Of a stretch of DNA of 64,000 nucleotides, positions 1 to 64,000 are shown one piece after another; positions within the stretch are counted from its first letter, which is position 1, and each line of letters begins with the position of its first letter. The stretch lies in NCBI RefSeq assembly GCF_000015725.1, contig NC_008825.1, forward strand, positions 2,046,001-2,110,000, in the 5' to 3' direction. The notes beneath the pieces were generated by a model. The model was not told where the DNA came from. It searched no databases and saw nothing but the letters and a program-made list of their open reading frames with translations. Source of the stretch: Methylibium petroleiphilum PM1 (GTDB lineage: Bacteria; Pseudomonadota; Gammaproteobacteria; Burkholderiales; Burkholderiaceae_C). A program made the position numbers and the translations under genes.

Positions 1-2
1 GA

Positions 3-425
3 CGGTCCGAAGGGGCCACCGTGCTGGCCGGGGGCACGCAGGCGCGCACCGACAGCGGCGGCTACTACGTCGAGCCCACGGTCTTCGACGGTGTGCGCAA
101 CGACATGAAGATCGCACGCGAGGAGATCTTCGGGCCGGTTCTGTCGATCATCCGCTTCAAGGACGAGGCCGAGGCGATCCGCCTCGCCAACGATTCGCCG
201 TACGGGCTGCAGGCCAGCGTGTGGAGCTCGCACATCGATCGTGCGCACCGTGTCGCCGCATCGCTGCGTGCCGGTACGGTGCACGTGAACCAGTACGACG
301 AGGACGACATCACCGTGCCCTTCGGTGGTTTCAAGCAGAGCGGCAACGGCCGCGACAAGTCGCTGCACGCCTTCGACAAGTACACGGAGCTGAAGACGAC
401 CTGGCTGCGCATCAACGCGGCCTGA
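3..425 (+). CDS. puuC: Aldehyde dehydrogenase, C-terminal part (PuuC-like), cut by window start
   Basis: Only the last ~140 residues are present; the reading frame is open to the left edge, so this is the 3' end of a longer gene. The visible part is the end of an NAD(P)-dependent aldehyde dehydrogenase, with the conserved EIFGPVL segment and the terminal PFGGFKQSGNGRDKSLHAF stretch. That ending is typical of gamma-glutamyl-gamma-aminobutyraldehyde dehydrogenase (PuuC). The catalytic Cys and Glu lie outside the window. Directly downstream are a GABA aminotransferase and a glutamine-synthetase-like ligase, the set expected for putrescine or GABA breakdown. The ALDH family is certain; the PuuC subfamily is an inference from the C-terminal motif and neighbours. 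Confidence 0.85.
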   Translation, partial: RSEGATVLAGGTQARTDSGGYYVEPTVFDGVRNDMKIAREEIFGPVLSIIRFKDEAEAIRLANDSPYGLQASVWSSHIDRAHRVAASLRAGTVHVNQYDEDDITVPFGGFKQSGNGRDKSLHAFDKYTELKTTWLRINAA

Positions 426-473
426 AGACCTTGTTGGGCCGCTCCGCCCACCGAGCCGGCAGAGGAGACGAGC

Positions 474-1754
474 ATGAAGATCTCGCGCAACGAACAGCTG
501 ATGGCCCGCAAGGCCGCCGCCACGCCGCGCGGCGTGGGCGTGATGGCCGGCTTCTTCGCCGACCGCGCCGAGAACGCGCTGCTGTGGGACGTGCAGGGTC
601 AGCGCTACATCGATTTCGCCGGTGGCATCGCGGTGCTCAACACCGGCCACCGCCATCCGAAGGTGGTGGCTGCCATCGAGGCCCAGCTGCAGCGCTTCAC
701 GCACAGCTGCTACCAGGTCGTGCCCTACGAGAGCTACGTCGCGCTGGCCGAGAAGCTCAACGCCATGACGCCCGGCAAGCACGCCAAGAAGACCGCCTTC
801 TTCTCGACCGGCGCCGAGGCGGTGGAGAATGCCGTCAAGATCGCCCGCGCCCACACCCGGCGCGGCGGCGTGATCGCCTTCGGCGGTGCCTTCCACGGCC
901 GCTCGCTGTTCGCGGTGGCGCTGACCGGCAAGGTGCAGCCCTACAAGGCCGGCTTCGGCCCCTTCCCGCCGGAGATCTACCACGCCCCCTTCCCTTGCCA
1001 CGGCGCCTCGCTCGATGCGGCGAAGAAGGCGGTCGAGCAACTCTTCAAGGCCGACATCGAGCCCAGCCGCGTCGCGGCCATCGTGTTCGAGCCGGTGCAG
1101 GGCGAAGGCGGCTTCAACGTGATCCAGGCCGAGGCGGTGAAGTGGCTGCGCAAGCTGTGCGACGAGCACGGCATCGTGATGATCGCCGACGAGGTGCAGA
1201 CCGGCTTCGGTCGCACCGGCAAGATGTTCGCGATGCAGCACTTCAACGTCGTGCCCGACCTGCTCGTCAGCGCCAAGAGCCTGGCCGCCGGCCTGCCGCT
1301 GTCTGCGGTGACCGGCAGCGCCGAGATCATGGACGCACCGGCCCCGGGTGGCCTGGGCGGCACCTATGCCGGCAACCCGCTGGCCATCGCCGCGGCCCAC
1401 GCCGTGATCGAGGTGATGGCCGAGGAGAAGCTGCCCGAGCGCGGGCAACAGCTCGGCAACGAGCTCAAGACCCTGCTCAACGGCCTGCGGGCCGAGGTCC
1501 CGCAGATCGCCGACGTGCGGGGGCTGGGTGCGATGGTCGCGGTCGAGTTCCAGCACCCCAAGACCCAGGCGCCCGACGCCGACATGACCAAGCGCGTACA
1601 GGCCGAGGCGCTGCGCCGACACCTCATCCTGCTGAGCTGCGGCGTCGACGGCAACGTGCTGCGCTTCCTGTTCCCGCTGACCATCGAGCATGCGGTGTTC
1701 GGCGAGGCCCTGGGCATCCTCAGCGATGCGCTGAAGGCAGCCTCGCGTGGCTGA
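474..1754 (+). CDS. gabT: 4-aminobutyrate aminotransferase
   Basis: Class-III PLP aminotransferase of 426 residues, the usual GabT length. It transfers the amino group of GABA to 2-oxoglutarate, giving succinate semialdehyde and glutamate. Visible marks are [10 protein letters not shown] (about 111-120), the PLP-binding [13 protein letters not shown] (about 237-249) and the Schiff-base lysine in SAKSL, which falls at K268 as in E. coli GabT. The ATG at 474 follows a GAGGAG-type ribosome binding site. It lies 48 bp after the aldehyde dehydrogenase and its last 8 bases overlap the next gene, so the three are probably one transcript. The substrate could also be another omega-amino acid such as 5-aminovalerate. 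Confidence 0.92.
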
Positions 1755-3102
1755 CGCGCCCAGTTCGCTCGCCGAGTTCGCACGCTCGGCGGGCGCATCG
1801 CTCGCCGCCGAGGGCGTGCACACGCTGCTGGTGCAGTTCACCGACCTGCACGGCGTCGCCAAGGGCAAGCTGGTGCCACTGCACCAGCTGGAGACCGTGC
1901 TGACCGATGGCGCCGGATTCGCCGGCCCGTCGATCTGGGGCACCGGCCTGCCGCGCACCGGCCCCAGGGCCGAGTACTACGCACGCGGTGACGCCGCCAC
2001 GCTGCAGGCGTTGCCTTGGATGCCCGGTGTCGCTCGCCTCGTCGGCGACGGCTTCGTCAATGGCGGCGCCTTCGATGCCTGTCCACGCCAGGTGCTCAAG
2101 CGCGCCACGGCCCGCCTCGCCGCGCGCGGCTGGACGCTGCAGACCGGCATCGAGCCCGAGTTCTTCCTGCTCCGCCGCGAAGGTGTGCGCTACGTGCCGG
2201 TCGACGATGCCGACCGGCTCGACAAGCCGAGCTACGACCTGAAGAGCCTGCCGCGCCAGCAAGGCTTCCTGCAGGCGCTGCGCGTCGCACTCGAAGGTGC
2301 TGGCTTGCAGGTCCTGCAGATCGACCACGAGGACGCCCACGGCCAGTACGAGCTGAACTTCCGCCACGACGAGGCACTGCGCAGCGCCGACCATGTGATG
2401 CTGTTCAAGCTGGCCGCGCACGCGCTCGCCGAACAGCGTGGCTGCGTGTTCTCGATGATGCCCAAGCCCTTCGCCAACCAGCCGGGCAGCGGGCTGCATT
2501 TCCACGTGTCACTGTGGGACGCTGGGCGTTGCCTGTTCGACGCGGCCGATGCCGCCGAGCCACTGTCGCGGCTCGGACGACAATTCGTCGCCGGTGTGCT
2601 GGCCCACAGCGCGGCGCTGTGCGCGCTGGCCGCGCCCACGGTCAACAGCTACAAGCGCCTGGTGGTGGGCGAATCGCTGTCGGGCACCAGCTGGGCGCCC
2701 GCTTACGTGGCGCACGGCCCGAACAACCGCACGGCGCTGGTGCGCACGCTTGCCGGCCGCTTCGAGTGGCGCGTGCCGGATGCCTCGGCCAATCCTTACC
2801 TGGCGACCGCGGCGCTGATTGCGGCCGGGCTGGACGGCATCGACCGCGAGCTCGATCCCGGCCCGGCCTGCACCGACGACCTGTTCGCGCTGAGCCTGGC
2901 CGAGATCCGGACTCGCAGGATCGCGATGCTGCCGCAGAGCCTGGGCGAGGCGGTTGACGCGTTCGAGGCCAGCGAGCTGCTGCACGGCGCGCTCGGCGAC
3001 ACGCTGCACCGCGAGTTCGTGCGGCTCAAGCGCGCCGAGTGGATCGACTACGCCCGCCACGTCAGCGACTGGGAACACGCGCGCTACGGCGCGACGTTCT
3101 GA
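1747..3102 (+). CDS. Glutamine synthetase family ligase (type III GlnT / PuuA-like)
   Basis: A 451-residue glutamine-synthetase-fold ligase. Family signatures are GIEPEFFLL (about 134-142, metal site), DHEDAHGQYELNF (about 193-205), MPKPF (238-242) and GSGLHFHVSLWD (about 247-258). The pattern resembles the GlnT/type III group, whose members include gamma-glutamylmethylamide synthetases, rather than ammonia-assimilating GlnA. Following an aldehyde dehydrogenase and a GABA aminotransferase, the likeliest job is ATP-dependent gamma-glutamylation of an amine such as putrescine (PuuA role), but the substrate cannot be read from sequence. It starts with GTG at 1747, overlapping the gabT stop, which suggests translational coupling. 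Confidence 0.85.
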   Translation: MADAPSSLAEFARSAGASLAAEGVHTLLVQFTDLHGVAKGKLVPLHQLETVLTDGAGFAGPSIWGTGLPRTGPRAEYYARGDAATLQALPWMPGVARLVGDGFVNGGAFDACPRQVLKRATARLAARGWTLQTGIEPEFFLLRREGVRYVPVDDADRLDKPSYDLKSLPRQQGFLQALRVALEGAGLQVLQIDHEDAHGQYELNFRHDEALRSADHVMLFKLAAHALAEQRGCVFSMMPKPFANQPGSGLHFHVSLWDAGRCLFDAADAAEPLSRLGRQFVAGVLAHSAALCALAAPTVNSYKRLVVGESLSGTSWAPAYVAHGPNNRTALVRTLAGRFEWRVPDASANPYLATAALIAAGLDGIDRELDPGPACTDDLFALSLAEIRTRRIAMLPQSLGEAVDAFEASELLHGALGDTLHREFVRLKRAEWIDYARHVSDWEHARYGATF

Positions 3103-3149
3103 GCCTCGCCCCGCCGGCAGACCGAGGCTCAAGTCCGGCGCGGCGGGGC
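3101..3149. terminator. Overlapping inverted repeats after the GS-like gene
   Basis: Two alternative hairpins overlap just after the stop codon. GAGCCTCG at 3101-3108 pairs with CGAGGCTC at 3123-3130, and GCCCCGCC at 3108-3115 pairs with GGCGGGGC at 3142-3149. Neither is followed by a T-run, so a role in termination or mRNA 3'-end protection is plausible but unproven. Confidence 0.4.
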
Positions 3150-3180
3150 CGATGACGCGGGAATACTCCGGACAGGACCC

Positions 3181-4158
3181 ATGGCAGCGTGGTGGCATCG
3201 ATTCGTGCGAGTTCGCGGCGGCCCGCCCCCGGCCCGCCCTGCTCCGCTGCCCGTTTCGCCGGCCGTCGCTGCCGCCGTGGCGGCCGCTGTGCCGCGGCTG
3301 GACCTCGATGACCCGCTCGACGAACTGGCAGCCCCACCGCTGCTGCCCTGGCTGCTGGCGCTCGAGTCGGTCGTGGAGCAGGCCGACCCGACCCTGCAGG
3401 AGCGGCGCGCGCTGCGCGTCGTCGATGCGCTGATCCAGCGCCCCGAGGCGCCGCTCGAGCTGATCCCGCGCGCCCGCACCGTCATTCCCCACCTGCTGGC
3501 CCTGCTGCGCCGGCCCGATTGCGCGCTGCCGGCGCTGGCCGAGCAGGTCGGCCGCGACCTGGTGCTCACCGCCGAGGTGATGCGTGCGGCACGCAGTGCC
3601 GCGCTGGGCACGTCCGGTGGCCCGCCGCCGGACCTGCAGCAGGCGCTGGCGCGGCTCGGCGTGGTCGGGCTCAACGCTGCCATCGCCCGCGTCGTGCTGC
3701 GACCGATGTTCGAGTCCGAGGGCGACGGCCTGTTCGCGCGCTCCGGCCCGCGGCTCTGGGAGCACGCCGAGGCCAAGGCCCAGCACTGCCGCGCTCTGGC
3801 CGCAGCCGGTGGCGTCGACGCCTTCGACGCCTACCTCGCGGGACTGATGCACAACAGCGGCTGGACCGTCGCGCTCCGTGCGCTCGACCGCAGTGGTCTG
3901 TTCGACGAGCCGCCGCCGGCGGTCTCGCCGCGCCTGAGCGCCGCGTTCTCGCGCGCGCTGCAGCCGCGCTGCGACGCGTTGTTCGGCCGCGTCGCAGCGA
4001 GCTGGCAGGTCACGCCCTCACTGACCGCGGTGGCCACGTCGGCTGCGGCGCCCGGCGGGCTGGCGGCCAGCGACCTGCCGCTCGCCGCCTTGCTCCGGCG
4101 CGCCGACGCCCTGGCCAGCCGCATGGTCGCCGGATCGCCAGCCGCCGGGGCGGCCTGA
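3181..4158 (+). CDS. HDOD-domain protein
   Basis: A 325-residue protein. After a low-complexity Pro/Ala N-terminus (to about residue 45), residues about 100-260 look like an HDOD domain: an ARTVIPHLLALLRRPDC start, a helix LAEQVGRDLVLTAEVMRAA, and AYLAGLMHNSGW in the place of the usual hydrophobic-GLLHDIG motif. HDOD proteins are non-catalytic relatives of HD phosphohydrolases used in signalling; the second motif here reads HNSG instead of HDIG, consistent with no metal catalysis. It is 78 bp downstream of the ligase gene on the same strand. No output domain is visible, so its pathway is unknown. Confidence 0.7.
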   Translation: MAAWWHRFVRVRGGPPPARPAPLPVSPAVAAAVAAAVPRLDLDDPLDELAAPPLLPWLLALESVVEQADPTLQERRALRVVDALIQRPEAPLELIPRARTVIPHLLALLRRPDCALPALAEQVGRDLVLTAEVMRAARSAALGTSGGPPPDLQQALARLGVVGLNAAIARVVLRPMFESEGDGLFARSGPRLWEHAEAKAQHCRALAAAGGVDAFDAYLAGLMHNSGWTVALRALDRSGLFDEPPPAVSPRLSAAFSRALQPRCDALFGRVAASWQVTPSLTAVATSAAAPGGLAASDLPLAALLRRADALASRMVAGSPAAGAA

Positions 4159-4174
4159 GCTGCGGCGCCGCAGC
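4159..4174. terminator. GC-rich palindrome between convergent genes
   Basis: GCTGCGGCGCCGCAGC is a perfect 16-bp palindrome sitting between the stop codons of the HDOD gene (+) and the asparaginase gene (-). It can fold as a 6-bp stem with a 4-nt loop on either strand. No T-run is present, so it is only a possible bidirectional terminator. Confidence 0.4.
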
Positions 4175-4189
4175 CCGTTGGCGGACTCC

Positions 4190-6473
<2,284 letters not shown>

Positions 6474-6501
6474 GGCCGGCTGCGCACGCCTCCTGCTGCG
6501 C

Positions 6502-7434
6502 GTGAGCCTCGGGCCGCCCACCCCCACGAGTGCTGCCCACCGCGCGCCGTGGTGGGCGTATGCCAGCCTCGGCGCCAGCATGGCGCTGGTCGGCAGCTAT
6601 GTCGGCCTGTCGAAGCTGCTGGTCGCTGTGTTCCCGGTTCTGCTGCTGGCCTGGCTGCGCTTCGGCATCGCGGCCATCGCGATGGTGCACTGGGTGCATC
6701 GGACCGCCGACGAGCCGCGGCTGGGCCGACGCGACCGCTGGCTGCTGTTTCTCGAAGCCTTCTTCGGCAACTTCCTGTTTTCGGTGTGCATGCTGTTCGG
6801 CGTGGCCCTGAGTTCGGCACTGGCGGCCGGCGTGATCATGGCCGCGCTGCCGGCCGTGGTGGCCCTGCTGTCGTGGGTCGGACTGCGAGAGCGCATTGCG
6901 CCACGCGTGCTGGGCGGCATCTGCTGCGCGGTGGCCGGGATCGCGCTGGTTTCACTGGCCCAGGCCGGGCCCGACGGCGGCGGGAGTTCACTGCTCGGCA
7001 ACGCGCTGCTGCTCGGTGCCGTGTTCTGCGAGGCGCTCTACGTGGTGATCGGCAAGCAGCTTACCGGCCAGGTGAGCGCACGCCGCATCAGCGCGCTGGT
7101 GAACCTGTGGGGCCTGGCACTGGTGACGCCGTTCGGCCTGTGGCAAGCGTGGCAGTTCGACTTCTCGGCGGTGCGCGGCGGCGTCTGGGTGCTGCTGCTG
7201 TTCTACGCACTCGCAGCCAGCATGGCGACGGTGTGGCTGTGGATGACGGGACTGAAACACGTGCCGGCGTCGTCGGCTGGCGTGTTCACGGTGCTGCTGC
7301 CGATCAGCGCCGCCGCCATCGGCGTTCTGCTGCTGGGCGAGCACGTCAGCGGCATCCAGCTCGGCGCCTTCGCCCTGGCACTGGCCGGTGTGGTGCTGGC
7401 CACCTGGCCGGCGCAGCGGAACGCCGCGTACTGA
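6502..7434 (+). CDS. EamA-family (DMT) exporter, paralogue 1
   Basis: Inner-membrane protein of about 310 residues made of two EamA repeats with roughly ten transmembrane helices; hydrophobic segments begin at the ASLGASMALVGSYVGLSK helix. Family members export amino acids or other metabolites, but the substrate cannot be predicted. The start is uncertain: GTG at 6502 leaves a short cytoplasmic N-terminus before helix 1 and lies just after galE. It ends 21 bp from the convergent dusA. Two other EamA genes are in this window (8573 and 49513), and all three are clearly diverged from one another. Confidence 0.85.
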   Translation: MSLGPPTPTSAAHRAPWWAYASLGASMALVGSYVGLSKLLVAVFPVLLLAWLRFGIAAIAMVHWVHRTADEPRLGRRDRWLLFLEAFFGNFLFSVCMLFGVALSSALAAGVIMAALPAVVALLSWVGLRERIAPRVLGGICCAVAGIALVSLAQAGPDGGGSSLLGNALLLGAVFCEALYVVIGKQLTGQVSARRISALVNLWGLALVTPFGLWQAWQFDFSAVRGGVWVLLLFYALAASMATVWLWMTGLKHVPASSAGVFTVLLPISAAAIGVLLLGEHVSGIQLGAFALALAGVVLATWPAQRNAAY

Positions 7435-7455
7435 ACTGAAAGGCCTGCGGCGCCG

Positions 7456-8514
7456 TCAAGCCGCCGCCGCGACCTCGTCCACCGTCGGCCGGCGGCGCGC
7501 CAGCGCCGACACCACCTCCGGCGGCTCGTTCTTGAGCCGATGATCCGACCAGACCTGCCGCCAGCGCCGGGCGCCGGACATACCGCTCCACAGGCCGAGC
7601 ATGTGGCGCGATACGCGCGACCAGGGCTCGCCCTGCAGCCGCTGAAGCTCCATGTAGCGCACCATCGCCGCCTCGATGTCGGCACGGTCTCGCTCGAGTG
7701 GCGCGTCGCCGAAGAAGCGCACATCCCAATCAGCCATCAGCCAGGGATGGTGGTAGGCCTCACGCCCGAGCATCACGCCATCGACCTGCGCCAGGTGCGT
7801 GGCGATCTCGTCGTGGGTCTTGACGCCGCCGTTCAGCACGATCGTCAAGGCCGGGAAATCGCGCTTGAGGCGGTAGACCCACTCGTGGCGCAGCGGTGGC
7901 AGTTCGCGGTTCTCCTTCGGGCTGAGGCCCTTGAGCCAGGCATTGCGTGCGTGGACGATGAACACCTCGCAGCCGGCCGCTGCCACGGTGCCGATGAAAT
8001 CGCGCACGAACCCGTAGCTCTCGGTCCGGTCAATGCCGATGCGGTGCTTCACGGTCACCGGGATGCCCACCGCGTCACGCATCGCCTTCACGCCGTCGGC
8101 CACCAGGTCGGGCTCGGCCATCAGGCAGGCGCCGAAGGCGCCACGTTGCACACGCTCGCTGGGACAGCCGCAATTGAGGTTGATCTCGTCGTAGCCCCAG
8201 CGCTCGCCGAGCTTCGCGCAGGCGGCCAGATCCTCCGGCTCGCTGCCGCCCAGCTGCAGCGCCACCGGGTGCTCCTCGGGGCCGAAGTCCAGATGCCTCG
8301 GCACATCGCCGTGCAACAGGGCTCCGGTGGTGACCATCTCGGTATAGAGCCGGGTGTGGCGCGAGAGCAGGCGATGGAAGTGACGGCAATGTCGATCGGT
8401 CCAGTCCATCATCGGCGCGACCGACAGGCGCCACGGATTCCACTGCCGATCCGAAGTGAGGTCTCGTTCCACTGAACTGCCAGAAGGATGAGGTGCAAGG
8501 CTCAGAGCCAGCAC
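7456..8514 (-). CDS. dusA: tRNA-dihydrouridine(20/20a) synthase
   Basis: FMN enzyme that reduces uridine to dihydrouridine in the tRNA D-loop. The 352-residue protein has the Dus TIM-barrel signatures: SVAPMMDWTD near the N-terminus, LNCGCPSERVQRGAFGACL with the catalytic Cys in GACL, VKHRIGID and VLNGGVK. The combination APMMDWTDRHCR and GCPSERVQRGAFGACLM is that of DusA rather than DusB or DusC. The first ~28 residues are poorly conserved, so the true start may be an internal codon slightly downstream. It is convergent with the upstream-numbered exporter gene. Confidence 0.93.
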   Translation of the reverse strand: MLALSLAPHPSGSSVERDLTSDRQWNPWRLSVAPMMDWTDRHCRHFHRLLSRHTRLYTEMVTTGALLHGDVPRHLDFGPEEHPVALQLGGSEPEDLAACAKLGERWGYDEINLNCGCPSERVQRGAFGACLMAEPDLVADGVKAMRDAVGIPVTVKHRIGIDRTESYGFVRDFIGTVAAAGCEVFIVHARNAWLKGLSPKENRELPPLRHEWVYRLKRDFPALTIVLNGGVKTHDEIATHLAQVDGVMLGREAYHHPWLMADWDVRFFGDAPLERDRADIEAAMVRYMELQRLQGEPWSRVSRHMLGLWSGMSGARRWRQVWSDHRLKNEPPEVVSALARRRPTVDEVAAAA

Positions 8515-8572
8515 GATGACCGCATTGTCCCAGTTGCTCGCATGCCAAGTATCGTGCCGAGCCCGGCCTTGC

Positions 8573-9466
8573 TCAGCGCCGTTGCCGCAGCGCCAGCGCT
8601 TCGTTGACCACCAGCGCGCCGAGCACCAGCGCTCCGCCCGTCAGCGTGCTCGGCCCCGGTCGCTCACCGGCCCCGAGCCAGGCCCAGCTCACACCGAACA
8701 GCACCTCTAGCAGGCCCAGCAGCGCGATCTCCGGTGCCGGCAGTTCGCGGGTCAGCCGCACCACGAGCAGGCAGGGAATGGCCAGTTGCACGGCACCCAG
8801 CAGACCGAGCAGCCCGAGGTCGTGGTCCGAGGCCTGCAGCGGCCAGGCGAGCGGCAGCGCCACGACGGCCGACAGCAGCCCACCGATCAGCACGGCCGGC
8901 AGCATGTCCTGGGTGGCCACTGCGGCTTCGTCGGGATCGGCCGGGCCGTGGCTGGCGTACTGCAACACCGTCCAGTTGGTGGCCGCCGCCAGCGGCACCG
9001 TCAGCGCGATCAGGGTACCGGTGAGCGACATGCCCGCTCCCGCCTCCTGGCCGAACATCCAGGCGATGCCGATGCCGCCGACCGCGATCGCGATCCAGGT
9101 GCGCGCCGGCAGCCGGTGGTGCAGGAAGATCCGCGCGAACAGCGCGGTGATCAGCGGCCCGATCGCCATCGTGACCAGCACGTTGGCCACCGTCGTCAGG
9201 GTGATCGCCACCATGAAGGCAGTGAACATCGTCGCCCAGCACAGTCCCGATGCCCACACCGGCCAGGGCGCACGCAGCAGGCCGCGCCACAGCGCCGCGC
9301 CCCGCATCGCGCTCAGCGCCACCGTGAGCGTCAGCGCGTTGAACAGGCTGCGCCAGAAGGTCACCTCGAAGCTGCGCGCAGCGTCCAGGTGACGAGTGAC
9401 GACACCGGCGATACTCCAGAGGAGCGTCACCACGATCATCAGCGTGACCGCGCGTCCGTGTGTCAT
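8573..9466 (-). CDS. EamA-family (DMT) exporter, paralogue 2
   Basis: Membrane protein of about 297 residues with two EamA repeats and around ten helices, starting with the helix at THGRAVTLMIVVTLLWSIAG. Substrate unknown. ATG at 9466 is used; a TTG at 9478 would add four residues. It lies 16 bp behind typA on the same strand and may be read as the last gene of that operon. Confidence 0.85.
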   Translation of the reverse strand: MTHGRAVTLMIVVTLLWSIAGVVTRHLDAARSFEVTFWRSLFNALTLTVALSAMRGAALWRGLLRAPWPVWASGLCWATMFTAFMVAITLTTVANVLVTMAIGPLITALFARIFLHHRLPARTWIAIAVGGIGIAWMFGQEAGAGMSLTGTLIALTVPLAAATNWTVLQYASHGPADPDEAAVATQDMLPAVLIGGLLSAVVALPLAWPLQASDHDLGLLGLLGAVQLAIPCLLVVRLTRELPAPEIALLGLLEVLFGVSWAWLGAGERPGPSTLTGGALVLGALVVNEALALRQRR

Positions 9467-9482
9467 CGACCCCGGCAAGGAC

Positions 9483-11311
<1,829 letters not shown>

Positions 11312-11315
<4 letters not shown>

Positions 11316-12349
11316 GTCATGCTCACTTGCTTGGATTCGGTAAGGGGCGCAGCGGTCGCGGTGTCGGCGGCAGGGCTGGCGTCGATCAGCGCCTGCACTT
11401 CAGGCGGGCTCAGCAGCCGGTCGGGGATCAGTTCTCCGGCCTTCACGTGGGCGCTGCCGAGGAAGGCACGCGGCTCGGGGCCGTACACCCGCACCGCGGC
11501 GCAATCCACAGCCTCGACGCGGCGACGCAGGCCGGACAGGAAGCGGCCGGCGTCGTCAGCCGTCAACCGCACGGCAGGCCAGTCGGCCACCAGCACGTCG
11601 GGCGGCAACAGGCGCTGCTCGCGCAGCACGGGATCGAGCGCCTGCAGCGCGTCGATGGTGATCGCGCCGTCCAGTTGCACCGGTCCGCTGGCCACCCGGC
11701 GCAGCGCGCTCAGGTGGGCGCCGCAGCCGAGCGCACGGCCCAGGTCTTCGGCGAGTGTACGGATGTAGGTGCCCTTGCTGACGCAGACCTCGATGTCGAG
11801 CTCGTCAGCGTGCCAGCGCAGGATGTCCAGCCGATGAATCACGACTCGCCGCGGGGTGCGTTCGACCTCGACGCCGGCGCGCGCGTATTCGTAGAGCGCC
11901 TTGCCCTCGCGCTTGAGCGCCGAATGCATCGGTGGCAGCTGCATCGTCTCGCCGGTCAGGGCGGCGCAGGCGGCGCGCAGCGCCGCATCGTCGAAGGACA
12001 CCGGGCGCGTCTCGATCACCTCGCCCTCGCCGTCGCCACCGATGCGCGTGACGCCGAGCTTCAGCGTCGCACGGTAGGTCTTGTCGGCATCCAGGCTGGC
12101 CTGCGAAAACTTGGTGGCCGCGCCGAAGCACAGCGGCAGCAGGCCCGTCGCCAGCGGATCGAGGGTGCCGGTGTGCCCCCCCTTCTCGGCGCGCAGCATG
12201 CCCTTGACCTTCTGCAGCGCATCGTTGCTCGACCAGCCCAGCGGCTTGTCGAGCAGCAGCACGCCGTGCAGTGCACGGCGCGGTGCACGCGGCTCGCGCA
12301 CGGCTTGCGGCACGCGGCGGGGCGGACGGTTCAGCGCAACCGGGTTCAC
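11312..12349 (-). CDS. truB: tRNA pseudouridine(55) synthase
   Basis: Makes pseudouridine 55 in the T-loop of most tRNAs. Marks are [18 protein letters not shown] near the N-terminus, the catalytic-Asp motif [18 protein letters not shown], and [18 protein letters not shown]. The GTG at 12349 is preferred over the GTG at 12367: it follows rbfA's stop by one base and has GAGG six bases upstream, giving 345 residues. Sits between rbfA and typA, the classic order of this operon, with a four-base overlap into typA. Confidence 0.94.
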
Positions 12350-12350
12350 G

Positions 12351-12743
12351 TCAGGCCTCGGTGGCACCCGGTTGATCGTCCGCGTCCTTCGCCCGGGTCG
12401 CGTTGGCCTGGTGGATCAGCGCGTTGAGGTCGGCCGCACGCTCGGTGGTACGGTCGAACTGGAAATGCAGCGTGGGCACGGTGTGGATCTGCAGGCGCTT
12501 GAAGAGGCTGTTGCGCAGGTAACCGGCGGCCTCGTTCAGCGCGGCGGCGCACTCGGCCGGATCGCCGATCAGCACCGAGAAGAACACCTTCGCGTGCGCA
12601 TAGTCGGGCGTGACCTCGACCGCCTGGATCGTGACCATGCCGATGCGCGGGTCCTTGAGCTCACGGATGAGCCCGGCGACGTCGCGCTGGATCTGGTCGG
12701 CCACGCGCAGGCCGCGGTTGGGAATGGCGCGCTTGTGCTTCAT
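12351..12743 (-). CDS. rbfA: 30S ribosome-binding factor A
   Basis: Small KH-fold protein (130 residues) needed for late 30S subunit maturation and 16S rRNA 5'-end processing. Family features are R-V-A-D-Q-I-Q-R-D at the start, [21 protein letters not shown] in the middle (quoted in part: DPRIGMVTI), and the conserved PTLHFQFD near residue 95. Encoded between infB and truB in the standard operon. The ATG at 12743 is followed by the Lys/Arg-rich start expected of the family. Confidence 0.94.
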
Positions 12744-12769
12744 GATGGGCTCCTGAACGACCCCTCAAG

Positions 12770-12805
12770 CACGAACCCCGCCGACTTTCGAGGGCGGGGT
12801 CCGTG
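12770..12805 (-). terminator. Long hairpin between infB and rbfA
   Basis: A 13-bp stem with one mismatch: CACGAACCCCGCC at 12770-12782 against GGCGGGGTCCGTG at 12793-12805, with a 10-nt loop. It lies in the 80-bp infB-rbfA gap. No T-run follows on the minus strand, so a processing or RNA-stability role is as likely as partial termination. Confidence 0.5.
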
Positions 12806-12823
12806 CACGAGGCCAACTCCGCC

Positions 12824-15670
12824 TTACAGCGTTCGGGCGACTTCCTTGATCTCGAAGACTTCCAGCTGGTCGCCCTCTTTGATGTCGTTGTAGTTCTTCA
12901 GCTTGATGCCGCACTCGAAGCCTTCCTTGACCTCGCGCACGTCGTCCTTCATGCGGCGCACCGACTCGATCTCGCCGCTGTAGACCACCACGTTCTCGCG
13001 CAGCAGGCGGAAGCGTGCGTTGCGACGCACGATGCCGGAGGTGACCATCGAGCCTGCCACCGTGCCGATCTTCGAGGCCACGAACACCGTGCGGATCTCA
13101 GCGGTGCCGATGAGCTCTTCCTTCTGCTCCGGCGCCAGCATGCCCGTCATCGCCGACTTGATCTCGTCGACCGCGTCGTAAATGATGTTGTAGTAGCGCA
13201 GGTCGACGTTGTTGCCCTCGGCCAGCTTGCGCGCACCGGCATCGGCCCGCACATTGAAGCCGATGATGACGGCCTTCGACGCGATGGCCAGGTTGACGTC
13301 GCTCTCGCTGATGCCGCCCACCGCTGCGTGCACGATCTGCACCTTGACCTCGGCCGTGCTGAGCTTGAGCAGCGAGGCGCCCAGCGCCTCCTGCGAGCCC
13401 TGCACGTCGGCCTTGATGATGAGCGGCAGCGTCTGCACCTCACCCTGGCCCATGGTCTCGAACATGTTCTCGAGCTTGGCGGCCTGTTGCTTGGACAGCT
13501 TCACGTCGCGGTACTTGCCGGAACGGAAGGTGGCGATCTCGCGCGCACGCCGCTCGTCGGACAGCACCATGAACTCGTCGCCGGCCTGCGGCACCTCGGT
13601 CAGGCCCTGGATCTCGACCGGGATCGACGGGCCAGCCTCGGTGGCGGGCTTGCCGTTCTCGTCGAGCATGGCGCGCACACGGCCGTAGGTCGAACCGGCC
13701 AGGACCACGTCGCCGCGCTTGAGCGTGCCCGACTGCACCAGCACCGTCGCGACCGGACCGCGGCCCTTGTCGAGCTGCGCCTCGATCACCAGACCCTTGG
13801 CAGGCGCGGCAACCTGCGCCTGCAGTTCCAGCACCTCGGCCTGCAGCAGCACCTGCTCCAGCAGCTCGTCGATGCCCTGACCGGTCTTGGCCGACACCTG
13901 CACGAAGGGCGAATCGCCGCCGAAGTCTTCCGGGACCACCTGCTCGGCGATCAGTTCGCTGCGCACGCGCTCCAGGTTGGTGCCCGGCTTGTCGATCTTG
14001 TTGATCGCCACGATCAGCGGCACCTCGGCCGCCTTGGCGTGGTGGATCGCTTCCTTGGTCTGCGGCATCACGCCGTCATCGGCCGCCACGACCAGGATCA
14101 CCAGATCGGTCGCCTTGGCGCCACGCGCCCGCATCGCCGTGAAGGCTTCGTGGCCCGGGGTGTCGAGGAAGGTGATCATGCCGCGCGGCGTCTCGACGTG
14201 ATACGCGCCGATATGCTGCGTGATGCCGCCGGCCTCACCCGCCGCCACGCGCGTGGTGCGGATGTAGTCGAGCAGCGAGGTCTTGCCGTGATCCACGTGG
14301 CCCATCACCGTGACCACCGGAGCGCGCGGCTCCAGCGGCACGTCGGTCACTTCCACGTCGTCCTCGAGGAAGGCATCCGGGTCGTCGAGCTTGGCCGTGA
14401 AGGCCTTGTGACCCATCTCTTCCACCAGGATCATGGCGGTTTCCTGGTCGAGCTGCTGGTTGATGGTGACCATCTGACCCAACTTCATCAGTTGCTTGAT
14501 GACCTCGGAGGCCTTGACCGACATCTTGTGCGCCAGATCGGCGACGCTGATGGTCTCGGGCACGTGCACCTCGTAGACCTGAGCCTCGGCCGGCGCGGTG
14601 AAGGTCGACGGGCTGTCGCCACGGTCGCCGCCGCGACGCCCGCCGCGCGGTGCCTTCCAGCCGCCACGGCCGCCGGCATCGGGGCGTGCTCCGCCGCGCA
14701 GCGCGGCGCGCTTCTTCGCGGCGTCGTCGGCCCAGCTCGACGACAGCTTCTCGGACTTGACCGACTTCTTGTCGCCCGGCTTGGCGGCACCCGCAGCGCC
14801 TGCTGCCGCCGGGGCGCCCGGCTTGGCGGTGGGCTTGTGGATCGTGCCCTTGATGCCTTCGGCCGGCTTCGGCTCCTCGGGCTTCTTCGCCACGAGCACC
14901 TTCTTCGGCGCGTTCATCATCGCGCGGATCGCGGAGGCCTCGTCCTCGGCGGCCTTGCGGCGCTTGGCGAGGTCGGCGGCCTTCTGCTTCTCCTCGGCTT
15001 CGATGTCGGCGGCCTTCACCACGCGCAGCGCGGGCTTGGGCGGTTCGGCCGGAGCGGCCACTGCCGGCGCAGTGTCCGGCGCGGCGGCCTTGACACCGGT
15101 CGCTTCGACCTTGGCAGGCACCACCGGTTCGGCGGCAGCGGCCTCCAGCGCAGCGGCTGCAGCTTCAGCCGCGGCACGCTGGCGCGCCTCGGCGGCCTCC
15201 CTCTCGGCCTGCTCCTGGGCCTCGCGCGCACGGCGCTTCTCGGCCAGATCCTCTTCCTGGCGGCGCAGCAGCTCGGCCTGACGGCTGGCTTCTTCTTCGC
15301 GCTTCTGCAGTTCGGCTTCGTCGATCACCGGTGCGGCAGCCGTCGTCTCTTCAACGGCAGCCGGCGCATCGTCGCGCCTGATGAACGTGCGCTTCTTGCG
15401 CACCTCGACCTGGATGGTGCGGGCCTTGCCGGAGGCATCGGCCTGCTTGATCTCGGTGGTAGATTTCTTCGTCAGCGTGATCTTCTTGCGCTCGGCGCTG
15501 CCGGTGCCGTGCGAGGAGCGCAGGAAGTCGAGCAGGCGCTCCTTGTCGGCTTCGGTCAGCGCGTCGTCCGTGGACGCCTTCGCGACGCCAGCGGAGTGAA
15601 GCTGCTCGAGCAGCGCCGCAGCCGGGCGATTCAGCTCGGCGGCAAACTGTGCGACGGTAGTCACAGCCAT
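12824..15670 (-). CDS. infB: Translation initiation factor IF-2
   Basis: GTPase that brings initiator fMet-tRNA to the 30S subunit and joins the subunits. The 948-residue product has an IF2-N motif at the start ([20 protein letters not shown]), a long Ala/Lys/Glu-rich linker (about 100-330), a second IF2-N block ([19 protein letters not shown]) and the GTPase domain with [32 protein letters not shown] and NKID. Domains II-IV complete the C-terminus. It is 61 bp downstream of nusA. The long variable linker explains the size above E. coli IF2-alpha (890). Confidence 0.97.
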
Positions 15671-15731
15671 TGTGGAGTGTCCTTGGTGTATCGGTGCGAA
15701 CGGTGATGCGGAGTGCGGTGCGGGCGGCGCT

Positions 15732-17210
15732 TCAGGCAGTGAACCAGTGCTCGCGCGCCTTCATGATCAGGGCCTTCGCCTGCTCGTCGGCCACGCCGGT
15801 CAGCTCGGTCAGTTCGTCGACCGCGAGATCGGCCAGGTCGTCGCGCGTGTGGATGCCGCCTTCGGCCAGCCTGGCGATCAGCTCGGCGTCGAGCCCCTCG
15901 AGGTCGCGCAGATCCTGCGAAACGCTTTCGAGCTTCTCTTCCTGGGCGATCTCCATCGTCAGCAGTGCGTCCTTGGCCCGCGTGCGCAACTCGTGGACGG
16001 TGTCCTCATCGAAGGACTCCATCTCCAGCATTTCCTGCAGCGGCACGTAGGCCACTTCCTCGAGGCTGGTGAAGCCCTCGGCGATCAGGATGTCGGCCAC
16101 CTCGGCATCGACGTCGAGCTTCTCGACAAACAGCTTGCGGATCGACTCCGATTCGGTCGCCTGCTTGTCCTGCGACTCCTCGGCGCTCATGATGTTGATG
16201 CGCCAGCCGGTCAGCTCAGAAGCGAGGCGCACATTCTGGCCGCCGCGGCCGATGGCGATGGCGAGGTTCTCCTCGTCGACCACCACGTCCATCGCATGCT
16301 TTTCCTCGTCGACCACGATCGACTGCACATTGGCCGGCGCCAACGCGCCGATCACGAACTGCGCCGGATCGGCCGACCACAGCACGATGTCGACACGCTC
16401 GCCAGCCAGTTCGTTGGTGACGGCATTGACGCGCGAGCCGCGCACACCCACGCAGGTGCCGATCGGGTCGACCCGCTTGTCGTGCGACAGCACGGCGATC
16501 TTGGCGCGCGAACCTGCATCTCGGGCGCAGCTTTTGATCTCGAGCAGGCCCTGCTCGATCTCCGGAACCTCGTGGCGGAACAGTTCCACCATGAAGCCAG
16601 GTGCGCTGCGCGACAGCATGATCTGCGGCCCGCGTTGCGTGGTGTCCACTTCCGTGATGTAGGCGCGAACGCGGTCGCCGGTGCGGAGGTTTTCCTTGGC
16701 AATCAGCTCACTTCGCTTCAGACGCCCCTCGACCCGGCCGCTCTCGACGACGAGGTCGCCCTTGTCGAGGCGCTTGACGGTGCCGACGAAGATCTTGTCG
16801 CCGCGCGACAGGAAGTCATTGAGCAACTGCTCGCGCTCGGCGTCGCGCACCTTCTGCAGGATCACCTGCTTGGCGGCCTGCGCACCGATGCGCCCGATCG
16901 ACACCGACTCGATGGCTTCCTCGATGTAGTCGCCTTCCTCGATGTCTTCGATGCGGTCGCGGGCATCGGTCAGCAGTTCCTCGGCGTCGGCGTTCTGCAG
17001 GCCGGCGCTGTCGGGCACGACGAGCCAGCGGCGAAACGTTTCGTACTCGCCCGTGTCGCGGTCGACCGATACGCGGATGTCGACCTCGCCGCCATGCAGT
17101 TTCTTGCTCGCCGAGGCGAGCGCCGCCTCGACGGCCTCGAACACGACATCACGCTCGACGCTCTTCTCGCGAGCGATCGCATCCACAAAGTCCAACAGAT
17201 CGCGGTTCAT
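15732..17210 (-). CDS. nusA: Transcription termination/antitermination factor NusA
   Basis: Binds RNA polymerase and modulates pausing, intrinsic termination and antitermination. The 492 residues show the N-terminal RNAP-binding domain ([20 protein letters not shown]), an S1 domain ([20 protein letters not shown] region), two KH domains (one with [18 protein letters not shown]) and two C-terminal acidic repeats ([17 protein letters not shown] and [17 protein letters not shown]). ATG at 17210 overlaps the rimP stop by four bases. In other bacteria NusA regulates its own operon through leader terminators, which fits the hairpin found upstream of rimP. Confidence 0.97.
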
Positions 17211-17740
17211 TGTTCGTAACCTCCGGGTACCTGCGCCGCGGGCTCGGCTGGCTCCTTGCCCTTGCGGCCCTTGAAGTCCACGACCGGCACGAGCCGGGCG
17301 TCGCGAACTTCCTCGAGCGTGAATCCCAAGACCTGATCCTGCTTGCCGTCGTTGAAATGCAGTTCCCACGCCTCGCCGGACGCCGCGAGCACGCCCTGGT
17401 ACTTTTTGCGGCCCTGGAACGGCAGCTTCAGCGTGATGTCGATCCGCTCACCGGCGAAGCGGGCGTAGTCGGCCGACTTCTTCAGCGGACGGTCCAGGCC
17501 GGGCGAGGAGACCTCGAGCCGCGAGTAATCGCAGTTCTCGACCTCCAGCACATACTGCAATTGGCGGGTCACCTTCTCGCAGTCCTCGACCGTCACGAAT
17601 TCCCCCGGACCACCGTCGTAGACCTGTCCCGGCACCCGGTCGATGAACACGCGCAGCAACCCCTGCGAGCCCCGCTCGCATTCCACCAACTCATAACCGA
17701 ATCCGGTCACGGTTTTCTCAACGGCTGCCTGCCAACTCAT
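17207..17740 (-). CDS. rimP: Ribosome maturation factor RimP
   Basis: 30S assembly factor of 177 residues. The N-terminal alpha/beta domain carries [20 protein letters not shown] and the [14 protein letters not shown] segment that is the best RimP signature; the C-terminal SH3-like domain follows. ATG at 17740 is chosen because it places W3-Q-A-A-V-E-K at the start as in relatives; the frame stays open for another 600 bases upstream but that part overlaps fabI and is not family sequence. First gene of the rimP-nusA-infB-rbfA-truB-typA operon. Confidence 0.94.
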
Positions 17741-17810
17741 CGACTGAAGGTTCCCGGGTTGAAACCCGCTCCATGAACTGCAAAAAGGAACGACCGCAAA
17801 AACAATCGAA

Positions 17811-17840
17811 CAAAAAAAAAGGGCTGGAATCTCCGGCCCA
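17811..17840 (-). terminator. Intrinsic terminator in the rimP-nusA leader (attenuator candidate)
   Basis: On the minus strand an 8-bp stem (one G-U pair) GGGCCGGA/TCCAGCCC with a 3-nt loop (17821-17839) is followed by nine T residues (17812-17820). This is a full Rho-independent terminator located 80 bases upstream of the rimP start codon and pointing into the operon. No gene precedes it on that strand within 900 bp except antisense to fabI, so it most likely stops leader transcripts, i.e. attenuation. Confidence 0.75.
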
Positions 17841-17989
17841 ATTTCTTGTCTGGCGAAATCTGGTCTAGCGAAGCCGGGATTGTAGCGTGGGCACGCACTA
17901 CCGGCAAGCATCGGGGGTGTCAAGAGCATGGCGGAGCCACGCCGCCGTGCCAGAATTTCAGGCTGCAAACAGTGGGATGGAGACATGAC

Positions 17990-18775
17990 ATGGGCTTTCT
18001 CGCCGGCAAGCGGCTGCTGATCACCGGACTGCTGTCCAACCGCTCGATCGCCTACGGCATCGCCCGCGCCTGCCGGCGCGAAGGCGCTGAACTGGCGTTC
18101 AGCTATGTCGGCGAGCGCTTCAAGGAGCGGACCACCGAATTCGCCCGTGAGTTCGACTCCAGCCTGATCTTCGACTGCGACGTCGCCGAAGACGCCCAGA
18201 TCGACGCGATGTTCCAGCAACTCGCCCAGACCTGGCCCCAATTCGACGGTTTCGTCCACTCGATCGGCTTCGCGCCGCGCGAGGCGATCGCCGGCGACTT
18301 CCTCGACGGCCTGAGCCGCGAGGCCTTCCGCATCGCCCACGACATCTCCTCGTACAGCTTCCCGGCGCTGGCCAAGGCGGCGGCGCCGCTGCTGACCCCG
18401 AAGGCCGCGTTGCTGACGCTGACCTACCTGGGCGCCGAGCGGGTCGTGCCGAACTACAACACCATGGGCCTGGCCAAGGCCTCTCTGGAGGCCAGCGTGC
18501 GCTACCTCGCCGGCAGCCTGGGCCCGCGCGGCGTGCGCGTCAATGGCATCTCGGCCGGGCCGATCAAGACGCTGGCGGCGTCGGGCATCAAGGGCTTTGG
18601 CAAGATCCTCGACGTGGTGGAGAACAATGCGCCGCTGCGCCGCAATGTGACGATCGACGACGTGGGCAACGTTGCGGCTTTCCTGCTCAGCGACCTGGCG
18701 GCCGGCGTGACAGCCGAGATCACCTATGTCGACGGCGGCTTCAGCCGGGTCGCCAGCGGCATGACCGACGCCTGA
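17990..18775 (+). CDS. fabI: Enoyl-[acyl-carrier-protein] reductase (NADH)
   Basis: Carries out the last reduction of each fatty acid elongation cycle and is the target of triclosan-type inhibitors. The 261-residue SDR protein has the FabI-type nucleotide site [17 protein letters not shown] and the catalytic pair Y156 and K163 in NYNTMGLAK, the same numbers as E. coli FabI, and ends after DGGFS. The ATG at 17990 is preferred over an adjacent upstream frame because the protein then begins MGFLAGKR. It diverges from the rimP operon, and a 250-bp interval holds both promoters. Confidence 0.95.
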
Positions 18776-18784
18776 TCCCTGTTG

Positions 18785-18808
18785 CCGGAGGCGATCGATC
18801 GTCTCCGG
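18785..18808. terminator. Bidirectional terminator-like hairpin between fabI and the decarboxylase
   Basis: CCGGAG at 18785-18790 pairs with CTCCGG at 18803-18808, and the inner GCGATCGATCGT adds further pairs including one G-T. It occupies the 42-bp gap between two convergent stop codons. No clear T-run on either side. Confidence 0.5.
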
Positions 18809-18817
18809 ACGCTGACC

Positions 18818-21079
18818 TCACTGCTTCACGCAGTCCACGGCGTAGCGGCGCTCGCCGCTGTCGGTTTCCTCCTCGACCAAACCGTGCACATCGGTGTCGA
18901 AACCGGGGAATCGACGGTTGAAGTCGCGGGTGAAGCGCAGGTAGTCGACGATCTTCTTGTTGAAGCGCTCGCCCGGGATCAGCAGCGGGATGCCCGGTGG
19001 ATAGGGTGTCAGCAGCGAGGTGGTGATGCGCCCTTCCAGGCTCTCGATCTCCACTCGCTCGGTCTTGCGGTGCGCGATGTGGGCGTAGGCCTCACTGGGC
19101 TTCATCGCCGGCTGCAGGTCCGACAGGTACATCTCGGTGGTCAGCCGGGCGATATCGCCCTTGACGTAGGCCTCGTGGATGCTCTGCGCTAGGTCGCGCA
19201 GCCCCATGCGCTCGTAGCGCGGGTGGGCGGCGCAGAACTCCGGCAGGATGCGCCATAGCGGCGCGTTCTTGTCGTAGTCGTCCTTGAACTGCTGCAGCGC
19301 GGTCAGCAGCGTGTTCCACCGGCCCTTGGTGATGCCGATCGTGAACATGATGAAGAACGAGTACAGCCCGGTCTTCTCGACGATCACGCCATGCTCGGCC
19401 AGGAACTTGGTGACGATCGAGGCCGGGATGCCGGTCTTGGCGAACTTGCCGGCCACGTCGAGTCCCGGCGTCACAAGCGTCGACTTGATCGGGTCGAGCA
19501 TGTTGAAGCCTTCGGCCAGCGGACCGAAGCCGTGCCACTTGGCGTCGGCCTTGATCATCCAGTCCTCGGGCTTGCCGATGCCGTCCTCGGCCAGCTTGTC
19601 GGGGCCCCAGACCTTGAACCACCAGTCCTTGCCGAATTCCTTGTCGACCTTGCGCATCGCACGCCGGAAGTCGAGCGCTTCCTGGATGCTCTCCTCCACC
19701 AGTGCGGTTCCTCCGGGGGGCTCCATCATCGCCGCCGCGACGTCGCAGCTCGCGATGATCGCGTACTGCGGCGACGTCGAGGTATGCATCAGATAGGCTT
19801 CGTTGAACAGGTGGCGGTCGAGCTTGGTGTTCTGGGCATCCTGCACCAGCACCTGAGAAGCCTGGCTGATGCCGGCCAGCAGCTTGTGGGTCGACTGCGT
19901 GGCATAGACCACCGCTTCCTTCGGCCGCGGACGGTTCTTGCCCATCGCGTGGTAGCTGCCGTAGAACTTGTGGAAGGCAGCGTGAGGCAGCCAGGCCTCG
20001 TCGAAATGCACCGTGTCGATCCAGCCGTCGAGCAGTCCCTTGATGGTCTCGGTGTTGTAGAGCACGCCGTCGTAGGTGCTTTGCGTCAACGTCAGGATGC
20101 GCGGCTTGACGGTGGCCGGGTCCACATGCGCGAGCAGCGGGTTGGCGGCAATGCGCTTGCGGATCGCCGCGGGCTCGAACTCGGCCTTCGGGATCGGGCC
20201 GATGATGCCCAGGTGGTTGCGCGTCGGCGGCAGGAACACCGGCACCGCGCCGGTCATGATGATCGCGTGCAGGATGGACTTGTGGCAGTTACGGTCCACC
20301 ACCACCACGTCGTCGGGCGCCACGGTGTGGTGCCAGACCATCTTGTTGCTGGTGCTGGTGCCGTTGGTGACGAAGAAGCAGTGGTCTGCGTTGAAGATGC
20401 GGGCCGCATTGCGCTCGCTCTGAGCCACCGGGCCGGTGTGGTCGAGCAACTGACCGAGCTCGTCGACCGAGTTGCAGACGTCGGCGCGCAGCATGTTCTC
20501 GCCGAAGAACTGGTGGAACATCTGCCCGACCGGGCTCTTCAGGAACGCCACGCCGCCGCTGTGGCCAGGGCAGTGCCAGGAATAGGAACCGTCCTGCGCG
20601 TAGTCGACCAATGCCTTGAAGAATGGCGGCGCCAGGCCGTCGAGATAGCTCCTGGCCTCGCGGATGATGTGGCGGGCCACGAACTCGGGCGTGTCCTCGA
20701 ACATGTGGATGAAGCCGTGCAGCTCGCGCAGCACGTCGTTGGGCAGGTGTTGCGAGGTGCGGGTCTCGCCGTAAAGGTAGATCGGAATCTCCAGGTTCTT
20801 GCGGCGGATCTCGCGGATGAACTGGCGCAGGTTCAGCACGGCCGGCGCGAGTTCGGGCCCCTCGTGGGTGAACTCGTTGTCGTCGATCGACAGGATGAAA
20901 GCACTGGCGCGGCTCTGCTGCTGGGCGAACTGGCTCAGGTCGCCGTAGCTGGTGACGCCCAGGATCTCGAAGCCTTCCTTGACGATCGCGTCCGCCAGCG
21001 CACGGATGCCCAGTCCGGAGGTGTTCTCGGAGCGAAAGTCCTCGTCGATGATGACGATGGGGAAACGAAAGTGCTGCAT
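18818..21079 (-). CDS. Orn/Lys/Arg decarboxylase (group III, PLP-dependent)
   Basis: Large fold-type I decarboxylase of 753 residues, as usual for the bacterial inducible/biosynthetic Orn, Lys and Arg decarboxylases. Residues 1-130 form the flavodoxin-like wing domain (IVIIDEDF start). The PLP core shows VTNGTSTSNK (238-247), HFDEAW (358-363, cofactor Asp) and the Schiff-base lysine K399 in ATQSTHKLLAG. Substrate (arginine, lysine or ornithine) cannot be told from these motifs. The ATG at 21079 has GGAGG upstream; the frame continues further but without family sequence. Product amines could feed the polyamine-type operon at the window start, which is an inference. Confidence 0.92.
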   Translation of the reverse strand: MQHFRFPIVIIDEDFRSENTSGLGIRALADAIVKEGFEILGVTSYGDLSQFAQQQSRASAFILSIDDNEFTHEGPELAPAVLNLRQFIREIRRKNLEIPIYLYGETRTSQHLPNDVLRELHGFIHMFEDTPEFVARHIIREARSYLDGLAPPFFKALVDYAQDGSYSWHCPGHSGGVAFLKSPVGQMFHQFFGENMLRADVCNSVDELGQLLDHTGPVAQSERNAARIFNADHCFFVTNGTSTSNKMVWHHTVAPDDVVVVDRNCHKSILHAIIMTGAVPVFLPPTRNHLGIIGPIPKAEFEPAAIRKRIAANPLLAHVDPATVKPRILTLTQSTYDGVLYNTETIKGLLDGWIDTVHFDEAWLPHAAFHKFYGSYHAMGKNRPRPKEAVVYATQSTHKLLAGISQASQVLVQDAQNTKLDRHLFNEAYLMHTSTSPQYAIIASCDVAAAMMEPPGGTALVEESIQEALDFRRAMRKVDKEFGKDWWFKVWGPDKLAEDGIGKPEDWMIKADAKWHGFGPLAEGFNMLDPIKSTLVTPGLDVAGKFAKTGIPASIVTKFLAEHGVIVEKTGLYSFFIMFTIGITKGRWNTLLTALQQFKDDYDKNAPLWRILPEFCAAHPRYERMGLRDLAQSIHEAYVKGDIARLTTEMYLSDLQPAMKPSEAYAHIAHRKTERVEIESLEGRITTSLLTPYPPGIPLLIPGERFNKKIVDYLRFTRDFNRRFPGFDTDVHGLVEEETDSGERRYAVDCVKQ

Positions 21080-21242
21080 CTGGAGGCCTCCGGCGGGCGC
21101 TGCTGGCGGGACCACCCCGCTCAAGGAAGCGCGGAGTTTAGGGCTACATCTGCAACGGCTTGATGAGCCAGGGCACGAAACGCTGCGTCGTACACTGAAT
21201 GCAACATTGTTCGTCAGACGCAAGCACATCCGAGGAGGCCCG

Positions 21243-21671
21243 ATGGACTGGAGTGCCGCCACCTGGTGGTGGATCGCGAGCGGCGCGCTGGTCGCGGCCG
21301 AGCTGACCACCGGCACCTTCTACCTCCTGATGCTCGCGCTGGGCTTCGTGGCCGCGGCCTTCGCCGCCCATGCCGGCTTCGGGTTCAGCGTCCAGATGCT
21401 CGCGGCGGCCCTGGTCGGCGGCGGCGCGGTGATCGCCTGGCACCTCAAACGCCTGCGGCGGCCCCCCGCTGCGGCGGCCAGCGCCGACCGCAACGTCAAC
21501 CTCGATATCGGCGAGCGCGTGCATGTCACCGAGTGGCAGGCCGACGGTTCGGCCACGGTCAGCTACCGCGGTGCGCAGTGGAGCGCGCGCTACGCCGGCG
21601 ATGGCGCGCCGTCGCCCGGAGAGCATGTCATCCACGCCATCGACGGCTCCCGCTTGCTGCTGGTTCGCTGA
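21243..21671 (+). CDS. NfeD-like membrane protein
   Basis: 142 residues with three to four hydrophobic segments in the first 70 (WWWIASGALVAAELTTGTFY onward) and a small C-terminal beta-rich OB-like domain (NLDIGERVHVTEWQADGSA). This is the short NfeD form, which is normally encoded beside an SPFH/stomatin gene, as here (26 bp away). NfeD/SPFH pairs organise membrane microdomains; the precise role in this organism is unknown. ATG at 21243 follows GGAGG. Confidence 0.85.
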   Translation: MDWSAATWWWIASGALVAAELTTGTFYLLMLALGFVAAAFAAHAGFGFSVQMLAAALVGGGAVIAWHLKRLRRPPAAAASADRNVNLDIGERVHVTEWQADGSATVSYRGAQWSARYAGDGAPSPGEHVIHAIDGSRLLLVR

Positions 21672-21697
21672 TTCCCCTTCCTCCTTCAGGGATCCCC

Positions 21698-22615
21698 ATG
21701 GAAATCGTCGCCATCGTCTTCTTCGTCATCGCCATCATCTTCATCGCGCGCTCGATCAAGGTCGTGCCGCAGCAGAGTGCCTGGGTCGTGGAGCGGCTCG
21801 GCAAGTACCACGCAACGCTCGTCCCCGGCCTGAACTTCCTGGTGCCCTTCGTCGACCGCCTCGCCTATCGGCATTCGCTGAAGGAGATTCCGTTGGACGT
21901 GCCGAGCCAGGTCTGCATCACCAAGGACAACACCCAGCTCACTGTCGACGGCATCCTCTACTTCCAGGTCACCGACCCGATGCGTGCCAGCTACGGCGCG
22001 TCCAACTACATCCTCGCGATCACCCAGCTGGCCCAGACCACGCTGCGCAGCGTGATCGGCAAGATGGAGCTCGACAAGACCTTCGAGGAGCGCAACGCGA
22101 TCAACGCCGCCGTCGTCCACGCGCTCGACGAGGCGGCGCTGAACTGGGGCGTCAAGGTGCTGCGCTACGAGATCAAGGACCTGACGCCGCCGGCCGCCAT
22201 CCTGCACGCGATGCAGGCCCAGATCACCGCTGAGCGCGAAAAGCGCGCGCTGATCGCGGCTTCGGAGGGCCGGCGCCAGGAGCAGATCAACATCGCCACC
22301 GGCGAGCGCGAAGCCTTCATCGCCCGCTCAGAGGGCGAGAAGCAAGCCGAGATCAACAACGCACTGGGCGAGGCCGCCGCCATCACCGCGGTCGCCGAGG
22401 CGACCGCCGGTGCGATCCGCCAGATCGCCGCGGCGATCCGCGAACCCGGTGGCGAGCAGGCCGTGCAGCTGAAGGTGGCCGAGCGCGCGGTCGACGCCTA
22501 CAGCCAGCTCGCACAGAAGAACAACACCATGATCGTGCCGGGCAACATGAGCGAGGTCTCGGCGCTGATCGGCACGGCGATGACACTGTTCAACAAGGGC
22601 GTGCCGACGAAGTGA
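21698..22615 (+). CDS. SPFH/stomatin-like protein (QmcA type)
   Basis: Membrane-anchored band-7 protein of 305 residues: N-terminal helix (residues 3-18), SPFH domain (about 20-190, starting IKVVPQQSAWVVERLGKYH), then a coiled coil with alternating Ala/Glu/Arg (about 190-240). Similar to E. coli QmcA, whose gene is likewise next to an nfeD-type gene (ybbL/K region). Such proteins form large ring complexes at the inner membrane and often bind FtsH-type proteases. Transcribed with the preceding NfeD gene. Confidence 0.9.
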   Translation: MEIVAIVFFVIAIIFIARSIKVVPQQSAWVVERLGKYHATLVPGLNFLVPFVDRLAYRHSLKEIPLDVPSQVCITKDNTQLTVDGILYFQVTDPMRASYGASNYILAITQLAQTTLRSVIGKMELDKTFEERNAINAAVVHALDEAALNWGVKVLRYEIKDLTPPAAILHAMQAQITAEREKRALIAASEGRRQEQINIATGEREAFIARSEGEKQAEINNALGEAAAITAVAEATAGAIRQIAAAIREPGGEQAVQLKVAERAVDAYSQLAQKNNTMIVPGNMSEVSALIGTAMTLFNKGVPTK

Positions 22616-22622
22616 GCCGCCC

Positions 22623-22979
22623 ATGGCCCTAAACGTGCTCGGCGAGACGCTGCGCGCCTGCTCCTACGATCCGCTGACCGGCTACTTCCGAGACGGCTGC
22701 TGCAGCACCTCGGCCGAGGATCTCGGCACGCACGTGATCTGCACCCGGGTCACTGCCGCTTTCCTTGCCTTCTCGCGCGAGCGCGGCAACGACCTCGTCA
22801 CACCGCGGCCGGAGTGGCGTTTTGCCGGCCTGAAACCAGGCGACCGCTGGTGCCTGTGCGCCCTGCGCTGGAAGGAGGCGCTCGAAGCGGGTGCGGCGCC
22901 GCCGGTCGTTCTGGACAGCACGCACGAGCGCGCCCTGGCCTACGTCTCGCTGGAGCAGTTGCAGTCCCACGCGTTGTGA
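22623..22979 (+). CDS. DUF2237 family protein
   Basis: 118-residue cytoplasmic protein of the DUF2237 family: NVLGETLRACSYDPLTGYFRDGCC at the start (key part GYFRDGC), then THVICTRVTAAFLAFSR and the late CLCALRWKEALEAG. Function unknown; the conserved Cys residues (13, 26-27) and Asp25 suggest a ligand or metal site but this is not established. It starts 7 bp after the stomatin gene and is probably cotranscribed. Confidence 0.8.
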   Translation: MALNVLGETLRACSYDPLTGYFRDGCCSTSAEDLGTHVICTRVTAAFLAFSRERGNDLVTPRPEWRFAGLKPGDRWCLCALRWKEALEAGAAPPVVLDSTHERALAYVSLEQLQSHAL

Positions 22980-23136
22980 GGGCCGGAGCGCGGACCACCC
23001 CTGCACGTAGGCGCATTCCGACAAGCGCCCTGCCCGACGGCCGACGGCTGGCGCTGACCCGCGCCGGCAGGAAAGACCGGGCACGCTGGTTACGCTTTTG
23101 CCCATGTCAACGACCACGTGGGAAAGGACCCTGCGT

Positions 23137-23538
23137 ATGCAAGAAGAAAACAATCTGCAGCCGCTGCAACTGCAAATCGCGGCCCTCCGGGCGGCCGAAC
23201 CTGCCGCCGACGGGGCGGCCATCCTGTTGAAAGCGGACGCCCTGCTTGCCGGCGAGCGCCGCAGTCTGGCCATCGCCATCATGCGGGACCTTGCCCCGCT
23301 GGTCGCCGTGACCTTGCTGGCCAAGGCAGCCGAAGCCGGAACCGTGCCTGGCGAAGCAAACGCTCCTCCCGTGCCGCCGGCACTCGAGTGTCTGGGCATT
23401 GGCGCGGTGGCTGCGCAGGACCCGACGCGCGTGCGATTGCACTTGCAGTTCGACAACGGCCTGATGCTGCCGGCTGAAATGTCCAAGGAGGCCGCACGCG
23501 CCTTGATTCGTGGGCTCGAATCGGAACTGAAGAGCTGA
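23137..23538 (+). CDS. Hypothetical protein, 133 aa
   Basis: No family recognised. The protein is Ala/Leu-rich with a helical first half (QLQIAALRAAEPAADGAAIL) and a hydrophobic stretch MRDLAPLVAVTLLAKAAEA that could be a buried helix rather than a membrane span. The second half (RVRLHLQFDNGLMLPAEMS) looks like beta strands. ATG at 23137 is chosen because GGAAAGGA lies eight bases upstream; in-frame ATGs at 23098 and 23104 have weaker sites. Codon use fits the chromosome, so it is likely expressed. Confidence 0.6.
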   Translation: MQEENNLQPLQLQIAALRAAEPAADGAAILLKADALLAGERRSLAIAIMRDLAPLVAVTLLAKAAEAGTVPGEANAPPVPPALECLGIGAVAAQDPTRVRLHLQFDNGLMLPAEMSKEAARALIRGLESELKS

Positions 23539-23595
23539 CGCTCCTCTCCCCCATCGGAGCCACCCCCCTATCGGGACGCGCCCATGGCAAGGATC

Positions 23596-23609
23596 GCCGA
23601 AGCTTCGGC
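23596..23609. repeat. Perfect 14-bp palindrome
   Basis: GCCGAAGCTTCGGC lies between two small unknown genes, 33 bases before the start of the second. It could be an operator or a weak hairpin; no T-run follows. Confidence 0.35.
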
Positions 23610-23642
23610 ACCGCGGTGATGTCCGCTTTCCCGGGAGCTTCA

Positions 23643-23933
23643 ATGTCCCTGTCTCATGCAAATTCGCGACCGTTCGGCGCGAGTGACGTGCCTCCTGCGA
23701 GCCCGACTGCCGGCAGCAGCGAGAGCGAAACGGAATCCTCGGGTTGGCTCGCTTCGTCGTTCGACCTGAAGTTGGGACTCGATGTCTGCGAGCGCCCCTT
23801 GGACAGCCTCCCCAGCGACCAACTGGAGGCGCTGATCCAGCAGGCCGTCAACCGCGAGCAGACGGCCGCTCGCGTGAACAGGGTTTACGCGGACCAGCGC
23901 CGCAACCAGCGGCGCCGCGAAGACCGCAGCTGA
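23643..23933 (+). CDS. Hypothetical protein with F-x-L-x-x-G-L-x-V-x-E-x-P-x-D-x-LP motif, copy A
   Basis: 96 residues: a Ser/Pro-rich disordered N-terminus (1-35), then SSFDLKLGLDVCERPLDSLP (about 40-59), then a charged helix ending in an Arg-rich tail (QRRNQRRRED). No known domain. The middle motif is shared with the convergent gene at 23980-24210, so the two are probably distant paralogues. A GGGAG site precedes ATG 23643. The arginine-rich tail suggests nucleic acid or membrane-surface binding, which is only a guess. Confidence 0.6.
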   Translation: MSLSHANSRPFGASDVPPASPTAGSSESETESSGWLASSFDLKLGLDVCERPLDSLPSDQLEALIQQAVNREQTAARVNRVYADQRRNQRRREDRS

Positions 23934-23979
23934 AGCGCGCTACGGTCTCGCAAGTTCGCATGGACGTCCGCCTTACGGC

Positions 23980-24210
23980 TCAGCGCGTCTGCTTCTTGAA
24001 GGCATCCTGCAACTCACCGGGCAGGGTGTCGATCGGGTGCTCGATCACGGTGAGGCCACTGCGCAACTCGAACGTCGAATCGATCCAGTCGCCTTCATCG
24101 CCCTGCTCGGGCTCGCTCAGATCGAGATCGACCGCCAGCGAATTCAGTGGCCGGATCGGCTTGGCAGGAGGCGGAGGCCGGCGTGGCGGCCCGGAACTGT
24201 ACGCAGCCAT
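23980..24210 (-). CDS. Hypothetical protein with the same motif, copy B
   Basis: 76 residues, proline-rich near the start (PPRRPPPPAKP), then acidic, ending with DSTFELRSGLTVIEHPIDTL followed by P and a short charged tail. This block aligns with the motif of the convergent gene at 23643-23933 (shared W, S, F, L, GL, V, E, P, D, LP). ATG at 24210 is used; an extension to 24330 is possible but that part reads like non-coding sequence. Function unknown. Confidence 0.6.
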   Translation of the reverse strand: MAAYSSGPPRRPPPPAKPIRPLNSLAVDLDLSEPEQGDEGDWIDSTFELRSGLTVIEHPIDTLPGELQDAFKKQTR

Positions 24211-24333
24211 CTGGTTGCACCCATGGGGAGTGTGCGTAAACCGAAGCTTAACGCCGTTGGGCCGGATCGCACAGCCGCTTGCGCCGCAGAGCAGGAAGAC
24301 AGGCTGCCCGAATGGGTCGAACGCAGTCATTCA

Positions 24334-24359
24334 CCCTGCGTAGTAGAATCTTCGCAGGG
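24334..24359. repeat. Inverted repeat at the edge of the accessory region
   Basis: CCCTGCG (24334-24340) and CGCAGGG (24353-24359) form a 7-bp stem with a 12-nt loop in a 190-bp stretch without genes, about 45 bases before the point where a truncated reductase gene begins. Meaning unknown. Confidence 0.35.
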
Positions 24360-24399
24360 AGTCCTCCACTCATCCGCGGATTAGGCGCACGGGGTTCTC

Positions 24400-24993
24400 C
24401 ACATTGAACGCGATGGCCATCGGGACGGCCGGCTACACCGCGATGCTGTGCGTGCTGGCGCTCGAACAGCACGGTGTGCGCCCGGACCGCGGGCCCGTCC
24501 TGGTCACCGGTGCAGCCGGTGGCGTGGGGACGATCGCCATCGCGGTGCTCGCCAAGCTGGGCTTCGATGTGACGGCCTCCACCGGCCGGCTCGAGGAAGC
24601 GGCCTTCCTGCAGAAACTCGGCGCGAGCCAGGTCATCGACCGCGCCACGCTGGCCAGCGCCGGTGAGATGCTGGGTGAAGAAAAATGGGCCGGCGCGATC
24701 GACACGGTCGGCAGCGCGACCCTCGCCAATGTGTGCGCAGCCACCCGGTACCGCGGCACGGTCACCGCCTGCGGGTTGGCCCAGGGCCTGGACTTTCCCA
24801 CCTCCGTGCTGCCGTTCATCCTGCGCAACATCACGCTGTGCGGGATCGACTCGGTGATGGCCCCCTACGAATTGCGCGCCGAGGCCTGGCAACGTCTGGC
24901 CCGCGACCTCGACGTGAAGAAGCTCGATGCCGTGACCCAGGTGCTCGGCCTGGACCAAGCGATTGCGACGGCCAACGACGTGCTGTCAGGCAA
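24400..24993 (+). pseudogene. Truncated acrylyl-CoA reductase / YhdH-type quinone oxidoreductase
   Basis: Remnant of an MDR-family reductase (YhdH/AcuI group). It begins inside the family's AMxIGTAGYTAMLCVLALE segment, keeps the nucleotide-binding VTGAAGGVGTIAIAVLAKLG (key part GAAGGVG), then GAIDTVGS, PFILRNITLCGIDSVM and AWQRLARDL, and diverges after NDVLSG. Roughly the first 120-130 residues and the last ten are missing compared with full members. No start with a ribosome site is seen, so it is unlikely to make an active enzyme. It marks a rearrangement edge: unrelated small genes follow at once. Confidence 0.8.
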
Positions 24994-25017
24994 CCCACCT
25001 ACACAAGAGGTGAATCA

Positions 25018-25383
25018 GTGGCTACTAAACAGGATACCCCCAAGAACAGCGCCGACATCGCGACCGATTCCGAGTCGCCGATCGATCGAATCGAGCGCCT
25101 TACGCAACAGCTCGACACCCTGCTGTGTAGCTTCACAGGAGAAGGATGGGAATGTTTCAGCGGCTGGAGCGGCGAGATGCAGCACGAACTGCTCTGGACC
25201 GCGTCAAGCATGGCGAGAGACCTGCGGCTTGCGATCCAAACGAATCACATTCGGGTGCCAGTTCTATCAGCTTGCGTAGGGCCGAACGTCCGCTTGGCCA
25301 GTGCACCGTGTGATTCGGTTTTGCACGACTATCGGCGACAGAAACACTACCTAGCGGCTCTGTCGTCATTGCATCTGCCTTGA
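25018..25383 (+). CDS. Hypothetical protein, 121 aa
   Basis: Starts with GTG at 25018 behind an AAGAGGTG ribosome site six bases upstream, which sits right at the broken end of the reductase remnant. The N-terminus is hydrophilic (ATKQDTPKNSADIATDSESP), followed by a helix IDRIERLTQQLDTLLCSF and an aromatic region GWECFSGWSGEMQHELLW. No family recognised. The second half of the gene has lower GC than the chromosome around it. Confidence rests on the strong ribosome site and coherent composition up to about residue 75. Confidence 0.55.
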   Translation: MATKQDTPKNSADIATDSESPIDRIERLTQQLDTLLCSFTGEGWECFSGWSGEMQHELLWTASSMARDLRLAIQTNHIRVPVLSACVGPNVRLASAPCDSVLHDYRRQKHYLAALSSLHLP

Positions 25384-25548
25384 CCGCATGATCACGGCGG
25401 GATGGATCCGATAGCAGAACGCGCCGATCAACGCGACCACCGTCCCGATACTGCTTCCCGCGCCGTAGCGCCATAACACTCCCATGACAAAGATGAGCGC
25501 TCCATAGCGGGTCAGCATTCGTAGCGAGCCCTTCGGTTGATGCAGCAT
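25366..25548 (-). CDS. Possible small membrane protein, 60 aa
   Basis: Short reading frame with two hydrophobic stretches (YGALIFVMGVLW and SIGTVVALIGAFCY) separated by a turn, ending in a basic tail. It overlaps the 3' end of the previous gene by 18 bases in convergent orientation. The ribosome site is weak for both possible ATGs (residue 1 or 11). Coding status is doubtful. Confidence 0.3.
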   Translation of the reverse strand: MLHQPKGSLRMLTRYGALIFVMGVLWRYGAGSSIGTVVALIGAFCYRIHPAVIMRSRQMQ

Positions 25549-25704
25549 GGCGATGTTTTTGTGTTCCTCACCGAACAGTGCACCCCAAAAATTAACGCTG
25601 CATTAAGGGGCTCGGCTTCGTCCTTCTTTCGGCGGCCGGTTGTCCTACTTCTCTGGCGCTTCCGATGCGTGAGGATGATGGGTCATCAACAGAGCAGGTG
25701 CACC
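25549..25704. other. Gene-poor AT-richer stretch
   Basis: Together with the doubtful small frame before it, 25384-25704 is a ~320-bp stretch with no convincing gene. It is AT-richer than its surroundings near 25540-25610. No clear promoter pair, repeat or att site was identified. Confidence 0.5.
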
Positions 25705-25902
25705 ATGACCGATCCCCGCGATATTGCGCACGACAAGAAGCTGCGACAAGAAAAGAAGAAGCACGGCGAGGAAATTGCGCCGGGTGCGGACAAGACGCCG
25801 CAACTGGGCAAGAAGACGCACAAGGAACACCATGCGTCGGATACGCCCAAGGTGCCCGACGAGGCGGCGCCAGCACCGACGGGCGAAAAGCTGCGGGAGT
25901 AG
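25705..25902 (+). CDS. Small hydrophilic hypothetical protein, 65 aa
   Basis: Very charged, probably disordered protein (MTDPRDIAHDKKLRQEKKKH start; later TPQLGKKTHKEHH and a Pro/Ala-rich end). ATG at 25705 with an AGCAGGTG site. Small proteins beginning M-(T/S)-D-P-(R/K)-D-I-A-H are, to my recollection, common in Burkholderiales; no function is known. It lies 23 bp before the SRAP gene on the same strand and may share its transcript. Confidence 0.6.
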   Translation: MTDPRDIAHDKKLRQEKKKHGEEIAPGADKTPQLGKKTHKEHHASDTPKVPDEAAPAPTGEKLRE

Positions 25903-25925
25903 TCATCGCTCGCTACGATGCGCCC

Positions 25926-26846
25926 ATGTGCTTCTCTGCCCAGCTCGTAGACGCCTACCGTCAGCACTGCCGCCGCTGGGGCGCCTTCATCTCCTTGGAG
26001 GAGTTCAAGGATTTGTATGGGCCTGCGTTCAGCGATAGACGCAAGGTCCCCAAGATGATCGACCAGTTTTTCGCCGATCCTCAGACCGACGACGAGCGGG
26101 CCATCAAGACACTGATCGACCAGCGCAACGCCGAGCTGGCCACCGAGCACGAGCAGGAGCTGTTCAAGCAGCGCACGAGGCTGGCCGACGCCGAACGCAA
26201 GCTCGCGGTCAAAGAGACCAAGGCCGCCGCCGAGAGCAAGCGCATTGCAACGGACAAGGTCGAGGCGCTGAAGCGCAAGCTCGATGACTTGCGCCGCACC
26301 GAGCCCAAGGATCGCGATGCGCGGATCTTCCCCGGCATCTACGCGCCGGTGATCGTCAGCGAGGGCGGCAAGCTCGTGGTGAAGCCGATGCGCTACCAGT
26401 GCCGCCCAGCCGGCAAGCCGGCGTTCTACGACATCAAGTACCCGGGCACGTACAACGCCCGCAGGGACAACCTCGAAGGCTTCTGGAAGGGCCAGTTCGG
26501 CCACACCCACGGGCTCATGATCGTCAAGACCTTCTACGAGAACGTCGACCGCGACGGCAAGAACGTGGTGCTGCAGTTCACCCCCGACGACCGGGAGCCG
26601 ATGCTGGTGGCGTGCCTGTGGTCACGGTGGACCGGAAAGGACGAACCGGATCTGCTGAGCTTCGCCGCGATCACCGACGACCCACCGCCCGAGGTGGCCG
26701 CTGCGGGGCACGACCGCTGCATCGTGCAGATCAAGCCCGAGAACGTTGCGGCCTGGCTCAATCCTGACCCGAGGAATCTGGCGGCCAGCTACGCGATCCT
26801 CGATGACCGACCGCGGCCCTACTACGAGCATCGCTTGGCTGCTTGA
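25926..26846 (+). CDS. SRAP-family (HMCES/YedK-type) protein with coiled-coil insertion
   Basis: 306 residues. SRAP proteins covalently cap abasic sites in single-stranded DNA through Cys2. All four active-site positions can be matched: C2 (MCFSAQ), N177 in TYNARRD, E205 in FYEN and H262 in GHDRCIV, corresponding to the NARxE, FYEW and HxRMP motifs. Unusual are a charged coiled-coil-like insertion (about residues 55-125: many K, E, R, A) between Cys2 and the core, and weakened motifs (FYEN, HDRC). ATG is fixed by the need for Cys at position 2. A LexA box lies 65 bp downstream, not upstream. Overall family call is good; activity is inferred. Confidence 0.82.
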   Translation: MCFSAQLVDAYRQHCRRWGAFISLEEFKDLYGPAFSDRRKVPKMIDQFFADPQTDDERAIKTLIDQRNAELATEHEQELFKQRTRLADAERKLAVKETKAAAESKRIATDKVEALKRKLDDLRRTEPKDRDARIFPGIYAPVIVSEGGKLVVKPMRYQCRPAGKPAFYDIKYPGTYNARRDNLEGFWKGQFGHTHGLMIVKTFYENVDRDGKNVVLQFTPDDREPMLVACLWSRWTGKDEPDLLSFAAITDDPPPEVAAAGHDRCIVQIKPENVAAWLNPDPRNLAASYAILDDRPRPYYEHRLAA

Positions 26847-26910
26847 GTCCTCAGGGTGAAAACCCAGCGGCCGTGTCGACATGTCCGCAAGCGTCCGATG
26901 AAGTGCAATA

Positions 26911-26926
26911 CTGTATGTTCATACAG
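26911..26926 (+). promoter_or_regulatory. LexA box (SOS operator)
   Basis: CTGTATGTTCATACAG is a perfect CTGT-N8-ACAG palindrome, extended by TA before and TG after, very close to the consensus bound by proteobacterial LexA. It is centred about 25 bases before the ATG of the gene at 26944, the usual place for repression of a short-leader promoter. Confidence 0.85.
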
Positions 26927-26943
26927 TGTTTGGGGGCAGCATC

Positions 26944-27123
26944 ATGGACGCACAGGAATGGCAGCGTGGCTTCGCCGCGCGCCTGCAGAACCAATGGCCG
27001 ACGATCCCGATCGACGAGCTGCTCGACGCGGCTGGCGATCTCTGGTGCGATGAGCACTGGCGGGCCATGTCGCCCGAGGAAGCTGCGGTGCGATGGCTGA
27101 AGCTGGGCGTGCTGGCGGACTGA
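26944..27123 (+). CDS. Small LexA-controlled hypothetical protein, 59 aa
   Basis: Starts at ATG 26944 behind a G-rich site (GGGGGC) and 17 bases after the LexA box, so it is predicted to be SOS-induced. The acidic, helical, Trp-rich sequence (four Trp: 6, 18, 34, 39 region and another in VRWLKLG) shows no known domain. Its stop is one base before the next gene, so the two form an operon. DNA-damage regulation plus small acidic nature would suit an inhibitor or DNA mimic, but that is speculation. Confidence 0.65.
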   Translation: MDAQEWQRGFAARLQNQWPTIPIDELLDAAGDLWCDEHWRAMSPEEAAVRWLKLGVLAD

Positions 27124-27124
27124 G

Positions 27125-27451
27125 ATGTGCCCTCGACCAGCGTTCGAGTCAGTCGGCGGCAAAGAGACCTTCAGCTGCACCGCCTGCGAGTCCACCAGGT
27201 GCACGCGTGTCGCGGTCAAGCGGCCCGACGGCCGAAGCTACGAGACCGAGTTCGTGTCGTGCTATTGGTGCGGCGTGATGTACCACCACGCCGGGGCCGT
27301 GCCGGTGTTCGATCCGAGGTCGGCCACGCCGCGCTTCCACGCTGGCCAACTTGGTAGCGGTGAACCCCACGGCATCAGCGCAGAGGCCTACGCGAAGATC
27401 AAGGAGGCGGCAGAGCGAGCTAACAAGTCGAAGGGTCGGCGGCACCGATGA
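27125..27451 (+). CDS. Cys-rich (zinc-ribbon-like) hypothetical protein, 108 aa
   Basis: Second gene of the LexA-box operon, one base after its neighbour. Cysteines are arranged CTAC (18-21), C26, then CYWC (46-49), a spacing compatible with a zinc ribbon, followed by HH. The C-terminus is a Lys/Arg/Ala helix (KIKEAAERANKSKGRRHR). No family recognised. A zinc-ribbon plus basic tail suggests nucleic-acid contact; this is inference. Confidence 0.6.
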   Translation: MCPRPAFESVGGKETFSCTACESTRCTRVAVKRPDGRSYETEFVSCYWCGVMYHHAGAVPVFDPRSATPRFHAGQLGSGEPHGISAEAYAKIKEAAERANKSKGRRHR

Positions 27452-27458
27452 AGGCCAT

Positions 27459-27483
27459 CCCGGTTCGACCCCGGGTCGAGGCA
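27459..27483 (+). other. tRNA T-arm-like sequence at a GC shift
   Basis: CCCGG-TTCGACC-CCGGG (27459-27475) has the exact form of a tRNA T arm (5-bp stem, 7-nt loop starting TTCGA), followed by seven bases TCGAGGC and an A, as at a tRNA 3' end. No D arm, anticodon arm or matching 5' acceptor strand precedes it. It stands where GC content drops, so it may be an attachment-site scar or chance. Confidence 0.3.
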
Positions 27484-27671
27484 CACGCCGGGCTTGAGGT
27501 CTACAAGGGAAAATCTGTCGAAGTATGTGAATCGCAAAACCCATATGCAGCGAACAGGCGACGAACTACTTCATATCGGCAGACTCAGTTGTGAGATGGG
27601 CCACAAATGTGGAAAATCGCAGATGGGAGAGCGGCTCCGTACGCAAAAGAGAGCGTGTAGCTGAGCAAAAA

Positions 27672-28343
27672 ATGACAGAAGCAGAGATCCGCGACAGGCT
27701 TATCAAAGAGTTGGCATTGTCGCCGGCCGGTCTCGGTGCGACCTTCATTCCTGAGCTGTTCGTTGACGGATTTTCGCGACGCGCCGACCTCGTTATGGCG
27801 AACGGCAAACTCAGCGTTTTTGAGATTAAGAGCCCGCGCGATTCTCTCGATCGACTTGATGGTCAAGTTGAGAGCTACTGCAAGTTCTTCGAGCAGGTAA
27901 CCGTGGTTTGTGCGCCAAAGCACCTAGCGGGTGTGATGGCGCGCGCCCCAGAAACTGTTGGCGTCTGGACCATCAACGATGACGGAAGTCAGATAGTTCG
28001 AAAAGCAAAGTGCAGCTCACCTACTTCGAAAGCGAACTGGCTAAGTTTCTTGCCGGTCTTAGAGCTTCGAAGATTTCTGAGGGCGCAGGGTGGCCGCGCG
28101 CTTGGCTCGCGAGCAGATCTTGTCGAACAAGCGTCGCGGCAGAGCGTGAGCGTCATTCGCGCAAGCGTCCTTTGCTACTTGAAGCGCAGGCACGAGCACA
28201 TCCTTGCCCTTAAGCAGAAGCAGCGTGCGTCAACACGACATGTCGCCAAAGCTGAGCCGAGCCAAGCCGAAAGGCTCGCCGAGTACATCTCAAAAAGCGG
28301 GCTCAGAGATGCGGCACCAATTCCTCGCCAGCGAGCAATTTAG
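27672..28343 (+). CDS. sce7726-family protein, PD-(D/E)XK nuclease-like
   Basis: 223 residues. The N-terminal 80 match the sce7726 pattern: TEAEIRDRLIKEL, then IPELFVDGFSRRADLVMANG, then FEIKSPRDSLDRLDGQVESY (50-69). E29, D39 and E51-x-K53 form the outline of a PD-(D/E)XK nuclease site, with Q65 and Y69 after it as in many such folds. The rest is a helical basic domain. ATG 27672 has only a weak ribosome site, and an in-frame GTG at 27591 is an alternative. Base composition is lower in GC than the core genome. It faces the beta-family gene with one base between stop codons. Nuclease activity is inferred. Confidence 0.7.
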   Translation: MTEAEIRDRLIKELALSPAGLGATFIPELFVDGFSRRADLVMANGKLSVFEIKSPRDSLDRLDGQVESYCKFFEQVTVVCAPKHLAGVMARAPETVGVWTINDDGSQIVRKAKCSSPTSKANWLSFLPVLELRRFLRAQGGRALGSRADLVEQASRQSVSVIRASVLCYLKRRHEHILALKQKQRASTRHVAKAEPSQAERLAEYISKSGLRDAAPIPRQRAI

Positions 28344-28344
28344 T

Positions 28345-29424
28345 TCATTCCTCCGTATCTTCTTCAGCGTCGAGTCCAGCACCCAACTTAGCCGAGAAGT
28401 CGATCTGTCGCGCAAGGTGGATGTTCACTCGAACGGATATCCAAGAACTAGGTGCTTTGCCGTGCGGGGTGCCCCCGGCCGCCTGCCGAATCATGTCTTC
28501 CCCCCAGATGTCTCGTGACCCAATCTCAGCATCCGTAGCAAGGACAGCCTGAGCTGCGGACACATAACCTGCGGTTGCGTCAACGCCACTTCTGCGCTCG
28601 AAGTACCAATCCAGTTGTCGAGGGTAGTCCACTCTTGGTACCCAACGCATAACTTGTGCATCGTCATAAACAACGGAATGCACAGAGCCATGGTCACCAT
28701 ATGCAGCGACTGGGCTTCCACCAATTCTGGCGTGAAGATCTCTCTCTAAGATGTCGATAGATCCTCTTTGCTGCTGTTGGTCTCGCCCGGCAAATGACAG
28801 CGTCGATGATGGAAAACTTGTAGACAAAACAACAATCATCAATTCCGGATACTCAATCCGCAATTGATTGATTGAAGCAATTGTTGCAGTCGCATAGGCA
28901 GATAGAGCGCTTCGAATGTACTGGCAGTCGATGAACACAATCGCATTTCGTGGGTTGTCAAGCGCACTCAACGCATTAACCACCATCGCGGTTTCCGCAG
29001 AGAATTCTTTGATTCTGAACGCCACTTTTCCAACAGCGCGCTCTATCTCTTGCGCCTGCTTGGTCACATCACGGACTCGCGCGCCTGAAACAATCTGAAC
29101 TACTGGTATCGCTCGTGGATATTGAGCAGTGAACCTCCGCCATGCTTCAAAAGCCCCGACTGGATTCCTTAGCGCCAGTTGCTGATCTGCTAGGTGATTG
29201 CCGTCGGTTGTCAGATCGAGAAAGTAGGGCAAATCTGGCATTGCCGCTGCCGCCCTCTCTGCTGATTTGACGAAGTCAATCGCCTTCGGCCAGCGGCCAA
29301 GCGTTAGCAACGGCACGATTTGGCGCTTGCGGTAAGGATCCAACATTTCTAGACCCTTCAACTCCGCCTGCCTCGTACGCAGCGTCGGGTAGTACGAATA
29401 GCCATCAAAAGAAATGTTTATCAC
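28345..29424 (-). CDS. Beta/sce7725-family protein
   Basis: 359 residues beginning with the family's hallmark YYPTLRTRQAELKGLEML (about 11-28) and continuing RQIVPLLTLGRW. These features match the beta-protein/sce7725 group, found in scattered bacteria and phages, often beside sce7726 genes; the biochemical role is not known to me. Sequence shows alternating strands and helices compatible with a TIM-barrel-like fold (inference). It starts with GTG at 29424, inside the stop region of the upstream membrane-protein gene (GTGA overlap), so the two are translationally coupled. Low-GC codon use differs from neighbours, indicating transfer. Confidence 0.7.
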   Translation of the reverse strand: MINISFDGYSYYPTLRTRQAELKGLEMLDPYRKRQIVPLLTLGRWPKAIDFVKSAERAAAAMPDLPYFLDLTTDGNHLADQQLALRNPVGAFEAWRRFTAQYPRAIPVVQIVSGARVRDVTKQAQEIERAVGKVAFRIKEFSAETAMVVNALSALDNPRNAIVFIDCQYIRSALSAYATATIASINQLRIEYPELMIVVLSTSFPSSTLSFAGRDQQQQRGSIDILERDLHARIGGSPVAAYGDHGSVHSVVYDDAQVMRWVPRVDYPRQLDWYFERRSGVDATAGYVSAAQAVLATDAEIGSRDIWGEDMIRQAAGGTPHGKAPSSWISVRVNIHLARQIDFSAKLGAGLDAEEDTEE

Positions 29425-29783
29425 ATTGCCTCCCCATCCTCGTGCGGCTGCACGGTCATCGCGCGCGGTGTGGCAACTCGCCCCATTTGCAAAGAAGCCA
29501 GATAGTCCAGTGTTGCGTTTCGAGATGACATTTCACGCTTGAGCCCTTCGAGCTCAACGGTTAGTCGTCCAATCAGTTCGCCATCAGCGCGAGCAACGTG
29601 AAATGCTTTTACCAGCATCAGCCCGTAGATGATCGCTGCAAACCAACCTGACCCAAGTAACGCGTACTCGTACCAAGACGCATCATTTTTCACAAGGAAG
29701 ACCAAACCAATCAAGGCCGGAATCAGCCCAGCAAGGCCATACACATGGTTAAGCATCGCGCCCCTGTCAACGGCCTTGGTCAT
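29421..29783 (-). CDS. Two-helix membrane protein with coiled coil, 120 aa
   Basis: First gene of a two-gene operon with the beta-family gene. Helix 1 spans about 13-31 (HVYGLAGLIPALIGLVFLV region), helix 2 about 40-60, and a heptad-like charged segment (about 66-100: DGELIGRLTVELEGLKREM) follows, so N- and C-termini likely face the cytoplasm. ATG 29783 has an almost perfect GGAGGTGA ribosome site. No family recognised. A small membrane protein paired with a nuclease-like and a beta-family protein resembles effector/sensor pairs of defence systems, but no function is shown. Confidence 0.65.
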   Translation of the reverse strand: MTKAVDRGAMLNHVYGLAGLIPALIGLVFLVKNDASWYEYALLGSGWFAAIIYGLMLVKAFHVARADGELIGRLTVELEGLKREMSSRNATLDYLASLQMGRVATPRAMTVQPHEDGEAM

Positions 29784-29920
29784 CTCACCTCCCCCTTGCT
29801 GCATGCGATTCGAGCGCCTACTTGCGGCGCCCACAGAACCGCACCTGCGGATTGACTTGTGCTCAGATGGTGCTGGACCGCAGCGGTATCCACAACATGG
29901 GATCAAACGTGGGTAGAAAG

Positions 29921-29946
29921 CAAAACGGGCCGCAAAGGCCCGTGTT
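29921..29946 (-). terminator. Rho-independent terminator of tRNA-Ser
   Basis: ACGGGCC (29925-29931) and GGCCCGT (29937-29943) form a 7-bp stem with a 5-nt loop; on the minus strand it is followed by TTTTG. It ends 15 bases after the tRNA-Ser 3' end. Confidence 0.75.
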
Positions 29947-29957
29947 TCCTAGCTATC

Positions 29958-30048
29958 TGGCGGAGAGAGCGGGATTCGAACCCGCGGAGGGCTGTTAACC
30001 CTCACACGCTTTCCAGGCGTGCGACTTAAACCGCTCATCCATCTCTCC
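29958..30048 (-). tRNA. tRNA-Ser (GGA anticodon)
   Basis: 91-nt gene with encoded CCA. Acceptor stem GGAGAGA/TCTCTCC, discriminator G as in serine tRNAs, anticodon loop CTGGAAA (anticodon GGA), a long variable arm (class II) and T-loop GTTCGAATC. The low-GC accessory genes lie on its 3' side, a common place for integrated elements, though the intact terminator remains beside it and no repeated 3' end was found. Confidence 0.95.
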
Positions 30049-30079
30049 GGAGCGACGGATTGTAGCCACGCGCCGGAAC

Positions 30080-30105
30080 AAAAAAGGCGCCTCTCGCGAG
30101 GCGCC
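30080..30105 (-). terminator. Strong terminator after the branched-chain binding protein gene
   Basis: GGCGCCTC (30086-30093) and GAGGCGCC (30098-30105) make an 8-bp perfect stem with loop TCGC; on the minus strand six T residues follow (30080-30085). It separates the transporter gene from tRNA-Ser. Confidence 0.9.
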
Positions 30106-30132
30106 TTCTTCATCAAGGACGCGCTGGCGTCA

Positions 30133-31260
30133 TCAGTTCAGCGGGACCTTCTTGCCGTCCTTGTAGACGTACAGGGTCATCGCCGGGTTCTTCAGTTCAC
30201 CATCGCTCTCGAAGGCCACCTTCGCGGTCACGCCGGTGTAGTTGGTTTCGAACAGCTTCGGGCCGTAGACCTTGGGGTCGGCCGAGTTGGCGCGCTTCAT
30301 GGCGTCGACCAGCACGAATACCGCGTCGTAGACGTAGGGCGAGTAGACCTGGAACTGGCCGGGATACTTCGCGTCGTACTTGGCCTTCCAGGCGGTACCG
30401 CCGGGCATCTTCTCGAGCGAGGAGCCGCCTTCGGCGCAGACCACGTTGCCCAGCGTCTTGGCGCCGGCCGACAGGTCGGCGAGCTTGGCGGTGCACACGC
30501 CGTCGCCGCCGAAGAACTTGACGTTCGACAGGCCGAGTTGCTCCATCTGGCGCAGCATCGGGCCGGCTTGCGGGTCCATGCCGCCGTAGAACACGCCATC
30601 CGGACCCTTCGACTTGATCGAGGTCAGGATCGCCATGAAATCGGTGGCCTTGTCGGTGGTGTACTGCTCATCGACGATCTGGATGCCCTTGGCCTGGGCA
30701 GTCTTCTTGAACACCTCGGCCACACCCTGCCCGTAGGCAGTGCGGTCATCGATGATCGCGACCTTCTTGAGCTTCAGGTTGTTGGCGGCGTGCAAAGCCA
30801 GGCCGGCGCCGAGCGCGTTGTCGTTGGCCAGGATGCGGAAAGCGGTCTTGAAGCCCTGCTGCGTGTACTTGGGGTTCGTGGCCGACGGGGTGATCTCAGG
30901 AATGCCGCAGTCGTTGTAGATCTTCGAGGCGGGAATGGTGGTGCCGGAGTTCAGGTGACCGACCACACCGTTGACCTTGGCATCGCACAGCTTGGTGGCG
31001 GCGGCCGTGCCCTGCTTCGGGTCGGCAGCGTCGTCTTCCGCAACCAGTTCGAACTTGACCTTCTTGCCACCGATCGTGATGTTCTGGGTGTTGAGTTCCT
31101 CGATCGCCATCCGGGCGCCGTTCTCGTTGTCCTTGCCGTAGTGGGCCTGGGCACCGGAGATGGGGGCGACGTGGCCGATCTTGATCACTTCCTGGGCCGA
31201 GACGGCGCCGGTCGCGAGCAGGGCCGTTGCAAGGGCGATGGCTTTGAGTTTGAGTTGCAT
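30133..31260 (-). CDS. Branched-chain amino acid ABC transporter, periplasmic binding protein (LivK-like)
   Basis: 375-residue type I periplasmic binding protein. A Sec signal peptide ends at VSA (residue 22); the mature part has the LivJ/K-type IKIGHVAPISGAQAHYGKD start, NGARMAIEELN and a pair of Cys (CDAK and CGIPE) as in LivK. It would deliver Leu/Ile/Val or similar ligands to a LivHMGF permease that is not in this window. Other ligands such as amides are possible for this family. Transcribed alone with its own strong terminator. Confidence 0.9.
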   Translation of the reverse strand: MQLKLKAIALATALLATGAVSAQEVIKIGHVAPISGAQAHYGKDNENGARMAIEELNTQNITIGGKKVKFELVAEDDAADPKQGTAAATKLCDAKVNGVVGHLNSGTTIPASKIYNDCGIPEITPSATNPKYTQQGFKTAFRILANDNALGAGLALHAANNLKLKKVAIIDDRTAYGQGVAEVFKKTAQAKGIQIVDEQYTTDKATDFMAILTSIKSKGPDGVFYGGMDPQAGPMLRQMEQLGLSNVKFFGGDGVCTAKLADLSAGAKTLGNVVCAEGGSSLEKMPGGTAWKAKYDAKYPGQFQVYSPYVYDAVFVLVDAMKRANSADPKVYGPKLFETNYTGVTAKVAFESDGELKNPAMTLYVYKDGKKVPLN

Positions 31261-31452
31261 GAAGAACCTCCGGGTTGGAAGAAAGATTGAAGAAAACGGG
31301 TCGTTCTCAACGGCCGAGACAATACTCCAAAACAGGCAGCACACCGCTCGGGAGACGCCCCGGGAAAACACCGTCGGCGCCGGTGCCGGCGGTCTGCACC
31401 TGAAGCTGGAACAGTAGCAAGCCGCAGACCACCCGCTTTGCAGGCGCCGAGA
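31261..31452. other. Intergenic region
   Basis: 192 bp upstream of the binding protein gene and downstream of holC. It should contain the promoter of the transporter gene (minus strand); no clear motif pair was recognised. Confidence 0.4.
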
Positions 31453-31887
31453 TCAGCCGCGCACCTCGTGCGGGCGGATCTCGTAGCCGCGGCTCTCGAA
31501 GTAGCGCCAGCGCTGGCGGCCTGCGCGCCGCTCCTCGTCGTCTTTGCCGACGATCTCGAACAAGCGTTCGAAGCTCTCGAAACCAGCCGGCACCTCGGGT
31601 CCCAGGTTCACCAGCACCTCGTGATGAGGTGCGTCGGCTGCCCGGTCCAGCAGCCAGATCGGGGTCGGCGCCAGGCGCTCGGCCGGAGCCGCTCCTGCGC
31701 GCAGCCGGGCATGGGGCACGAACGCCAGCGGATCGTAAGTCCACAGCATCACGTCGAGCTGGGCGAGCCGCTCGCTCGACGACGCCGTGACGGCTACCCG
31801 GGCGCCCCGCTGGTAGGCCTTCGTCAGCAGGCGGCAGGCGTGCGCCAGCGGATCGGCTGCACCGTGGTGGAAGTTGATCTCCGTCAA
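31453..31887 (-). CDS. holC: DNA polymerase III chi subunit
   Basis: 144 residues, similar to E. coli HolC (147). Chi links the clamp loader to SSB. Typical parts are the start TEINFHHGAADPLAHACRL, RGARVAVTASSSERLAQLD, LWTYDPLAFVPH and PIWLL. TTG at 31887 is the best start: it gives the family's N-terminus and follows GGGGA. Located 22 bp after pepA, the usual pepA-holC order. Confidence 0.9.
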   Translation of the reverse strand: MTEINFHHGAADPLAHACRLLTKAYQRGARVAVTASSSERLAQLDVMLWTYDPLAFVPHARLRAGAAPAERLAPTPIWLLDRAADAPHHEVLVNLGPEVPAGFESFERLFEIVGKDDEERRAGRQRWRYFESRGYEIRPHEVRG

Positions 31888-31909
31888 GCGGGTTCCCCGC
31901 GCGCAGGCG

Positions 31910-33364
31910 TCAACGGGTGCGCGACAGCACGAAGTGCGTGAGCAGCGGCACCGGCCGGCCGGTCGCTCCCTTGGCGGCGCCGGATTTCCAGGCCGTGCCG
32001 GCGATGTCGAGGTGCGCCCAGCGGTACTTGGCTGTGAACTTCTTGAGGAACATCGCCGCGGTGATGGCCCCGCCGGCGCGGCCACCGACATTGCCCATGT
32101 CGGCGAAGTTGCTGCGCAGCGCTTCCTCGTACTCGTCGTCGAGCGGCATGCGCCAAGCCGGGTCGAGGCCGGCGCTGCCGGCGTCGAGCAGCGCATCGGC
32201 GAGCGCATCGTCGGCGCTGAACAGGCCGCTGCGGTGATGACCGAGCGCAATGACGCAGGCGCCGGTCAGCGTGGCGATGTCGATCACCACGGCCGGCTTG
32301 AAGCGCTCGGCGTAGGTCAGCGCGTCACACAGGATCAGGCGCCCCTCGGCGTCGGTGTTGAGCACCTCGATCGTCTGGCCCGACATCGAGGTCACCACGT
32401 CGCCCGGCTTGATGGCGCGCCCGCTGGGCATGTTCTCGCAGCTCGGGATGAGGCCCACCACATTGACCTGCGGCTGAAGTTCCGCGACAGCGCGGAAGCT
32501 GCCGAGCACGCTGGCGGCGCCACCCATGTCGTACTTCATCTCGTCCATTTCGGCCGCCGGCTTGATGGAAATGCCGCCGGTGTCGAAGGTGATGCCTTTG
32601 CCCACCAGCACCACCGGTGCATCGCTCCGCGACGCGCCGTCATAGCGCAGCACGATGAACTTCGGGGGCTCGTCGGAGCCCTGCGCCACGGCGAGGAAGG
32701 AGCCCATGCCGAGCTTCTCGCAGGCCTTGCGGTCGAGCACGTCGACCTTGATCCGCGGCAGCTTGGCGAGCTTGCGCGCCTCGGCCGCCAGGAAGCTCGG
32801 CGTGCAGTGGTTGCCGGGCCGGTTGGCGCACTCGCGCGCCAGCGCCACGCCAAGGGCGATCGCCGCGCCGCGCGACAGTCCGGTCTGCGCCGCCTTGGCT
32901 TCCGCCTTGTCGACCAGCAGGGTGATCTTCTGCAGCGCCGGCGCGGGGCTCGCGCTCGGCTTGGTGTGGCGGTAGCTGTAGGTGGCGTCGGACGCTGCCG
33001 CCGCGGCGGCCTCGGCATGGGAGTCCTCGATGGCGCCGCTTGCGGCCACTGCCAGGTGTTTCACACCCAGCGGCTTGATCAGGCCCAAGCCCGCGGCCAC
33101 GGCGGACTTGAAGGCCTTGGGCCCGGCATCGCCGGCCACGGCGAACACCACGCGCGCCGCCTTCACGCCCAGCGGACGGTGCAGATAGAGCGTGCGACCG
33201 GCCTTGAAGGCCAGGTCGCCGGCCGCGATCGCATCGGACAGCACGCGATCCAGGGGATCGTCCAGGCCTTGCTGCTTCGGATCGCCGGCCACCACGATCA
33301 AGAGCGCATCGGCGCTGACCTTCGAAAGGCTGGAGGTCGACGTGGCGAGAATGCGAAAGTCCAT
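31910..33364 (-). CDS. pepA: Leucyl aminopeptidase (M17)
   Basis: Dizinc/manganese cytosolic aminopeptidase that releases N-terminal residues; in some bacteria also a DNA-binding accessory factor for site-specific recombination. The 484 residues carry the M17 signatures VLVGKGITFDTGGISIKP (metal-binding Lys and Asp), MKYDMGGAASVLG and NTDAEGRLILCDAL (active site). The N-terminal domain is typical. Divergent from lptF with a 26-bp gap, so promoters must overlap the gene starts or lie inside them. Confidence 0.95.
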   Translation of the reverse strand: MDFRILATSTSSLSKVSADALLIVVAGDPKQQGLDDPLDRVLSDAIAAGDLAFKAGRTLYLHRPLGVKAARVVFAVAGDAGPKAFKSAVAAGLGLIKPLGVKHLAVAASGAIEDSHAEAAAAAASDATYSYRHTKPSASPAPALQKITLLVDKAEAKAAQTGLSRGAAIALGVALARECANRPGNHCTPSFLAAEARKLAKLPRIKVDVLDRKACEKLGMGSFLAVAQGSDEPPKFIVLRYDGASRSDAPVVLVGKGITFDTGGISIKPAAEMDEMKYDMGGAASVLGSFRAVAELQPQVNVVGLIPSCENMPSGRAIKPGDVVTSMSGQTIEVLNTDAEGRLILCDALTYAERFKPAVVIDIATLTGACVIALGHHRSGLFSADDALADALLDAGSAGLDPAWRMPLDDEYEEALRSNFADMGNVGGRAGGAITAAMFLKKFTAKYRWAHLDIAGTAWKSGAAKGATGRPVPLLTHFVLSRTR

Positions 33365-33390
33365 AATGCGATCCGTTTGAAATCCAATTG

Positions 33391-34482
33391 ATGTTATTCG
33401 ATTCCACTCTGCGCCGAGACCTCGCCAGGAGCTTTGGCGCGACCCTGGTCGTGATCATGACCATCGTGATCACGATGTTCCTCATCCGCACGCTCGGCCA
33501 GGCGGCGGGTGGTTCGGTGGCCGCGCAGGATGTCGCGCTGCTGCTCGGCTACGTGGCCCTCGAGAACCTGCCCACCATCCTCAGCCTGTCGCTGTTCATC
33601 GCGGTGGTGACGACGCTCACGCGCATGTACCGCGACAGCGAGATGGTGATCTGGTTCGCCAGCGGTGTGGGCCTGCTGCGTTTCGTGCCGCCGGTGCTGC
33701 GGCTGACCGCACCGCTGCTGCTGCTGGTGGCGCTGCTGGCGCTGTTCGTCTGGCCCTGGGGCAACCGCCAGATCGCCGAGCTGAAAGACCGTTACCAGCG
33801 GCGCTCAGACGTGGCGCGCGTGGCGCCCGGGCAGTTCCAGAGCTCGGCCGACGGCAAGCGCACCTTCTTCATCGAGCGTGACACCGGCGAAGGCAACATC
33901 GCGCGCAACGTGTTCGTCCTGGAGCGCAAGCCCGACAGCGAGAGCGTGACCTCGGCCCGCACCGGGCGCATCGAGATGGACGGCGACCAGCGTTTCGTCG
34001 TGCTCGAAAGCGGCCAGCGCAACGATATCAACCTCGCCACCGGCGAGCGCAAGCTCGCCCAGTTCGACAGCTACCGCGTGCTGGCCGGCGAAGCCGTCAG
34101 CAGCGGCGCCGACAACCTGCCACCGAAGGCGCGCAGCACCTGGGATCTGCTCACGCAGCCGAGCAACCGGCACTTCGGCGAGCTCGCCTGGCGCATCGGC
34201 CTGGCCGTCGGTGGCATCAATCTCGTGTTGTTGGGCATCGGCCTGGCGGGCGGCAACCCGCGGCGTGCCGGCAGCTGGAACCTGCTGTTCGCGCTGCTCG
34301 CCTTCGTCGTCTATTTCAACCTGCTGAACCTCAGTCAGGCCTGGGTCGCCAGCGGCAAGCTCGAGATCGGCATCGTGCTGCTGCTCATCCACGGCGGCAG
34401 CTTCGTGCTGGCTGTTTCCTTGCTCTGGTGGCGCGAACGCGGCGCCTCGTTCGGACTGCGCCGCCGGCGCGCAAGCACCTAA
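33391..34482 (+). CDS. lptF: LPS export permease LptF
   Basis: Inner-membrane half of the LptB2FG transporter that extracts LPS from the membrane. 363 residues with six predicted helices in two groups of three (three at the start, beginning GATLVVIMTIVITMFLIRTL; three near the end) around a large periplasmic beta-jellyroll-like domain (about 120-250). Starts MLFDSTLRRDLARSF, the usual LptF beginning; ATG at 33391 is preferred over a TTG directly before it. Nine bases precede lptG. Confidence 0.94.
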   Translation: MLFDSTLRRDLARSFGATLVVIMTIVITMFLIRTLGQAAGGSVAAQDVALLLGYVALENLPTILSLSLFIAVVTTLTRMYRDSEMVIWFASGVGLLRFVPPVLRLTAPLLLLVALLALFVWPWGNRQIAELKDRYQRRSDVARVAPGQFQSSADGKRTFFIERDTGEGNIARNVFVLERKPDSESVTSARTGRIEMDGDQRFVVLESGQRNDINLATGERKLAQFDSYRVLAGEAVSSGADNLPPKARSTWDLLTQPSNRHFGELAWRIGLAVGGINLVLLGIGLAGGNPRRAGSWNLLFALLAFVVYFNLLNLSQAWVASGKLEIGIVLLLIHGGSFVLAVSLLWWRERGASFGLRRRRAST

Positions 34483-34491
34483 GGCCTCGCC

Positions 34492-35613
34492 ATGCGCACG
34501 GTCCGCCGTCTCCTGTATGCCGACGTCCTGGGCGCGGTGACCTTCGTCGCCGTGTCCTTCCTGTCGCTGTTCTTCTTCATCGACTTCGTGGAGGAGCTCG
34601 ACGACATCGGCCGTGGCGCCTACCGCGTGCACCATGCGGCCCTGTACTGCCTGCTGGAGCTGCCGGGGCGCCTGTACGAACTGCTGCCGATCGCGGTGTT
34701 GATCGGCACCATCTACGCGATGGCCAGGCTGGCGCAGTCTTCAGAGTTCACCATTCTGCGCACCGGCGGGCTGGGTCCGGGCCGGGCCCTGTCGCTGCTC
34801 GCCAAGATCGGACTGGCGTTCGCGGTGCTGACCTTCGTGGTCGGCGACTACGTCGGCCCCTATTTCGATGCCAAGGCGCAGACGCTCCGTTCCACGCTGC
34901 GCGGCTCGGCCTCCGGCGGCGGCAACAACAGCGCCTGGCTGAAGGACCGCCGCGCCGCCGCGCCGGGGGAGCTGCCCGCCGGAGAGCGCATCGATTCGAT
35001 CAACATCGGCAACGTCGGGCCCGACGGTCTGCTCGACGACGTGCGCATCTACGAGTTCAGCGAGGAAGGCCAGCTGCTGGCGCGTGTGGCCGCGGAGCAT
35101 GCCGTGGTCGAAGACGGTGCCTGGCGCCTTAAAAAGGTGCGTCTCACGCGCTGGCATGCGGCGAGCGGCGACGGCCTGCCGGTCGACGAGCGGCGCGACG
35201 AGCTGCGTTGGCCGACCCGCTTGACGCCTTCGGTGGTTGGTGCGGCCGTCTCGCCGCTCAAGAGCATGTCGACCGTCGATCTCTACCGCTACATGAGCCA
35301 TCTGTCCCAGAACGAGCAGGCCGCGCAGCGCCAGGAGATCCAGTTCTGGAAGAAGGCGCTGTACCCGCTGGCCTGCCTGGTGATGGTGGGCCTGGCCCTG
35401 CCGTTCGCCTACCTGCACGCGCGCGCCGGTGGCGTCAGCGTCAAGGTGTTCGGCGGCATCCTGCTGGGCATCAGCTTCGTGCTGCTGAACAACGTGTCGA
35501 CCCACCTCGGGTTGCTGCGCGATTGGACGCCCTGGATCGCAGCCGCAGCACCCGGCGCTTTCTACCTGCTGCTGTCGATGGCTGCCTTCAGCTGGCTCGT
35601 GCGCTACCGGTGA
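34492..35613 (+). CDS. lptG: LPS export permease LptG
   Basis: Partner of LptF in LptB2FG. 373 residues with the same six-helix plus periplasmic-domain layout; N-terminal MRTVRRLLYADVLGAVTFVA and the conserved RLYELLPIAVLIGTIYAM in the second helix. The final helices (FGGILLGISFVLLNNVSTHL) form the lateral gate side. Cotranscribed with lptF. Confidence 0.94.
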   Translation: MRTVRRLLYADVLGAVTFVAVSFLSLFFFIDFVEELDDIGRGAYRVHHAALYCLLELPGRLYELLPIAVLIGTIYAMARLAQSSEFTILRTGGLGPGRALSLLAKIGLAFAVLTFVVGDYVGPYFDAKAQTLRSTLRGSASGGGNNSAWLKDRRAAAPGELPAGERIDSINIGNVGPDGLLDDVRIYEFSEEGQLLARVAAEHAVVEDGAWRLKKVRLTRWHAASGDGLPVDERRDELRWPTRLTPSVVGAAVSPLKSMSTVDLYRYMSHLSQNEQAAQRQEIQFWKKALYPLACLVMVGLALPFAYLHARAGGVSVKVFGGILLGISFVLLNNVSTHLGLLRDWTPWIAAAAPGAFYLLLSMAAFSWLVRYR

Positions 35614-35624
35614 GAGGGAACCGC

Positions 35625-36008
35625 ATGCAGCAGCACGGCATCCTCCTGTTCGCCCACGGCGCCCGCGACCCCTTGTGGGCGCGGCCCTTCGAGGCGGTGG
35701 CGCGTCAGCTGCGGGAGCGCGCGCCGGATACACCGGTCGCGCTGGCCTACCTGGAGTTCATGAGCCCGGACCTGCGCGGCGCGGCCCATGCCCTGGCGGC
35801 GCAGGGCTGCTCGGCCGTGAGCGTGCTGCCGCTGTTCCTGGGCGCAGGAGGGCATGTGCGCAAGGACTTGCCGGCACTGCTGCACAGCGTGCGCGGCGAA
35901 CTGCCGGCGGTGCGCTGGCAGCTCGCGCCCGCGATCGGAGAGATCGACTCGGTGGTCGCCGCGATGGCCGATGCCGCCTGGGCGCTGCTGCAACCGCAGG
36001 CCCGCTGA
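35625..36008 (+). CDS. CbiX/SirB-type chelatase-like protein
   Basis: 127-residue single-domain CbiX fold protein: HGILLFAHGARDPLWARPF with the metal-binding His, later VLPLFLGAGGHVRKDLP with a second His. Such proteins insert Co2+ into sirohydrochlorin or Fe2+ to make siroheme. Next to a CysB-type regulator, iron insertion for siroheme of sulfite reductase is attractive, but this is inference. ATG 35625 follows GAGAGGGA. Confidence 0.85.
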   Translation: MQQHGILLFAHGARDPLWARPFEAVARQLRERAPDTPVALAYLEFMSPDLRGAAHALAAQGCSAVSVLPLFLGAGGHVRKDLPALLHSVRGELPAVRWQLAPAIGEIDSVVAAMADAAWALLQPQAR

Positions 36009-36076
36009 GAGCGTCACGCCGGTGGCACTGAGATAATTTCGTTTCACCCGCCTCGCGCAGCTGCGCGCACCGCCCG

Positions 36077-37030
36077 ATGAACCTGCATCAGTTTCGTTTC
36101 GTCCAGGAAGCCGTGCGCCGCAATCTCAACCTGACCGAGACCGCGAAGGCCCTTCACACGTCCCAGCCCGGAATTTCCAAGGCCATCCTCGAGCTCGAGG
36201 GCGAGCTCGGCATCGACATCTTCGCGCGCCACGGCAAGCGGCTCAAGCGCATCACCGAGCCAGGCCAGCAGGTGCTCGCGGCCATCGAGATCATCATGCG
36301 CGAGGTCGGCAACCTCAAGCGCATCGGCGAGGAGTACAGCCAGCAGGATGCCGGCACCTTGTCGATCGCCACCACCCACACCCAGGCACGCTACGTGCTG
36401 CCTGGCCCGGTGGCTGCGCTGCGCAAGCGCCATCCCAAGGTGGCAATCAGCCTGCACCAGGGCACACCCGAGCAGGTGGCGCAGATGCTGATCGACGAGA
36501 CCGCAGAGGTCGGGCTGGCGACCGAGTCGCTGAGCGATTTCGAGTCCCTGGTCACCCTGCCCTGCTACGACTGGCAGCACGTGGTGGTGCTGCCGCTGAA
36601 CCATCCACTCGCGGCGCACGAACGGCTGACCCTGGAGCAACTGGCCCAGGAGCCGCTGATTTCCTACCACCCGTCCTTCACGGGCCGCACCCGCGTCGAC
36701 CAGGCCTTCGCCACGCGCGGACTCAAGCCGAACGTCGTGCTGGAGGCGATCGACTCCGACGTCATCAAGACCTACGTCCGGCTCGGCCTGGGTGTGGGCA
36801 TCGTGGCCGAGATGGCGGTGCGCGACGATCCCGCCTGTGCACCGGGCGGCGATCTCGTCACGCGTCCAGCCGGCCAGCTGTTCGGCAACAACGTCGCCCG
36901 ACTCGCTTTCAAGCGCGGAGCCTACCTGCGCAACTTCGTCTACGGTTTTGCCGAGCTGCTGTCTGACCGGCTGACCCGCGATCTGATCACCCGCGCGTTG
37001 CAGGGCGACGCCGAAAGCTACGAACTGTGA
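36077..37030 (+). CDS. cysB: LysR-type regulator CysB/Cbl
   Basis: 317-residue LTTR controlling sulfur assimilation genes with N-acetylserine or sulfate/APS as ligand. N-terminal HTH (about 3-60: NLHQFRFVQEAVRRNLNLTE and SQPGISKAILELEGELG), then the periplasmic-binding-like effector domain with TTHTQARYVLP and GVGIVAEMA as in CysB. Length 317 fits CysB/Cbl. Target genes are not in this window except perhaps the chelatase gene 68 bp upstream. Confidence 0.9.
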   Translation: MNLHQFRFVQEAVRRNLNLTETAKALHTSQPGISKAILELEGELGIDIFARHGKRLKRITEPGQQVLAAIEIIMREVGNLKRIGEEYSQQDAGTLSIATTHTQARYVLPGPVAALRKRHPKVAISLHQGTPEQVAQMLIDETAEVGLATESLSDFESLVTLPCYDWQHVVVLPLNHPLAAHERLTLEQLAQEPLISYHPSFTGRTRVDQAFATRGLKPNVVLEAIDSDVIKTYVRLGLGVGIVAEMAVRDDPACAPGGDLVTRPAGQLFGNNVARLAFKRGAYLRNFVYGFAELLSDRLTRDLITRALQGDAESYEL

Positions 37031-37041
37031 AGCCAGCACCG

Positions 37042-38244
37042 ATGAGCAGCGCCCACCTCCTGGCCCGCACGCCCGTGCCGCCCAGCCGCCTGCCGCGGGT
37101 GGGCACGACGATCTTCACCGTGATGTCCGCGCTGGCCCAGGAGCACGGCGCGGTCAACCTCGGCCAGGGCTTCCCGGACTTCGAGTGCGACCCGCGCCTG
37201 GTCGATGCCGTGACGCAGGCCATGCAGGCAGGCCACAACCAGTACCCGCCGATGGCCGGCGTGCCGGTGTTGCGCGAAGCAGTCGCCGCAAAGATCGCCG
37301 CGCTCTATGGTCACCGCTACGACCCCGGCAGCGAGATCACCATCACCGCTGGCGCGACCCAGGCCATCCTGACCGCGATCCTCGCGCTGGTGCATCCGGG
37401 CGACGAGGTGATCGTCCTTGAGCCCTGCTACGACAGCTATGCGCCAAACATCGAACTGGCCGGCGGCCGAGTACGGCGGGTGCCGCTGACGCCGGGCCGC
37501 TTCCGGCCGGACTTCGACCGTATCGCCGCGGCGCTCGGGCCGCGCACCCGCGCAATCCTCGTCAACACGCCGCACAACCCGAGCGCCACGGTGTGGACCG
37601 CCGGCGAGATGCAGCGCCTGGCCGATCTGCTGCGGCCCACCAACGTGATCGTCATCGCCGACGAGGTCTACGAGCACATGGTGTTCGACGGCCAAGCCCA
37701 CCAGAGCGTGGCTCGCCATGCGGAGCTCGCCGCGCGCTCCGTCATCGTGTCGAGCTTCGGAAAGACCTTTCATGTGACCGGCTGGAAGGTGGGCTACGCC
37801 GCGGCCCCGGCCGAACTGATGGCGGAGTTCCGCAAGGTGCATCAATTCAATGTGTTCACCGTCAACACGCCGGTGCAGCACGCGCTGGCCGCCTACCTGG
37901 GCGACCCTCGCCCCTACCTGGACCTGCCGGATTTTTATGCACGCAAGCGCGACCGCTTCCGCGCCGGGCTCGCGGACACCGGCCTCGACCTGATGCCCAG
38001 CGAAGGCAGCTACTTCCAGTGCGTGGGTTATGGCGGCCTGGCCGCGCATCGGGCGCGCAGCGAAGCCGAGTTCTGCCGCTGGTTGACCACCGAGGCCGGC
38101 GTCGCGGCGATTCCGCTGTCGGCGTTCTACGACGCCGGATTCGAACAGCGGGTCGTGCGCTTCTGCTTTGCCAAGCGCGAAGGCACGCTGGATGCCGCGT
38201 TGCAGCGGCTGCGCACGGCGCTGTCCGCGCGATCTCCCGGCTGA
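37042..38244 (+). CDS. Methionine/aromatic aminotransferase (YbdL-like, class I)
   Basis: PLP fold-type I transaminase, 400 residues. Marks include VNLGQGFPDFECD, NTPHNPSATVWT, IADEVYEHMVFD, the Schiff-base lysine in SSFGKTFHVTGWKVGY, and RVVRFCFAKRE with the substrate-binding Arg. The subgroup (GQGFPDF, GKTFHVTGWKVGY) is that of methionine aminotransferase YbdL/kynurenine aminotransferases, suggesting 4-methylthio-2-oxobutyrate conversion in the Met salvage route. ATG 37042 used; a GTG at 37027 overlapping cysB is an alternative. Confidence 0.88.
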   Translation: MSSAHLLARTPVPPSRLPRVGTTIFTVMSALAQEHGAVNLGQGFPDFECDPRLVDAVTQAMQAGHNQYPPMAGVPVLREAVAAKIAALYGHRYDPGSEITITAGATQAILTAILALVHPGDEVIVLEPCYDSYAPNIELAGGRVRRVPLTPGRFRPDFDRIAAALGPRTRAILVNTPHNPSATVWTAGEMQRLADLLRPTNVIVIADEVYEHMVFDGQAHQSVARHAELAARSVIVSSFGKTFHVTGWKVGYAAAPAELMAEFRKVHQFNVFTVNTPVQHALAAYLGDPRPYLDLPDFYARKRDRFRAGLADTGLDLMPSEGSYFQCVGYGGLAAHRARSEAEFCRWLTTEAGVAAIPLSAFYDAGFEQRVVRFCFAKREGTLDAALQRLRTALSARSPG

Positions 38245-38265
38245 GGGCGCCCGCAGGCGCGCAAC

Positions 38266-40203
38266 TCAGCCGCGCGAACCGCCGTCCTGGCCTGTGCCGC
38301 CTTCGGCCGGCTTGGGCTCGAGGTCCTCGAGCGACAGATCGACCGCCAGCGGCTTCTGCACCTCCGGCTGGGCCTCGAGCGAGGTCGTCGCCAGCAGACG
38401 CTCGAAGACCGCGCTGGCCGGCGCATCGTCCGTGGGTTCGCCTGCGCCGATCGGCAGGAGCAGGTCGACGGCCCCGCCGGCCTCGAGCTCCGATCGATCG
38501 CGTGCGACCGAATACAGCAGCATCAGCTCGCGATAGGCCGGCAGGTCGAAGCTGTCGCTGCCCTCGGGATCGGCATTGCCATCGTCGGGGCGCAGCAGGC
38601 TGACCTGCAACACGTCCATCGCTCGCGACGGCGTCGACCACAGCGCCTGGAGCTGCTCGATGACGGCCGGGTAGTCTTCCAGCGTGCGTCCGCCCAGAAG
38701 GTCGGTCTCCCAGGCCGGGGCGTAGGCATTGAAGCGGCTGTTGAAGCGCTCGCGCAGCCGTTCGTAGTCGCTACGGTCACCGCGGCGCTTGTAGATTTCC
38801 AGCAGCTTCAGATAGGGCAGCGGACTGGTACCTGACGTGCTGCGCAGATGCCCCATCAGCAGATCGATCGCCGCAGCGTCCTGACCCAGGACGATGAAGA
38901 ACTCGGCCTGTTGCTCGAGGTCGATCAGCTCCTCGACCGAAACCTCGCGCTTCTGCGCAGCGCTGAGCGGCCGCACCGCATTCAGCGGAGCAGGCTCCGA
39001 CAGCGCGCCGGTCACCGACATGCTGCCGGCCCGCGTCGCGGCCAGCGTGTCGTCGAAACCGTCAATCTCGTTGGGCTTGCTGACCCAGGCCTTGAGCGTC
39101 GGCACCGGCGCGAAGGCGGCCGCCTCTGCCGTTGCGGCCGGCGCTCCCACGCCACCGCTCCGCGGCGCTTCCGCCGGCGTGGCCGCCTGCACCAGCCAGG
39201 CGTGCGACTGGCGCTCCTGGTTGCGTTGCCGCCAGAGCCAGATCACCACGCCGAGCAGAACCGCGAGGGCCGCCGCCAGACCGTAGACCAATGGGTTGCT
39301 GTAGCGATCGCTTTCCGCGCGCTGCAACCGCGCCTGCAGGCCGGCAATGGCCTGCTGGGTGGTTGCGGTCTCGAGGCGCAGCTTGTTCATCGCCGCCTCG
39401 AGTTCCTCGACTCTGACCCGGGCGGCCTCGGCCAGGGCTGCCGCACTGGCGGCGCTGGCCGCCTGCTCGGCGGCGGCCGCGCTGGCGGCCACCTCGGCGG
39501 GCGTTGGCGTCGCCGCGACCAGGGCGCCCGCCTCGAGAGGGGCGAGCTTCAAACGGGCGTTGTTGCCGGTCGCCGCGGGCCGGGCCGCACGCTGCGGCGC
39601 GGGGCGCGGCACAGCGATTGGGGCAGCGGCAGTGGCGGGCGCACGGCGTGGTGCGGCCGTGGTGGCACGGCTGCGCGCCGGCGTGCGCGGTGTGGCGGCA
39701 CGCGGCATCGGCGCGGTATCCGGGGGCGCGGCTTCGGGGCGGCTCGCTGCGGAGGCCGCCGGCGCAGGTGGTGCCGACGGTGCAACGGCCGCAACTGGGG
39801 CGGCCACTTCGGCGGGGGCGATCAGCGGCGGGTCCGCGAACAGCGTGAAGCGGCGTGTGACCTTGGAGGCACATCCGACCGTGATCTGCACCGTCACGAC
39901 CGGCTCGTCGACGCGCGTGGTGGTGGCAAGCCGCAGCACGCGCTCGGTTGCGCTGGGTTCGGCGGGTTCGAGCCGCAGCGAGGTGGTGCCGGGCTGCTGC
40001 AGGTTGTCGGAGAAATGGACTTCGCCATTGAGGCATTCGGGACGCAGATCCTCGCCCGCGTCGACCCGCAGCGGAATCTTCAGTTCCAGCGGCTGCCCGA
40101 GCGTCGTGGAGTCCGGCAATTTTCCGAAACCGACAGCCACGACACCCTGTGCCAACGCGCACAGGCTCACACCGATCAGTAGTTTTCGCGTGCTGAGATG
40201 CAT
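38266..40203 (-). CDS. FimV-like protein (short form)
   Basis: 645 residues. Signal peptide (1-23), then FGKLPDSTTLGQPLELKIPL, the N-terminal FimV motif; a long Ala/Pro linker (about 130-250); a coiled coil (about 250-300); one transmembrane helix (PLVYGLAAALAVLLGVVIWL); and a C-terminal cytoplasmic part with TPR-like helices that ends at KPLAVDLSLEDLEPKP, the FimV C-terminal motif. FimV positions polar type IV pilus and motility machinery. It is shorter than typical FimV (about 900 residues). No pilus genes are nearby. Confidence 0.8.
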   Translation of the reverse strand: MHLSTRKLLIGVSLCALAQGVVAVGFGKLPDSTTLGQPLELKIPLRVDAGEDLRPECLNGEVHFSDNLQQPGTTSLRLEPAEPSATERVLRLATTTRVDEPVVTVQITVGCASKVTRRFTLFADPPLIAPAEVAAPVAAVAPSAPPAPAASAASRPEAAPPDTAPMPRAATPRTPARSRATTAAPRRAPATAAAPIAVPRPAPQRAARPAATGNNARLKLAPLEAGALVAATPTPAEVAASAAAAEQAASAASAAALAEAARVRVEELEAAMNKLRLETATTQQAIAGLQARLQRAESDRYSNPLVYGLAAALAVLLGVVIWLWRQRNQERQSHAWLVQAATPAEAPRSGGVGAPAATAEAAAFAPVPTLKAWVSKPNEIDGFDDTLAATRAGSMSVTGALSEPAPLNAVRPLSAAQKREVSVEELIDLEQQAEFFIVLGQDAAAIDLLMGHLRSTSGTSPLPYLKLLEIYKRRGDRSDYERLRERFNSRFNAYAPAWETDLLGGRTLEDYPAVIEQLQALWSTPSRAMDVLQVSLLRPDDGNADPEGSDSFDLPAYRELMLLYSVARDRSELEAGGAVDLLLPIGAGEPTDDAPASAVFERLLATTSLEAQPEVQKPLAVDLSLEDLEPKPAEGGTGQDGGSRG

Positions 40204-40363
40204 AGCTCTTCTTTTGCCGACCGCGATGGACTCTAGCATGGAGCCGACCGGCCCAATCCGCAGAGGAGCGCCCGAATACACCGACTCCGGTGGCCCGCTG
40301 CCACGGTCTCGGCGACGGTGCGTGACACAATTCTCGCCTGCCCCGAGACCGCAGCAGCCGACG
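40204..40363. other. Divergent promoter interval fimV-like / enoyl-CoA hydratase
   Basis: 160 bp between divergent start codons. Must hold at least one promoter; no convincing -35/-10 pair was seen. Confidence 0.4.
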
Positions 40364-41137
40364 ATGACCGCAGAACTGCGCACCGAGCGACGCGACAGCA
40401 CCCTGGTGCTGACCTTCAGCGATCCGGCCAGCCGCAATGCCCTGGCGCCGCAGGCCCTGACCGCGGCCGTCGAGGCGCTGAACGTCGCCGAAGCCGACGC
40501 CACGGTTCGCGCGGTGGTGCTGGTCGGTGAAGGCGCGCACTTCAGCGCGGGCAGCGACCTCCAGCGCTTGGCGAACGACGCGGAGATCCGGCCCGGCGAT
40601 GCCGCGGCGCACCAGTTGCATGCGTTGCGATCCTTCGTCGAGGCCCTGCGTGCGCACCCCAATCCCGTCATTGCCGCCGTCGAAGGGGCAGCGACGGCGG
40701 CCGGCTTCTCGCTGGCGCTGGCCTGCGACCTGATCGTCGCCGCGGAGGACGCGCGCTTCACCATGTCGCAGGGCCAGGCCGGACTGTCGCCCGACGGCGG
40801 CGGAAGTTGGCTGCTGGCGCACGCGCTGCCGCGCGCGCTGGCACTGCAGCTGCTGTGGCTCGGCGAGCCCGTGTCCGCGCGCGAGCTGCAAGCCTGGGGA
40901 CTTGTCAATCGCGTGACAGACAGCGGCCAGGCCTTGGCCGAAGCTACTCGGCTGGCCCGCCAGCTCGCGTCCCGCGCGCCGAACGTGCTGGCCGCCACCA
41001 AGGAACTCGTGAACCAGGCCCGCGGACTGGCTCTGAACGAGCACCTCAATGCCGAAGGTATTCACTTTGCCGATACCCTGTCTCACATCAAAGGGGCCGA
41101 GACGCTGCCCAAGAAGCGCGGGCCGCGCTCGCGCTGA
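40364..41137 (+). CDS. Enoyl-CoA hydratase/isomerase family protein
   Basis: Crotonase-fold protein of 257 residues acting on acyl-CoA thioesters. Oxyanion-hole motifs are AHFSAGSDLQRL and GAATAAGFSLALACDLIVAA (key part AAGFSLAL). The usual Glu pair of hydratases is not both obvious (LSPDGGGSWLL has Asp), so an isomerase-type reaction is possible. It opens a same-strand run with a phosphatase, a Crp/Fnr regulator, an APH protein and an acyl-CoA dehydrogenase, all suggestive of acyl-CoA catabolism. Confidence 0.87.
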   Translation: MTAELRTERRDSTLVLTFSDPASRNALAPQALTAAVEALNVAEADATVRAVVLVGEGAHFSAGSDLQRLANDAEIRPGDAAAHQLHALRSFVEALRAHPNPVIAAVEGAATAAGFSLALACDLIVAAEDARFTMSQGQAGLSPDGGGSWLLAHALPRALALQLLWLGEPVSARELQAWGLVNRVTDSGQALAEATRLARQLASRAPNVLAATKELVNQARGLALNEHLNAEGIHFADTLSHIKGAETLPKKRGPRSR

Positions 41138-41149
41138 CTGGTCCTCCCG

Positions 41150-41860
41150 ATGAAGCTGCCCCGGGCGCGGCGCCGCCTCTACCTGATGCGGCATGGATCG
41201 GTCGACTACTTCCTCCCCGACGGCACGCCAGTGGCGCCCGACTCGGTGCCGCTCAACGCCGAGGGGGAACGCCAGGCCGACGCCGCGGGGCAGCTGTTCG
41301 CTCAGTGCGGCGTGCGCTTCGACCGGGTATTGGTGAGCGGGCTGCCGCGCACGGTGCAGACGGCGCAGCGCGTGCTGTCGGCATCGGGCCAGGCGCTGAC
41401 GCTTGACCACGAGGCGGCGCTGCAGGAAATCCGCGGAGGTCGACTCGCCGACATCCCGGCCGACCAGGTCGAGCAGGCCTTTCTGGGCGCGTTCCAGGGG
41501 CGCGGCGGGAGCGAGACCGAGCAGCAGCGCTTCCTCGGCGGTGAGTCGATCGGCGAACTGCTCGACCGCGTGCTGCCGGCCTTCGACGCCTGGTGCGCGC
41601 GCGACGACTGGCAATGTCTGCTGCTGGTGCTGCACGGCGGGGTCAACCGTGCCCTCCTCTCGACGGCGCTGGCCGGGCAGCGCGCCTTCTTCGGCCGCCT
41701 CGAGCAGCAGCCGGCCTGCATCAACGTGCTCGACATCGGACTCGGAGACGAGGCCGTCGTGCGCGCGGTGAACCTCGCACCGACGCAGTGGCTGCACGAG
41801 CAGGAGCGGTACACCACCATGGAAAAGGTGTTGGCGCAGTATCTGCGCCTGCCCCCCTGA
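41150..41860 (+). CDS. Histidine phosphatase (phosphoglycerate mutase-like) protein
   Basis: 236 residues with the catalytic LYLMRHGSVDY near the N-terminus, SGLPRTVQTAQRVL and the second His in LLVLHGGVNRALL. Substrate unknown. 12 bp after the enoyl-CoA hydratase gene, thus one operon; similar phosphatases are often found beside fatty-acid-type APH and acyl-CoA dehydrogenase genes. Confidence 0.88.
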   Translation: MKLPRARRRLYLMRHGSVDYFLPDGTPVAPDSVPLNAEGERQADAAGQLFAQCGVRFDRVLVSGLPRTVQTAQRVLSASGQALTLDHEAALQEIRGGRLADIPADQVEQAFLGAFQGRGGSETEQQRFLGGESIGELLDRVLPAFDAWCARDDWQCLLLVLHGGVNRALLSTALAGQRAFFGRLEQQPACINVLDIGLGDEAVVRAVNLAPTQWLHEQERYTTMEKVLAQYLRLPP

Positions 41861-41955
41861 GGCTGACACCGGAGCCGCGCGTTCCGCGGCCATGAATTGC
41901 CATGTGGACAATCGAACGTACAGCTTCCACGATGCTGTCACGTCAGGGACAAGCC

Positions 41956-42660
41956 ATGCACAACCCCGTTCTTACACTCGACGAACAACAGCACATCGAC
42001 GCCGGCCCGTGGTTCAGCAAACTGTCTCCTGCGCTCCGACAGGCCATCCTGGCGCGAGCAACGGTACGCCGGGTCGCCGATGGCGCAATGCTGACCTCGC
42101 GGGGCGCAGCCGCCGACGAGTGGTGGGGTGTCGCGGCCGGCGCCGTGCGCATCAGTTCAGTCTCGCTTTCGGGCAAGCTGGTCACGCTGACCTACGCGGA
42201 GCCGGGCATCTGGCTCGGCGATACCTCGCTGTTCGACGGACTGCCTCGTACGCACGATGCGAACGCGCACGGCGACACCACGCTTCTGGTCGTGCGCCGG
42301 CCCGATTTCAAGGAGCTGCTCGCGCAGCACGTCGAGCTCTACGAGGCCCTGCTGCGGCTCAATTGCCGCCGGCTGCGACTCGCCTACGACCTGGTCGAGG
42401 ATCTCAACACGCGCCCCCTTTCGGCGCGACTCGCCAAGCAGATCCTGCTGCTGGCTCGCAGCTACGGCATCGCGCAAGGCGACGAGATCCGCATCGGGCT
42501 GCAACTTGCGCAGGAAGACCTCGCACAGCTGCTGGGCGCGTCGCGTCAGCGCGTGAATCAGGAACTCAAGGGCTTCGAGCGCGAGGGCGCAGTGCGCATC
42601 GAGCCCACGCGCCTGGTGGTGCTGTCGCGCGAGCTGCTGCTCGCGATCGCCGAACGATGA
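41956..42660 (+). CDS. Crp/Fnr-family transcriptional regulator
   Basis: 234 residues: cyclic-nucleotide-binding-like domain (about 25-135) and C-terminal helix-turn-helix (about 184-212: LAQEDLAQLLGASRQRVNQE). It lacks the Cys set of FNR, so it is not an iron-sulfur oxygen sensor; the ligand is unknown. ATG 41956 follows AGGGACAA; earlier in-frame ATGs (41902, 41932) are possible. Located inside an acyl-CoA metabolic cluster, which it may regulate. Confidence 0.87.
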   Translation: MHNPVLTLDEQQHIDAGPWFSKLSPALRQAILARATVRRVADGAMLTSRGAAADEWWGVAAGAVRISSVSLSGKLVTLTYAEPGIWLGDTSLFDGLPRTHDANAHGDTTLLVVRRPDFKELLAQHVELYEALLRLNCRRLRLAYDLVEDLNTRPLSARLAKQILLLARSYGIAQGDEIRIGLQLAQEDLAQLLGASRQRVNQELKGFEREGAVRIEPTRLVVLSRELLLAIAER

Positions 42661-42677
42661 ACTGAATCCGAGTCCCC

Positions 42678-43769
42678 ATGGAAGCCCAGTCCGGAACGAA
42701 ACCCGTCACCTCGCAGCACGCATTCGACGTTGGCGCACTGCAGTCCTATCTCGAATCCGCGCTCGACGGCTTCCGCGGTCCGCTCAGCGTCGAGCAATTC
42801 AAGGGCGGCCAGTCGAACCCGACCTTCAAGCTGCTCACCCCGCAGCGCAGCTACGTGATGCGCAGCAAGCCGGGGCCGGTCGCGAAGCTGCTGCCGTCGG
42901 CACATGCGATCGAACGCGAGTTCACGGTGATGCGAGCACTCGCCGGAAGCGAAGTACCAGTGGCCCGGATGCACCTGCTGTGCGAGGACGAATCGGTGAT
43001 CGGCCGGGCCTTCTACGTGATGGAGTACGTGGAGGGCCGCGTGCTGTGGAGCCAGGCACTGCCCGACATGACCACCGTGCAGCGTGGTGAGATCTACGAC
43101 GAAATGAATCGCGTGATCGCGGCGCTGCACCGTGTGGACTACGCCGCTTGCGGTCTGGCCGGCTACGGCAAGCCCGGCAACTACTTCGAGCGTCAGATCG
43201 GACGCTGGAGCCGCCAGTACCAGGCCTCTCTGGGTCCCGGCGGACCGGAGCCGATCGACGCAATGGAGCGCCTGATCGACTGGCTGCCGGATCACATCCC
43301 GGCCAGCGCACGCGATGAATCCCAGACCCGCATCGTTCACGGCGACTACCGGCTCGACAACCTGATCTTCCACCCGAGCGAGCCGCGCATCGTCGCGGTG
43401 CTCGACTGGGAACTGTCGACGCTGGGACACCCTCTGGCCGACTTCAGCTACCACTGCATGAGCTGGCACATCTCGCCCGGCACCTTCCGCGGCATCGGCG
43501 GGCTCGACGTCGCGGCGCTCGGCATCCCGACCGAAGCCGAGTACATGCAGCGCTATTGCGAACGCACCGGCCGCGGCGGCACCGACGCGCTGGTGACAGA
43601 CTGGAACTTCTACCTGGCATACAACCTGTTCCGCATGGCCGGCATCCTGCAGGGCATCGCCAAGCGTGTGCTGGACGGCACCGCCGCGAGCGAGCAGGCC
43701 CGACAGGCCGCTGCCGGCGCTCGACCGCTAGCCGAACTGGGCTGGGCGATCGCACAACGGCAGCGCTGA
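42678..43769 (+). CDS. APH-type phosphotransferase of the ACAD10/11 group
   Basis: Kinase-like protein of 363 residues with [10 protein letters not shown] (nucleotide loop), the invariant Lys region, [13 protein letters not shown] (221-231; catalytic Asp and Asn) and [10 protein letters not shown] (metal Asp). This resembles the kinase half of human ACAD10/ACAD11, which phosphorylates 4-hydroxyacyl-CoA before elimination by the dehydrogenase half. The next gene encodes just such an acyl-CoA dehydrogenase, supporting a role in 4-hydroxy fatty acid breakdown (inference). Confidence 0.87.
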
Positions 43770-43837
43770 CGCCACGATCGCCGACACGGGCCGCCCGCGC
43801 TGCCTGCGCAACGGCACCGACCCTCAGGGAGACACGC

Positions 43838-45085
43838 ATGGACTTCGACTACTCGCCGCGCACGCAGGACCTGCAGGCCCGCCTCACGGCCTTCATGGAC
43901 CGGCACATCTACCCGGCCGAGGCCGCCTACTGGGCCGAGATCGAAGCCAACACGCGCGCCGGCAAGCGCTGGACGCCGCTGCAGGTGATCGAGCAGCTCA
44001 AGCCCAAGGCGCGCGACGAAGGACTCTGGAACCTGTTCCTGCCCGACAGTGCCGACGGGGCGAACCGCACGTCGGGCAACTACGGCGCCGGCCTGTCCAA
44101 CCAGGAATATGCGCCGCTGGCCGAGATCATGGGCCGCGTGCCCTGGGCCAGCGAGGTGTTCAACTGCTCGGCACCCGACACCGGCAACATGGAGACGCTC
44201 GTGCGCTACGGCAGCGCCGAGCACAAGAAGCGCTGGCTCGAACCGCTGCTGCGCGGCGAGATCCGCAGCGCCTTCGTGATGACCGAGCCGGACGTCGCCT
44301 CGTCGGATGCCACCAACATCGAGTCGCGCATCGAGCGCCAGGGCGACGACTACGTGATCAATGGTCGCAAGTGGTGGATCTCGGGCGCGGGCGACCCGCG
44401 TTGCGCGATCTACATCTTCATGGGCAAGACCGATCCGGAGGCGCCGCGACACAGCCAGCAGTCGATGATCCTGATCCCCAGCGACGCGCCGGGCATCAAG
44501 GTGCTGCGTCCGCTTTCCGTATTGGGTTACGACGATGCCCCGCACGGCCACTGCGAGATCACCTTCACCAACGTGCGCGTTCCGGCCAGCAACCTGATGC
44601 TCGGCGAAGGCCGCGGTTTCGAGATCGCCCAGGGCCGCCTGGGGCCGGGACGCATCCACCATTGCATGCGGCTGATCGGGCTGGCTGAGCGCTCTCTCGA
44701 GCTGATGTGCCGGCGCACCAGTGCGCGCGTGGCCTTCGGCCGCCCGGTGGCCGACCAGGGCGTGACGCGGGAGCGCATCGCCGAGGCGCGCTGCCGGATC
44801 GACATGGCGCGCCTGCTGACGCTCAAGGCGGCGTGGATGATGGATGTGGCGGGCAACAAGGCCGCCAAGGCCGAGATCGCGATGATCAAGGTCGTGGCGC
44901 CCAACCTCGCCTGCCAGGTGATCGACTGGGCCATGCAGGCACATGGCGCCGCGGGCATGTGCGAGGACTTTCCGCTCGCCTACTTCTACACCCTGGCGCG
45001 CACGCTGCGCTTTGCCGACGGCCCCGACGAAGTGCACCGCAACGCGATCGCCAAGCTCGAGCTCGGCAAGTACGCCGCCGCCTGA
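43838..45085 (+). CDS. Acyl-CoA dehydrogenase (ACAD10/11-like)
   Basis: FAD flavoprotein of 415 residues. Features: [16 protein letters not shown] (FAD/substrate binding), [28 protein letters not shown], and the end [20 protein letters not shown] as in the ACAD10/11 group. Paired with the APH-type kinase 68 bp upstream; together they correspond to the two halves of the ACAD11 fusion. Substrate chain length unknown. ATG 43838 follows AGGGAGA. Confidence 0.92.
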
Positions 45086-45109
45086 AGCCAGCCCCAGGGC
45101 GCGGCTGTC

Positions 45110-45868
45110 TCAGCGGCGGTTGTCGCCGAGCCCGGCCTCCGCCGGGTAGTGCGAAGGCAGGTGGCTCTGCCAGGCCGTGGTGCTGGTGCTCGGCCACTGC
45201 GTCTGCGAAGACGCGCCTTCGGCCGCTGCCAGCGCGCCGCGGGCGGCCGCCTCGAACAGCGCCATCACGCCATCGAGCAGCGCAGCGTCCGGCTGCACCG
45301 ACTCGATGCGCAGGTAGAGCCTGCCCCGCAGCGTCATCAGCACGAGCGGGCCCTCTTCACCCAGCCAGCCTTGCCGGGCGGCCTCGAGTTGGCCGACCAG
45401 ATCCTTGTCAAGCCACACCGCCAGCGGTGCCGCGGCATTCGATGCCGTCGTGTAGCGATTGCGCAGCATCTTCAGCGCAGCCAACTGCGTCTTCGGGAAC
45501 ATCGCCAGCCAGCGCATTTCCTCCGGCATGCCGGAGTCGATCTGCGTCTGCATGTCCTGTGTGAACAGCGCGTAGGCCGCCTGTTCCAGCTCCTCGGCCA
45601 GCACGCGCGAGATCACCATCATCTGCAGGCTCTGCGGCAGACCCAGGTCCATGCGCAGGCGCAGTTCGCGATCGAGCAGATAGGCTCGCTGTGGCGTACC
45701 CCATTCCATGCGCCACGGCGTCCCGTGCATCTCGCCCTCGATCACCACGCCTTCACCGTTGCGCACGCGCTTGAAGACCAAGCCACGCTGCTTGGCCCAG
45801 GTCTGGAGGAGACGACCGTCCGGGCCGCCGCGCTTGCCGTCTATCCAGCGCTTGAAGGAGTCGAGCAT
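45110..45868 (-). CDS. Conserved-looking hypothetical protein, 252 aa
   Basis: No family recognised. It opens with LDSFKRWIDGKRG, has VVIEGEMHGTPWRMEWGTPQ, YLLDRELRLRMDLGLP and helical middle sections (VISRVLAEELEQAAYALF), and ends disordered. No signal peptide or membrane span. GC3 and codon use match the chromosome and the frame excludes overlapping alternatives, so it is a real gene. It is convergent with the acyl-CoA dehydrogenase and divergent from the glutathione transferase. Confidence 0.7.
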   Translation of the reverse strand: MLDSFKRWIDGKRGGPDGRLLQTWAKQRGLVFKRVRNGEGVVIEGEMHGTPWRMEWGTPQRAYLLDRELRLRMDLGLPQSLQMMVISRVLAEELEQAAYALFTQDMQTQIDSGMPEEMRWLAMFPKTQLAALKMLRNRYTTASNAAAPLAVWLDKDLVGQLEAARQGWLGEEGPLVLMTLRGRLYLRIESVQPDAALLDGVMALFEAAARGALAAAEGASSQTQWPSTSTTAWQSHLPSHYPAEAGLGDNRR

Positions 45869-45941
45869 GGGTCCGTGCGATCGAATAGAGTGCCCACAAG
45901 CCGTCCGTCGGAGCGGCTGCCACCCACCGAGGGCTCTGACG

Positions 45942-46634
45942 ATGATCGAAGTGTATTCCTGGGCCACGCCCAACGGGCACAAGGTCCACATCATGCTGGA
46001 GGAGTGCGGGCTGCCATACCGTGCATTTCCTGTCGATATTGGCGCCGGCGATCAGTTCGAGCCCGCCTTCCTGGCGATCAGCCCGAACAACAAGATCCCC
46101 GCGATCGTCGATCCTGATGGCCCGGACGGAAAGCCCATCTCGCTGTTCGAATCCGGCGCAATCCTGCTCTATCTGGCCGGCAAGACCGGCCAGCTGCTGC
46201 CAGCCGACGTGCGGGGCAAGTACGAGGTGCTGCAGTGGCTGATGTTCCAGATGGGTGGCGTCGGGCCGATGCTCGGCCAGACGCACCATTTCCGGGTCTA
46301 CGCACCCGAGAAGATCGACTATGCGATCGACCGCTATACCAACGAGGCCAAGCGCCTCTACGGCGTGATGAATCGCCAGTTGGCCAAGTCGAAGTACATC
46401 GCGGGGGCGGACTACAGCATCGCCGACATCGCGATCTTCCCCTGGCTGCGCTCCTGGAAAAACCAGGGCATCGACTGGAACGACTACCCTCACCTCAAGG
46501 GCTGGTTCGACGAGATCGCCGCACGCCCTGCGGTGCAGCGCGGCGTCGAGGTCTTGGCTCAACAGCGCAAGCCGCTGGTCGACGAGCAGTCGCGCAAGAT
46601 GCTGTTCGGGACCGAACAGTACAAACCGCGCTGA
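45942..46634 (+). CDS. Glutathione S-transferase, Nu class (YfcG/YghU-like)
   Basis: 230 residues with an N-terminal thioredoxin fold: YSWATPNGHKVHIMLEE (Thr-Pro-Asn site), SPNNKIPAIVD and FESGAILLYLA, then the helical domain (ADYSIADIAIFPWLRSW). The TPNG and SPNNKIP motifs are those of Nu-class enzymes with disulfide reductase activity. ATG 45942 is close to a divergent hypothetical gene. Confidence 0.92.
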   Translation: MIEVYSWATPNGHKVHIMLEECGLPYRAFPVDIGAGDQFEPAFLAISPNNKIPAIVDPDGPDGKPISLFESGAILLYLAGKTGQLLPADVRGKYEVLQWLMFQMGGVGPMLGQTHHFRVYAPEKIDYAIDRYTNEAKRLYGVMNRQLAKSKYIAGADYSIADIAIFPWLRSWKNQGIDWNDYPHLKGWFDEIAARPAVQRGVEVLAQQRKPLVDEQSRKMLFGTEQYKPR

Positions 46635-46664
46635 GCCGCACGGACTTTTCTTCGCCGCCAGAAA

Positions 46665-46696
46665 AACGAAAGGCCCGCGAGACGGGGCCTTCGTTT
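46665..46696 (-). terminator. Terminator of tRNA-His (possibly bidirectional)
   Basis: AACGAAAGGCCC and GGGGCCTTCGTT form a long stem (one bulged A) with a 7-8-nt loop; on the minus strand it ends in TTTTT. It lies between the transferase stop codon and the tRNA-His 3' end. Confidence 0.8.
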
Positions 46697-46705
46697 GAGA
46701 TCAGG

Positions 46706-46782
46706 TGGGGTGGCTGATGGGACTCGAACCCACGACAACAGGAATCACAATCCTGGACTCTACCAACTGAGCTACAGCCACC
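46706..46782 (-). tRNA. tRNA-His (GTG anticodon)
   Basis: 77 nt with encoded CCA and the histidine-specific extra G at position -1 opposite C73. Acceptor GTGGCTG/CAGCCAC, anticodon loop TTGTGAT (GTG), T-loop TTCGAGTC. It follows ppiD by 28 bases on the same strand, so may be processed from the ppiD transcript. Confidence 0.95.
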
Positions 46783-46810
46783 GCAGAGCCCTGCATTATA
46801 GCGGAGAGCT

Positions 46811-48733
46811 TCAGCGCGAAGCGCCGGACTGCTCGGCGTCGGCGCTCTTCGCCACGCCGGTGATCTTCACCTTGTATCGTTCCTTCAGCGCCGCGTAGTA
46901 GGCCTCGTCTTCGGCCGCGCCCCAGATCTGTCCGTATTGCTGCTGCAGCCGCTTGTCGTCACCAGCCGCCGCGTCGCGCGGCAGCAGCTTGTCGACGCGC
47001 ACCACCGCGTAGCCCTCGTCGCCGAAATCGACACCCGTCCACGACGGCAGCGGCGCCGGCGAGGCCTTCATCACCGCATCGATCAGAGCGGGCGGCAGCT
47101 CCTGCTGCCGGCCGCGCGAGACCGTCATCGCGGGCTCCAGACCCTCAGGTTCGGCACCGCCCTTCCAGGCGGCGAGCCGCGCCAGGGCTTCCTTGCGCGC
47201 CAATGCCGCCGATTGCTCGACCACCACCCGCTCCCGCACCCGGTCCTTCACCTCGGCGAGCGGCAGCTTGCGCGACGGCGCGTATTCGACGATGCGGCCG
47301 GCCACCAATTGACTGCCACCCAGATCGACCGCCTCGGTGTTGCGCTTGTTGCGCAGGGTCTCGGCGGCAAACAGGGCCTCCAGGAACTTCGGGCTGGCGA
47401 GCGCGCCGGTCGTCCCCTGCGCCGGCGTGCGCGCCACGCCGGACGCCGTGCGCACCGTGAGCTTGAGCTTCTCCGCCGCCGGTTTCAGGCTGTCGGCTTG
47501 TTCGTAGACGGTGTTGCTGAAAATCTCTGCCGCTTCGGCGTAGCGGCGCTGCGCCAGCTGCTGCTTCACCTCGTTCTCGATCTCCGCCTTGACGGACTCG
47601 AAAGCCTTCTTCTCGCCGCCCCGCACCGCGGTGAGCAAAATCACGTGGTAGCCGAAATCGCTTTCCACCACCTCGCTCAGTTGCCCCGGCTTCAGTGCGA
47701 ACGCGGCGTCCTCGAAGGGCTTGACCATCGCACCGCGCGCAAAGAAGTCCAGGTCGCCGCCCTGCACCGCGGAGCCGGGGTCTTCCGAATTCTTCTTGGC
47801 CAGTTCGGCGAACTTCGCAGGGTCCTTCCGCGCCTCGGCGAGCAAGGTGGCGGCCTTGGTCCTGGCCTTCTCGCGCTGCTCGGCCGACGCGCCCTTCTCG
47901 GCCTTGATCAGGATGTGGCTGGCGCGGCGCTCTTCCGGCGCGACGTAGCGACTCTCGTTCTCCGCGTAGTATTTGCGGAGATCGTCGTCGCTGACCGTGA
48001 GGCCGGACTTGATGGCATCGAGGTCGAGCACGAGGTACTCGATCGACGCCTGCTCCGGCGTCTCGAATTCGGCAGCGTGCCGGCCATCCTTGTAATAGGC
48101 TTCGATGTCGGCGTCGGTCACGTTGACCTTCGTCACGAACTTCTGAGCCTCGAAGCGCGCGATGCGCACTTCGCGTTGCTGCAGCAGCGCATCCAGCGCC
48201 GTCGACGTGGGACGACTCGGCGCCAGCACCGTGCCACTCACGCCCTGCAGGACCTGACGCATCGCCAGATCCTGACGCAGTTGCTGCTCGAACTGCCTGG
48301 CACTCATGCCCTGCGCCGCAAGCACGTCGGCGTTCAGGCTGCCGTCGGGCTTGCGCAGGAAGGCGAGTTGCGGATCGCTGGCGAACACCCGCTGCAGGCG
48401 TTCGTCGCTGGCGGTCAGGTGCAGCTTGTCAGCCGCGACGAGCATCACACGCTCACGCACGAGGGCGTCCAGCGTGCGCTGCTTCGCCTCGGGCGTATCG
48501 AACAGCTTGAGGTCGACACCGGGGGACTGCGCCCGCAGGCGCTCGACCTGATTGCGGTGCGCCGCATCCCACTCGGCCTGCGTGATCGAGGTGCCTGCAA
48601 CCTTGGCGACGACCGCATTGCCTTCGCTCATGCCGGTGTAACCCTGCACCCCGAAGAACACGAAGGCCGGAAAGACCAGCAGGACCAGGATGAACTGCAA
48701 CAGCCGGGTGTGCGAACGAACGAATTCAAACAT
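46811..48733 (-). CDS. ppiD: Periplasmic chaperone/prolyl isomerase PpiD
   Basis: Inner-membrane-anchored SurA-like protein (640 residues) that assists outer-membrane and secreted proteins after translocation. N-terminal [14 protein letters not shown] followed by one helix ([19 protein letters not shown]), SurA-N-type chaperone region, one parvulin domain (about 255-365: [12 protein letters not shown] start, [28 protein letters not shown] end), then an inactive parvulin-like C-domain. The length and anchor identify PpiD. tRNA-His follows on the same strand. Confidence 0.93.
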
Positions 48734-48775
48734 CGATGGCCTCGGAAGATCGATCTGTGTCGGCCCACATGCGAC

Positions 48776-48799
48776 AAAGGCGAACCGGGGTTCGCCTTT
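48776..48799 (-). terminator. Hairpin after tRNA-Val
   Basis: AAAGGCGAAC (48776-48785) and GTTCGCCTTT (48790-48799) form a perfect 10-bp stem with a 4-nt loop; on the minus strand the stem ends in TTTG. Likely terminates the hupB-tRNA-Val transcript before ppiD. Confidence 0.75.
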
Positions 48800-48891
48800 G
48801 CTGGACTGGCTCTCTTGCGCGCTCTGAGGAGAGCGCTGCTGCCGGATTCTATCGAAGCGGTCGTGGCCGTCTCAGGATGTCGACTCCGGGG

Positions 48892-48967
48892 TGGTGGGTG
48901 CTGAGGGGTTCGAACCCCCGACCTACGCCTTGTAAGGGCGCCGCTCTACCAGCTGAGCTAAGCACCC
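48892..48967 (-). tRNA. tRNA-Val (TAC anticodon)
   Basis: 76 nt with encoded CCA. Acceptor GGGTGCT/AGCACCC, anticodon loop CTTACAA (TAC), T-loop TTCGAAC. Its 5' end is only 14 bases after the hupB stop codon on the same strand. Confidence 0.95.
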
Positions 48968-48981
48968 GAGCCTGACTTGGT

Positions 48982-49254
48982 TCAGTTGAGTGCGTCCTTC
49001 AGGGCCTTGCCCGGACGAAACTTCGGCACCTTGGCCGCCTTGATCTTGATCGTATCGCCGGTGCGCGGGTTGCGCCCACTGCGCGCTGCACGCTTGGTCA
49101 CGGCAAACGTGCCGAAACCGACGAGCGATACGCTGCCGCCCTTCTTGAGCGTCGTGCGCACACCGCCGATCAGTGCCTCGAGCGCACGCGTGGCAGCGGC
49201 CTTCGAGATGTCGGCCTGCTTGGCGATGTGTTCGATCAGTTCAGTCTTGTTCAC
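48982..49254 (-). CDS. hupB: DNA-binding protein HU-beta
   Basis: Histone-like nucleoid protein of 90 residues that bends DNA as a dimer. The sequence is standard [30 protein letters not shown], and the DNA-contacting arm with [12 protein letters not shown] and the tail [17 protein letters not shown] clear AAAGGGGG-type ribosome site precedes the ATG. It is directly followed by tRNA-Val. Upstream (49255-49512) is a 258-bp stretch without a gene that should contain the hupB promoter. Confidence 0.97.
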
Positions 49255-49512
49255 GAAAGGTACCCCCTTTGAAAGGTGTCTCTGTCTACGGTGGAAGGTG
49301 CGGGACCCAGCCCGGTGGGACGCGCTGCGGAAGGCCGCTGGGACTGCGGATCATTACAGCGGTGAGCCTGCGGGGTGTCAAGCGCGGAAGGCGATTCTAT
49401 GCGTATTCCCCCATGCAGATCGCCTACCGGGCGGGGCTCGGCGACTCGGCTCGCGTCGACGCTGCAGGCCCGACGGGACACCTTGTGGACGCGACGACAC
49501 AGCTCGCCCCAC

Positions 49513-50409
49513 TCACGCCTCGCTTCGCGTCGCACGAACCACCACGGCGACGCCCGCCGCCGTCAGGGCCAGCCCGACCAGCACGCTCAGCGACAGCGAT
49601 TCGCCGAACAGCAGCCACGCCATCAGCGCGGTGCAAGGTGGCACCAGGTAGAGCAGACTGGTCACGGCCGTCGCGGCGCCGCGCTGGATCAGCAGGTAGA
49701 GCAGCGAACTGCCGCCCAGCGTCAGCACCACGACGGACCACGCCATCGCACCGAGCAGTTGAGGGTGCCATTGCACCGGCGCCGGCTCCAGCAGCGCGAG
49801 CGGCAGCGTGACGGCCAGCGCCGCCAGCAGCTGCACGGCACTGGCAGTCCGCACGTCGCAACGCGCCACATGCTGCTTCTGGTACAGCGTACCGGCGGTG
49901 ATGCAGAGCAAGGCGAACAGCGCCAGGCCGAGGTTCGCTACCGTGACCTCGCCGCTGCCGAGCCGGTGACCTACCACCAGCAGCAGCCCGGTGAAGCCGA
50001 GCGCCAGGCCGATCCACTGCCGGGCCGACACCCGTTCGGACAGCGATCCGGTGCGGCTGATCCACACGGCGGTGAGCACCGGTTGCAGGCCGACGATCAG
50101 TGCCACGGTGCCGGCACCGATGCCCAACCGCACCGCGGCCCACACCCCACCCAGGTAGCCCGCGTGCATCAGCACGCCGGTCACGGCCAGGTGTCTCCAC
50201 TGCGCCCGCCCTTGAGGCCACGCCGCGCCGGACACCCTTACCCAGAGCACGAAGCACAGCGCCGAGAGCGCGAAGCGCCAGGCCAGGAACTTCAGCGGCG
50301 GGGCATGCGGCATGCCGTAGCGCGCAACGATGAAGCCGGTACTCCAGATCAGCACGAACAGCGCCGGCATCGCGCCGATCAACAGCGCGCGCTGCTGGGC
50401 GGGCTGCAT
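49513..50409 (-). CDS. EamA-family (DMT) exporter, paralogue 3
   Basis: 298-residue membrane protein with two EamA repeats (about ten helices; first helix LIGAMPALFVLIWSTGFIVA with the common WSTGF). Substrate unknown. Its ATG overlaps the pgsA stop by one base, so it is translated from the pgsA transcript. Confidence 0.87.
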   Translation of the reverse strand: MQPAQQRALLIGAMPALFVLIWSTGFIVARYGMPHAPPLKFLAWRFALSALCFVLWVRVSGAAWPQGRAQWRHLAVTGVLMHAGYLGGVWAAVRLGIGAGTVALIVGLQPVLTAVWISRTGSLSERVSARQWIGLALGFTGLLLVVGHRLGSGEVTVANLGLALFALLCITAGTLYQKQHVARCDVRTASAVQLLAALAVTLPLALLEPAPVQWHPQLLGAMAWSVVVLTLGGSSLLYLLIQRGAATAVTSLLYLVPPCTALMAWLLFGESLSLSVLVGLALTAAGVAVVVRATRSEA

Positions 50410-50975
50410 CACCGCACCTTGGCCCGGATCTCGGGCAAGGCCTTCTGCAGGTAATAGACCATCGACCAGATGGTCAGCGCCGCCGCGACGATGATCAGGA
50501 CGGTGCCCCACAGGTGGGTGTCGATCACGCTGAACAGATGGCCGTCAAAGAGTAGGAAGGGGATCGCGATCATCTGCACGGTGGTCTTGAGCTTGCCCAG
50601 CATGTGCACCGCGACGCTGCGCGACGCGCCGATCTGCGCCATCCACTCACGCAGGGCCGAGATCGCGATCTCGCGCCCGATGATCACCAGCGCGACCAGC
50701 GCGTTGACGCGGTCGAGCTGCACCAGGATCAGCAACGCGGCGCAGACCAGGAACTTGTCGGCCACCGGGTCGAGGAAGGCGCCGAACGATGAAGTCTGAT
50801 TCAGCTTGCGGGCCAGGTAGCCGTCAGCCCAGTCGGTGAGCGCCACCACGACGAACAGCACCGTCGCGATCAGGTTCTGCATCGATGGCGCCACCTGGAG
50901 GTAGAACACGCCGACGATCAGCGGAATCGCGACGATGCGCGCCCAGGTCAGGAGAGTCGGCAGCGTGAAGAACAT
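50409..50975 (-). CDS. pgsA: CDP-diacylglycerol-glycerol-3-phosphate phosphatidyltransferase
   Basis: First step of phosphatidylglycerol and cardiolipin synthesis in the inner membrane. 188 residues, several helices, and the CDP-alcohol phosphotransferase motif DWADGYLAR...GAFLDPVAD (D-x2-DG-x2-AR-x8-G-x3-D-x3-D), here with DG at residues 51-52 region. It follows uvrC and a lipoprotein gene on the same strand, the uvrC-pgsA order seen in many proteobacteria. Confidence 0.94.
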   Translation of the reverse strand: MFFTLPTLLTWARIVAIPLIVGVFYLQVAPSMQNLIATVLFVVVALTDWADGYLARKLNQTSSFGAFLDPVADKFLVCAALLILVQLDRVNALVALVIIGREIAISALREWMAQIGASRSVAVHMLGKLKTTVQMIAIPFLLFDGHLFSVIDTHLWGTVLIIVAAALTIWSMVYYLQKALPEIRAKVR

Positions 50976-51026
50976 GCGGGCATTGTGCCCAAGAAGGGCC
51001 GATGCCCGTGGCCATGCCGGCAGCGT

Positions 51027-51548
51027 TCAGGAATCGAGGGTACGAGGCTTGAACTTGCGGTCGTCACGGAACAGGAAGGTCTCGGTGAACTTCCAGGGCC
51101 GGGGCAGCTTCGACACGTCGCCGAACGGCGCCGCGCGTCGTACCGCATCGATGGACAGCTGGATGGTGTCCTTGGCCTGGCGCGGCTCGCGCAGCACCTC
51201 GATACGGCGCACGCTGCCATCGGCGTTGAGCTCGACCTCCAGCACCGGGATGGCCAACAGCGGCTCGGGCACCTCGCCGCTGTAGGTCATGCCCGGGTTG
51301 GCGGCGACCAGCCGGCGCGCCGCCTGCAGGCGCAGGCCGGCGAGCGTGCGTGGCGCCTCCGGGGCCGGCAGGGCCCCGGCCGACGGTGCCGGTGCGACAG
51401 GCGCCGCAGGGCGGGCAGGCGCCGGCGCCGGCTTCGGCGTCGGTGGTGCGGTAGTCGAGCAGGCGCCCAGCGTCAACGCCAGTGCGGCCCCGAGGCGGGC
51501 CACGTGCCAGCGCGTGCGTCGCGCCGACGATTCTTCAGTGCAGGACAC
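51027..51548 (-). CDS. Putative lipoprotein with TonB-C-like domain
   Basis: 173 residues. Arg-rich n-region, hydrophobic stretch and lipobox LGAC with Cys30; then a Pro/Ala linker (about 35-70) and a C-terminal domain with [19 protein letters not shown] and the late DAVRRAAPF, resembling the energy-transducing TonB C-terminal fold. Likely an envelope protein anchored by lipid. GTG 51548 has a strong GGAGGA site and overlaps the end of uvrC by 14 bases. An internal GTG at 51503 would give a shorter signal. Function unknown. Confidence 0.72.
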
Positions 51549-53556
51549 GGTAGATCTCCTCCGCCAGTTCTCTCGAAATGCCATCGACGCTCGACAGGTC
51601 GTCCACGCTCGCACTGGCCACGCCGCGTGCGCCGCCGAAGCGCTGCAGCAGCTTCGCACGTTTCTTGGGCCCGATGCCGGCGATGTCCTCCAGCCGGCTG
51701 CCGCCGGTGCGCACACTGGCACGCCGGGCGCGCATGCCGGTGATCGCGAAGCGGTGGGCCTCGTCACGGATCTGTGCCACCAGCATCAGCGCGGCCGAGT
51801 CCTTGCCAAGGTAGACCTTGGCGCGGCCATCGGCGAATACCAGTTCTTCCAGGCCGACCTTGCGGCCTTCCCCCTTCTCGACCCCGACGATCAGGGACAG
51901 GTCGAGCCCGAGCTCCTCGAACACGTCGCGCGCCATCGCCACCTGGCCCTTGCCGCCGTCCACCAGCACGAGGTCGGGCAGCCGCGCCGTTCCCTGGGCG
52001 GATGCCTCGGCGAGCTTGGCGTAGCGGCGCGTCAGCACCTGGCGCATGGCCGCGTAGTCGTCGCCGGGGGTGATGCCGGTGATGTTGTAACGCCGGTACT
52101 GGGCCGGCTGCATCTTGTGCTCCTCGAATACCACGCACGAGGCCTGGGTCGCCTCGCCGGCCGTGTGACTTATGTCGAAGCATTCGATGCGGAAGCGCTC
52201 CAGCTGGTCGGGTGCCAGGTCGAGCGCATCGACCAGGGCCCGCGTGCGGGCCTGCTGCGAGCCTTCCTCGCCCAGCAACTGCGTGAGCTTGATGCGTGCG
52301 TTCTTCTCCGCCATCTCCAGCCACTGCCGGCGCTGGTCGCGCGGCTGGTGCTGGGCCGTAACGCGCACGCCGCTGGCGTCGGTCAGCGCCTCGACGAGCG
52401 CCTTGTCGATCGCATGGCTGGTGATCAACAGTGGCGGTGGCGCACCGTCGAGGTAGTGCTGGGCGATGAAGGCCTCCAGTACCCGCACCTCGACGCGGGC
52501 CTGGGGCGGGGCCACCGCGGCGACCGGCCCGGCGGCGTCCTCCATCCCCTCGAGTGCACTCGCCTCCTCGACATGCGTCGGGAAATAGGGCCGGTCGCCC
52601 AGGTGCCGGCCGCCCCGCACCATGGCCAGATTGACGCAGGCGCGCCCCCCCTGCACCACCGCGGCCAGGATGTCGGCGTCCTTGTCGAAGGCGCCGTCGG
52701 CGTTGGTCTCGACCGACTGCTGGTGCAGCACCCGCGACAGGGCCCCGAGCTGATTCCGGATCTCGGCGGCCTTCTCGAACTCCAGCGCATCGGCGTACGC
52801 CATCATCTGCGCCTGCAGCGTACCCATCACCTCCTGCTGCTCACCGAGCAGAAAGCGCTCGGCGTTGCGGACATCGCGTGCGTAGTCCGCGGCCCCGATG
52901 GCCTGCACGCAGGGCCCCGAGCAGCGCTTGATCTGGTACAGCAGGCAGGGCCGCGTGCGGTGGTTGAACACCGTGTCCTCGCAGGTGCGCAGGCGGAACA
53001 CCTTCTGCAGCAACTGGATCGATTCCTTCACAGCCCAGGCGCTCGGGTAGGGGCCGAAGTAGCGATGCCGCTTGTCGACCCCACCGCGGTAGTAGGCCAT
53101 GCGCGGATAGTCGACGGCGGCCGCCGTGCCAGCGGCAGGCGACGGCCCGCCGGCGACCGCGGCGCCGGTGATCTTGAGGTAGGGATAGCTCTTGTCGTCG
53201 CGGAACAGGATGTTGAACTTCGGGTTCAGCGTCTTGATCAGGTTGTTCTCGAGCAGCAGCGCCTCGGCCTCGGAGCGCACCACCGTGGTCTCCAGCCGAG
53301 CGATCCTGCCGACCATGTGGCCGGTGCGCGTGCCGCCATGGTTCTTCTGAAAGTAGCTCGACACCCGCTTCTTCAGGTTGCCGGCCTTGCCCACATAGAG
53401 CAGCGTCCCCTGCGCGTCGAAGTAGCGGTAGACGCCCGGCAGGCTGGGCAAGGCCGCCACCTCGATCGCCAGGCGGTCCCGCGCCTCGTCGCTGGCTGCC
53501 GCTGTTGCGGCGGCGTCGGGCGGAGGTACCGTGTCGTCGGGGGAAGCGGCCGTCAT
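51535..53556 (-). CDS. uvrC: Excinuclease ABC subunit C
   Basis: Makes both incisions in nucleotide excision repair. 673 residues: GIY-YIG domain at the N-terminus ([20 protein letters not shown]), the Cys-rich region with [16 protein letters not shown], the UVR motif ([19 protein letters not shown]), the RNase-H-like endonuclease domain with [10 protein letters not shown], and helix-hairpin-helix motifs at the end ([20 protein letters not shown]). ATG at 53556. Divergent from earP with about 42 bases between starts. Confidence 0.96.
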
Positions 53557-53598
53557 GGTCGCGGATTGTGCAGCGTGGCCCTGTCGATAATCCCGCCG

Positions 53599-54669
53599 AT
53601 GACACAGCCGCTGCGATGGGACCTGTTCTGCCACGTGATCGACAACTTCGGCGATGTCGGCGTGTCGTGGCGGCTCGCTGCCGACCTGGCGCGGCGCGGT
53701 CAGCAGGTCCGGCTGTGGATCGACGACCCGTCGGCACTCGCCTGGATGGCCCCGGCCGGGCAACCCGGCGTCGAGGTGCTGCGCTGGGCCGAGCCGCTGC
53801 CGGACCGCGAGCCGGGCGACGTGGTCGTCGAGACCTTCGGGTGCCAGCTCCCTGCGACCTTCGTGCAGCGCATGCGGCGCCCCTGCCCGCCGGTGTGGAT
53901 CAACTTCGAGTACCTGAGCGCCGAGTCCTACGTGGAGCGCAGCCATGGGCTGCCCTCGCCGCAGCTCGAAGGTCCCGGCCAGGGGCTGAGCAAGTGGTTC
54001 CTCTACCCCGGCTTCACGCCGCGCACCGCCGGCCTGATCCGCGAACCTGAGTTGCTGCCGCGCCGTGCGGCCTTCGACGCCACGGCCTGGCTGGCATCCC
54101 ACGGCGTGCAGCGCCAGCAGGGTGAACGCGTGGTCAGCCTGTTCTGCTACGAAAACGCGGCCTTGCCAACCTGGCTGGACAGCCTGGCGGAGGTGCCTAC
54201 GGTCCTCCTGGTGACGCCGGACCGGGCGGCACGGCAGGTGCGGTCCGCGCTCGGCGACGGCGGTCGGACGGGTGCGCTGCGAACCGTGATGTTGCCCTAT
54301 CTGCCACAGGACGAGTTCGATCACCTGCTGTGGGCCAGCGACCTCAACTTCGTGCGCGGAGAGGATTCGTTCTCGCGCGCGCAATGGGCGGGCGTGCCCT
54401 TCATCTGGCAGATCTACCCGCAGGTGGACGACTTCCATGCCGTCAAGCTGGACGCCTTCCTGGACCGTTACCTCGACGCGGCCGCACCCGCCCAGGGTGT
54501 GCAGATCCGCGCGCTATGGCACGGGTGGAACGGTTTGTCCGGCGTTACCCGGCCGACCTGGCCCGAAGGGCAGGATTGGCAGCGCCTTGCCCGCGACTGG
54601 AGCGCGCACCTGGCCGCCCTGCCCGACGCCACCGACTGTCTGCTTCGCTTCGCGGCGGACAGAGGCTAA
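53599..54669 (+). CDS. earP: EF-P arginine rhamnosyltransferase
   Basis: Transfers rhamnose from dTDP-rhamnose to Arg32 of elongation factor P, which activates EF-P to rescue polyproline stalls. 356 residues of the GT-B family GT104: [19 protein letters not shown] at the N-terminus with D15 and D19 (catalytic Asp positions) and [20 protein letters not shown] with the essential Glu near residue 256. The substrate gene efp is 90 bp downstream and has Arg32. Typical of beta- and gamma-proteobacteria lacking EpmA. Confidence 0.95.
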
Positions 54670-54672
54670 AAT
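54667..54672 (+). promoter_or_regulatory. Possible -10 element for efp
   Basis: TAAAAT at the earP stop codon, 88 bases before the efp ATG, with a weak TTCGCT 17 bases upstream. A promoter for efp independent of earP is plausible but only on motif grounds. Confidence 0.35.
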
Positions 54673-54759
54673 GCCGAGTTGTCTCGAAAGAAGGCGGCGC
54701 TGCCGCTGGGCAGCATGGCCGGGCCGCCACGGACCCGCCCCTTCCAACACGGAATCACT

Positions 54760-55314
54760 ATGAAACTCGCACAGGAAATCCGCGCCGGTAACGTGATCAT
54801 GCAGGGCAAGGACCCGATGGTCGTGCTCAAGACCGAATACAGCCGCGGCGGCCGCAACTCCGCCACGGTGCGCATGAAGATGAAGAACCTGCTGAACGGC
54901 TCCGGTGCCGAAGTGGTGTTCAAGGCCGACGACAAGATGGACCAGATCGTGCTCGAGAAGAAGGAGTGCACCTACTCCTACTTCGCCGACCCGATGTATG
55001 CGTTCATGGACGCCGAATACAACCAGTTCGAGGTGGAATCCGAGAACATGGGCGACGCGATCCAGTACCTCGAGGACGGCATGCCGGTCGAGGTGGTGTT
55101 TTACGACGGCAAGGCCATCTCGGTCGAACTGCCGACCAGCCTGGTGCGCGAGATCACCGAAACCGAGCCGGCCGTCAAGGGCGACACCTCGGGCAAGGTG
55201 CTGAAGATCGCGAAGCTGGCCACCGGCTTCGAGATCTCGGTGCCGCTGTTCGTGCAGACCGGCGACAAGGTCGAGATCGACACCCGCACGCACGAGTACC
55301 GCAAGCGCGTGTGA
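54760..55314 (+). CDS. efp: Elongation factor P (Arg32 type)
   Basis: 184-residue three-domain tRNA-shaped protein. The loop reads YSRGGRNSA with arginine at residue 32 in place of the lysine seen in EpmA organisms, matching the adjacent EarP rhamnosyltransferase. C-terminal marks are [13 protein letters not shown](R). The ATG at 54760 follows a short leader and GGAATCACT. Confidence 0.97.
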
Positions 55315-55337
55315 GCGAACTCGCTTCGCCGCGAACG

Positions 55338-55365
55338 AGGGCACCTGCGGGTGCCCTTGCCGTTT
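55338..55365 (+). terminator. Terminator downstream of efp
   Basis: AGGGCACC (55338-55345) pairs with GGTGCCCT (55350-55357) over loop TGCG; followed by TGCCGTTT. A plausible intrinsic terminator on the plus strand. Confidence 0.7.
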
Positions 55366-55402
55366 CTGGTGCTGCACGGCGGCTGCAGGCACCATCCGGA
55401 CC

Positions 55403-56356
55403 ATGAACCCAGGGTTCGACTTCGATGCCGCCGTCGGCGCGCCCTTTCGCATGCAGCCGGGGCTGCGCAAGCTGGCGCCGGCGACGGCCCAGTTGACGGC
55501 GCTGAACCCTGCCGCACCGGCGTTCGCCGAGAAGCTCACGGTGCTGACGCGGCATGCCGGCGAAGCGCTGCTCTGCGCACCGGACTTCGACCCGCTGCCC
55601 GCGTTGCGGGCGCTGGTCCACGAGGCCGCCCGGGACCCACTCACGGCGTTGAGCGCCGATGAGGAGGGCGTCACCGCCCACCGGCTCGGCGGTCGCGTGC
55701 GCTGGGACGGCAGGTTGGCCGATGCCGGCGGCGCGGCGCCCTGGCCGCACGAAGCGGCGCTCGCCTGCCTCACGGCGATGCCGCCCGCGCAACGCCTGTC
55801 GGGCCTGCTGAGCCTCACGCTGCACGAGGATCTGGCCATCGTCGATGGCGCGCGGGCCACGCTGCCCTGGATGGCGGTCTGCCTGCCCTCGCACTGGGCG
55901 CCGTCCGAGAAGGTCGGTCGCTCCTTCGCTGCGGTGCATGGGCCGGTGGCCGACAACGCCACGCTGATCGCGGCCAGCCAGCACCTGACGCGGCTGGTCT
56001 GCCAGTCGCAACGCTGGGAGCGCTTCGTTTGGAACCTGACGACGCACCCGTCGCACGACCAGCATCCGGCCCGTCACGCGCGGCTGCCTTGGCCCGACGA
56101 CCCGCAGGCCGTGGCCGAGGCTGCTCACTGGCGCACCGAGCACCAGACCTTCATTCCGCTGCCCGCGCTGCAGCAGGCCGTGTTCACGATCCATGTGAAC
56201 GTGCAGGCGATGACGCAGGCCATCACGACGCCACGCCAGGCCACTGCATTGCATGCCGCGCTGTCGACGATGAGCGATGCGGTGCTCGCCTATCGCGGCC
56301 TCGGCCCGGCACGTGACGCCCTGCTGGTCTGGCTCGCCGCGCGCGCGTCGGCATGA
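55403..56356 (+). CDS. DUF3445 family (heme-dependent oxidative N-demethylase-like) protein
   Basis: 317 residues of the DUF3445/HODM-alpha family: FRMQPGLRKL near the start, then ADEEGVTAHRLGG and LPSHWAPSEKVGRSFAAVHGPV, with later HVRTEHQTF-like aromatic segments (WRTEHQTFIPLP). Family members bind heme and can act as oxidative demethylases of small amines with other subunits; here no partner subunits are seen. Its end overlaps the mnmC start by four bases, so the two are coupled. The function in this organism is not known. Confidence 0.8.
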   Translation: MNPGFDFDAAVGAPFRMQPGLRKLAPATAQLTALNPAAPAFAEKLTVLTRHAGEALLCAPDFDPLPALRALVHEAARDPLTALSADEEGVTAHRLGGRVRWDGRLADAGGAAPWPHEAALACLTAMPPAQRLSGLLSLTLHEDLAIVDGARATLPWMAVCLPSHWAPSEKVGRSFAAVHGPVADNATLIAASQHLTRLVCQSQRWERFVWNLTTHPSHDQHPARHARLPWPDDPQAVAEAAHWRTEHQTFIPLPALQQAVFTIHVNVQAMTQAITTPRQATALHAALSTMSDAVLAYRGLGPARDALLVWLAARASA

Positions 56357-58314
56357 AGACGGCGCCGATCACGCCAGGCCGCCTGGCCTTCTCACCCGAC
56401 GGCGTGCCGCTGGCGCCGGAGTTCGGCGATGTCTACCACCCGGCGGCGGGCGCGCTGCAGCAGGCGCACCACGTCTTCCTCGGCGGTAACCGGCTGCCGG
56501 CGCGCTGGGGCGGTCGCGGGCGCTTCGTGATCCTCGAGACCGGCTTCGGCCTGGGCAACAACTTCCTCGCCACCTGGGACGCCTGGCAACGTGACCCGCA
56601 GCGCTGCGAGCGGCTGGTGTTCGTCTCGATCGAGAAGCATCCGCTGACGCGCGAGGACCTGGCTCGTGCGCACGCGGCTTCACCGCTGCCCGAATTGGCC
56701 CGTGCACTGGTTTCGGCCTGGCCCTTGTCGACGCCGAATTTGCATCCGATCGCCTTCGAAGGCGGTCGCGTGCAACTGCTGCTGGGTTTCGGTGACGTGG
56801 CCTTGCTGCTGCCGCAATTGGTGGTGTCGGTCGACGCCTTCTTCCTCGACGGGTTCGCCCCGGCCCGCAATCCTGAGATGTGGGAGCCGCGCCGGCTTCA
56901 GCGCCTGGGCCGGCTCGCCGCGCCCGGCGCAACCGCGGCGACCTGGAGCGCTGCGCGGGTCGTGCGTGACGGGCTCTCGGCAGCCGGCTTCACGGTGGAA
57001 ACCACAGCCGGTACCGGCGGCAAGCGCGACATCACGGTGGCGCGATTCACACCAAGGCACATCGCGGTGCCCCCGCCCGGTGGCTGGCATGCGCACGACG
57101 CGGCCTCACGCGAAGCCTTGGTGATCGGCGCCGGTCTGGCCGGCTGCGCGGCAGCCTGGGCGTTGTCGCAACAGGGCTGGCAGTGCCAGCTGCTGGATCG
57201 TGCGGCGGAGCCGGCCGACGTCACGTCTGGCAATCCGGCCGGCCTGTTCCACGGCAGCTTCCACCGCGACGACGGTCCGCATGCCCGCACACTGCGAGCC
57301 GCGGCACTGGCGACCGAACGCCTGGCCGGCGCGTGGATCGCGCAGGGCCGAGTGTCCGGCCAGCTCGCTGGCTGCCTGCGCCTCGAATCGAGGTGGTCGG
57401 ACGACGCGGCGCGCGCGGCAATGGCGGCCCAGCAGATCGCCCCCGGCTATATCGACTGGATGGACCGGGCCGTCGCGAGCACGCTCTCCGGCCTCGCCCT
57501 GCCGAGCGGCGCCTGGTTCTACCCGGGCGGCGGCTGGCTCGCGCCGCGCGACTATGCGCGCGAACTGCTTGCGCGCAGTGGCTCCCTCTTTCGGGGCGGC
57601 ATCGACGTGGCGACCATCGAGCGGCATAGCGGCTTGTGGCGCGTGCTCGACGAACAGCGCCAGGTGATCGCCGAAGCACCGGTGCTGGTGCTGGCCAACG
57701 GGCTCGGTGCGAACGGCCTGCTGGCCTCCGGCCGCGGTGAGGTGCCGTGGCCGCTGACGGCGGTGCGCGGACAGATCAGCAGCCTGGCGACCGACGGTCA
57801 CCCCGCCACCCTGCCCTGCCCGCGCCTGCCGGTCGCCGGCGGCGGCTATGTGCTGCCGCAGACGGGCGGTCGGCTGCTCTTCGGCGCCACCAGCCAGCCC
57901 GACGACATCGATCCCGCGCTGCGCGATGCCGACCACCGATTCAATCTGCAACAGCTCGCAGGACTGTCGGGCTGCGACGTCGAAGCCTGGTCCAGCCTGC
58001 CCTGGCAGGGCCGCGTGGGGTGGCGCGCAGTGACGAGCGATCGGCTGCCGCTGATCGGTGCAGTGCCCGACCTGGAGGCGCTGGACCGCACTTCGCGCGC
58101 CGACCAGCCGCGCTTCGTGCCGCGCCAGCGCGACGCGCGAGGCGGTCTCTATGTCTTCACCGGCCTCGGTTCGCGCGGCATCACCTGGGCCGCGCTCGGT
58201 GGCCAGTTGCTGGCCTCGTGGATCAGCGGCGCGCCCTGCCCGCTCGAAGCCGATCTGCGCGACGCGCTCGACCCCGCGCGCTACGCGCTGCCGCGCTGGC
58301 GCAGCGACTCGTAG
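56353..58314 (+). CDS. mnmC: Bifunctional tRNA mnm5s2U synthesis enzyme MnmC
   Basis: Converts cmnm5s2U to nm5s2U (FAD oxidase) and then mnm5s2U (SAM methyltransferase) in tRNA wobble position. 653 residues: N-terminal DUF752 methyltransferase (about 1-240, with VILETGFGLGNNFLATW and DAFFLDGFAPARNPEMW), then the FAD domain starting at LVIGAGLAGCAAAW (about 255) and ending with YVFTGLGSRGITWAALGGQL. The last 34 bases overlap the convergent methyltransferase gene. Confidence 0.95.
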   Translation: MKTAPITPGRLAFSPDGVPLAPEFGDVYHPAAGALQQAHHVFLGGNRLPARWGGRGRFVILETGFGLGNNFLATWDAWQRDPQRCERLVFVSIEKHPLTREDLARAHAASPLPELARALVSAWPLSTPNLHPIAFEGGRVQLLLGFGDVALLLPQLVVSVDAFFLDGFAPARNPEMWEPRRLQRLGRLAAPGATAATWSAARVVRDGLSAAGFTVETTAGTGGKRDITVARFTPRHIAVPPPGGWHAHDAASREALVIGAGLAGCAAAWALSQQGWQCQLLDRAAEPADVTSGNPAGLFHGSFHRDDGPHARTLRAAALATERLAGAWIAQGRVSGQLAGCLRLESRWSDDAARAAMAAQQIAPGYIDWMDRAVASTLSGLALPSGAWFYPGGGWLAPRDYARELLARSGSLFRGGIDVATIERHSGLWRVLDEQRQVIAEAPVLVLANGLGANGLLASGRGEVPWPLTAVRGQISSLATDGHPATLPCPRLPVAGGGYVLPQTGGRLLFGATSQPDDIDPALRDADHRFNLQQLAGLSGCDVEAWSSLPWQGRVGWRAVTSDRLPLIGAVPDLEALDRTSRADQPRFVPRQRDARGGLYVFTGLGSRGITWAALGGQLLASWISGAPCPLEADLRDALDPARYALPRWRSDS

Positions 58315-59066
58315 AGGCAGATCGCGGCGGCAGCAGCCACGTTCAGCGATTCCTGGCCGCCCGGCTGCGGGATGCGCCGCGTTTCGCTGCAGCGCGCCAG
58401 CAGCGCCTTGCCGACGCCCTGGCCTTCGTGCCCGAGCACCCAGCCACAGGGACTCGGCAATCGTCCCTCGGCCAGCGCGAGGCCGGCGTGGGAACTGGTG
58501 GCCAGCAGCGGCACGCCCAGCGCGTCCAGGTCTCCGACCTCGGCCGATTCGACCAGGTGCAGCGCGAAATGCGCGCCCATGCCGGCGCGCAGCACTTTCG
58601 ACGACCACAGCGCCGCGGTTCCCTTGAGCGCGACGACCTGCGCCACGCCGAGCGCTGCTGCACTGCGCAGGACGCTGCCGACGTTGCCGGCATCCTGCAG
58701 CCGGTCGAGCACGACGGTCGCCACCCCCGCCTGCACCGCCGTCGCCTCGGTCGCGTGATCGAGCACGAAGCCCAGCCGGGCCGGCGACTCCAGGCCGCTG
58801 AGTTGCGCGAACAGCGCGTCGGCCACGACCGCGATGCGCGGCGCCGCTCGCGCCAGCCGCTGCAACCGCGGATCGACCCAACCAGCCTCGCTGACCACCG
58901 CCTGCGCCGGCACGACGCCGCGCGACACGCAGGCCTCGCACAGATGGTCGCCCTCGAGCCAGACCGCGCCGAGCTTGCGGTAGGCCCCCGGGTCCTGCGC
59001 CAGCTTGCGCAGCCGCACGAGCAGCGCGTTGTCGCGCGAGCTGATGAACTGAGGGCCGCTGGTCAC
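58281..59066 (-). CDS. SPOUT (TrmH-family) RNA 2'-O-methyltransferase
   Basis: 261 residues. N-terminal L7Ae-like RNA-binding part ([19 protein letters not shown] to about 100), then the SpoU/TrmH knot domain with [20 protein letters not shown] (motif 1), [10 protein letters not shown] (motif 2) and [20 protein letters not shown] (motif 3). Substrate could be 23S rRNA or tRNA. Its start overlaps rnhB's stop by four bases, ending the lpxB-rnhB transcript. It overlaps mnmC by 34 bases. Confidence 0.9.
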
Positions 59067-59716
59067 GGCCGCCGCTCCAGCAACACCTCGCGCACCGGCG
59101 CGAAGCTGCGTCGGTGCGCGCCGCAGGCCCCGTGGACGCGCAGCGCCGCAAGGTGGTCGGGCGTCGGGTAGCCCTTATGGCCCGCGAAGCCGTACTGCGG
59201 GTGCGCCTCGTGCAGCGCGAGGCAGAGACGGTCGCGATGCACCTTGGCGAGGATCGACGCCGCCGAGATCGCAGCCACCTTCGCGTCCCCCTTGACGATG
59301 GCCTCGGCCGGCACCTGCAACACCGGCAGCCGGTTGCCGTCGACCAGCACCTTGTTCGGCCGCAGCCGCAGGCCCGCAACCGCGCGGCGCATCGCCAGCA
59401 GCGTGGCCTGCAGGATGTTGAGCGTGTCGATCTCCTCGACGCTGGCCTCGGCGATGCAGCAGCACAGCGCCTTCGCGCGGATCTCGTCGAACAGCCGCTC
59501 GCGCACCCGCTCGCTCAGGACCTTGGAGTCACCCAGGCCGCGGATCGGCTGCACGTCATCGAGGATCACCGCCGCGGCCACCACCGGCCCGGCCAGCGGC
59601 CCGCGGCCGGCTTCGTCGACACCGGCCAGCAGGCCCGGGACGTCCCATGACAGGCCGAGCTGCCGGTCGGTCGGCAGGCCCGGCGCCTCAGCCCGCGATG
59701 ACTTGCGCGATCGCAT
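59063..59716 (-). CDS. rnhB: Ribonuclease HII
   Basis: Removes RNA from RNA-DNA hybrids and single ribonucleotides in DNA. 217 residues with [21 protein letters not shown] (two catalytic acids), [16 protein letters not shown] and the C-terminal [19 protein letters not shown]. It overlaps the end of lpxB by 29 bases and is in the classical lpxA-lpxB-rnhB order. Confidence 0.95.
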
Positions 59717-60818
59717 CGGTGGCGGCGCGAGCGGTGTCGCGCCGGAGCAGGAAATGGAGCTCTGTAAAGCGCCCCGCGATGCGCTCGCAGGCAGCCGGAT
59801 CGTCGAGCCAGCGCAGCGTTTCGGTGGCCAGCGCGTCCGGCGTCATCGCGTGCTGCAGCAGTTCGGGAACGACAAAGTCCTCGCTCAGCACGTTCGGCAG
59901 GCCCACCCAGGGCTGGTAGCGCATGTGGCGCATCACCTGCCAGTTGAGCCAGTGGACGCGGTAGCCGATCACCATCGGCCGTTTGAACAACGCGGCTTCC
60001 AGCGTGGCGGTGCCGCTGGCCACCATCACCACGTCGCTGGCGGCCATCACCTCGTGCGAACGGCCGTCGACCAGCTCCACCGCCTCCTGCGCACCGGCTT
60101 CGGCCACCGCCGCCTCGACCATCGCACGCAGGCCGGGCGCGACCGGCAGCAGGCAGCGCAGGCCAGGCCGCGCCGTGCGCAGCCGCCGTGCGGCGCGCAG
60201 GAAGTCGGGAGCAATGTGGCGGATCTCGCCGCGGCGGCTACCGGGCATCACGGCCACCACGGTCTCGCCGTCACCCAGGCCAAGCGCAGCGCGAGCGGCG
60301 GCGCGCGGTACGTCCAACGGAATCGCATCGGCCAGTGGATGGCCCACGTAGCTGGCGGGCACGCCTGCCTTCGCCAGCAGCGCCGGCTCGAACGGAAAGA
60401 GGCACAGCACATGGTCGGCCGACGCGGCCAGCTTGTGCACCCGCCCGCCGCGCCAGGCCCAGATCGACGGGCAGACGAAGTGGATGGTCTTGAGCCCGGC
60501 TGCCTTCAGGCGTGCCTCGAGGCCGAGGTTGAAATCGGGCGCATCGATGCCGATGAAAGCCGAAGGGCGCTGCGCCAGCAGACGGTCGCCGAGCTCGGTA
60601 CGCAGCGCGACGAGCTGGCGGTAGACCCTCAGCGCCTCGGCGTAGCCGTGCACCGAAAGTCGCTCGCTGGGCCACCAGGCCTCGAAGCCCTGGGCCACCA
60701 TGTCGGGGCCGCCGATACCGGCCGCCTGCAGCGTCGGCCAGCGGGCCTTCAGGCCCCCCATCAACAAGCCGGCGAGCAGGTCGCCAGAGGCTTCGCCAGC
60801 GACCATGCCGAGCTGCAT
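59688..60818 (-). CDS. lpxB: Lipid-A-disaccharide synthase
   Basis: GT-B glycosyltransferase joining UDP-2,3-diacyl-GlcN to lipid X in lipid A biosynthesis. 376 residues with [14 protein letters not shown] at the start, [31 protein letters not shown] and [12 protein letters not shown] (catalytic core). ATG at 60818, 7 bp after lpxA. Confidence 0.96.
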
Positions 60819-60825
60819 GGTGGTG

Positions 60826-61614
60826 CTATCTGACGATGCCGCGCTTGGAGGCCGCGAGGAAATCGAGCATCAGCCCGAGATCCTCATCACCGCCGTCGAC
60901 ACCGCCCTGCAATGCGGCGATGGACGCCTTCGACTCGTCGAGCGTCAGCCCCTTGCGATAGAGCAGGCGGTGCATCTGCTTGACCTGGGCAATGCGCTCC
61001 GCGCCGAAGCCGCGCCGGCGCAGCCCCTCGACGTTGAAGCCGCGCACCTCGGCCGGGTTGCCGTCGACCATCATGAAGGGGGGCACGTCCTGCGACAGCG
61101 CGGTCTGGAAACCGGCCATCGCGTGCGCGCCGATCTTCACGAACTGATGCACGCCGGTGAGGCCGCCGATGATGACCCAGTCGCCCACGTGCACATGGCC
61201 GGCCAGCGTGGCGTTATTGGCCAGGATGCACTGGCTGCCGAGCTGCACGTCGTGCGCGATGTGCACGTAGGCCATCACCCAGTTATCGTTGCCGACGCGG
61301 GTGACGCCGCTGTCCTGCGCGGTGCCGCAGTTGAAGGTGCAGAACTCGCGGATGGTATTGCGGTCGCCGATCTCGAGCCGGGTGGGCTCGCCAGCGTATT
61401 TCTTGTCCTGCGGTGCCGCGCCGATGGAGCAGAACTGCCAGATGCGGTTGTCGGTCCCGATCGTCGTGTGGCCCTCGATCACGCAGTGCGCACCGATCGT
61501 GGTGCTGGCACCGATGCTCACGTGGGGACCGATGACCGCATACGGCCCGACCTGGACGTCGGGCGCGAGCTGCGCCTGCGGATCGACGATCGCGGAGGGA
61601 TGGACCGTGCTCAT
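60826..61614 (-). CDS. lpxA: UDP-N-acetylglucosamine O-acyltransferase
   Basis: First enzyme of lipid A synthesis. 262 residues of left-handed beta-helix hexapeptide repeats ([17 protein letters not shown]-like start: [10 protein letters not shown]), catalytic His in [10 protein letters not shown] region and the C-terminal helical part ([18 protein letters not shown]). ATG at 61614, 11 bp after fabZ. Confidence 0.96.
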
Positions 61615-61625
61615 CGCCGGCGCCT

Positions 61626-62066
61626 TCAGGCGACGCTGCGCATCGTGCACATCAGCTCGGCACCGCAGGCCAGTTCCCCGGCGACCGTGGCGCGTGCCTT
61701 GAACTTGTGGATGCCGCCGCGGACGCGATCGGCCTCGACCTCGAGGATCAGCTGGTCGCCGGGCTCCACAGGCCGCTTGAAGCGCGCACCGTCGATGCCG
61801 ACGAAATAGATCACCGAGTTCTTGTCGGACTGCAGGTTGTTGTCGGCAAAGCTCAGCAACGCGGCGGCCTGCGCCAGCGCCTCCAGCATCAGCACGCCCG
61901 GCATCACCGGCCGGTGCGGAAAGTGCCCGACGAAGAACGGCTCGTTGATCGTGACGTTCTTCAGCGCCTTGATGCGCACGCCGGCCTCGACCTCCAGCAC
62001 CCGGTCCACCAGCAGGAACGGATAGCGATGCGGCAGTTTCTCGAGGATCTGGTGAATGTCCATCAT
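61626..62066 (-). CDS. fabZ: 3-hydroxyacyl-ACP dehydratase FabZ
   Basis: 146-residue hotdog-fold dehydratase of fatty acid synthesis: [13 protein letters not shown], then [22 protein letters not shown] with the catalytic His, and [19 protein letters not shown]. Starts with two consecutive ATG codons (62066 and 62063), the first overlapping the lpxD stop. Confidence 0.96.
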
Positions 62067-63160
62067 GGCGTGTTCTCGGCGCCGTTCGCGTCGGCGGCGC
62101 CTGGTTCTTGGTCGGAAGCGGCAGCGGCCTGGCGCTCCAGTGCGCGGATGCGCTCGCGCAGCGCCGGCAACTGGCGCAGCGTGACCGCGGTCTTTTCCCA
62201 CGCGCGATTCTCGGCCAGCGGGAAGATGCCGGTGTACACGCCGGGCTTGTCGATCGAGCGCAGCACGGCCGTGTGAGCCGAGACGTGCACACCGTCGGCG
62301 ATGCTCACGTGGCCGACCACGCCGGCGCCGCCACCGAAGGTGCAGCCTTCGCCGATGCGCGTGCTGCCGGCCACGCCGGTGAAGGCGGCCATCGCAGTGC
62401 CCCGGCCGATTCGCACGTTGTGGGCGATCTGGATCAAGTTGTCGAGCTTCACGCCGTCCTCGATCACGGTGTCGCCGAGCGCACCGCGGTCGATGCAGGT
62501 GTTGGCGCCGATCTCCACGTCGTCGCCGATGCGCACGGCGCCCAGTTGCTCGATCTTCACGTAGCCGTGCTCGCGGCTCGGCGCGAAGCCGAAGCCGTCG
62601 GCGCCGATGACGGCACCGCTGTGGACGATGCAGCGGGCACCGACCACGCACTCGAACGCCAGGGTCACGCGCGGATGCAGCCGAGTGCCTGCGCCGACGC
62701 GCGCCGCGCGCCCGACGAAGCACTGCGCACCGATCTCCGCACCGTCGTCGATCTGCGCGCCGGCCTCGACGACCGCCAGCGCGCCGATGCTGACGCCAGC
62801 GCCAAGCCGTGCGCCGGGATCGACCACCGCGCTCGGGTGCACCCCGGTGACCGCTGCCGGCCGCACGCGCCGCGCCCACCATTGGGTCAGGCGCGCGAAA
62901 TAGAGATAGGGATCGGGCGTGACGATCGCCGCACCGCGGGCCACCGCTTCGTCACGCAGGGCCGGCGCCACGATCACGCAGCCTGCCGAACTGCCGGCCA
63001 GCTGGGCGCGGTAGCGCGGATTGGCCAGAAAGGAGATGGTGGCGGCGTCGGCGTCCTCGAGCGGCCCGATGCGGGCGATGTCGAGTGACTTCGGGCCGAT
63101 CAGTTCGCCGCCGAGTGCTGCGGCGATGTCGCCGAGCGTGACCTCTGCCGAGTCGATCAC
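62063..63160 (-). CDS. lpxD: UDP-3-O-acylglucosamine N-acyltransferase
   Basis: Third step of lipid A synthesis. 365 residues: N-terminal uridine-binding domain ([23 protein letters not shown]), hexapeptide beta-helix ([61 protein letters not shown]) and a C-terminal helix. The start is GTG at 63160, 16 bp after the Skp gene. Confidence 0.95.
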
Positions 63161-63176
63161 CGCGCGGCCACGCGCC

Positions 63177-63686
63177 TCACTTCGCGCCGTTCAGCGCCTT
63201 GATCACCTTGTCGGTGATGTCGACGCGCGGACCTGCGAACACGGCTTCCTGGAGGATGACGTCGTACTTCTCGGTCTCGAAGATCTGCTTGATCACCTTG
63301 TTGGCGCGATCGACCACACCGGCGAGTTCCTCGTTCTTGCGCTGGTTCAAGTCTTCCTGGAACTCGCGCCGCTTGCGCTGGAACTCGCGATCCTGCTCGA
63401 CCAGGTCGCGCTGCCGGCGGCTGCGATCGCCTTCGGCCAGGGTGGGAGCATCCTTTTCGAGTTTTTCCGAAGCGGTCTTCAGCTTCGCAGCGACGTCCGC
63501 CAATTCCTTCTCGCGCTTGGAGAACTCGGACTCCAGCTTGGCCTGGGCCGCCTTCGCGGGGCCTGCCTCGCGCAGCACGCGTTCGCTGTTCACGTAGCCG
63601 ATCTTCAGTTCCTGCGCTGCCGCCGCCGTCACTCCGGCAGCGAGCACCGCCGCGGCAAGCATCGGCATCAATGACAAGGTCTTCAT
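63177..63686 (-). CDS. skp: Periplasmic chaperone Skp/OmpH
   Basis: Holds unfolded outer-membrane proteins on the way to BAM. 169 residues: Sec signal peptide (to about A24), then [20 protein letters not shown] and long charged coiled-coil arms ([36 protein letters not shown]). It overlaps the bamA stop codon by one base. Confidence 0.94.
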
Positions 63687-64000
63687 CAGAACGCGGTCCC
63701 GATCTGGAATTGCAACTTTTGAATTCTATCCTGCGCAAACTTGCGCACCGGCTGGCCGTAGCTGATCTTGAGCGGCCCGACCGGCGAGACCCAACTCAGG
63801 CCGATGCCGGCCGCGGCACGCAGGTCGCCGAGGCTGAGCTTCTCGTCCTCGCCCCACACGTTGCCGGCGTCGAGATAGCCGAACAGGCGCAGCGTGCGGT
63901 CGTTGCCCGAGCCCGGCACCGGGACGTAGAACTCGGCATTCAGGTTGAGCTTGCGGTTGCCGCCGATGTAGGCGCCGGTCACGTCGATCGGGCCCAGCGA
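63686..64000 (-). CDS. bamA: Outer-membrane assembly factor BamA, C-terminal end only
   Basis: The last 104 residues of the BamA beta-barrel; the gene continues past the right edge. Visible are GNRKLNLNAEFYVPVPG, RLFGYLDAGNVWG, SVGIGLSWVSPVGPLKISYG-like strand (here AGIGLSWVSPVGPLKISYG) and the terminal FQIGTAF with the C-terminal Phe of outer-membrane barrels. Its place before skp-lpxD-fabZ-lpxA confirms identity. Confidence 0.95.
   Translation of the reverse strand, partial: SLGPIDVTGAYIGGNRKLNLNAEFYVPVPGSGNDRTLRLFGYLDAGNVWGEDEKLSLGDLRAAAGIGLSWVSPVGPLKISYGQPVRKFAQDRIQKLQFQIGTAF

Follow-up and report, generated by a model that had tools for sequence, protein, structure and literature searches.

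The three intact genes at positions 27490-29957 of the window (the whole 64-kb stretch of DNA that was analysed) are a cII/sce7726 gene, a beta gene and a gop-like gene. Judged by their sequences, they form a chromosomal relative of the gop-beta-cII phage-defence system of satellite P4. We propose, with a probability of roughly 0.7, that they constitute an anti-phage system acting by abortive infection, in which Gop would be the toxin, Beta the antitoxin and cII a nuclease. The locus itself is genuine, but this kind of system is already known from P4 and its third gene is not new.

A low-GC locus at a tRNA-Ser border

The GC content of 27490-29957 is 53.8%, whereas equal-sized, overlapping stretches taken every 50 bases outside it average 68.2% (sd 2.4). 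None of these 1132 stretches is equally low in GC (z -6.1), and the locus is the most GC-poor stretch of its size in the window. GC3 is 0.51-0.60 for cII, beta and gop versus 0.88-0.90 for three neighbouring genes. An earlier note on this DNA had described a GC drop over 27.49-29.95 kb with three genes in it, and both the drop and the genes were confirmed. All three frames are open, with lengths comparable to those of their homologues. A scan for sigma-70-type promoters gave no candidate site in the stretch, with 1.0 expected by chance, and PADLOC detected no further defence genes among six other open reading frames of the window at ~21.5-27.5 kb.

A tRNA-Ser(GGA) found by ARAGORN lies at 29958..30048 on the minus strand, and the variable DNA is bounded on the right by the 3' end of this tRNA gene. 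Homology on this side starts at 29955-29958 in all five other genomes of the genus that were searched; genome G002 carries the tRNA piece in inverted orientation, and its flank proper starts at 30081. At the left border of the low-GC stretch lies a 30-bp segment (27455..27484, plus strand) that looks like the T arm and acceptor at the 3' end of a tRNA; it shows 29/30 identity to one more site in the same genome and to sites in two relatives. It is possibly an old attachment-site scar, and its RNA of origin was not found in Rfam. In two of the five relatives, the homologue of the window's ~22.6-22.9 kb sits 0.04-0.4 kb from tRNA-Ser. Since the flank homology there adjoins the tRNA gene, the ~7 kb between ~22.9 kb and tRNA-Ser is absent in these two genomes. 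These observations support the horizontal acquisition of the gop-beta-cII locus beside tRNA-Ser, as the earlier note had suggested, and the low GC favours a gain here over a loss in the relatives. There are no phage-integrase profile matches inside the 64-kb window, the nearest of 15 in the genome being ~54 kb past its end. A P4-like satellite around the module was rejected on this ground, since P4 has an integrase beside its module.

The three gene products

The cII gene (27672..28343, plus strand) encodes 223 aa from its ATG. The protein matches NCBIfam NF033832 with 120 bits (cut-off 70) and PADLOC cll PDLC02989 at 1e-46, and it is 39% identical to P4 cII over 181 columns. Its putative catalytic residues are E28, D39, E51 and K53 (E51-x-K53). 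All four are unchanged in every one of 17 cII/sce7726 proteins drawn from mixed sources and in 16/16 of a second, overlapping set, which leaves out the viral copy L064, an open frame without the N-terminal part bearing E28 and D39. D57 and Q65 are likewise invariant. The D39, E51 and K53 singled out beforehand are therefore conserved, while the first residue is E28 and not E29 as then given. Conservation in sce7726 homologues was a point on which the module idea had been made to hinge. In the AF2 model (pLDDT 89.5), the strands 24-31, 36-43 and 47-53 carry E28, D39 and E51/K53, respectively, and the model matches 3dnx and SfsA in the PDB and, weakly, the PIAS1 SAP domain. A PDB sequence search gave four matches, one of them a weak SAP-domain protein (E 0.15). 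Pfam SAP was found in 11 of 16 aligned cII proteins, with no match in the window cII itself. The modelling thus predicts that cII is a PD-(D/E)XK nuclease whose C-terminal part is SAP-like, and the invariant residues, the model and its matches to 3dnx and SfsA bear out the nuclease candidate of the earlier note.

The beta gene (28345..29424, minus strand) starts with GTG and encodes 359 aa. Its product scores 255.8 bits against Pfam PF14350 (Beta_protein) and 3e-151 against PADLOC beta PDLC02985, and it is 43.8% identical to P4 Beta over 99% of the query. D70, D166 and D244 are invariant. Beta is predicted to be a TIM barrel from its AF2 model (pLDDT 88.3). In the PDB, the model matches TIM barrels of a generic kind (best E 2.7e-4), and we therefore do not claim an enzyme activity for this protein. 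In a viral structure library, the model fits one Gordonia phage protein whose function is not known (E 1.7e-14, TM 0.72) and otherwise gave weak barrel matches only; a PDB sequence search with Beta returned no match. This beta-family protein had been put down as an unknown sensor, a description that is superseded by its appearance in print as a likely antitoxin of Gop (PMC9122126, cited here from an excerpt). We propose the same role for it.

The gop-like gene (29421..29783, minus strand) encodes 120 aa. Hydropathy supports the two-helix membrane protein claimed for it, with two hydrophobic segments (around residues 13-31 and 40-58) followed by a charged tail. The protein matches PADLOC gop PDLC03001 at 1.2e-9 over residues 10-66 only and is 28% identical to P4 Gop over 134 columns (BLASTP, single-comparison E 5e-10). 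In a leave-one-out profile its single-comparison E was 3e-20, the Gop-like rows having been picked by position and a three-sequence profile, and each left-out row having joined the alignment. A PDB sequence search gave matches at chance level (E 0.18 or worse). The near-perfect ribosome site and the GTGA overlap with beta described earlier are both seen: GGGGGAGGTGAG stands directly before the gop ATG (29784..29795, minus strand), and the gop stop and the beta start share a GTGA (29421..29424, minus strand), an overlap from which translational coupling of the two genes may be expected. We propose that Gop is a membrane toxin. The view that the membrane gene was undescribed as a third component is rejected: its product is homologous to P4 Gop, the system has been published (PMC9122126), PADLOC has profiles for all three proteins, and the NCBI annotation of E. 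coli copies names gop, beta and cII at one place.

Company and arrangement of the genes

Among 16 viral contigs found via cII, a convergent beta was present in all 16 and a Gop-like gene in 13. The membrane gene does keep company with the other two, an association that the earlier note had treated as essential to its module. Beta and cII without gop were seen in the remaining three (L057, L060, L061) and in the Caballeronia locus L007. A single scan of genome contigs with the window Beta found Caballeronia pedi only, and a viral scan with three Beta proteins from Xre-peptidase loci found no match. The sampled genomes yielded 24 full-length Beta loci, and gop was present in the window's only; 16 have both Beta and cII, 15 of these without gop, and eight are without cII, though flanks reached at most 1.5 kb and each count of absent partners is an upper bound. 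The 15 gop-less loci encode more distant Beta proteins, and a peptidase replaces gop in nine. Nine further Beta matches were kept outside the 24 as fragments, split genes, contig ends or weak matches (L011-L015, L028, L030, L082, L083), and neither cII nor gop was found in the DNA examined around them. Across 369 sampled genomes, the window's own among them, Beta_protein and sce7726 occur in eight each, are shared by five and are adjacent in all five (hypergeometric P 5.5e-8 with and 1.6e-6 without the window's genome, genomes being treated as independent).

Beta and cII stand tail to tail in 35 of 35 loci with both and overlap in 22, in a collection that was chosen for having both genes, holds several near-copies (P4 relatives; Pmp11 and L063) and omits the eight cII-less genomic loci and the tandem sce7726-sce7725 loci. 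The pair does not overlap in the window or in P4. As a yardstick, 100 kb of one E. coli chromosome was inspected by eye: of the seven convergent pairs in which both genes are intact, none overlaps, while three further pairs, one of them overlapping, include a pseudogene and were dropped. By this small yardstick, the tail-to-tail overlap is an uncommon arrangement. Upstream of Beta, Gop and an M78 peptidase are exchanged between loci. One of the genomic loci with short flanks, L005, shows further neighbours on longer DNA (L072): its cII side carries an Xre-like gene, assigned by eye, together with a CapP-like gene, and a DarT-like gene lies head-to-head with beta. Neither the nearly fixed tail-to-tail placement nor the Gop/M78 exchange was reported among the open-licence matches listed.

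Since Beta and cII occur without gop in 3/16 viral loci, in L007 and in 15/16 genomic loci, Gop is not the sole output and is the minority partner in the genomic sample. The same loci lend weight to an explanation that we consider unlikely, though deserving of attention, namely that Beta and cII, as sensor and nuclease, are the actual defence core, with Gop as an added guard toxin whose killing sets in only when a phage blocks the pair or the pair is lost. On this point, the 13/16 viral loci that keep gop argue the other way, and the 15 genomic loci, with their distant Betas and nine peptidases in the place of gop, may be other systems. A remote Beta relative stands in tandem as sce7726-sce7725 without gop in 3/3 loci, and PD-lambda-2C is needed for defence and not for toxin neutralisation (PMC9519451, excerpt), both in line with a Beta-cII core; the toxicity of P4 Gop without Beta and the toxin-antitoxin abortive infection suggested by the authors (PMC9122126) are not.

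Mode of action and comparison with known systems

In the abortive-infection mechanism that we favour, Gop would be a small two-helix membrane toxin kept inactive by Beta, a TIM barrel whose translation would be coupled from the gop message. cII, transcribed from the other side, would act on phage DNA, or read it, as a PD-(D/E)XK nuclease equipped with a DNA-binding SAP part. Infection would change the state of the Beta-cII pair and release Gop, and the released Gop would cause membrane failure and cell death before phage is made. We infer that the locus is active in defence in this host, with Gop damaging the membrane, cII cutting DNA and Beta-cII serving as the trigger. This mechanism is favoured by the profile and pairwise matches of all three proteins to P4, the layout shared with P4 and Pmp11, the viral and 369-genome co-occurrence, the conserved nuclease residues, the PD-(D/E)XK-type model and the published defence and toxicity of the P4 set (PMC9122126). 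It is weakened by the low identity of the window Gop to P4 Gop and its partial PADLOC match, the lack of a Pfam SAP match in the window cII, the lack of sigma-70-type promoter-like sites and the loci with Beta and cII but no gop, and because the behaviour of the Beta relative in PD-lambda-2 fits sensing or licensing at least as well as a plain antitoxin.

The module might instead be a plain addiction unit that keeps the island in the chromosome and has no role in defence. Its position within DNA that varies among relatives would suit such a unit, but the homologous P4 set protects against phages (PMC9122126) and a conserved nuclease partner is unnecessary for addiction, which leaves this improbable. 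Still more improbable is a decayed, non-functional satellite or prophage remnant at tRNA-Ser, to which the missing integrase match and the tRNA-end-like scar would be suited, but not the open frames of homologue-like length, the conserved key residues, the strong ribosome site and the intact coupling.

The assignment to gop-beta-cII draws on homologues of Gop, Beta and cII and on the gene orientation, all of which were found. The three P4 proteins (NC_001609) are homologous to those of the window at 28-44% identity, and in both gop and then beta lie on one strand with cII convergent on the other, the window being read from the opposite strand; Pasteurella phage Pmp11 has the same order and orientation. 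The beta and cII stops are 1 bp apart in the window versus 27 in P4, and the GTGA overlap of gop and beta contrasts with a 2-bp gap in P4. The window module is chromosomal, beside tRNA-Ser and without an integrase profile match in the window, whereas P4 is a satellite. The P4 set protects against lambda and P1, as reported in 2022 (PMC9122126), and the match to it supports the anti-phage layout of nuclease and membrane partner suggested earlier. Satellite AH14b is described as being without cII and gop homologues (PMC4936722, excerpt). No mechanism literature beyond PMC9122126 and PMC9519451, both excerpted, was among the open-licence matches listed. With this locus, a defence system carried by a satellite gains a stand-alone copy on the chromosome of a GC-rich bacterium.

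In the sce7725-sce7726 pair (NCBIfam NF033831, NF033832), sce7726 is cII and sce7725 is remotely homologous to Beta (hhalign 95.4%, E 1.8e-8, 301 columns with a 23-row Beta alignment; 76.8%, 2.1e-5, 109 columns with a 7-row subset). The beta/sce7725 resemblance claimed earlier holds as this remote homology, but the window Beta belongs to PF14350 and was rejected as a direct sce7725 member, with no match to NF033831 at E up to 0.1. The two genes are in tandem in 3/3 loci, sce7725 being truncated in one (L085), as opposed to the convergent beta and cII. The remote kinship of sce7725 and Beta was not reported among the open-licence matches listed.

PD-lambda-2 has a third component akin to Beta, described as related to the P4 phage antitoxin (PMC9519451), and the window Beta matches PD-Lambda-2_C weakly (1.6e-4, PADLOC). 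In PD-lambda-2, this component is partnered by a HigB-like protein and an Xre-peptidase in place of Gop, and cII is not among the three components given in the excerpt of PMC9519451. The window locus was rejected as PD-lambda-2, the gene directly upstream of beta being gop and not a HigB-like gene with an Xre-M78 peptidase.

We tentatively raise a wider reading, which we think somewhat less probable than its negation, that Beta-cII is one ancient sensing-and-cutting core with interchangeable killing or signalling parts, that sce7725-sce7726 is a distant cousin, and that the tail-to-tail placement is a working device. The parts would be Gop in some loci and M78 peptidases (ImmA/IrrE, CapP-like), some of them bearing an Xre domain, in others, with no visible partner in the rest; the device would be an antisense coupling of the beta and cII messages and not a chance relic of shared descent. 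On this reading, gop-beta-cII, PD-lambda-2 and sce7725-sce7726 would be versions of one system, and the suggested Beta-nuclease core with exchangeable partners would give these separately named systems one testable mechanism.

Identity and setting of the three genes

The three proteins encoded within 27490-29957 correspond to the components of the gop-beta-cII system. The cII gene (27672-28343, + strand; 223 aa) encodes a member of the sce7726 family (NF033832, 120 bits against a cut-off of 70) that matched the PADLOC 'cll' model at 1e-46. The beta gene (28345-29424, - strand; 359 aa, GTG start) encodes a Pfam Beta_protein (255.8 bits; PADLOC 'beta', 3e-151), and the product of the gop-like gene (29421-29783, - strand; 120 aa) matched PADLOC 'gop' at 1.2e-9. 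All three genes are intact. The gop and beta genes share a GTGA overlap, and beta and cII lie tail to tail with 1 base separating their stops (28341-28347). The GC content of 27490-29957 is 53.8% compared to a mean of 68.2% (sd 2.4) for equal-sized stretches elsewhere in the window, and none of 1132 such stretches, taken every 50 bases over the rest of the window, was as GC-poor. With tRNA-Ser(GGA) at 29958-30048 (- strand), the low-GC three-gene module near tRNA-Ser proposed in an earlier note was borne out.

In five genus relatives, right-side homology starts at 29955-29958, which is the 3' end of tRNA-Ser; in the relative G002, where the tRNA piece is inverted, the flank proper starts at 30081. 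G002 and G003 have the counterpart of window ~22.6-22.9 kb only 0.04-0.4 kb from tRNA-Ser, so that they lack the intervening ~7 kb. In a third relative, G001, other DNA occupies the site and shares the 23.1-25.0 kb part with the window. A 30-bp scar resembling a tRNA end borders the low-GC stretch on its left. No phage-integrase profile match was found within the window; of the genome's 15, the closest is ~54 kb past the window end.

The tRNA-Ser gene of G002 (L049, 7542-7732) appears inverted relative to both flanks. The same variable stretch of the window carries an SRAP (SOS response-associated peptidase) gene at 25908-26846. G001 has a 92% identical copy of this gene in another region, and the stretch downstream of tRNA-Ser recurs close to it. 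That downstream sequence (window 29896-29963) has copies of ~90% identity elsewhere in G001 (L048, L073), and such copies possibly mark where mobile segments end; the window's own genome yielded no second one.

Predicted folds of cII and Beta

The earlier note had placed nuclease residues in cII at E29, D39, E51 and K53; the first is E28, and the others were confirmed. E28, D39, E51, K53, D57 and Q65 were invariant in each of 17 cII proteins from mixed sources and in all 16 of the modelling set, which omitted L064 (an open frame without the N-terminal part) as well as L066 and L068 (near-duplicates of included rows). In the AF2 model (pLDDT 89.5), E28, D39 and E51/K53 lie on strands 24-31, 36-43 and 47-53, respectively. 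The best PDB matches of the model were 3dnx (E 2.8e-6, the sole one below 0.001) and DNA-bound SfsA (E 7e-3), both of which have nuclease-like folds. The model also matched the SAP domain of PIAS1 (probability 0.91, E 0.73). Pfam SAP was detected in 11 of the 16 aligned cII proteins (best 1e-8), and a search of the window's own cII gave no match.

The AF2 model of Beta (pLDDT 88.3) matched TIM barrels in the PDB, with class II fructose-bisphosphate aldolases as the best (E 2.7e-4), and, in a search of viral models, a single uncharacterised Gordonia phage protein (E 1.7e-14). Y11, P38, D70, D166 and D244 are invariant across 23 diverse Beta proteins, which would fit a ligand or active site. The proposed link between beta and sce7725 holds as distant homology: sce7725, represented by two sequences, gave a 301-column alignment with the 23-row Beta profile (95.4%, E 1.8e-8) and a 109-column one with a 7-row subset (76.8%, 2.1e-5); a Beta profile found two of the three sce7725 proteins (E 0.004 and 0.0007) and missed the third. 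The three sce7726 genes without Beta_protein in the class sample each have sce7725 following them (truncated in L085).

Partners of beta and its placement relative to cII

Scanning IMG/VR with the cII alignment yielded 16 viral contigs. Beta was convergent with cII in every one, and a Gop-like gene was immediately upstream of beta in 13, being absent in L057, L060 and L061. Thirteen Gop-like rows were aligned (the window's, 11 from viral contigs and one from the Pasteurella phage Pmp11), and in a leave-one-out analysis the profile of the other 12 found each with a single-comparison E no higher than 3e-20. The broader family search was less favourable to gop than the viral set. The whole-genome samples gave 24 full-length Beta loci, once nine matches that were fragmentary, split or weak had been set aside. 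Of these loci, gop occurred in the window's only; an M78 (ImmA/IrrE) peptidase, with or without an Xre-type domain, was immediately upstream of beta in 17, and neither was found within the available flank in 6. All 19 upstream peptidases scanned, among them that of L014, where Beta is split, and an additional one in L081, matched PF06114; PADLOC PD-Lambda-2_B and CapP were each matched by 18 of the 19. cII adjoins beta in 16 of the 24 loci, the other 8 being all of the peptidase kind. A Caballeronia locus (L007) has beta and cII without gop, its Beta being 60% identical to the window's.

In a same-genus relative (L072, 7032-11575), beta-cII is flanked on the cII side by an Xre-like gene, judged by eye, and a CapP-like gene, and a DarT-like gene lies head-to-head with beta. 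In L081, the gene at 3088-3609, upstream of an M78 peptidase and Beta, encodes a 173-aa protein that by eye appears to have hydrophobic segments; it might represent another type of membrane partner. In viral contigs L031/L068 and L053, gop-beta-cII adjoins a gene resembling P2 gene D by eye.

The beta and cII genes were convergent in all 35 examined loci with both (including the window, L002, L005, L008 and L053-L068, several of them near-copies). Their stops range between a separation of 27 bp and an overlap of 135 bp; the 3' ends overlap in 22 loci, by 4-135 bp, and those of the window (1 bp apart) do not. The arrangement is constant and the overlap length variable while Beta identity to the window's drops to about 14%. 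As a small yardstick, 7 convergent E. coli pairs in which both genes are intact were compared, and none overlap. Shared ancestry explains part of this constancy, and tandem sce7726-sce7725 pairs are the exception to convergence. Neither partner exchange around one Beta-cII core nor a nearly fixed tail-to-tail placement was found among the matches listed for open-licence papers.

Possible mechanism and relation to known systems

Rousset et al. 2022 described gop-beta-cII of the virus satellite P4 as a defence system that protects E. coli against lambda and P1 and in which Gop is toxic when Beta is missing (PMC9122126). Toxicity and defence have been demonstrated for the P4 set only. Abortive infection is the best reading for the window module. 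Gop would be a toxin that damages the membrane, Beta would act as its keeper, and cII, as a nuclease that may cut DNA or as a DNA reader, would trigger the release of Gop. The chief rival takes Beta-cII as the defence core and Gop as its guard, and it gains from the many loci in which beta and cII occur and gop is lacking. It gains also from PD-lambda-2, another published defence system, in which a Beta relative is reported as needed for defence and not for neutralisation (PMC9519451). The same paper already links that component, PD-lambda-2C, to the P4 antitoxin (PMC9519451).

The window proteins are 43.8% (Beta), 39% (cII, 181 columns) and 28% (Gop; single-comparison E 5e-10) identical to those of P4. 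The P4 version (at least 99% identity) is present in 39 of 5426 complete E. coli genomes, where NCBI annotates the matching copies as 'protein gop', 'beta family protein' and 'sce7726 family protein'. The P4 genome (NC_001609) has gop at 247-648 (+), beta at 651-1718 (+) and then cII at 1746-2540 (-), an order and orientation equal to the window's when the opposite strand is read. The system itself is already known, and the window locus adds another member to it.
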